This document shows, piece by piece, positions 1 through 25,302 of a stretch of DNA of 25,302 nucleotides. Origin of the DNA: a virus. The notes beneath the pieces are model-generated. The model was not told the DNA's origin. It did not search any database and worked only from the letters and a program-made list of their open reading frames with translations. The stretch is from positions 1-25,302 of the IMG/VR virus record IMGVR_UViG_3300017776_000171, one strand, 5' to 3'. Position 1 is the first letter of the stretch. Each line of letters begins with the position of its first letter. The position numbers were made by a program, and so were the translations under genes.

Positions 1-1530
1 CACGATTGAAGCTCTTCCAACTGGTGGATTACCTCCATTAGCAAACATTCCAGCAATAGGATTAGCACCACCTAAAAAACTTGATGCTTTATTACCAACA
101 AGACCTCCTCCTCCACCACCAAACAACCCACCTAAAGCATTTCCTAAGAAGTTACCAATACCAGACACTGCACGTTGCATTGCAACTTCAACAAGCTTTC
201 TTTTTAAATCATTTAATACACCAATAGCAGCTTGAGCTAATGTTTTTGTTCCCATCACCGCATCAGTAAGACCTGACACAATACCCTGTTCTATTCCTTG
301 ACCTATCTCCATAAATTTCTCTTTTAACTTATCAGCTTCACTTTTTACATTTACAAGACCTTCAGATAATTTTTCTGTACCATTACTAATTGATTCCATG
401 AAAATATTAGATTGCCCTAGATTTTGATTAAACAAATCAGAAGGAGTTAATAGCTCGGTAAAAGCAAGTGTTGTTTCTTGTGTCTTATCTTTTGTTATTT
501 CTACAATTTGACCGTTTTTTACATTAATTTTTCTTATCTTGTTTGTTGATTCGGCTAATTTTTTTTGGGTTGTAAGCTGTTCTTTTAAACTTCTTAATTG
601 TTCAAATGGATTAATTACGTCTATAGCTTTTTTTAAAATACCAAAATTTTTTATTAACTCATTTATTGCTTTAACTGCTGCAATACTAAAATCTAAAACA
701 TCTTTTATTTCTCCTTCTAATTCTGTTCCGATTGTTCTTGCAAGTGTGTCAATCGTATCTTGTAAAGTTGATAATTTTCCATTTAAAGTGTCTGCTTGTT
801 TTGTAGCTCCACCGGCAAAAATACCGCCTTGACTTGTTAAATTAATTAAAGCTTGATTTACTGCATCAGCACCTATTTTTCCTTTACGCATTGCAGATTC
901 AAATTCATCCCCTTGCAGTTTTGTAATTTTTTTAAGTTCGTCAGTTATATTGACTCCTCTTTCTAATAATTGAAGATTCTCTTCCTGTTGTAATTTACCC
1001 TTTGCTCTTATCTGACCGAAGGCTGTAGCTATACCTGTAAGGTCAGCACCAGTAGCACCAGCTACGTCAGATAGTCGTTTTGTTGTGTCAACTAACTCTT
1101 CAGTTTCAAAACCAAAAGCTTTTAATCTTTTTGTTTGTTCTATTAATTCACTACTTGTAAATGGTGTTACAGCACCAAAAGCTTGAAGTTCATCAATGAT
1201 TTTATTGGTTTCTTCAAGTGACCCAGTTAATTGCTCAAGACTTGCTCTTTGGGTTTCTAGTTCTGCTGTTTTAACAAATACAAATCTTGCAGCACCAAGA
1301 ACTGATACTGCGGCTAGTAATGGAGCAAACGCTTTTGTTAAAGTTGAAACACCAGTGCTTGCGGTTTTTGCTGCTCTCCCTGTGTTTCTTAGTGATCTAT
1401 TGCTTCTATCTAATCTGCCTTTTAATTTATCTGTACTACTGCTTAAAGCTTTTGTCTGTTCATTTACACGCTGCAATGGTCTTATTGCATTTTGAGCATC
1501 AACTATTAACTTAACTGTCGATTGTGCCAC
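1..1530 (-). CDS. Tail tape measure protein (C-terminus beyond window)
   Basis: The reading frame stays open from a GTG at 1530 to the left edge, about 510 residues. The N-terminal third (roughly residues 80-230) resembles the phage tape measure N-terminal domain, with segments such as FGFETEELVDTTKRLSDVAG and a GATGADLTGIATAFGQIRAK stretch. Hydrophobic segments lie near residues 68-88. A glycine-rich stretch near residue 475 is followed by FANGGNPPVGRASIV, which usually comes shortly before the end of such proteins, so little is probably missing. The protein would set tail length and end up at the tail tip or in the host envelope. It follows the tail chaperone genes by 25 nt, the normal order in siphophages. 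GTG is the likely start because no upstream ATG or TTG lies in frame close by; an AAAGG lies about 12 nt ahead. Confidence 0.9.
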   Translation of the reverse strand, partial: MAQSTVKLIVDAQNAIRPLQRVNEQTKALSSSTDKLKGRLDRSNRSLRNTGRAAKTASTGVSTLTKAFAPLLAAVSVLGAARFVFVKTAELETQRASLEQLTGSLEETNKIIDELQAFGAVTPFTSSELIEQTKRLKAFGFETEELVDTTKRLSDVAGATGADLTGIATAFGQIRAKGKLQQEENLQLLERGVNITDELKKITKLQGDEFESAMRKGKIGADAVNQALINLTSQGGIFAGGATKQADTLNGKLSTLQDTIDTLARTIGTELEGEIKDVLDFSIAAVKAINELIKNFGILKKAIDVINPFEQLRSLKEQLTTQKKLAESTNKIRKINVKNGQIVEITKDKTQETTLAFTELLTPSDLFNQNLGQSNIFMESISNGTEKLSEGLVNVKSEADKLKEKFMEIGQGIEQGIVSGLTDAVMGTKTLAQAAIGVLNDLKRKLVEVAMQRAVSGIGNFLGNALGGLFGGGGGGLVGNKASSFLGGANPIAGMFANGGNPPVGRASIV

Positions 1531-1555
1531 GAATACAAATAACCTTTATTATATT

Positions 1556-1738
1556 CTACCTTGATTTTGCCTTTTGACGATTCATTTCTTGTTTTTCTCT
1601 TTCATTTTTAACTTCATAATATCCAGCCCAATGTATTAACTCCTCTTCCGTCATAGATTTTCTTAGTTCTTGTACAGATTTTCCTAGTTCTGTTGCGAGA
1701 AAAAACTCAAAGCTTAACCAGTTATCTCGCCTTATTCG
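1556..1738 (-). CDS. Tail assembly chaperone C-terminal extension, reached by -1 frameshift
   Basis: An open frame of 60 codons lies in the -1 frame relative to the upstream chaperone and ends at a TAG at 1556-1558. It begins RIRRDNWLSFEFFLATELGK and ends in a charged tail (NREKQEMNRQ-like). The first ATG in the frame is far inside it, so independent initiation is less likely than fusion. Shifting at the heptamer gives a product of about 176 residues, like the gpGT fusion of lambda or gp13/gp14 products of other siphophages. The extension is thought to bind the tail tube protein while the shared part binds the tape measure. Its stop lies 25 nt before the tape measure start. Confidence 0.78.
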   Translation of the reverse strand, partial: RIRRDNWLSFEFFLATELGKSVQELRKSMTEEELIHWAGYYEVKNEREKQEMNRQKAKSR

Positions 1739-1744
1739 TTTTTT
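1695..1744 (-). promoter_or_regulatory. Programmed -1 ribosomal frameshift signal
   Basis: On the minus strand the zero-frame codons GCA AAA AAC contain the canonical heptamer A AAA AAC (1738-1744). Seven nucleotides later GCGAGA (1725-1730) can pair with TCTCGC (1695-1700), a perfect 6-bp stem closing a 24-nt loop. The zero-frame stop TAA lies within the spacer, so shifting must occur at the heptamer to make the fused product. Heptamer, spacer length and downstream stem all fit the known design of -1 sites in tail chaperone genes. Confidence 0.8.
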
Positions 1745-2085
1745 GCTGTGTCAAGATCAACTTGAATATTCATCATAAATAATTCAAGCTCATTTAAAAC
1801 TGTCTCAGGTAAAAATCTCTGTAAATTCTCAGCATCAGCAGAAGCAAAGGCTTTTGATCCATCTTCATTTTCTGCAAGTTGACAAAGAAGTCTTGTTGAT
1901 ATTGTTAAAGCGTCATCTGTTCCAGCAGCAGCTTGGGCTTGCTTTCTATCAAACCTTGTAAGTGGTGGGAAGAATATTTCTTTTAAAATCTCACCTTGAG
2001 GATTTTTTAGTTCATATTTTCTTCTAGCTGTCATCACATCACTAAAAGCTTCAGTGATAAGGTCTACGTTTCTTTTTGTCGCCAT
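1732..2085 (-). CDS. Tail assembly chaperone, short (unshifted) form
   Basis: The product has 117 residues and lies between the tail tube and tape measure genes, the position of the lambda gpG-like tail assembly chaperones. It is acidic, starts MATKRNVDLITEAFSDVMTA and has no membrane segment. The family coats the tape measure protein while the tail tube polymerises and is absent from the virion. The assignment rests on position, length and the frameshift signal over its last codons, not on a catalytic motif. The last codons GCA AAA AAC GAA TAA contain the slippery heptamer, so part of translation should continue into the -1 frame described separately. Confidence 0.8.
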   Translation of the reverse strand: MATKRNVDLITEAFSDVMTARRKYELKNPQGEILKEIFFPPLTRFDRKQAQAAAGTDDALTISTRLLCQLAENEDGSKAFASADAENLQRFLPETVLNELELFMMNIQVDLDTAKNE

Positions 2086-2113
2086 AAAAAATTAGGTACG
2101 TTAACCTAATGTA

Positions 2114-2530
2114 CTATATAGCTGAAGTAATAGCACCGTTTGTTATGAATGAGATATTCACTACTTGAATCTCCCCAAGTGTTGCGCCATACTCAGCACC
2201 TGTAATTAATCCGGCGAATCCTATCTTTTTAGAAGCTGTAGCTGAATCAGGGAATAATTCAAATAATGCATCGCCAGCATCCCCTGTTGTAAATACATCA
2301 TCTATAAAAGCTTGGTAGTCTGAGTTACCACTAGCATCATATAAAAGTTCTGCTGAACCTTCGCCACTGATTAAACCACCGATAAAAGTCTTTGAAGTTG
2401 CTCCCATCGCAGTAGTTTCCATTGAGTCTTTAGAAACAGATAACGACCAAGATCGCAGCTCACCAATATTGGCTTCTGTGCCGCCAGCATTTTCAAACAT
2501 TAGTTTGCCTACATCACCTTTTACAGCCAT
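2114..2530 (-). CDS. Major tail tube protein
   Basis: The product has 138 residues and starts MAVKGDVGKLMFENAGGTEA. It has the alternating polar and small hydrophobic residues expected of the beta-sandwich of siphophage tail tube proteins, including ELRSWSLSVSKDSMETTAMG near residues 24-43 and a C-terminal strand IQVVNISFITNGAITSA. The IGELRSWSLSVSKD stretch followed by the TTAMG segment resembles phage tail tube families. It lies directly before the chaperone gene and after the tail terminator candidate, the expected order. Subunits would stack as hexameric rings around the tape measure protein. No fused immunoglobulin-like C-terminal domain is present. Confidence 0.85.
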   Translation of the reverse strand: MAVKGDVGKLMFENAGGTEANIGELRSWSLSVSKDSMETTAMGATSKTFIGGLISGEGSAELLYDASGNSDYQAFIDDVFTTGDAGDALFELFPDSATASKKIGFAGLITGAEYGATLGEIQVVNISFITNGAITSAI

Positions 2531-2559
2531 AACAAAAAAAAGAACTATTAAGTAATATA

Positions 2560-2703
2560 TTAACCCTTTTTGGTATTATTTACATTTTTTTTTAAATTTT
2601 GTTGTTCGGCATAATACTTACGGCACTTAGGGTCCCAATATGAAGCATCTCTTCTACCTTTTACAGCTTCTACTGCGTCAAGTTGTTCTTCTGTAAGTTC
2701 CAT
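2560..2703 (-). CDS. Small hypothetical protein, 47 residues, in tail module
   Basis: ATG at 2703 follows immediately after the TAA of the upstream gene (TAAATG), and the frame runs to TAA at 2560. The product begins MELTEEQLDAVEAVKGRRDA and has an acidic helical N-terminus and a lysine/asparagine-rich C-terminus (NLKKNVNNTKKG). It has one cysteine and no membrane segment. The tight junction and sensible amino acid composition support a real gene translated by reinitiation. It lies between the tail terminator and tail tube genes, so a virion-assembly role is plausible, but I do not recognise the family. Confidence 0.62.
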   Translation of the reverse strand: MELTEEQLDAVEAVKGRRDASYWDPKCRKYYAEQQNLKKNVNNTKKG

Positions 2704-3126
2704 TTAAAGATCCTCATATATTTCAAAAGTAATCCTGATTTGTGTTTGGAATTTTCCTTCAGGACTTTGTGATAGTACCTCAGGTCCAATAGGTGAATCA
2801 AAGATTACATTTGTTACTGTAATATTATTGTAAAGGTCACGAAGCCTTTTGCCAATTGTAAAGTTAGCTCCAGCACCTATACCTTCTTCTGTAAAAACGT
2901 TTAGTAATATTAAACCAACAACAGTATTGGTAGAATTAGCAGACCCGCCCATAGTCAAATAACTTCCAGATCCAAAACTTGTAGAACATTGTACAAAAGA
3001 ATCTTGGGCAGAAGAATCAAAAGGCATATTATTAAAGACAACAGGAATTGCAGGGCTACTAGCAAGTTCTGTAGCAAGTCTTGCTTCTATTGTTTGTCTG
3101 ACTGTATTTAAATCTGTTGCGGCCAT
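2704..3126 (-). CDS. Tail terminator / tail completion protein (DUF4128-like)
   Basis: The product has 140 residues, starting MAATDLNTVRQTIEARLATE. An N-terminal helix is followed by a beta-rich core and a final strand, TQIRITFEIYE. This layout resembles the DUF4128 and tail-terminator group, whose hexamer caps the tail tube at the head-proximal end and joins it to the neck. Its position between the HK97 gp10-like gene and the tail tube gene is the usual one. The identification is from overall pattern and synteny, with no diagnostic motif, so a general neck/tail completion role is safer than a precise name. Confidence 0.65.
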   Translation of the reverse strand: MAATDLNTVRQTIEARLATELASSPAIPVVFNNMPFDSSAQDSFVQCSTSFGSGSYLTMGGSANSTNTVVGLILLNVFTEEGIGAGANFTIGKRLRDLYNNITVTNVIFDSPIGPEVLSQSPEGKFQTQIRITFEIYEDL

Positions 3127-3128
3127 AA

Positions 3129-3467
3129 TTATATATTAAATCTATTTTGGATATCTGTAGCTATTTGTTTACCGATAAGCTCTGGATAACCTTTAATTGT
3201 ATTTTGTCTTGTTCTATATTGGCCATCCCAACTTGGTGGCAAGCTTGTACCATAAGCAACTGGTTCTGCATATTCTACATTTGTAAAAACAGTACCAATA
3301 AAAGGCTCTATCTTATGGTCCCAAGAATTTCTTAAGTTACCAGTATCAACTGGTGTTGCTAATTTTACTTTTGTCTCCCAAGATAAAGTTGCTTTTTGTA
3401 CAGTCTCAACAATTTCTTTCTTAAAGACCTCATCAACAATACGATTAATTCTTATTTCTCTTGCCAT
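3129..3467 (-). CDS. HK97 gp10-like neck protein
   Basis: The product has 112 residues with the family hallmark ATPVDTGNLRNSW near residues 37-49, preceded by a helical N-terminus and followed by FTNVEYAEPVAYGT near 61-74. HK97 gp10-like proteins act at the head-tail junction or in tail completion. The ATG overlaps the stop of the upstream gene as TAATG, so translation is probably coupled. The gene is followed after 2 nt by the tail terminator candidate. Confidence is high for the family and moderate for the exact place in the neck. Confidence 0.82.
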   Translation of the reverse strand: MAREIRINRIVDEVFKKEIVETVQKATLSWETKVKLATPVDTGNLRNSWDHKIEPFIGTVFTNVEYAEPVAYGTSLPPSWDGQYRTRQNTIKGYPELIGKQIATDIQNRFNI

Positions 3468-3823
3468 TATGCCCTCAAGAATAATTCAAAGGTTATTGGT
3501 ATATTATTTTGTTGGTTTGTCACTACAGTAATAATTTTAAAAACAACAGAAGCAACTACAACTTTATCTTTTGGTGTTGGTACAAATGTAATGTCACCAG
3601 CAGATATTGTTAGTTTTTTATCCTCTGCTTGGATTAAATCATTAACTTCAGTATTATTTATATTTTCTAATAAACCTTTTACTACAGTATCACTATTACT
3701 TTCACTCACTGCGCCAGTAGCGGTATCGTAGGAGCCGTTAGTAACTTGTCTTATAGTTACACTACCTCCAAGCTTTACTAAGCTTTTAGAGGCCACTTTT
3801 TTTAAAGATGACGCAAGTCCCAT
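3467..3823 (-). CDS. Head closure / head-tail joining protein
   Basis: The product has 118 residues. After a basic helical N-terminus it shows LGGSVTIRQVTNGSYDTATG near residues 18-37 and a beta-rich remainder, typical of small SPP1 gp16-like or FII-like head closure proteins, where an SVTI-type strand and a Y(D/N)..TG turn recur. Such proteins seal the connector after packaging and present the surface to which the tail docks. Its neighbours, a connector-like gene upstream and an HK97 gp10-like gene downstream, fit. The start and stop are joined to both neighbours by TAATG overlaps. Confidence 0.72.
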   Translation of the reverse strand: MGLASSLKKVASKSLVKLGGSVTIRQVTNGSYDTATGAVSESNSDTVVKGLLENINNTEVNDLIQAEDKKLTISAGDITFVPTPKDKVVVASVVFKIITVVTNQQNNIPITFELFLRA

Positions 3824-4059
3824 TAGACACGATATGCAATTACTTGACCACTGGCCAAAGTAATACTTGTAATGATACCTTCAATCTCTGATGCAACACC
3901 CATGGTAATACCATTAACAGTTGATGAACCATTCTCTGTAATTACTTCAGATACAAGAGTCACTTCTGCAGCAGCAAGGCAATGAATTTTACCAAACCTT
4001 CCAGTATGTGCGTTTGTGTCTGTGATAATAATTGCGGCTGGGTAGTTGTAGTTTCCCAT
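3823..4059 (-). CDS. Small virion-region protein, 78 residues
   Basis: The product starts MGNYNYPAAIIITDTNAHTG and continues with a GRFGKIHCLAAAEVTLVSEV stretch, a single predicted beta domain with alternating hydrophobic residues and no membrane segment. It lies between the connector-like gene and the head closure gene, which suggests a virion component such as a small spike, fibre base or decoration protein. Such genes are frequent here in marine siphophages and podophages, but I cannot name a tested function. Four nucleotides separate it from the upstream stop, and its own stop overlaps the next start. Confidence 0.7.
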   Translation of the reverse strand: MGNYNYPAAIIITDTNAHTGRFGKIHCLAAAEVTLVSEVITENGSSTVNGITMGVASEIEGIITSITLASGQVIAYRV

Positions 4060-4063
4060 TTAG

Positions 4064-4624
4064 TTAACTCCTTTTAATAGCGACATTGCCGGGTCCACTT
4101 ATTCGTAGACCAGTAAAGTACCGTTCAAATAGTGGTGGTACTCTATCAGCACCAACAGCACCATAAAAATTAGGTTCTACATCAAGACTACCAAGTTTTA
4201 CCTTTTTGTAATCTTCAAGTCCTGATAATCCTAACCCATCTCGATTGTTATTCAAGTAAACAGCTAATATAGTTTGTGCTTTTTTAACTTGTTCTGGTAT
4301 TTCTGTTTCTGAAAAATAATCTGTTGATATACGAAAAGGAAAGCCAACAGAATAAGTATTGATATATGTATCTGGTTTTCGTACACCTTGGCGAGGCCAT
4401 TGTAATGCTTGTGTATTAGTAACCCTTGCTCCTAAAAATCTTTCTCGATCAACTCTGAATGCAGCAGTAAATAAAGCTCTGTTTTTATTATCATTACTAG
4501 AACCATCCCACGCAGAGACATCATCATCAAGTATTAAACCTTCAACAATAGAGTTAGCCGCATCCAAAGTGACATAACTATTAGCTGAAGCACTACCTAC
4601 TGTCGCTGTTATTGTTATCGCCAT
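4064..4624 (-). CDS. Head-tail connector protein, DnaT-like (DnaT_2) family
   Basis: The product has 186 residues and opens MAITITATVGSASANSYVTL. The order 'GSASANSYVTLDAA', a conserved W, a run of basic and aromatic residues (RVDRERFLG), then ALQWPRQGVR near 73-82, matches phage proteins catalogued as putative DnaT-like ssDNA-binding proteins. In phages these sit right after the capsid genes and act as gp15/gp6-type adaptors under the portal, not in replication. The C-terminal part has the helices expected of such an adaptor. The name from the DnaT link is therefore misleading; synteny supports a connector. Confidence 0.75.
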   Translation of the reverse strand: MAITITATVGSASANSYVTLDAANSIVEGLILDDDVSAWDGSSNDNKNRALFTAAFRVDRERFLGARVTNTQALQWPRQGVRKPDTYINTYSVGFPFRISTDYFSETEIPEQVKKAQTILAVYLNNNRDGLGLSGLEDYKKVKLGSLDVEPNFYGAVGADRVPPLFERYFTGLRISGPGNVAIKRS

Positions 4625-4727
4625 TTTTTAACTTAGGTTTTCGTTTGCGTTTTGTTTTGGGTTGAACAGAAGCCACCGCTTTGGCAGCTTCTTGTTCTTT
4701 TTTTCGCTTAAAAGCAAATAACCCCAT
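4593..4727 (-). CDS. Lysine-rich small protein, 44 residues
   Basis: ATG at 4725-4727 overlaps the TAA of the upstream gene (TAATG), and the frame ends inside the first codons of the next gene at 4593. The product begins MGLFAFKRKKEQEAAKAVAS and continues with a PKTKRKRKPK stretch, so it is strongly basic. The perfect coupling to the gene before it and the 32-nt overlap with the gene after it suggest it is translated. It could help neutralise packaged DNA or act as a small assembly factor, but that is inference only. No family recognised. Confidence 0.6.
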   Translation of the reverse strand: MGLFAFKRKKEQEAAKAVASVQPKTKRKRKPKLKNGDNNNSDSR

Positions 4728-5092
4728 TAACCAGCCTTAAGGATTTGGTAGTTAAGTACGATTGCTTCGCCTAATGAACCAGCAGATACATTAGTAACTG
4801 TGATTGCAAAAGATCCAGCAGCAATGGTATTAGCCTGCACTAAATATGCGCCTGCTGTACCAGCACTTGCGTGATTAACAATAACAACATCACTTGCAGT
4901 ACATTTTGTATTTGTAACTGCAAAAGATACTTCAGCCGCTGCTGCAAGAGCCGCGTCATCCATTGTTATAACACCAGCCACTTTACTTAAAGTGACACCT
5001 GTAGCTTTACTTGTTGCCTGCGTAACTGATCCTGTTTGATCTGAACTAACTCCAAGAGCCGTCCCCGCAGTAGCTTCAAAAACTGATGGCAT
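4727..5092 (-). CDS. Capsid decoration / fibre-like protein
   Basis: The product has 121 residues, rich in Ala, Thr, Ser and Val, and poor in charged residues. It includes TQATSKATGVTLSKVAGVIT near residues 24-43 and VIVNHASAGTAGAYLV near 69-84. This beta-rich pattern recurs in small phage proteins placed next to the major capsid gene and is often thought to be a head decoration or spike component. It lies 13 nt after the capsid gene and is co-directional with it. I infer a structural role on the capsid surface; the exact position is unknown. Confidence 0.6.
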   Translation of the reverse strand: MPSVFEATAGTALGVSSDQTGSVTQATSKATGVTLSKVAGVITMDDAALAAAAEVSFAVTNTKCTASDVVIVNHASAGTAGAYLVQANTIAAGSFAITVTNVSAGSLGEAIVLNYQILKAG

Positions 5093-5105
5093 AATTTAGT
5101 TACCT

Positions 5106-6137
5106 TTAGTCTTGTGTTGATACGTTAGTTGCCCTAACTATACCAATGTTTTTTGTCTCGTAGACTTTCGACCATTTGCCTACTGTTGCCAACTCTGTTC
5201 TTGTTGGGTTTACATCTGTTGTTGCCCATTTTGAACCAACTGGGTGGTAGCAATAATGAAGGTCAATAGCCATAGCATCAGATTTAGCCAGAATGTATCT
5301 GTCTGTCTCTGTTGTTAAACCAGCTTGCTCTCCACTAGCAACTGCGCCTTGAGTAAAGAAGTATGTACTGTACTCTGTAGATGCGCCACTGCTAACAGTA
5401 GAAACATCATCAGAAACAATAACTCTTAAACCACAATATGTAGGAACAGTATCGTTTCCAGCGCCATAAGCAGGGGCAATAGTACCACCAGAAGCAGTAG
5501 CAGAACCTCCGTTACCATCAGATGCAAGAACATAGTCAACCATCTTTCTCTCAACGAGATCGTAGTAAACCTTACTGTGCATACAAACAGCAGTTAGCTT
5601 GTCGCCTTGGTCGCCAAGAATAGCTTTTGCTTTTGCAACGTGTCTTGGAGAAAGAACAGTTGGAGTATCACCAGATCCACCATCTATTGTTAAACCAAAA
5701 AATGCTGCGTTGGAATCTGTTGTATTAACAGAACCAAAAACACCATCAAGACAAGCAAGTAAATCTTTTTGTCTTTGGTTTGCTATATAAGCACCAATCT
5801 TTTGACCGATTGCAGCCATTGGGTCAGACCCTGCTGCTAATGCTGCCAAATCCCTAGATTCAAATGCACGACCTCTATGTAAAATAACTCCGACTTGTTT
5901 GTCAGTAGAAATTTTACCGGGTGTTAATGAAGATGAATCAGATAAAACCTCAAAGTCTCCGCTTAAGTTAGCTGAGAAAAAAGGTACATTTACGAAATCA
6001 CCACCCTCTGTTGCATTTAGCTCAGCCATAGGTGCAACCACACCGCTTGCGAGAAAAGAATCTCGTGCAGTAGTTTGCTCTATAACATAAGGCGTAAATA
6101 TCTCAGGGATGATAATATCACTCCTTAGAACTGCCAT
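5106..6137 (-). CDS. Major capsid protein (gp13-like, HK97 fold)
   Basis: The product has 343 residues, of usual length for a major capsid protein without a fused protease. The N-terminus MAVLRSDIIIPEIFTPYVIE and later segments such as FVNVPFFSANLSGD and GRAFESRDLAALAAGSDPMA near 90-108 match the gp13-like capsid family found in many siphophages. The C-terminal region includes LHYCYHPVGSKW, again typical. It lies downstream of the scaffold gene and upstream of a decoration-like gene. There is no long delta-domain, consistent with the separate scaffold. Confidence 0.9.
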   Translation of the reverse strand: MAVLRSDIIIPEIFTPYVIEQTTARDSFLASGVVAPMAELNATEGGDFVNVPFFSANLSGDFEVLSDSSSLTPGKISTDKQVGVILHRGRAFESRDLAALAAGSDPMAAIGQKIGAYIANQRQKDLLACLDGVFGSVNTTDSNAAFFGLTIDGGSGDTPTVLSPRHVAKAKAILGDQGDKLTAVCMHSKVYYDLVERKMVDYVLASDGNGGSATASGGTIAPAYGAGNDTVPTYCGLRVIVSDDVSTVSSGASTEYSTYFFTQGAVASGEQAGLTTETDRYILAKSDAMAIDLHYCYHPVGSKWATTDVNPTRTELATVGKWSKVYETKNIGIVRATNVSTQD

Positions 6138-6212
6138 AAGTCCACAAATTTAAAATTTAACGGTGTGGGCGTAACCCTATATGGCTCTGCGTAGCTTTGC
6201 CTTTGTTCTATA

Positions 6213-6902
6213 CTAGCGTGTTTTGGCTATATCTCTCAACTTTTGCCATGTTTCTTTGCCATGAACTTTATAAATGCGTCCTTGTTCTCCTAAATTTTCT
6301 GTTTCTCTAAGGAAAGGTTTTATCATATCTTCAGAAAAACTTGTTGAAGATGGTCTAGAAATAGGCGCACCTCCTCCACTTATAGGTTTGTTTTTTAACA
6401 AGTAAGGCTTTTCTTTTTCTAATTTATTTTTTACATATTCTGCTACTGGTATTTGTTCATACCCATCAACAACAACAGGTTGGCCATCTTTAATTTGTAT
6501 CTGGTCTTTAGGAATTAAATTATTTAAGACCAACTCTGGATCGTGTGTTATTTCAGATAAAGCTTGTATTGCTGGTGTTATTAGTTCCAGTTCTTTGTTT
6601 CTTGATTCTAAAGTTTCTATCTTTTTTTTATCTTCAGCAGAACGATCTCTATACTGTTGTTCTAAAGCTTGCGTTGCTTCTGTATACTTTCCTTCACTCT
6701 CTAATTTTTCTTGATCTATTTTTTGTTTAAATGCTAACAAAGCATCATAGTCTTCTGGAACAACCTTTTCTTCTTTTTGATTTTTTAACTTACCTATTAG
6801 TTCGTAGTTCTTTTGCTCTAACTTCTTGACTGATTCTTTTAGCTGTTCAAGTTCGTTAGGGTTAACAGGTGGCGTAGCCACTGTTTCGTTTTCTTCTGCC
6901 AT
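6213..6902 (-). CDS. Capsid scaffolding protein
   Basis: The product has 229 residues. Residues about 15-115 are charged and heptad-patterned (EQLKESVKKLEQKNYELIGK and later RDRSAEDKKKIETLESRNKE), a long coiled coil. The C-terminal part is basic and proline/glycine-containing, with GGGAPISRPSS around 175. This composition and the position just before the major capsid gene are the standard signs of an internal scaffold, whose C-terminal end contacts the capsid protein and which leaves the procapsid before packaging. No serine protease motif is visible. The 75-nt gap before the capsid gene contains no other gene. Confidence 0.85.
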   Translation of the reverse strand: MAEENETVATPPVNPNELEQLKESVKKLEQKNYELIGKLKNQKEEKVVPEDYDALLAFKQKIDQEKLESEGKYTEATQALEQQYRDRSAEDKKKIETLESRNKELELITPAIQALSEITHDPELVLNNLIPKDQIQIKDGQPVVVDGYEQIPVAEYVKNKLEKEKPYLLKNKPISGGGAPISRPSSTSFSEDMIKPFLRETENLGEQGRIYKVHGKETWQKLRDIAKTR

Positions 6903-6940
6903 AAATAAAGCGTAACTTTTTTTTTAATATATCAGATAAT

Positions 6941-7219
6941 CTACCATTTAACCTTATCAGCCCAATATGCTGCACTTGTTTTACCTTTAGCAATATTTTT
7001 TGCGTGTCTAGCTTTAAAAGATTTTCGCTTTGCTTTATCAGCATCTGACTCGCCTTTTCTTGGTGGCTTAGTCTTTGCACCTTGCATACCAAAACGTATT
7101 AATTTAAATCCATCTCCTTGCTTTATAACAACAGCATGACTCTTACCACTTTTATGACTAGGTGTTCTGATTGGTTTATCAACACCAGCAAATGTATGTC
7201 CACCTCTTTCAATAGCCAT
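6941..7219 (-). CDS. Small basic virion-region protein, 92 residues
   Basis: The product starts MAIERGGHTFAGVDKPIRTP and ends with a KRKSFKARHAKNIAKGKTSA stretch followed by AYWADKVKW. The ending resembles a KSF.ARH...KARYWS..MW signature I recall from small conserved phage proteins of marine T4-like viruses, so it may belong to the same broad group; this is from memory and not tested. It is very basic and lacks a membrane segment. The ATG overlaps the previous stop (TAATG). Position between the MuF and scaffold genes suggests a role in head assembly, but no function is known to me. Confidence 0.7.
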   Translation of the reverse strand: MAIERGGHTFAGVDKPIRTPSHKSGKSHAVVIKQGDGFKLIRFGMQGAKTKPPRKGESDADKAKRKSFKARHAKNIAKGKTSAAYWADKVKW

Positions 7220-7470
7220 TATTTTCTATAACTCCTATAGATAGCCATATCAACCGTTCTTGCTTTATCTCCTCTCATATAACTGTTAACTCTACCCATA
7301 GCCCAAGCTGCCATTGGTACATTTCTTGAGCCGCCAGACAAATAAGCACCTTGACCTTTTCTGTAAACTTTTGCAAGCTCACCATATTTAAACTTAGTGC
7401 CTTCAGCCTTTTTCTTAAGACTATTTTTTGTTGCGGCGTTTAGTGGTTTTCTTCTGCTTTTTTGTGACAT
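7219..7470 (-). CDS. Small basic conserved phage protein (DUF5824-like), 83 residues
   Basis: ATG at 7470 is preferred over the TTG nine bases upstream because an AAGGG lies about ten bases before it. The product includes KYGELAKVYRKGQGAYLSGG and VPMAAWAMGRVNSYMRG, a pattern resembling phage proteins of the DUF5824 type (Y-rich motif, then GA...W.M.RVNS). It is strongly basic. It overlaps the upstream 74-residue gene by 50 nt and is joined to the next by TAATG. Role unknown; genes of this kind cluster with other small basic genes near head genes in marine phages. Confidence 0.7.
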   Translation of the reverse strand: MSQKSRRKPLNAATKNSLKKKAEGTKFKYGELAKVYRKGQGAYLSGGSRNVPMAAWAMGRVNSYMRGDKARTVDMAIYRSYRK

Positions 7471-7645
7471 CTTGGGCAACCCTTGATTTTTGTACAGCTT
7501 TTATATCAATAAATGCACCTTTTTTATATAGTGCTGCTGTTTTTTTTATTTCAGCGGCCTTTGCCGATCTATTCTTTGTACCCGACAAGTATTTTTTTGC
7601 AATACCTGTTTTTTTATCCTTAGGAACCTTTCTTAGCTTTCGCAT
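7421..7645 (-). CDS. Small lysine-rich phage protein, 74 residues
   Basis: The product opens MRKLRKVPKDKKTGIAKKYL and continues with SGTKNRSAKAAEIKKTAALY, then an IDIKAVQKSRVAQ stretch and a lysine/arginine tail. The KKYLSGTKNRSAKAAEIK pattern appears conserved-looking rather than random, and I have seen similar short proteins in marine phages beside the DUF5824-like type. It overlaps the 31-residue gene before it by 26 nt and the 83-residue gene after it by 50 nt. It has no membrane segment. Function unknown. Confidence 0.66.
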   Translation of the reverse strand: MRKLRKVPKDKKTGIAKKYLSGTKNRSAKAAEIKKTAALYKKGAFIDIKAVQKSRVAQDVTKKQKKTTKRRNKK

Positions 7646-7715
7646 TTTTTTTCGGTTTACAAGTTTGGGCCGCCTGTTTTGCTTCAGACAACCTTTCTGC
7701 TAATGTTTTCGCCAT
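7620..7715 (-). CDS. Very small protein, 31 residues
   Basis: ATG at 7713-7715 overlaps the TGA of the preceding 28-residue gene (TGATG), and the frame ends at TAA 7620-7622 inside the next gene. The product begins MAKTLAERLSEAKQAAQTCK, an amphipathic helix with one cysteine, and ends in lysines. The stop-start overlap on one side and gene overlap on the other suggest coupled translation of a real peptide. No function or family is known to me. Confidence 0.5.
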   Translation of the reverse strand: MAKTLAERLSEAKQAAQTCKPKKNAKAKKGS

Positions 7716-7801
7716 CACTTTTTACCACCTTTTTTTACTTTCTTTTTCTTTTTAGGCGGTCTGCCTACTTTGGAACCATAAGTTCCTTTACCCATTGGCA
7801 T
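7715..7801 (-). CDS. Tiny basic protein of MPMGKGTYG type, 28 residues
   Basis: The product begins MPMGKGTYGSKVGRPPKKKK and ends in lysines and glycines. The opening is a recurrent peptide in many phages, found near portal and capsid genes, and I consider it conserved rather than accidental. It may bind DNA or the inner capsid surface, but this is inferred from charge alone. The start at 7801 is followed by a second in-frame ATG two codons later (MPM), so either could be used. It ends with TGATG coupling to the next small gene. Confidence 0.62.
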   Translation of the reverse strand: MPMGKGTYGSKVGRPPKKKKKVKKGGKK

Positions 7802-7835
7802 AGTTTTAAAGCAACTACATTAATAATAACTGTTT

Positions 7836-9011
7836 TTATGCCTTAGGGTATTTTTCAATTAGATTTTTTAAACTAAGCTCTGTTCCATCATCTTTAATAA
7901 TTAACCGTAAAGCCTCTCTTGGACTCTTTCTTTTTTTATCAATTAGATAATTAAAAAATCTTTTTTTGTTTCCCAGTGCTTTCTCTTGTATTGAAGGATT
8001 ATCTTTTAACCACGTTGCATAATTAGTATTCTGCGGAACTCTACCAGTTGCACTTGGTCTGGTATCAGGGAACTTACGCCTTAAATCCTCATCATCAATA
8101 ATAGGAACAGTGGTAGACCTACAATTAAAATGCTGTGGTGGTAATGGTCCTTCATTATATTTAAAAGTTCGTCCATCTAAGTTTCCACAGATGGTACTTG
8201 TTCTTGCATCTAAAGTTGCGACATATTCATACCTTTGGGTAACATTGCCATTAGAAGCATAGGAAGCTTGACTTACCGCATTTTGTACTTGGTTAACAGA
8301 AGTCCTAACAATAGTCATAACTTGCGTGTTGGCTAACTTCATCCCATCGCCAGCCGCTAACCTTTGAGCCTTGGCAGTCATCTCTTGATTACGACCAAAC
8401 TGCAAACGACCTCTTAATCTTTTTGCGATCTTTGGTATAGATTCACCTTCTGTAATACCAATACGAATTTGACTTGATATTAGTTCCGCTTGTTTTGTAG
8501 AAATACCACGAAATGCTTTTGATACAACTTCGCCACTAGGTAATGTAATAGCAGAACCTTTAGCAGCAGTAAGGTTAAATGTTCTTTGTACAGTTGGTTC
8601 TAAATTATTTGGTAGGGTTAATATATTTACTTCTGTAGGATCAGTCATAACAATACTTCTTGCAAAGTCTGGTGAGACTTGTACCGTATTTACATTTACA
8701 GCACCTACTGGTAAAACTTTTTGTAATTCATCAGCAATAAAACCAGATTGAAATACAGCTAAACTTTGTAGCTCATCAACCATCAAAGCAGAACTACTTG
8801 TAGACCAAGTTTCTAAACTTTCTTTCATCTGTACAAGCATTGACCTTATTCTTGCGACTGTTGCTGGTGCTGTTACTTCGTCAATAGTTGCTAATTTATT
8901 CGTTAAATCTAAAATTACATTGTTGTAATTCGTAATAATTCTACGAGCAACTTGGTTGCTGTAGCGGTTCAAGTCAATCGCCTCTCTGTAAAAAGTTTCA
9001 GGTGTTGACAT
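7836..9011 (-). CDS. MuF-type minor head protein (SPP1 gp7 family)
   Basis: The product has 391 residues. Its diagnostic block lies near residues 267-303: LDARTSTICGNLDGRTF, then PLPPQHFNCRSTTVP, the conserved cysteine/histidine motif of the Mu gpF and SPP1 gp7 family. The N-terminal 230 residues are helical and variable, as usual. Family members bind the portal inside the capsid and are carried in the head, and some are ejected with DNA. The C-terminal 60 residues contain a W-L-K and E-K-A-L-G-N-K segment common to the family; I see no attached toxin domain. It follows the portal gene, the canonical order. Confidence 0.88.
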   Translation of the reverse strand: MSTPETFYREAIDLNRYSNQVARRIITNYNNVILDLTNKLATIDEVTAPATVARIRSMLVQMKESLETWSTSSSALMVDELQSLAVFQSGFIADELQKVLPVGAVNVNTVQVSPDFARSIVMTDPTEVNILTLPNNLEPTVQRTFNLTAAKGSAITLPSGEVVSKAFRGISTKQAELISSQIRIGITEGESIPKIAKRLRGRLQFGRNQEMTAKAQRLAAGDGMKLANTQVMTIVRTSVNQVQNAVSQASYASNGNVTQRYEYVATLDARTSTICGNLDGRTFKYNEGPLPPQHFNCRSTTVPIIDDEDLRRKFPDTRPSATGRVPQNTNYATWLKDNPSIQEKALGNKKRFFNYLIDKKRKSPREALRLIIKDDGTELSLKNLIEKYPKA

Positions 9012-9054
9012 TACTTACAATAAAGATATTATAGTTTTGAGACAACAAAACATA

Positions 9055-9083
9055 AACTCGCTTTCCTGAGGCGGGTTTTTTTT
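9055..9083 (+). terminator. Rho-independent terminator facing plus strand
   Basis: Read on the plus strand, AACTCGC (9055-9061) pairs with GCGGGTT (9071-9077) through one G-T pair, leaving a nine-base loop, and eight T residues run to 9083. The T run is on the side opposite to the surrounding minus-strand genes. In the minus direction the stem is followed only by TTTATGTTTTG, a weak tract, so its main effect should be on antisense transcription from the left. Confidence 0.55.
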
Positions 9084-10515
9084 ATGCAGCATCTTGTTCT
9101 GGCTCTGCACTCTCTTCAGGCTCTTCGGGTTCTACCTCTTCTTTTGGTTGCGCCATTTCAATAAGACCACCATTTTGTGTTGTTTCTAATTCTTCCTCAA
9201 CGTCAAACTCATCTCCAAGAACCTCGCCCTCAGTAAGTTGATCAAGTAATGTTTTCTGAGTAATAGATCCAGAAGTGTATAAAGTAAGTAGTGCTTGTAT
9301 TTCTAATGGCTCTAATCTTTGTGATAGGAAGTCTCTATTAACAAAACAACTACCAGCTTCTGAGTTAAGGTACTGGCCATGGTACATAAGACAGTTATCA
9401 ATCATGTCTTGCATCTGTTGGGCTACTACCATCATTGTCGAATCGCCTTGCGATCTATCAATACGTTTTGCTTCTGCTGTTTCTGCTGATAACTTTTGTC
9501 CGAGTACTGCCGCAAGACCTAATTCATTTATCTGGCTTTCTAATCTGTCTAATCTTCTAAACTGAGCATCATAACTCTTACCATCTGGTTCTATATATTC
9601 AGCCCGACCATCTGCTGGAAATGCAATAGCCTCTCCGGGTCCAGCACTAACCTCTTCAGCATTTTGTGGAAAGCCATAAAAGGCAAGCATTGGTACTGCG
9701 GATATATGTAATTGGTTATCAAGATCAGATTGTATTTGGTATGCTTTTAAATTTAATTCTGCAATATCAGCCATTGGTGGTCTTGATTCTAAAAGATTAA
9801 CTCTGTTGGAATAAGCAACAGAAAAAGGAATTTTATCCAAAGGCATGGTACCTTCATCTACCTTTACAAATTTTCCTGTCTTAGCTTTTCTATGTATTTC
9901 AAAATTGCCGGGGGTTAATAACCTTACTTGCTCAACAATCTTTTCTCCATAAAGACCATCTGGCTCTGATACCTTTTCTAGAAGTCTTAACTGAGTAAAT
10001 TGTAAAGAACCATCTACCATATCTGTTCGCCAGCCAAGAATATCTCTTGGTGTATAACTAACCCAGTATGGTCTTGCATTAGATCCTGTTGCTGGTGCAT
10101 CTACCAATACTCCGATATGACCATAACGAACCATCTTGCGAGCAGTCTCATAAGTCCAGACATTGAGATCATTTCCCTGCAAGTCAACATCAAATAACAT
10201 CTCTCTAATATCGTCTGCGGTATCACTTAGCCTTACTGGTTTACGAGTTAACATACCAGCCAACATTCTTTCTAATCTTAAGAAGTAAGGTGGACAAACA
10301 GAACGAGCTAATCTATTGTCATAACTCTCATCTAATTCTCTAGGTTCTTGCATAAGATATTTTCTATGCTTTGCCCTCATCTGATATGTACCGCCTAACA
10401 AATCTTCAATCAACATCCAATGGGGTTCTTGTTGGTACCAATTACTATTAGGGTCATTTATCTCAGTGCCACTTGTTGCTGTCTGTCTGTTGTAATGGTT
10501 ATACCCTGAGTACAC
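9082..10515 (-). CDS. Portal protein (DUF4055-like)
   Basis: The product has 477 residues, usual for a DUF4055-type portal. The N-terminal part has the pattern DLLGGTYQMRAKHRKYLMQE and NRLARSVCPPYFLRLERMLA near residues 38-84, then MLTRKPVRL, typical of the family. The middle holds the crown and stem helices, and the C-terminal tail is highly acidic (EEPEESAEPEQ). Twelve subunits would form the portal ring, which hosts the terminase and MuF protein. The start is GTG at 10515, with a good GGAG seven bases before it. It lies between large terminase and MuF genes, as expected. Confidence 0.9.
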   Translation of the reverse strand: MYSGYNHYNRQTATSGTEINDPNSNWYQQEPHWMLIEDLLGGTYQMRAKHRKYLMQEPRELDESYDNRLARSVCPPYFLRLERMLAGMLTRKPVRLSDTADDIREMLFDVDLQGNDLNVWTYETARKMVRYGHIGVLVDAPATGSNARPYWVSYTPRDILGWRTDMVDGSLQFTQLRLLEKVSEPDGLYGEKIVEQVRLLTPGNFEIHRKAKTGKFVKVDEGTMPLDKIPFSVAYSNRVNLLESRPPMADIAELNLKAYQIQSDLDNQLHISAVPMLAFYGFPQNAEEVSAGPGEAIAFPADGRAEYIEPDGKSYDAQFRRLDRLESQINELGLAAVLGQKLSAETAEAKRIDRSQGDSTMMVVAQQMQDMIDNCLMYHGQYLNSEAGSCFVNRDFLSQRLEPLEIQALLTLYTSGSITQKTLLDQLTEGEVLGDEFDVEEELETTQNGGLIEMAQPKEEVEPEEPEESAEPEQDAA

Positions 10516-10555
10516 TTTTCGACTCCATAGTTTGTTTATAGTTTAGACAATAATC

Positions 10556-11896
10556 TTAATAAAGCCTAATACCAGTTTTGCGACCAGCGGTCATATGTAA
10601 GGGATTGAACAATCGCCAAGTAATGTAACCAAGGGCATCATTCATATGATCGTACCCTGCATCTTTGTCTGGTTCACCTCTTTCGTTATAACTTTGTAAT
10701 TCTAAACATTCAATGAGTTTTATTGCCTTTCTAGAAATCATTAACCTAGTTTCATTCTTACCATTTAATAATAAACCTTGAACAGAGTTAACTCTATCCC
10801 TTACAGGGGGATTAGATAATGCAGACTGATTAACAAAACCATAACTTTCTAATATTTGGATGTCGGTCTTTGAAGCATTTGTACTTCTGTTGCCACCTGA
10901 CGCATCAGGATATACATAAATTTTGTTGAAAGGGTACCTTGCTTTAATTTCTTTAGCAATGGTATGTGTGTCGTGACTTTTTGCGATTTCATCTATAACC
11001 ATAAATTTATTACCAACTGCCACACCTATTACTGCATTCATATTGCCAATGTTAAAGTCAATCCCAATCCTTAATGGTTCATTATCATCTACATAAGGGT
11101 CATTCTGTAAAACATGGGTATTGCGATTAAATTTGTCATATACTTGGCCGGTTGTTAAATTGCAGAAGTTACCGTTTAAGTATGCTTGTATTAGCTGTGG
11201 AGGGTAGTTTTCGAGTAATGAATCAATAAATCCGTCTGGAAGATAAGGGTTATCTGCTGTTCTTGCTTTTATTAACCTAGTGTCCTCTTTGGCGTTTTTT
11301 TCGAAGGTATCAAACGCCCATGAATGACCTTCTGGTGTAGTAGTCGTATAAAACTGCTGTACATTACCTGAGCGCAGTCTAGCAAGTGCCATGTTCATTG
11401 CTTGTTCGGCATCACGTTTGTTTACCGTATCTGCCTCATCAAAACCAACAGCGCATAAGTTTTGGCCACGCAATCTTTGATAGGTAAGAATTGTCCTTAA
11501 CAAGATCGTATGCACACCTTCTTTAAATTGCAGTTGGTACTCCGGCAATGGACTAACTCTAAATGTATAAGGTATTTTCCACTCATCTAACAAATCATTC
11601 ATAGTCCTCATAAGAATATCCCGAAGCATTGCAGAAGTTGGTTCAAAGATTGCTGAGATATGACCAACATTCATTGAAGCTAACAATACAGATTTACTTA
11701 CAAGTGCATATGTTTTACCGGCACCAAACCCACATACAAGTGCTAACTTTCTATGCTGTGTATCTGCGCAAAACTTTTCTTGATGCGGTAATAAATTAGA
11801 GGTAATTCTATCTTGGACTGCCTTTGCAGTAGGTATATCAAATAGACCATCGCCAAATAATACATGGCCTTTTTTAACTGTTTCAAGAATACTCAT
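10556..11896 (-). CDS. terL: Terminase large subunit
   Basis: The product has 446 residues from the ATG at 11896, which overlaps the small-subunit stop as ATGA and is preferred over a TTG six bases upstream. Walker A GFGAGKT lies near 56-62, Walker B and catalytic acid AVGFDEADT near 149-157, and a motif III-like TTTTPEGHSWAF near 184-195. The RNase H-like nuclease domain supplies D280 (GIDFN), D331 (YPDASGG) and D420 (HMNDALGY). It cuts concatemers and drives DNA through the portal. The overlap with the small subunit is normal for the pair. Confidence 0.95.
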   Translation of the reverse strand: MSILETVKKGHVLFGDGLFDIPTAKAVQDRITSNLLPHQEKFCADTQHRKLALVCGFGAGKTYALVSKSVLLASMNVGHISAIFEPTSAMLRDILMRTMNDLLDEWKIPYTFRVSPLPEYQLQFKEGVHTILLRTILTYQRLRGQNLCAVGFDEADTVNKRDAEQAMNMALARLRSGNVQQFYTTTTPEGHSWAFDTFEKNAKEDTRLIKARTADNPYLPDGFIDSLLENYPPQLIQAYLNGNFCNLTTGQVYDKFNRNTHVLQNDPYVDDNEPLRIGIDFNIGNMNAVIGVAVGNKFMVIDEIAKSHDTHTIAKEIKARYPFNKIYVYPDASGGNRSTNASKTDIQILESYGFVNQSALSNPPVRDRVNSVQGLLLNGKNETRLMISRKAIKLIECLELQSYNERGEPDKDAGYDHMNDALGYITWRLFNPLHMTAGRKTGIRLY

Positions 11897-12216
11897 GAAC
11901 AAAGATCAGCTAATTTGGCGGCTGTATTAATAGCACCTAGAGCAATATTAAGTTGTCCATTTCGTCTTGCTTCCATCTGTAAAGTACTGCACTGACTTAA
12001 TAAATCAGCAATCATCTGTGGCCTTTCTATATCCCAATCTGCTCTGAGTTGTATTCTTGCTTCTTTTAAATAATTATCAACAGTTCGTTTAGTTACCCCC
12101 CAGTTAGTTGCAGCGTATTGAATACAATCAGACCTTCTACCTCCATTAGCAATTATCCTTGCGCATCTTGCAATACGCATTTCTGTTTCTGCTTGAGTTG
12201 TTAATGATGCTGCCAT
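11893..12216 (-). CDS. terS: Terminase small subunit
   Basis: The product has 107 residues. After a short polar N-terminus there is a helix-turn-helix, IQYAATNWGVTKRTVDNYLK near 32-51, followed by a helical segment up to residue 107 (DWDIERPQMIADLLSQCSTL) that would mediate oligomerisation. The protein would recognise the packaging site and present DNA to the large subunit, whose start overlaps its stop. The DNA-binding motif, the size and the position make the assignment solid. The start forms TAATG with the methyltransferase gene before it. Confidence 0.85.
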   Translation of the reverse strand: MAASLTTQAETEMRIARCARIIANGGRRSDCIQYAATNWGVTKRTVDNYLKEARIQLRADWDIERPQMIADLLSQCSTLQMEARRNGQLNIALGAINTAAKLADLCS

Positions 12217-12869
12217 TATGCTGGTTTTTCTATTAGGTATCCTGAGAAATCGCCAAATCTGAACCAGTTAATAAATTCGCCAGCAAGTTGATCTTCTGTA
12301 ATTGGTCTTTGTACACCTGACAATGATAATTCTTTTTCAATAATTTCATCAGCAGAAGTTCCAGATGCGGTTTTACCAGCAAGTGTAAGACGGTAGAAAA
12401 CAGTTGAAGCGTAGCCACCAATTGGTTCTAACTTGTCAAAGACAATAATTGCCCCTCCGGGTTTACATTTCTCCCTTAGTCTTAGCATAAGATTAAATCT
12501 TTTGGCTGGTGGAATAAACATTAAACATAAAAATAAAACAGCAAGGTCATATTCTTTTGTTATAAAAGTTTCTGCTTTGCTGCAAACAATTTCTCCGGGT
12601 GCTTTATATAGTTTGACCATTTCTTTACTAGGTTCAATGCCGATTAAATTTGCATTTCTTTTAGTTAGAACTGGTTCTAATGCTCTACCTATATTGCCAG
12701 TAGATGCACCAAAATCATAAACAAGACCATCTTGTGGAATGTAGTGTCTGGCTACATGAAGAATTGCATTTGTTGCGAGGTCATACCAAGGCAGTTGTTC
12801 TCTTACATGGCGATCAAAACCTTGAGCAACACCAGAGGTTTCAAAAGACCAGTTTGTAGGTATGTCCAT
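12216..12869 (-). CDS. SAM-dependent methyltransferase, CmoA-like fold
   Basis: The product has 217 residues. Class I motif I, VYDFGASTGNIG, lies near 50-61, an acidic motif II (GIEPS) near 77-81, and the motif VI-like KPGGAIIVFDK near 136-146. The N-terminal segment GFDRHVREQLPWYDLATNAI resembles the F..H.R...P.Y...  start of CmoA carboxy-SAM synthases and related phage methyltransferases. Its role is unknown: it could modify tRNA, DNA or protein, or make an unusual SAM derivative. It sits directly upstream of the terminase genes and overlaps the small subunit start, so its expression is tied to packaging. Confidence is high for the fold, low for the substrate. Confidence 0.8.
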   Translation of the reverse strand: MDIPTNWSFETSGVAQGFDRHVREQLPWYDLATNAILHVARHYIPQDGLVYDFGASTGNIGRALEPVLTKRNANLIGIEPSKEMVKLYKAPGEIVCSKAETFITKEYDLAVLFLCLMFIPPAKRFNLMLRLREKCKPGGAIIVFDKLEPIGGYASTVFYRLTLAGKTASGTSADEIIEKELSLSGVQRPITEDQLAGEFINWFRFGDFSGYLIEKPA

Positions 12870-12917
12870 TTAATGTAATCCGGTGAGTGGATCTAGGTCT
12901 TCATCAGTAATGTCGTA

Positions 12918-13028
12918 CTATTTATCATAACCATCAAAATCTTCTAAAAATTCATAGGTTCTTTTGTCATCTATTAAATAAAAAATCATACCGTTATAAG
13001 GATTTTTAGGAAATTTAGTTTTTAACAT
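12918..13028 (-). CDS. Small hypothetical protein, 36 residues
   Basis: ATG at 13026-13028 lies inside the last codons of the cytosine methyltransferase (ATGTTAA overlap), and the frame ends at TAG 12918-12920. The product begins MLKTKFPKNPYNGMIFYLID and ends with an acidic, aromatic stretch, FLEDFDGYDK. The overlapping start and balanced composition support translation. No family recognised. The 48 bases after it, before the next gene, hold nothing I can identify. Confidence 0.5.
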   Translation of the reverse strand: MLKTKFPKNPYNGMIFYLIDDKRTYEFLEDFDGYDK

Positions 13029-14101
13029 TTTTCTAATATTTCTTTGGCAACAGTTTCTGCAACTTTGGCCATCATCATAGGTGGTACTGCACGACCTACT
13101 CTTTCCCATTGTTGTGAGAATGTACCAGTTAATTTAAAATCAGTAGGAAAAGTACTAATTGCTTTTAATTCTTCAATAGTAAAAGTTCGAGGTTCTGTCC
13201 AATGGTATTTATCAGTACTGCCTTGCACTACAGTATTTGCAACACGAAAAGGTGATTGTTTAACATGACTATAAAACTTATTTTTGCCTGTTAATTTCAT
13301 TACAGCCTTCCAAAATGAATCACCAACTTTTGTATTTTCCCAAAGCCTATAAGTCTCTGTACCTTTTACAACTTCTTTGTAGTTATTAGTTTTTTCTACG
13401 TTTGCTAAAGCATCACCAACTGTATAAAAATAAGGCAAAGGTTTAGGGTGTATAGGTGCTAAATTTAAATCTTTTCTAACACCTACAAATATTGTTCTTT
13501 TTCTCATTTGCGGTATACCAGCCCATTGTGCATCAATAATTTTGCATTTTACGTCATAACCGCAATCTTTTAATTCTTGCAAAATTCTTTTAAAATAACC
13601 TTTTGCGGTTCCGATAACTAAACCAGCAACATTTTCTGCAACAAATACTTTAGGTTGTAAACCTTTTAAAATTCTTGCATATTCATAAAAAAGATCATCA
13701 ACCCTTTGTTTTGTATCACTATATTTTTTTTCTACTCCCCAGCCTTTTTCTCTTTTACCACTAATAGAAAAAGAAGCACATGGTGGTGAGCCATCAAATA
13801 AATCTAGTTCACCTTTTTTTAAATTAATTCTTTCTAGTATTTCTTCTGGTCTTATCTGTCTCACGTCATTAGAATCTAAAATGCTGTTTGGGTGGTTAGC
13901 TTTATATGTCTCCTGTGCAGCTTTTATAAACTCATTAGCATATAAAACTCTATAACCAGCCATGCGATAACCTAAACAACTACCGCCACAACCTGAGAAT
14001 GTTGAGACAACATTAAAACCATTCCACTTTATGGCCTCTATCTCAGCCATTGTTGGTATATAAAAAGGTGGTTTATTAATTTTGTTTACCACTCCACTCA
14101 T
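13022..14101 (-). CDS. C5 cytosine DNA methyltransferase
   Basis: From the ATG at 14101 the protein has 359 residues. It shows the ordered motifs of the family: motif I FSGCGG near 35-40, motif IV SPPCASFS with the catalytic cysteine C108, motif VI ENVAG near 156-160, motif VIII QMRKR near 198-202, and motif X GRAVPP near 336-341, a slight variant of GNAVPP. The target-recognition region is residues about 240-305. It would make 5-methylcytosine, probably to protect phage DNA from restriction. No cognate nuclease is nearby, so it is an orphan enzyme. An upstream TTG at 14134 and an internal ATG at 14050 are alternative starts; the gene overlaps the ParB-like gene by 26 nt. Confidence 0.9.
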   Translation of the reverse strand: MSGVVNKINKPPFYIPTMAEIEAIKWNGFNVVSTFSGCGGSCLGYRMAGYRVLYANEFIKAAQETYKANHPNSILDSNDVRQIRPEEILERINLKKGELDLFDGSPPCASFSISGKREKGWGVEKKYSDTKQRVDDLFYEYARILKGLQPKVFVAENVAGLVIGTAKGYFKRILQELKDCGYDVKCKIIDAQWAGIPQMRKRTIFVGVRKDLNLAPIHPKPLPYFYTVGDALANVEKTNNYKEVVKGTETYRLWENTKVGDSFWKAVMKLTGKNKFYSHVKQSPFRVANTVVQGSTDKYHWTEPRTFTIEELKAISTFPTDFKLTGTFSQQWERVGRAVPPMMMAKVAETVAKEILEKC

Positions 14102-14576
14102 ACCCACAGGCTGGACAACGGTGTTCGATTTCAATATCTTCGTCTATTTCTTTAAAATCTTCAGGTGCAGTTTCTTCCCTATGGTCCATTAATTCTGTTA
14201 AATCTTCTGGTTTAAACCAAGGCTCAAGATCATGTTCCATTGAAAGATGGTGCAGCATAGACGCATCCCAATCAGAAAGATCAGAGGATCTGTTATCAGC
14301 TAATGCAAGACCAACTTTTTGATCTTCAGTAAGACCAGTTCGTTTTACAGCAATAATCTCATTACCATCTGATTCGATAACACGAACATTTTCTAGGCCA
14401 GCAGCTTTTGCACCTTCTACAGTACCGTTGCCAGCTAAAACACGACCATCTTCATCAATAACAATGGATCTTGCGGCACCATATTTTTTTAGGGATTCTT
14501 CAATAAGAGTGGCAGAACGGTCAGTTCTTTTTCTAGCATTTTTGTGGTCTGCTTTTAGTTCGTTAATTTTAGTCAT
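14076..14576 (-). CDS. ParB-like nuclease-domain protein with CxxC tail
   Basis: The product has 166 residues. A ParB N-terminal fold is suggested by GAARSIVIDEDGRVLAGNGT near 33-52 and GAKAAGLENVRVIE near 55-68. The C-terminus carries a lone CPACGYEW (C154, C157), half a zinc ribbon. Phage ParB-like proteins may nick DNA, bind DNA or use NTPs; they often lie beside orphan cytosine methyltransferases, as here, where the two genes overlap. No second ParB DNA-binding helix-turn-helix is seen, so it is not a full partition protein. The partner relation to the methylase is inferred from context only. Confidence 0.82.
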   Translation of the reverse strand: MTKINELKADHKNARKRTDRSATLIEESLKKYGAARSIVIDEDGRVLAGNGTVEGAKAAGLENVRVIESDGNEIIAVKRTGLTEDQKVGLALADNRSSDLSDWDASMLHHLSMEHDLEPWFKPEDLTELMDHREETAPEDFKEIDEDIEIEHRCPACGYEWSGKQN

Positions 14577-14578
14577 AG

Positions 14579-14812
14579 TTATTTGTTTTTTAAAATTTTA
14601 GCAATTTCAGATAAATGAGTCTCTACATCTTTAAATGTATCAACAAAAGTTGAATGTTCTGTTTGTTCAAATAATCCGTCATTTATATCTCTTAAATGTT
14701 CTGATTTTGTTTTAATAGTTTTTGTTAAATCATAAATTGAATCATTTATATTGAACAATTGGTCTCTTGTATCTTTTAATAAATGTAAAAGTCTGGTTTC
14801 AAAATCAGTCAT
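14579..14812 (-). CDS. Coiled-coil small protein, 77 residues
   Basis: ATG at 14812 overlaps the stop of the previous gene by eight bases, a more natural start than an ATG 60 bases further upstream inside that gene. The product begins MTDFETRLLHLLKDTRDQLF and continues with INDSIYDLTKTIKTKSEHLR, a helical, heptad-like pattern, and ends in KILKNK. No membrane segment or cysteines. It would probably oligomerise; no family recognised. Confidence 0.6.
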   Translation of the reverse strand: MTDFETRLLHLLKDTRDQLFNINDSIYDLTKTIKTKSEHLRDINDGLFEQTEHSTFVDTFKDVETHLSEIAKILKNK

Positions 14813-15080
14813 GATCGTAACCTCTGTTAAGTTGTATTGTCCAATTTTTAAAACTTTGGAATGTGTGTCCATGTTTTTCTGTTTTACTTAATTGACCTTT
14901 TTTATCTACGGGTATTATGGTGACCCAAACATCATCAAATATCAACATATCATCTGTTCCAAGTCCATCACATAAATCAACATAAAAATCATGAATACGA
15001 AAATTTTTTCCATTTTCGTCAGTTAATAATGCCCCTTTAAGATCATCTAGTGACAATGATGACTCAATATTAAGCTTCAT
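14805..15080 (-). CDS. Hypothetical protein, 91 residues
   Basis: The product begins MKLNIESSLSLDDLKGALLT, with an acidic alpha/beta composition and aromatic residues such as DDVWVTIIPV in the middle. It carries the best ribosome binding site seen in the window: AAGGAGG, four bases before the ATG, lying inside the end of the upstream gene, whose stop overlaps the start as ATGA. It is therefore likely to be made in larger amount than its neighbours. I do not recognise the family. Its location between replication-type genes and the ParB/methylase pair suggests DNA metabolism or its regulation. Confidence 0.65.
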   Translation of the reverse strand: MKLNIESSLSLDDLKGALLTDENGKNFRIHDFYVDLCDGLGTDDMLIFDDVWVTIIPVDKKGQLSKTEKHGHTFQSFKNWTIQLNRGYDHD

Positions 15081-15628
15081 AGTACCTCCTTATTTTCTTT
15101 CATAGATTCGAGAATAGCCTTTTCTGAAGTAAAAGAAAACATATTGCCTATATTAGATAAATTTTCTTTGACCACTTGTATGTAGTAAGGAGTTTCTACT
15201 TCTTCTCCATTTATTTTTTTCTTTCTGAGTTCGTTCATTTCTTGGCAAGTATTCTTCCATGCTGCTTGTCTATTTAGATGTATCTGTCTTATCTTTTCTT
15301 TTTCCATAGTAATACCGATTGGTTGAGGGTCTCCTCTTAAAGTTTCTGTTGTTTTTACTTGACCACTTGATTCTCTAAAGCCTTGTTTTTCTTTATTAGT
15401 ACTGCTTTCATAATCAGCATAAGCAGCTTTACAATGGCAGATTATGGCTAAATCTTGTCCACCATTAATCTTTCCATCTGCTGTTCTGTCATAGTCAGGT
15501 ATGTATTGATTTATGGCAGCATCGCCATTAGTAACAATACCAGAGTCATAACAAGCAAAACATTCTACTTTAGGGATATAAAAAGTAGTGTCTCGATCAA
15601 GAGATTGTCTTCTGTAGCTTAAAGTCAT
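15077..15628 (-). CDS. Zinc-binding protein next to replication initiator, 183 residues
   Basis: Two cysteine pairs, ECFACYDSG (C23, C26) and IICHCKAAY (C64, C66), could bind one zinc ion, a layout seen in small zinc domains of DnaJ type and in some replication accessory proteins. The C-terminal half is helical and charged (MEKEKIRQIHLNRQAAWKNT). It follows the initiator-like gene by six bases in the same direction, which by analogy with lambda O and P suggests a helicase-loading or primosome partner. That analogy is positional; no P-loop is present, so it is not an ATPase loader of the DnaC kind. Confidence 0.65.
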   Translation of the reverse strand: MTLSYRRQSLDRDTTFYIPKVECFACYDSGIVTNGDAAINQYIPDYDRTADGKINGGQDLAIICHCKAAYADYESSTNKEKQGFRESSGQVKTTETLRGDPQPIGITMEKEKIRQIHLNRQAAWKNTCQEMNELRKKKINGEEVETPYYIQVVKENLSNIGNMFSFTSEKAILESMKENKEVL

Positions 15629-15634
15629 AAGAGG

Positions 15635-16447
15635 TTAGAAAGGTAGGCTGCCATTAGGTTTATCTTTTTCCCATGGCTTTTTATTAGTTGTATCAGGTTT
15701 TTTCTGTTTGTACAGGGCATCTTTCTCATCTTTTACATAGCCCTCGTAATATTCATCCCTTAACCATCTAAAACAATTAGGAAAACAAACGGCAAAGCCA
15801 CCTTCTTTTTCTGTAGCTCTTTGTTGTTTGATGGCAGCGATAAGAGAAATTTTTATATTAACTGGACTTGTTCTCTTTATAGCTTTTTTCCATTCTTCCC
15901 ATGCTTTAGGTTTATTTTGACCACTAGCCCTTTTTTTAATATCTAAATACAAAAACCAAAATTCTAAAAATTCTTCAGAATATTCTTTTTTAGTATTTTT
16001 TTTATTTAGTTTAATTGGATCTAGTTTAGTTGTATCTAGTTTGGTGGCATCTGCTGCTATGGGGCATGGCATTTCCTGCCATGGGGGCGTAGCATTTGCT
16101 GCAGGGGTGCAGGATTTGCCACGCCTATCAACACTAGGTTCTGGGACATTAGCTAGATGCCAGACAGTTACTTTATATAAATTGCTGCCTTGTTCTCCAT
16201 TCTTTCCCATCTGGTGGGTTCTTTCTAAGAAACCTAAAGACACTAATTGGTTAACAACTTTCTGTGCTGTTCTCTTACTTAAGCAAGAATTAGCAGCGAT
16301 TGTCTTTAAAGAAGGCCAGCATTGTTGGTCATCTTTATTAGCATAACTTTGTATAACCCATAGTACTGCTAGTTGATTCGGTTGGATTTTTCCTCTAAGA
16401 TTTGTAGGAAGTGCGGTAAATTGATACCCCTGTGGATTAAATGACAT
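15635..16447 (-). CDS. Replication initiator-like winged-helix protein
   Basis: The product has 270 residues. Residues 20-95 form a winged helix-turn-helix (CWPSLKTIAANSCLSKRTAQ and KVVNQLVSLGFLERT) of the HTH_36/phage replication type. Residues about 101-155 are a low-complexity linker. Residues 156-250 form a second helical domain ending in CFPNCFRWLRDEYYEG, common in phage replication proteins that recruit helicase or its loader. The whole layout, with repeats in the linker DNA, parallels lambda O. It ends NGSLPF. The ATG overlaps, head to head, with the start of the RusA gene on the other strand. Confidence 0.78.
   Translation of the reverse strand: MSFNPQGYQFTALPTNLRGKIQPNQLAVLWVIQSYANKDDQQCWPSLKTIAANSCLSKRTAQKVVNQLVSLGFLERTHQMGKNGEQGSNLYKVTVWHLANVPEPSVDRRGKSCTPAANATPPWQEMPCPIAADATKLDTTKLDPIKLNKKNTKKEYSEEFLEFWFLYLDIKKRASGQNKPKAWEEWKKAIKRTSPVNIKISLIAAIKQQRATEKEGGFAVCFPNCFRWLRDEYYEGYVKDEKDALYKQKKPDTTNKKPWEKDKPNGSLPF
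16001..16045. repeat. Three 15-bp AT-rich tandem repeats (candidate unwinding element)
   Basis: Units 16001-16015, 16016-16030 and 16031-16045 are variants of one 15-mer; on the minus strand they read ACCAAACTAGATACA, ACTAAACTAGATCCA and ATTAAACTAAATAAA. They encode the TKLD-like repeat in the linker of the initiator protein. They lie directly beside the iterons and are followed by about 60 more AT-rich bases, as a DNA unwinding element would be. Coding constraint explains part of the pattern, but not the conservation of third positions across units. Confidence 0.55.
16046..16122. repeat. Four imperfect ~20-bp iterons, candidate replication origin
   Basis: On the minus strand four copies of one motif, GCAGSAAATGCYAYGCCCC, appear in series: GTGGCAAATCCTGCACCCC, GCAGCAAATGCTACGCCCC, GGCAGGAAATGCCATGCCCC and GCAGCAGATGCCACC. 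Their cores are 20 to 23 bases apart. They are noticeably richer in G and C than the sequence on either side, and lie in the linker-coding part of the initiator gene, next to the AT-rich 15-mers. Lambda-type origins have four iterons inside gene O followed by an AT-rich stretch; this matches in number, place and order. Function is inferred. Confidence 0.55.
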
Positions 16448-16866
16448 CTTTTAAATTTTCTGTAAATGGACTTGAGGCAGCACCGCAGGGAAGTAAAAAG
16501 TATGTCGGTAAGGGTCGAATGATAGAAGTGAGTAAAAGGGTAAAACCATGGCGAGAATTGGTTAAAAGGGAAGCTAGTAAGATAAAAGAACCACCTATAA
16601 AAGGTGCTTGCTATGTAGAGGCCACTTTTCGTTTTAGAAGGCCGAAAGCTCATTATTACTCAAATGGCACTCTCCGTACAGGGTCTCCTTTAAATTTGAC
16701 TATAAAACGGAATGATATAGACAAGCTTGTAAGGTCTAGTTTAGACGCTTTAAGCGGAATTACTTTTAATGATGATAGTCAAGTAACATTTCTAACAGCA
16801 AAAAAAAGATACTGTTTAGAAGGAGAAGCAGTAGGAGCAGATATTTTAGTTAAGTCACTCGAATGA
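16441..16866 (+). CDS. RusA-family Holliday junction resolvase
   Basis: The product has 141 residues. The N-terminus has APQGSKKYVGKGRMIEVSKR near 14-33 and the catalytic block NDIDKLVRSSLDALSGITFN near 91-110, followed by DD at 111-112. The acidic residues D92, D94, D102, D111 and the lysine K95 match the RusA active site. RusA dimers cut four-way junctions symmetrically and would process recombination intermediates before packaging, in line with the exonuclease and ERF genes on this strand. It starts head-to-head with the initiator gene, with a 7-base overlap, and is followed by a terminator-like hairpin. Confidence 0.9.
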   Translation: MTSFKFSVNGLEAAPQGSKKYVGKGRMIEVSKRVKPWRELVKREASKIKEPPIKGACYVEATFRFRRPKAHYYSNGTLRTGSPLNLTIKRNDIDKLVRSSLDALSGITFNDDSQVTFLTAKKRYCLEGEAVGADILVKSLE

Positions 16867-16945
16867 TAATCAGGGGATAGATCGGTCAACCTCGCAAAGA
16901 CCGCCCTGCCATAACAGCTTTCAGACCCAAACTTATCAAAGGTCA

Positions 16946-16971
16946 TCAGGCTCCCTGACTATTTTCATTGT
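16946..16971 (+). terminator. Weak terminator-like hairpin after RusA gene
   Basis: TCAGG (16946-16950) and CCTGA (16954-16958) form a perfect 5-bp stem with a CTC loop, followed by CTATTTTCATTG. The T run is short, so termination would be partial. It is the first such structure after the plus-strand RusA gene. About 40 bases upstream, CGGTC and GACCG form another 5-bp stem without a T run. Confidence 0.4.
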
Positions 16972-16982
16972 ACACACTAAAC

Positions 16983-17007
16983 AAAAAAAAGACCCTTTGT
17001 ACAGGGT
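16983..17007 (-). terminator. Rho-independent terminator of the 17471-17097 operon
   Basis: On the minus strand ACCCT and AGGGT (17003-17007 and 16992-16996) form a stem around a GTACAA loop, followed by C and eight T residues (16983-16990). It lies about 90 bases after the last gene of the small minus-strand pair, whose transcripts should end here rather than run into the initiator gene. In the plus direction the same stem is followed by AGCTTTTATA and may act weakly on RusA transcripts. Confidence 0.7.
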
Positions 17008-17096
17008 AGCTTTTATAGAAAGGCGGTAAGGTGGTTCTTTAAAGAAAGATTACTTACGCTTTAATGATAACAATAGTACCTAGTCAACCTAAAAGC

Positions 17097-17288
17097 CTAT
17101 TTGTACATAGACTTCATTTCTAATTTCATGGTTGGAGAAGTATCTGAGTATCTAGTTTTATCTGCATCTGGGTGATTACAAAATAAATCCTCATACTTTT
17201 CTATTTCGTAAAGCCATACAGATGATGGCATATTCTTACTATTACCATTTAGGTAATTTAATTTAGCAATAATTTGTTGAATAGTCAT
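17097..17288 (-). CDS. Hypothetical protein, 63 residues
   Basis: The product begins MTIQQIIAKLNYLNGNSKNM and is mostly helical and polar, with SVWLYEIEKYEDLF in the middle. It is joined to the gene before it as TAAATG, and both depend on the promoter upstream of 17471. The terminator at 16983-17007 follows. A small early phage protein; no family recognised. Confidence 0.6.
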   Translation of the reverse strand: MTIQQIIAKLNYLNGNSKNMPSSVWLYEIEKYEDLFCNHPDADKTRYSDTSPTMKLEMKSMYK

Positions 17289-17471
17289 TTACTTAATCTC
17301 CTCTAACTCATTTGCTTCTACATATACACTAGCTTCGTTACCAGTTAAGCAATGAACTAAAGTATCTGTAAAATCAGTGCCAAAGATCATTACTTTACAG
17401 CCTGTTCTTTTGATAATGTGAGTTGGTTGGCCTAGTTCGTTAGTCCAAGGAAGTGTTTGCCAGTTAGTCAT
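17289..17471 (-). CDS. Hypothetical protein, 60 residues
   Basis: The product begins MTNWQTLPWTNELGQPTHII, with beta-rich middle GCKVMIFGTDFTDTLVHCL and an acidic end, ANELEEIK. It has two cysteines. It is the first gene behind a clear copy of the four-copy promoter module, and its ATG lies about 40 bases after the -10 element. Probably an early gene that acts on host functions or phage regulation, inferred only from its promoter and size. No family recognised. Confidence 0.6.
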   Translation of the reverse strand: MTNWQTLPWTNELGQPTHIIKRTGCKVMIFGTDFTDTLVHCLTGNEASVYVEANELEEIK

Positions 17472-17494
17472 TTAAGCTTCGGGGGTTGTGGGAT

Positions 17495-17538
17495 CTCTCC
17501 CTATATATCAATTATAGTATATAGTTCCCCAGTTGCTA
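17495..17538 (-). promoter_or_regulatory. Early promoter module, copy A
   Basis: On the minus strand, TAGCAA (17533-17538) and TATAAT (17511-17516) are 16 bases apart, with GGGGAA in the spacer eight bases before the -10. AGGGAGAG (17495-17502) falls about where transcription should start. It faces the genes at 17471 and 17288, and the 49-bp repeat array ends 33 bases upstream of the -35. Upstream ACCGAACACT is shared with copy D. Confidence 0.72.
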
Positions 17539-17570
17539 CCCTATAGTGTTCGGTTCCTTAACTGGTGCAT

Positions 17571-17815
17571 AACCAACAGCAGTGTTTTAGTTACCACTTG
17601 TATTCAAAATACCGCAGTAGCCCTATAGCTGTATTATGGTTACCACTTGTATTTTTAATAAGCAAAATAACCAATAGCAGTATTATTATTGCCGGTTGTA
17701 TTTTTAGTAAGCAAGATAACCAATAGCAGTATTATGAGTACCACTTGTATTTAAAATACAGCAGTTGGCCAACAGCAGTGTTATATGTACCGGTTGTATT
17801 AAAACACCGCAGTAG
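17571..17815. repeat. Five tandem 49-bp palindromic repeats
   Basis: The landmark TTGTATT occurs at 17598, 17647, 17696, 17745 and 17794, exactly 49 bases apart each time. Units share AACCAAYAGCAGTRTTAT, then TACCACTTGTATT or TACCGGTTGTATT, then an AATAMMGCA-like end. Each unit is roughly palindromic: GCAGTRTT on the left faces AAYACMGC on the right around the TAC....GTA centre. 49 is not a multiple of three and stops occur throughout, so it is non-coding. It lies between a terminator and promoter A and does not seem to be transcribed. Origin, partition or enhancer functions are possible. Confidence 0.85.
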
Positions 17816-17818
17816 GTT

Positions 17819-17849
17819 AAAAAAAAAGCTGCCCGATTAAGAGCAGCTT
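17819..17849 (-). terminator. Rho-independent terminator of the 18194 gene
   Basis: AAGCTGC (17826-17832) and GCAGCTT (17843-17849) form a perfect 7-bp stem with a 10-base loop. On the minus strand it is followed by a run of seven T residues from 17825. It lies just after the stop of the gene at 17856-18194 and blocks readthrough into the repeat array. The plus direction has only GTATTTTTAT after the stem. Confidence 0.8.
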
Positions 17850-17855
17850 GTATTT

Positions 17856-18194
17856 TTATCTACCAGACCAGACTTCCCAGACTTCTTGACCAAAATACTT
17901 GGTACATTCTTTGTCTGGATCTTTAACGTGTGGGTTAAAGTCTGACCAGTAGCTTGTTCCTTTATAACCATAAAAATTGTCTCTTACTGCATGACAGTAG
18001 GCGGCAAGCTTATTGTTATAAATAAAACGGTCTAGATTAAAACCAATGTATGCCCCATCAGGATAAAACATTGATCTTTCATCCGTTGGTCTATGTAGTT
18101 CAGTATCTAAACCTTTTGGAAAAGTTTTAGAAATGAAAGCATTGACTTGTTCGAGTGTCTTGCACTCTTTAAGCTCTAGAAAAGCTTTTTCCAT
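17856..18194 (-). CDS. Hypothetical protein, 112 residues
   Basis: The product begins MEKAFLELKECKTLEQVNAF and contains the aromatic-rich stretches RSMFYPDGAYIGFNLDRFIY near 41-60 and NFYGYKGTSYWSDFNPH near 73-89, and ends EVWEVWSGR. It is soluble by composition and has three cysteines. It is a single-gene transcript between promoter copy B and a strong terminator. The ATG lies about 50 bases after the -10. An isolated, strongly bounded gene with a phage early promoter is a candidate host take-over or defence-evasion gene, but no family is recognised. Confidence 0.68.
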   Translation of the reverse strand: MEKAFLELKECKTLEQVNAFISKTFPKGLDTELHRPTDERSMFYPDGAYIGFNLDRFIYNNKLAAYCHAVRDNFYGYKGTSYWSDFNPHVKDPDKECTKYFGQEVWEVWSGR

Positions 18195-18227
18195 AGTATG
18201 AAATTTTCGAGGTACATAAGGGACAAT

Positions 18228-18272
18228 CTCTTGCCCTTACTACCATTATACTATATAGTTCCCCATTGTCTA
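18228..18272 (-). promoter_or_regulatory. Early promoter module, copy B
   Basis: On the minus strand, TAGACA (18267-18272) and TATAAT (18245-18250) are 16 bases apart, with GGGGAA eight bases before the -10. AAGGGCAAGAG (18228-18238) lies at the predicted start of transcription. It is almost identical to copies A and C and faces the single gene at 18194. Confidence 0.75.
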
Positions 18273-18309
18273 CCCTAGATGCACCAGAACATAAACCGAA
18301 CACTTACCC

Positions 18310-18355
18310 TGTACATACATCTTGGGGAATGATAGTATTGATTTATAGGGCAGAG
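18310..18355 (+). promoter_or_regulatory. Early promoter module, copy D
   Basis: TGTACA (18310-18315) and TAGTAT (18333-18338) are 17 bases apart, with TTGGGGAA between them and AGGGCAGAG at 18347-18355. The -10 is weaker than in the other three copies. It is divergent from copy B, with about 40 bases between the two -35 elements, and faces the plus-strand genes from 18379. The ACCGAACACT upstream matches copy A. Confidence 0.6.
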
Positions 18356-18378
18356 ATGCTCCCAACTTCAAAAGACTA

Positions 18379-18588
18379 ATGAACCAACCAACCCTAAGAG
18401 AAAAATACGTTCCAGTATTATTTCAATTAGTAAGAAGCACAGACATTGAAAGTCAAACTTATTATTCAATAATGAATGACTTACAAGCATCTGCAGAGGA
18501 CTTTTCTCTTATAAGTACACCTTATACAGAGGATGAGTACGCTAAAAAGAGAGCATGGTTAAGACAACATAGAGAGGTGGTTAGATGA
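18379..18588 (+). CDS. Hypothetical protein, 69 residues
   Basis: The product begins MNQPTLREKYVPVLFQLVRS and has a helical composition with an acidic centre, then AKKRAWLRQHREVVR, a basic helix. It is the first gene behind promoter copy D and overlaps the next gene by ATGA. No classical binding site precedes it. No family recognised. Confidence 0.6.
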   Translation: MNQPTLREKYVPVLFQLVRSTDIESQTYYSIMNDLQASAEDFSLISTPYTEDEYAKKRAWLRQHREVVR

Positions 18589-18794
18589 CTACCTCTTTTT
18601 ACGACCCAGACTCTAAAAAGCCAATGACCAAAGCAGAAGCAATGAAGCTTTTCAGGTTTATTTATAAGACTAGAGGTTACCGCAGAGGTGATGATATAGC
18701 AAAGCGTACCGAGTGGAATGATTACACCGATGCACTTTGCAAAGATGGTCTTATAACAAGCAAACAATACGACACTTGGGATCAACCTTTCTAA
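18585..18794 (+). CDS. Hypothetical protein, 69 residues
   Basis: The product begins MTTSFYDPDSKKPMTKAEAM and includes KLFRFIYKTRGYRRGDDIAK, ending QYDTWDQPF. GAGGTGG lies four to five bases before the ATG, a usable ribosome binding site inside the previous gene. Helical and basic composition without membrane segments or cysteine pairs. It is coupled to its neighbours through ATGA and TAATG overlaps. No family recognised. Confidence 0.62.
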   Translation: MTTSFYDPDSKKPMTKAEAMKLFRFIYKTRGYRRGDDIAKRTEWNDYTDALCKDGLITSKQYDTWDQPF

Positions 18795-18937
18795 TGACAA
18801 AGAAAGAACTTGACGAAGCAATAAGTAGGTTAAATGATCGGTACTTGTTCGACAACATGACCAATGAGTTATACCTACAACTTCGCAAAACTATTGAAAC
18901 AACTTACTTAAAATCAATCTACAAAAAAGAACAATGA
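18794..18937 (+). CDS. Hypothetical protein, 47 residues
   Basis: ATG at 18794 overlaps the previous TAA as TAATG and is preferred to an upstream ATG at 18737, which lies inside that gene. The product begins MTKKELDEAISRLNDRYLFD and is helical throughout, ending KSIYKKEQ. It ends four bases into the next gene's start (ATGA). No family recognised; size suggests a small binding protein. Confidence 0.6.
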   Translation: MTKKELDEAISRLNDRYLFDNMTNELYLQLRKTIETTYLKSIYKKEQ

Positions 18938-19260
18938 AACTTTTAACAAAAGAAATCCTAAAACAACTTCCAAAGCTTTATAGCCAACCAGCACATGATG
19001 ACCTATCACAAGAAATGGTCTTTTATGTAAAGCTATTCACACCCGACAGTAACTGGACTTGGTTTATTGCCGAGTATGACCCAGAGACAGAAATTGCTTG
19101 GGGTCTAGTTAAAGGTTTAGAACAAGAGTATGGTTCTTTCGATATGAAAGAAATAAAAGAAATAAGAGGTCGTTTTGGTCTACCAGTAGAAAGAGACATC
19201 TGCTTTGACCCTATAAAAGAAAAAGAACTTTTACTAAAAATCTCTGAAGGAACTGATTAA
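18934..19260 (+). CDS. DUF2958-family protein, 108 residues
   Basis: The product opens MKLLTKEILKQLPKLYSQPA and then shows VKLFTPDSNWTWFIAEYDPE near 27-46, AWGLVKGLEQEYGSFDMKEI near 50-69 and RGRFGLPVERDICFDP near 73-88. This order (LLT.....LP.LY, FTPDS.WTW, LV.G.E.E.G, LPIERD) is the DUF2958 signature, a family known from plasmids, phages and integrative elements with unknown function. It is the fourth gene of the operon behind promoter D. Confidence 0.85.
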   Translation: MKLLTKEILKQLPKLYSQPAHDDLSQEMVFYVKLFTPDSNWTWFIAEYDPETEIAWGLVKGLEQEYGSFDMKEIKEIRGRFGLPVERDICFDPIKEKELLLKISEGTD

Positions 19261-19782
19261 ATGTTCTGTAGGGCAAAAAAACTACCGCCATTTGATGTTG
19301 TAAACAAGCTTATTGCTTACAACATTATTACTGGTGTTTTCACTTGGAAAGTGAATAAATCAAATAAAAAAGCTGGTTCAATAGCTGGTCGTATAAAAAA
19401 AGGAAAAAAACCTTACAGATATATAACTATAAATAGACAAGAATGTGCTGCGCATAGAATTGCTTGGCTATTAGTTACTAAAAAAGATCCTTGGCCATAC
19501 GAAGTAGACCATAAAAACAGTAATCCAAAAGATAATTATTTTATAAACCTAAGAAAAGCTACACCAGCACAAAACAGTGCGAACAGACAAAAAGGTACAA
19601 ACAATACTTCTGGTCATAAATCTATAACTTATCAAAGCCACCAGACATTAAATCCATATGTTGTTTGTATACATCAACAAAATAGAAGTCATTATGTAGG
19701 TTCTTTTCCTACCTTGGAGTTAGCCATAGAAGCAAGAGACAAAAAGGGTAAAGAGTTGTATGGCGACTTTTATAACCCCTAA
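19261..19782 (+). CDS. HNH endonuclease with AP2-like DNA-binding domain
   Basis: The product has 173 residues. The HNH_3 core includes AAHRIAWLLVT near 63-73 and EVDHKNSNPKDNYFINLRKA near 81-100, with D83, H84 and N96 as likely key residues. From about 115 to 170 an AP2-like domain follows: NTSGHKSITYQSHQ and HYVGSFPTLELAIEARDKKG. Such HNH-AP2 proteins are usually homing endonucleases that spread into phage genomes. Its start touches the DUF2958 stop (TAAATG), and it ends before promoter copy C. It does not interrupt a recognisable gene. Confidence 0.88.
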   Translation: MFCRAKKLPPFDVVNKLIAYNIITGVFTWKVNKSNKKAGSIAGRIKKGKKPYRYITINRQECAAHRIAWLLVTKKDPWPYEVDHKNSNPKDNYFINLRKATPAQNSANRQKGTNNTSGHKSITYQSHQTLNPYVVCIHQQNRSHYVGSFPTLELAIEARDKKGKELYGDFYNP

Positions 19783-19817
19783 ATGTTACCCAATTAACAA
19801 ACCGTACATGGTAGGGG

Positions 19818-19863
19818 TAGACATTGGGGAAACCCTAGACTATAATTGAAGTAAGGGCGAGAG
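19818..19863 (+). promoter_or_regulatory. Early promoter module, copy C
   Basis: TAGACA (19818-19823) and TATAAT (19841-19846) are 17 bases apart, with TTGGGGAA between them and AAGGGCGAGAG at 19853-19863. It lies in the 101-base gap after the HNH gene and faces the recombination operon. From this box to the ATG the leader is nearly the same as that of copy A, including CTACAACC versus CCACAACC and the final TTAAATGA. Confidence 0.75.
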
Positions 19864-19883
19864 CCTACAACCTAAAATCTTAA

Positions 19884-20018
19884 ATGAAAAACTTTTTTCT
19901 TTATTTAGTATTAGGTGGTTTATTTTATACCACACTTAATACTTCACTAGCAGACATGACCAAAGCAGATTGTCGTTCTGGTATACAAGCAGCTTGCATA
20001 GAGGTGGCGAAATGGTAA
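19884..20018 (+). CDS. Secreted/periplasmic peptide, 44 residues
   Basis: The product begins MKNFFLYLVLGGLFYTTLNT, a classical signal peptide with a basic N-terminus and a hydrophobic core, with likely cleavage after SLA. The mature part, about 21 residues, contains DCRSGIQAACIEVAKW and two cysteines able to form a disulfide. It is the first gene behind promoter copy C and overlaps the next start as ATGGTAA. An exported early peptide might alter the envelope, for instance in exclusion of other phages; this is inference. No family recognised. Confidence 0.65.
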   Translation: MKNFFLYLVLGGLFYTTLNTSLADMTKADCRSGIQAACIEVAKW

Positions 20019-20305
20019 GAGACCTTAAGAAAATTCTTGAAACTTTAGAAGTACATGAAGCAACTCAAGAACGAATTAAAACAATTCAACTAGCAGAAAA
20101 CGCTAGTATGAAAGATACTCTAAAAGCTTTATCTGTTCTTACAGATTCAGTTCAAGGTATCGCAGTTGGCTCTGCTGGTAGTATTGATTGTCTTAATGAC
20201 AAGATCAATATTATTAAAGACTTTATTATCAAACAAGCAGAAGAAACTACAGACCTTAGGCTTCGCATTATTAACATAGAGGACAAACTTAATGACCAAA
20301 ACTAA
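20012..20305 (+). CDS. Coiled-coil protein, 97 residues
   Basis: ATG at 20012 is preceded by AGAGGTGG four bases earlier, an excellent ribosome binding site, and is preferred over an upstream ATG at 19970 that lies inside the secreted peptide gene. The product begins MVRDLKKILETLEVHEATQE and ends RIINIEDKLNDQN, with two long amphipathic helices separated by a Gly/Ser-containing turn. It overlaps the exonuclease start by 14 bases. Probably a cytoplasmic oligomer; no family recognised, though it may act with the recombination proteins that follow. Confidence 0.65.
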   Translation: MVRDLKKILETLEVHEATQERIKTIQLAENASMKDTLKALSVLTDSVQGIAVGSAGSIDCLNDKINIIKDFIIKQAEETTDLRLRIINIEDKLNDQN

Positions 20306-21092
20306 AGAACGCTATGTACCAGCAGAGGTTTATCATGCAGACCCAGCCTATTCTGCCAGCGACCTAAAGCTTATAACAAGCACTTGTCCACAAGTCTTTT
20401 ATCAAAGTAAATACCAAAAACAAAAGATAGAACACGAACCAGCTTTAAAAAAAGCATTTAGAGTTGGTGAGCTATGCCACGCATTTACTTTAGAACCAGA
20501 CAGAGCAAAGACATCTTATGGTGTTTGTCTTAGTAGAGCAACAAAAGCTGGTAAAGCACAAGCAGAAGAGATGGCAGCAAAAGGTATAGAACCTATATCA
20601 AATACAGAATACGAACTAGCATCTAATGTTGCTAATGCTGTACATAAACACCCTCTTGCCAAACAACTTCTTTCTAAAGGTTTTGCCGAACAAAGCTTTT
20701 GGAAAGATGATAAAGAAACAGGGCTGTCTTGTAAAGCAAGATGCGACTTTATTAATGGCGATACTATTATCGACCTAAAAACAACTGGCGAGGGTAACAG
20801 CAACCCAGATAAGTTTATAAAGTCAGTTGCGAACTACCTTTATCATCTTCAAGCTGCTCATTACTTAGAAGTAATAGGTGCAAAGCGATTTGTATTCATA
20901 GCAGTTGAAAAAGTCTTTCCTCATGCCATAAGCATTACAGAATTAGACGAAGATGCGCTTGCCGAAGGCAGATGGCTAAGACAAGAAGCACTTAAAAAGA
21001 TTAGCCAATGCCATACAGATTCTTATTGGCAGGGCTACTCAGAAGAGATCCACAAACTCAGCTTACCAAGTTGGGCATACAAACAAACCTAA
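20292..21092 (+). CDS. PD-(D/E)XK exonuclease (RecE/DUF3799-like)
   Basis: The product has 266 residues. An N-terminal YSASDLKLITSTCPQVFY (20-37) and FRVGELCHAFTLEPDRA (56-72) precede the catalytic part: D152, then IIDLKTT with D161 and K163, and HLQAAHYLEV near 185-194, where Q187 completes the motif. This is the order of the DUF3799 and exonuclease VIII type. It would resect double-stranded ends 5' to 3' to expose single strands for the ERF protein encoded next, giving a two-component recombination system. It starts inside the preceding gene and ends four bases before the ERF gene. Confidence 0.88.
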   Translation: MTKTKERYVPAEVYHADPAYSASDLKLITSTCPQVFYQSKYQKQKIEHEPALKKAFRVGELCHAFTLEPDRAKTSYGVCLSRATKAGKAQAEEMAAKGIEPISNTEYELASNVANAVHKHPLAKQLLSKGFAEQSFWKDDKETGLSCKARCDFINGDTIIDLKTTGEGNSNPDKFIKSVANYLYHLQAAHYLEVIGAKRFVFIAVEKVFPHAISITELDEDALAEGRWLRQEALKKISQCHTDSYWQGYSEEIHKLSLPSWAYKQT

Positions 21093-21096
21093 AACA

Positions 21097-21777
21097 ATGA
21101 CAGAAACACATCCATGCGCTGCAGTAGCAGCAGCTTTACAAAAAGCACAAGCAGAATTTCCAACAATGGGTAAGACCAAACAAGTTGGTGTAGGTTCTTT
21201 TGGTTACAGCTATTTACCTTTGGAGCAAATGCTTTCTTTGGTTACACCTGTACTTCTTAAGAATGGTCTTTGTATATCTCAAGGCTTTGGCTGTAGTGCT
21301 ACAGGCGAAACACTTATAGTTACAAGACTTATTCATAAAAGTGGTGGCATGATTAAAAGCGAACTGCCAATATTTTTATCAGAAAAAGATATGGCTAATC
21401 CTAAGAAAAACCAAACTCATATATGGGGTGGTGCAGTTACATACCAAAGAAGATACAGCATTAAGTTGATCTTAGGTCTTGAAACAGATATGGATTTTAA
21501 TATGGAAGAAGAAGAAAAAGTGCAAGAAAAAAAGATTAATAAAGGCGAAGTTATAGAAACATTGCGAGAACAAGTACAAGCAAAGGTATCTAACAAACCA
21601 GATACCGATGCAACTTTTGGTCTAGCAAAAAAAGCTATCGAAATTGCTTCTTCTGAAGATCAATTAACAGACCATAAAAAAAATATTGCCACTAGATTTG
21701 CTCAGGGTAAACTTACCCAAGAACAAAAACTCGAACTAGACAGAGCAATTATTTCAAAACAAATGAAACTTAAATGA
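21097..21777 (+). CDS. ERF-family single-strand annealing protein
   Basis: The product has 226 residues. The ERF region spans residues about 1-130 and includes FGYSYLPLEQMLSLVTPVLL near 35-54, KSGGMIKSELPI near 81-92 and the diagnostic WGGAVTYQRRYSIKLILGLE near 110-129. The C-terminal part is charged and helical and likely variable. ERF proteins anneal complementary single strands and promote recombination or genome circularisation. It follows a partner exonuclease, as expected, and overlaps the next gene by ATGA. Confidence 0.92.
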   Translation: MTETHPCAAVAAALQKAQAEFPTMGKTKQVGVGSFGYSYLPLEQMLSLVTPVLLKNGLCISQGFGCSATGETLIVTRLIHKSGGMIKSELPIFLSEKDMANPKKNQTHIWGGAVTYQRRYSIKLILGLETDMDFNMEEEEKVQEKKINKGEVIETLREQVQAKVSNKPDTDATFGLAKKAIEIASSEDQLTDHKKNIATRFAQGKLTQEQKLELDRAIISKQMKLK

Positions 21778-22007
21778 TTGACCAAGCTTATCTTTCAACC
21801 AAAGACCTCGCAGAAAGATATGGTATTACACAAAGAACCATCAAGAAATGGCGAACTAATACCAGAAGAGGTAAAGCAGAAGGTCCAGAGTGGTACAACG
21901 TATCACGACAGGCTACTGCTATGGGGCAACCTCTAATCAGATATGCCCTCCCTCATGTTCTTGCATGGGAAGAAACAAATTCAATTACACCTCTCAAATC
22001 TTTTTAA
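21774..22007 (+). CDS. Small helix-turn-helix DNA-binding protein, 77 residues
   Basis: The product begins MIDQAYLSTKDLAERYGITQ and continues with RTIKKWRTNTRRGKAEGPEW. A helix-turn-helix of the excisionase/MerR-like type spans about residues 6-28, followed by a basic loop like the wing of such proteins. It could regulate the operon or serve as an excisionase-like factor, but no integrase is visible. It lies between the ERF gene and the SSB-like gene and starts inside the former. Confidence 0.78.
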   Translation: MIDQAYLSTKDLAERYGITQRTIKKWRTNTRRGKAEGPEWYNVSRQATAMGQPLIRYALPHVLAWEETNSITPLKSF

Positions 22008-22009
22008 TT

Positions 22010-22294
22010 ATGGCTTACGAAACTATTTTTACAGGGCGTTTAGTCCTTTTCAATAACTCTGAAAAAAAATCAGAAAAATCACCAGACTTAGGTGGCAACA
22101 TAGAATACACTTTGCAAGATGCTATGGCATTAGCAGAATGGATTACAGCCCAAGAAGGCGAAGATAATTATGCTGGCGAAAAGGTAGTCAAAATACCTGT
22201 AAGTGCTTGGCATAAAGAATCTAAAAATGGCACCTCTTTCATATCAGGTTCAACCTCAGTACTAAAAACTGAAAAAGAAGAATTACCTTTTTAA
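22010..22294 (+). CDS. Candidate ssDNA-binding protein with acidic C-terminal tail
   Basis: The product has 94 residues from ATG at 22010, two bases after the previous stop; an upstream ATG at 21890 lies inside the previous gene and is rejected. It begins MAYETIFTGRLVLFNNSEKK, has beta-rich segments (VVKIPVSAWHKESKNGTSF), and ends TEKEELPF. That ending resembles the acidic PF tip by which bacterial SSB proteins recruit partners (DDDIPF in E. coli). Located beside an exonuclease and an annealing protein, an OB-fold SSB role is plausible, but no SSB family signature is clear. Confidence 0.55.
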   Translation: MAYETIFTGRLVLFNNSEKKSEKSPDLGGNIEYTLQDAMALAEWITAQEGEDNYAGEKVVKIPVSAWHKESKNGTSFISGSTSVLKTEKEELPF

Positions 22295-22295
22295 A

Positions 22296-22658
22296 ATGGC
22301 AAAGATTTTAAAACAAGTATCTAACCCTAAACTTCCAAATAATGTTGCAGTATTTCAAGACCATCTCGCACTTGGTCTTGAGTGCTTTGATCTAGATTGG
22401 TTTGACTTTAGACCACACACTTGCGAAAACAAAGATTATGGAACTGGCATTTTGTTTAGTCAATTAAAAGATGTTTCTGAAGAATTTGCTGCAGAATTTT
22501 CCATAATTGTTTCTAACGAAGGATTGCATCTACCTAATCAAAAAATCTTATTCTTCAGTAATGAACAACCACCAACTAAAATGGCCTTACTTGTTTTATC
22601 AGCTATGGTCTCACATGAACCACTTAACTTTGAATGTCCAGAATGCGAAAACCATTAG
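22296..22658 (+). CDS. Hypothetical protein with C-terminal CxxC, 120 residues
   Basis: The product begins MAKILKQVSNPKLPNNVAVF and contains FDLDWFDFRPHTCENKDYG, a beta-rich middle, and ends FECPECENH. The terminal CPEC could be half of a zinc ribbon, with the partner supplied by another subunit or by the earlier cysteines. It follows the SSB-like gene by one base and overlaps the next gene. No family recognised. Confidence 0.65.
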   Translation: MAKILKQVSNPKLPNNVAVFQDHLALGLECFDLDWFDFRPHTCENKDYGTGILFSQLKDVSEEFAAEFSIIVSNEGLHLPNQKILFFSNEQPPTKMALLVLSAMVSHEPLNFECPECENH

Positions 22659-23026
22659 TAGTAGATTATGCCGATCTTATGGGCAAAACAGTAGTTAGAA
22701 CATTTGACAAAGCTGTTTTTAAATGTATAACTATTAACTGTGTAACAAAGGAAGATAAACTTTTTATAACTATTATCAGACGAAGTGATTTTGTTACTGA
22801 TCCTAAAACTCCTAATGAATGGGGGCTAGGTAAAGTTGACAAGCAAATGCTTATTGATTGGGATAACTTTTTTGAAAACTATGAATTTTCTGAAAAAGAT
22901 TGCGCCACCATGTCTGGTAATAATTTCACTAATAATGTTATACAAGCCAACTGGCAGCACATAAAAAAAGTATTTTTAAAAGATTTTAAAGACGGATCAC
23001 ATGGGAAATCGAATCAATCTAAATGA
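22634..23026 (+). CDS. Hypothetical protein, up to 130 residues
   Basis: Two starts are possible, ATG at 22634 or ATG at 22643; neither has a clear ribosome binding site, and both lie inside the previous gene. From the second start the product begins MRKPLVVDYADLMGKTVVRT. It has a beta-rich N-terminal half with two cysteines, an aromatic stretch (WDNFFENYEFSEKDC) and a basic helical C-terminus. It overlaps the next gene by 26 bases. No family recognised. Confidence 0.62.
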   Translation: MSRMRKPLVVDYADLMGKTVVRTFDKAVFKCITINCVTKEDKLFITIIRRSDFVTDPKTPNEWGLGKVDKQMLIDWDNFFENYEFSEKDCATMSGNNFTNNVIQANWQHIKKVFLKDFKDGSHGKSNQSK

Positions 23027-23285
23027 CTTAAAACAATACATAGTTGATAAAGGTTTTATTGTCGAAAAGTATTGTTATAAATGCAAAAAAGTAAGTTATC
23101 GTAACGAGAAAGATGCAAAAGTTATTGCTTCTGAAATGTATAAACAAGGGAAAGGTCATACCTTTGCATATGCTTGTACAAAAGGTAATGGGTGGCATCT
23201 TACCTCTAAAAAACCAAGAAGTGCTTGTTGCCCTAAAGTAAGAAAGCAAGCAAAATCAAATAGACACAACTGTTGGAAAAAATAA
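23001..23285 (+). CDS. Small basic cysteine-rich protein, 94 residues
   Basis: The product begins MGNRINLNDLKQYIVDKGFI. It has cysteines in YCYKCKK near residues 24-30, one in YACTKG, a pair SACCPK and a late HNCWKK, so one or two zinc sites are likely. It also contains HTFAYACTKGNGWHLTSKK. Basic, with no membrane segment, compatible with nucleic acid binding. GGA lies about six bases before the start. Its stop forms TAATG with the next gene. Family not recognised. Confidence 0.65.
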   Translation: MGNRINLNDLKQYIVDKGFIVEKYCYKCKKVSYRNEKDAKVIASEMYKQGKGHTFAYACTKGNGWHLTSKKPRSACCPKVRKQAKSNRHNCWKK

Positions 23286-23494
23286 TGGAAAATATAAAAA
23301 AACAAAAACTTATAAAAGAACTGCAAAGACAGGTTGCAGATTTGCGTAAATTTCAAGAAGATTTTAAAAAAAATATTCCTGATGGTGATAATATGAATTT
23401 AAGGGATTTACAATATATGAATGGAATAATGGAAAAAATGAAGTTAGAACATGAAACAGTTTTAAGAGAATATTTCAACTTTAAAGAATCATGA
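23285..23494 (+). CDS. Coiled-coil protein, 69 residues
   Basis: ATG at 23285 overlaps the preceding TAA (TAATG) and is preferred over an in-frame ATG 12 bases upstream. The product begins MENIKKQKLIKELQRQVADL and is helical and highly charged, with regular leucine/isoleucine spacing, broken once by PDGDNMN near residues 32-38. It probably dimerises. It overlaps the next gene by ATGA. No family recognised. Confidence 0.62.
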   Translation: MENIKKQKLIKELQRQVADLRKFQEDFKKNIPDGDNMNLRDLQYMNGIMEKMKLEHETVLREYFNFKES

Positions 23495-23772
23495 GTGATC
23501 CAAAAAAACTTTTTCGTTTAAAAGAAATTAGGAGGAAAAACCTTGAAAAAAATTTATTAGATGTTGAACTAAAAGGCTATGACCATTATGTTTTTATGAA
23601 CGATAGAAACAAAGCACAAGTTGTAAGTAAAGATGGCAAATGGGTTACTGAACATATAAGAACAGCAATTCTTAAATTTAATTATGAAGTTGATAAACTA
23701 GAAAAATTAAAGGTCAAAGATTTTACAGATAAAGAGGTTATTGAATATGAAAAAACTTTTTTATCGGGTTAG
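23491..23772 (+). CDS. Hypothetical protein, 93 residues
   Basis: The product begins MSDPKKLFRLKEIRRKNLEK, with a basic helix followed by a small beta section (YDHYVFMNDRNKAQVV and SKDGKWVTEH) and a charged helical end. It is the last plus-strand gene of the recombination operon. Its final 35 bases overlap the 3' end of a convergent minus-strand gene. No terminator is obvious at the junction. No family recognised. Confidence 0.6.
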   Translation: MSDPKKLFRLKEIRRKNLEKNLLDVELKGYDHYVFMNDRNKAQVVSKDGKWVTEHIRTAILKFNYEVDKLEKLKVKDFTDKEVIEYEKTFLSG

Positions 23773-24013
23773 TCTTTTTTTCTTTTCTTACTTCTTTAGC
23801 AACAAGATTAGCTTCTAATTCAACCAACCTACCTAGTAAAGAGGCAAGAAAAACATCTTGTTCCATTTGATGTCTTACTAAATGAGTGCAGTATCTTTTT
23901 ATATTGTCATAGTCATTGCTTTTCATAATTTCTCTACATCTCATTTCAACTGATAGTTTTAGCTCTGTTGGAGCTTCTTCTATTTCAATGTTAAGAAATT
24001 TTTTGATGTTCAT
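23738..24013 (-). CDS. Hypothetical helical protein, 91 residues
   Basis: The product begins MNIKKFLNIEIEEAPTELKL and includes REIMKSNDYDNIKRYCTHLV and RHQMEQDVFLASLLGRLVEL, all predicted helix, and ends in a lysine-rich tail NPIKKFFHIQ. It starts inside the previous minus-strand gene (ATGA) and converges with the plus-strand operon. The tail could contact membrane or nucleic acid. No family recognised. Confidence 0.62.
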   Translation of the reverse strand: MNIKKFLNIEIEEAPTELKLSVEMRCREIMKSNDYDNIKRYCTHLVRHQMEQDVFLASLLGRLVELEANLVAKEVRKEKKTNPIKKFFHIQ

Positions 24014-24171
24014 TTTACAGGAAATAATTTTTCTTCAAGCATTTTTACTATTGCATCATCAACATCATTATCTGACTTTGCGGCAAGATCCTTTAATAGG
24101 CTCAAGGCAGCTTTACGCAGTGATTCAGATTTACCAAATTTAATAAATAAACCAATTAAAAATTTAGACAT
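24010..24171 (-). CDS. Small helical protein, 53 residues
   Basis: ATG at 24169-24171 and TGA at 24010-24012 enclose a product that begins MSKFLIGLFIKFGKSESLRK, with an amphipathic or weakly hydrophobic N-terminal helix, then LSLLKDLAAKSDNDVDDAIV and an acidic to basic tail EEKLFPVK. It overlaps the next gene as ATGA, which supports it. Probably a peripheral membrane or assembly peptide. No family recognised. Confidence 0.6.
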   Translation of the reverse strand: MSKFLIGLFIKFGKSESLRKAALSLLKDLAAKSDNDVDDAIVKMLEEKLFPVK

Positions 24172-24205
24172 TGTGTTTTATGTTCTTTCCTTAACATACC
24201 AAACA

Positions 24206-24367
24206 TTATCGGTTTTGGCCTTCTAGCCTGCTAACCGCTTGCGATAACTTGTTTAACCTGTTGTAAATATCTATAATGGTTTGTTCTCTGCGATTACTTA
24301 TATTAGATAGCACCATGACAAAAGCAGTAGCTGCTGCGCCGATTAACATAGCCTGTACCTCTGTCAT
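24206..24367 (-). CDS. Membrane-anchored small protein, holin- or spanin-associated type, 53 residues
   Basis: The ATG at 24367 is preferred over one 96 bases upstream because it follows a good promoter and gives a typical layout. The product begins MTEVQAMLIGAAATAFVMVL, one membrane helix, and continues with SNISNRREQTIIDIYNRLNK, a coiled-coil region. A membrane helix followed by a coiled coil suggests a small envelope protein, perhaps linked to lysis because the holin-like gene is next door in the opposite direction. Exact role unknown. Confidence 0.6.
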   Translation of the reverse strand: MTEVQAMLIGAAATAFVMVLSNISNRREQTIIDIYNRLNKLSQAVSRLEGQNR

Positions 24368-24382
24368 TTGCCAAAATGCGTA

Positions 24383-24410
24383 ATTATATCTAGTATGACT
24401 AATAAAACAA
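24383..24410 (-). promoter_or_regulatory. Sigma-70-type promoter for minus-strand trio
   Basis: On the minus strand, TTGTTT (24405-24410) and TATAAT (24383-24388) are 16 bases apart, just upstream of the start at 24367. It lacks the GGGGAA and AGGG..AGAG elements of the four-copy module, so this block is probably controlled differently. It lies in the 46-base gap between divergent genes. Confidence 0.5.
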
Positions 24411-24413
24411 GTT

Positions 24414-24809
24414 ATGGCAGAAGAGATTAAAAAAGGTCCACTACAAAAATTAAAAGAAAACATTACTGATAAGGAGGAGCAATTAGCTTTTATATCTGTA
24501 ATCGTAAGACTTGGTGTTGTCGCTTGGAGTGGCTTTATAGTGTCCCTTAACTACATTTCTTTGCCGGGCTACAGCAATGAGCCAAAGGATATAACTTTTC
24601 CAGCAAGTTTGCTGACAGGAGCCCTTGCCAGTTTTGGTTTAGAAGGTGCTAAAAAAAGAGGTGATGGTACTTTTAAACCTGATGAAAAACCATTAAACAA
24701 GAAAGAAGTTGAAGCGTTACTAGCACAACAATCTGGTGGTTATCAAACAGTTAGAATAGAAACACCTATAAAAATTATTGGTACTAAAGTAGTTGATCCA
24801 AAAAAATGA
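24414..24809 (+). CDS. Holin-like membrane protein, 131 residues
   Basis: The product begins MAEEIKKGPLQKLKENITDK. It has two hydrophobic segments, near residues 27-48 (ISVIVRLGVVAWSGFIVSLN) and 60-79 (ITFPASLLTGALASFGLEGA), joined by a short loop with proline and glycine, then a charged cytoplasmic C-terminus with KKRGDGTFKPDEKPLNKKEV. This layout matches proteins annotated as holins in marine phages, but no lysin gene is in view. It overlaps the next gene as ATGA. Divergent from the minus-strand trio. Confidence 0.65.
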   Translation: MAEEIKKGPLQKLKENITDKEEQLAFISVIVRLGVVAWSGFIVSLNYISLPGYSNEPKDITFPASLLTGALASFGLEGAKKRGDGTFKPDEKPLNKKEVEALLAQQSGGYQTVRIETPIKIIGTKVVDPKK

Positions 24810-25302
24810 AAAAACTTCTTCCATTCTTGTTTTTATTATCAGCACCAGCTTACGCTGATATAACACAAAAATTTACTACATCTGCCCAGATTACTGTTGA
24901 TATGCCGTACTCTGTTACGAATAAATTAGGTACGACATATTCAATATCAGGTAACAACATAACTCCTTCAGTTACTAGTGGTGGATCTACTACAGCACAA
25001 CAAATAGGTGGTTTAAATTTAGGCAGTTTAACCGCAGGGGTTCCAGCTTTAATACAAACTGATAAATCAGTTACAACAGCAGGGTCAGCATTTAGTTTGA
25101 CAGAAGCAATAAATATGGGTGATGCAACGCCTTCTGCTGTTACTCCTTCTAGTGGTATAGCAGCATTACCTCATCTATCAGGACAAACAACAGTAGGAAG
25201 TGGTGGTACTCTTGGATCTGGAGCTATGACTTCTTTATCATCAGGTGTTCACACTTGTAGTGGTGCATTTGGTTCTGGTTCTAGCTGCATAGGATCAACT
25301 AC
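24806..25302 (+). CDS. Secreted Thr/Ser/Gly-rich protein (partial, runs off right edge)
   Basis: ATG at 24806 lies in the ATGA overlap with the holin-like stop, and the frame is open to the window end, 165 complete codons. The product begins MKKLLPFLFLLSAPAYA, a clear Sec signal peptide with likely cleavage before DITQKF. The rest is low in charge and rich in Thr, Ser, Gly and Ala, with TVDMPYSVTNKLGTTYSISG near residues 31-50 and two cysteines in HTCSGAFGSGSSC. A similar secreted protein often follows a holin-like gene in marine phages, from memory. It may act in the periplasm during lysis or be displayed on the host; function unknown. Confidence 0.8.
   Translation, partial: MKKLLPFLFLLSAPAYADITQKFTTSAQITVDMPYSVTNKLGTTYSISGNNITPSVTSGGSTTAQQIGGLNLGSLTAGVPALIQTDKSVTTAGSAFSLTEAINMGDATPSAVTPSSGIAALPHLSGQTTVGSGGTLGSGAMTSLSSGVHTCSGAFGSGSSCIGST

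Follow-up and report, generated by a model that had tools for sequence, protein, structure and literature searches.

The DNA analysed here, referred to throughout as the window, is the 25,302-base stretch of IMGVR_UViG_3300017776_000171. On its minus strand, a pair of overlapping reading frames sits between flanking tail genes, such that the gene order is major tail protein, G, T and tape measure protein. The features of the locus are as follows, from 5' to 3' along that strand:

3126-2704, minus strand: tail terminator gene.
2114..2530, minus strand: major tail protein gene, the upstream neighbour (phrog_10528, E 5.4e-40).
1732..2085, minus strand: G-like tail assembly chaperone ORF of 117 aa, zero frame (phrog_20784; predicted HK97 chaperone fold).
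1738..1744, minus strand: slippery heptamer A_AAA_AAC in the zero frame (read from the sequence and from relatives).
1731..1737, minus strand: spacer GAATAAG of 7 nt (read from the sequence).
1732..1734, minus strand: zero-frame stop TAA within the spacer (read from the sequence).
1695..1730, minus strand: putative stimulatory hairpin with 6 bp GCGAGA/TCTCGC, a one-base bulge and an inner 4 bp AACU/AGUU.
1730..1725 and 1700..1695, minus strand: outer stem arms GCGAGA and TCTCGC, respectively.
1556..1738, minus strand: T-like extension of 60 codons and a stop, read in the -1 frame (phrog_337; dN/dS).
1..1530, minus strand: tape measure protein gene, the downstream neighbour, truncated at the end of the window (TMP_3, E 9e-23).

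The last zero-frame codons of G are gca aaa aac gaa TAA, which puts the heptamer in the zero frame and upstream of the zero-frame stop, as expected of a -1 frameshift site. From 1738 onward the -1 frame has no stop until a TAG at 1558-1556, and 116 residues of G joined to the 60 encoded by the extension would yield a product of 176 residues. The first-pass annotation had proposed such an arrangement, and its heptamer was located exactly to the base at 1744-1738, together with the 7-base spacer it described and the 60-codon extension with a 176-residue product. It was likewise correct that the extension lacks a start near its beginning, the earliest ATG, GTG or TTG in the window being an ATG at codon 29 of 60. 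Two other details needed amendment. The 6-bp GCGAGA/TCTCGC stem is present, but the full hairpin is larger, with the bulge and the AACU/AGUU helix added; and the zero-frame stop does lie in the spacer of the window, but in 35/114 window-group sequences it falls in the hairpin loop instead, starting 21 nt after the heptamer.

For the G protein, the best family match is phrog_20784 (E 3e-27), which is of unknown function. No Pfam family matches the G of the window, and Phage_TAC_13 from that database matches 1/33 sequences of the G alignment A4 (E 0.0044). Sequence-profile searches of the PDB with G (A4) and with T (alignment A5) found no relative; the best matches were to unrelated molecules, with E-values of 0.53 and 0.038, respectively. 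The AlphaFold2 model of G (pLDDT 88.3) has as its best PDB match the HK97 tail assembly chaperone 2ob9 (Foldseek E 6e-4, Z 9.6, 99 residues), followed by YqbN 3klu (Z 6.6), and the G part is thus predicted to have a tail assembly chaperone fold. The extension of the window matches the tail protein family phrog_337 (E 8.9e-7), as do 25/27 of the extensions scanned; the tail family phrog_14766 was also matched, and phrog_25875, a family named tail assembly chaperone, gave a weak match (E 0.06). Pfam matches of the extension were to eukaryotic families, below the cut-off, and were rejected. Judged by these profile matches, the extension appears to be homologous to T-type tail proteins. Within the window group, the median dN/dS is 0.103 over 57 codons of G and 0.144 over 40 codons of the extension. 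Both frames are under purifying selection.

Relatives were gathered in seven scans of viral contigs, which gave 518 loci; adding the window itself and five loci taken from records of named phages brings the set to 524 unique stretches, sorted into six groups that are each named by their query. Because six of the scans returned only the best 80 loci each (the seventh returned 38), close relatives are over-represented, and because some contigs came from several scans, so that loci are not independent, we counted distinct sequences. Both halves were found in 519/524 stretches, corresponding to 414 distinct sequences; the other five, having no T match, were dropped. Among the matches listed, none of the 414 distinct sequences has G and T in one frame. 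In the window group, all 117/117 distinct sequences have a -1 extension behind A_AAA_AAC (98) or A_AAA_AAA (19), and in the S-H1 group, which includes the isolate S-H1, the extension follows A_AAA_AAC in 65/65. All 24/24 distinct -1 sequences of the KBS-S-2A group have a canonical heptamer, 23 of them A_AAA_AAC or A_AAA_AAA (6 of which are also readable as C_CCA_AAA) and one G_GGA_AAG; these group counts, too, are for the matches listed. Sequences that stop short of the end of T were excluded from the hairpin, codon and dN/dS analyses, as was the one +1 row of the KBS set, which left 114/117 in the window group, 64/65 in the S-H1 group, 68/72 in the MED4-117 group, 24/25 in the KBS set, and 65/66 and 67/69 in the two groups with a +1 extension. 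Two further phages were read by eye and enter no count: in Moraxella phage Mcat9, A_AAA_AAC precedes a -1 extension, and in cyanophage S-2L, the annotated tail assembly chaperone carries C_CCA_AAG and is accompanied by an unannotated -1 T extension (L247 1151-1537).

The heptamer by itself is borderline evidence, because the genome is A-rich and an X_XXY_YYZ motif arises in the last six codons of codon-shuffled copies of G at a frequency of 0.047. Taking 31 ORFs of the window as genes, we counted 33 in-frame A_AAA_AAN sites, as compared to 23.1 +/- 4.6 after codon shuffling. With the heptamer so near to chance on its own, the verdict on the site therefore rests on the relatives. Late heptamers in two other ORFs, 14579-14872 and 24414-24809, were considered and rejected, since the -1 frame there runs after only a few codons into the ATG of the following ORF. 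The former (minus strand) has its A_AAA_AAC four codons before the end, with the -1 frame entering ORF 14576-14076, which has its own ATG just downstream; the heptamer there is probably due to chance. The adjacent positions 13022-14576 (minus strand) hold what we take to be a cytosine-5 DNA methyltransferase-like ORF adjoining a ParB-like ORF. Elsewhere in the window, ORF 23491-23772 (plus strand) has T_TTT_TTA near its end and a -1 frame that, as far as it was read, has no stop over some 30 codons or more; it faces the minus-strand ORF 24013-23738.

A second line of evidence comes from the hairpin. Folding energies were compared with those of sequences in which codons had been redrawn synonymously in the extension frame, such that the protein was kept; the sample was 30/114 sequences of the window group, 30/64 of the S-H1 group, 30/68 of the MED4-117 group, 24/24 of the KBS group, and 30/65 and 30/67 of the +1 groups. 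For the 30 window-group sequences the mean energy is -11.7 kcal/mol, as opposed to -4.6 kcal/mol for the redraws (mean z -3.54; p <= 0.05 in 29/30), and the hairpin of the window itself has -11.8 kcal/mol. The S-H1 group (mean z -3.26; p <= 0.05 in 30/30) and the KBS-S-2A group (mean z -3.16; p <= 0.05 in 22/24) gave similar results. Since the real sequences fold far better than the protein-preserving redraws, the stem is not a product of chance. No excess was detected in the 60 sequences tested from the +1 groups (mean z -0.39 and 0.01, with 4/30 and 1/30 passing), and these groups therefore serve as an internal control for the test. The outer stem starts at offset 7 in 95/114 window-group, 49/64 S-H1 and 22/24 KBS sequences. 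Thus, the heptamer is followed at a short spacer by a downstream structure exceeding what the protein sequence demands, as expected of a -1 frameshift signal.

By eye, the outer stems differ by group, being GCGAGA/TCTCGC in most of the window group and GCAGG/CCTGC or GGAGC/GCTCC elsewhere. Covariation was counted in 41 of the 53 distinct window-group hairpins; the other 12 lack GCGAGA/TCTCGC and have a G-U-rich stem, with AGGGGA opposite a pyrimidine run, and were left out because their stem lies in another register. In the 41, 98.5% of cells are paired, and one C-G pair is replaced by U-A in 3 and by the wobble pair U-G in 6, with two of the five shuffle measures unremarkable (250/500 each). 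The outer six base pairs contribute little covariation because they hardly vary in the window group, four of the six being invariant. In the S-H1 group, 51 distinct hairpins have 20 double-changed cells, a count that 0/500 shuffles reached, whereas two other measures do not stand out (339/500 and 353/500). As shuffles leave relatedness in, we regard the protein-preserving folding test as the stronger evidence.

These observations bear on three other explanations of the locus. The extension could be a small protein in its own right, translated by reinitiation or internal initiation once G has ended, a reading suggested by the position of T directly after G and by the S-H1 record, where a 47-aa ORF (AZB50580) covering the 3' part of T (L002 3875-4018) is annotated from an internal TTG. 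However, a protein starting at codon 29 of 60 would lose the conserved DNW..FEFFLATELGK stretch that precedes this codon, the codon immediately past the heptamer already encodes Arg in the -1 frame in 112/114 window-group sequences, and the hairpin excess would be left without a role, such that we consider a separate protein very improbable. Slippage by RNA polymerase on the A run, which would put the shift in the transcript rather than the ribosome, strikes us as equally improbable: the run has six A residues, and seven in some relatives, but a run of A6 is short for polymerase slippage, the MED4-117 group arrives at this frame from a run of only three A residues, and a hairpin placed at a constant short distance agrees with a pausing ribosome. 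Least credible of all is that heptamer and stem are coincidental and the frame break a pseudogene or sequencing error, for which the chance frequency of the heptamer alone could be cited, but which is at odds with the same frame relation in every distinct sequence of the window group and in isolate S-H1, with purifying selection on both frames and with the lack of any fused single ORF among the 414 distinct sequences.

Taken together, the relatives, the hairpin excess, selection, the gene order and the predicted fold of G support the original proposal, and we are highly confident that the site is a programmed -1 frameshift in the lambda-type G/GT tail assembly chaperone gene of a siphophage related to marine cyanophages. 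That ribosomes slip here, how often they do so and what the two proteins do are matters we infer from homology, gene order and the signal. Most ribosomes would read G and end at the TAA to give the 117-aa chaperone, while a minority would pause at the hairpin 7 nt downstream with tRNA-Lys on AAA and tRNA-Asn on AAC; both tRNAs would then move back one base, and 60 more codons would be translated to give a 176-aa GT protein. In the lambda model, as outlined in parts of PMC5009743, G has the tape measure protein as its binding partner, GT recruits major tail protein through its T part, and how often the ribosome shifts determines their ratio. By analogy, the G protein of the window may coat the tape measure protein, its T part may recruit the major tail protein and the slip rate may set the G:GT ratio. 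Sections of PMC4066793 and PMC5009743 describe A_AAA_AAC as shifting with low efficiency in E. coli; a similarly low rate in cyanobacteria would be in keeping with a minor product.

The first-pass annotation had suggested comparing the heptamer in related phages, and had counted relatives in which it is lost while the extension is kept as evidence against the site. The heptamer is kept throughout the window's own group (117/117), but relatives of that kind do literally exist, namely the MED4-117 group (72/72) and the 136 distinct +1 sequences. Because they carry apparent replacement shift sites, they limit how widely the heptamer applies and leave the verdict on the window group as it is.

The MED4-117-type phages are Prochlorococcus siphophages. 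The -1 extension is kept in 72/72 distinct sequences of this group among the matches listed, and none of the 72 has an X_XXY_YYZ motif in the permitted interval. What they have is NNA_AAG_GAA_TCY_TAA, with NNA_AAG_GAA in 72/72 (L003 391-926; L165-L244). The codon before AAG is GCA, GTA, ACA or ATA, ending in A in 68/68 full-length sequences; on a tree of G, 5 changes fell on its first base, 13 on its second and none on its third. The other fourfold sites of G in this group changed 9.2 times on average, and since 2/27 of them likewise have zero changes, the invariant wobble A is not decisive alone. Most of the variation in the -1 frame from AAA on is synonymous. The hairpin excess is weaker (mean z -2.1; 24/30 at 0.05 and 0/30 at 0.01), and the spacer length is not constant. 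Such a pattern would fit the slipping of a single tRNA-Lys on A_AAG, which portions of PMC4066793 and PMC5009743 give as the most efficient tetramer in E. coli.

In the L356-like and AG-345-A17-like groups (L246, L447-L526; L350-L360, L367-L446), the extension lies in the +1 frame, amounting to 136 distinct sequences among the matches listed, one row of the KBS set included. The apparent site, within a narrow permitted interval, is AAA_AGC, rarely with AGT or AGG, and the preceding codon is TTG, TTA or ATG in 136/136, an arrangement that sets a stop of the +1 frame immediately next to the slip codon. The apparent recoding modes of the family are as follows:

Mode 1: -1 on the heptamer with a hairpin, in the window, S-H1 and KBS-S-2A groups.
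Mode 2: -1 by a single tRNA-Lys on NNA_AAG, in the MED4-117 group.
Mode 3: +1 on AAA_AGC without a stabilised hairpin, in the L356 and AG-345-A17 groups.

On a tree of 92 representative G proteins, built by a quick method from few columns and having long deep branches, the three modes need three changes. The L356 group forms one clade (support 97) inside a clade of KBS and L356 sequences (93), its nesting among the KBS rows having a support of only 82; as to whether +1 arose once or twice, the starred branches force only one change. The G proteins of the KBS-S-2A and L356 groups are about 70% alike. We think it probable that one chaperone family of aquatic phages keeps T while exchanging its recoding signal among three modes, with selection acting on the extended protein rather than on the mode of shifting and with the direction of the shift having switched between G proteins as similar as these. 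As +1 and non-heptamer frameshifts are already known in phages (described in parts of PMC5009743 and, for PRFect, of PMC10885494), such switching is variation rather than a new mechanism, and the persistence of the extension despite the differing modes is the one mildly surprising result.

Simple gene calling does miss the extension, as had been predicted: the MED4-117, MED4-184 and KBS-S-2A records have no CDS of its own for T. In the MED4-117 record (JF974321.1), G and T each match twice, at positions 56-232 and about 37900-38100, which suggests that the ends of the record are repeated. A literature search that covered few subscription journals found no title describing the frameshift site in these cyanophages. 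The results thus correct the annotation of a common group of marine phages, in which T is without a CDS or, as in S-H1, mis-started. They also provide a set of relatives for comparison in which a single gene family apparently uses three recoding modes, and in which one can study the ratio of chaperone forms that selection favours and the way the direction of shifting can switch without loss of the extension.

The locus resembles the G/GT system of lambda in its gene order, in having a short chaperone and a minor -1 extended form, and in the position of the shift near the end of G. The lambda shift site is G_GGA_AAG, whereas the window has A_AAA_AAC and a 6+4-bp hairpin at 7 nt, lambda being compared by description only. 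Passages of PMC5009743 describe the G/GT frameshift as widely conserved among long-tailed double-stranded DNA phages. The HK97 chaperone (PDB 2ob9) is the closest fold to the modelled G of the window, yet the two have 9% sequence identity. For the haloarchaeal virus HCTV-2, A_AAA_AAC is given as the g-t site in part of PMC5009743; compared by description, this is the same heptamer in the same gene pair, but in a virus with an archaeal host. The NNA_AAG of the MED4-117 relatives, rather than the site of the window, recalls the A_AAG tetramer frameshifting of IS1222 and the IS3 family, as presented in sections of PMC4066793 and PMC5009743, with the difference from the insertion elements that this putative site lies in a tail chaperone gene.
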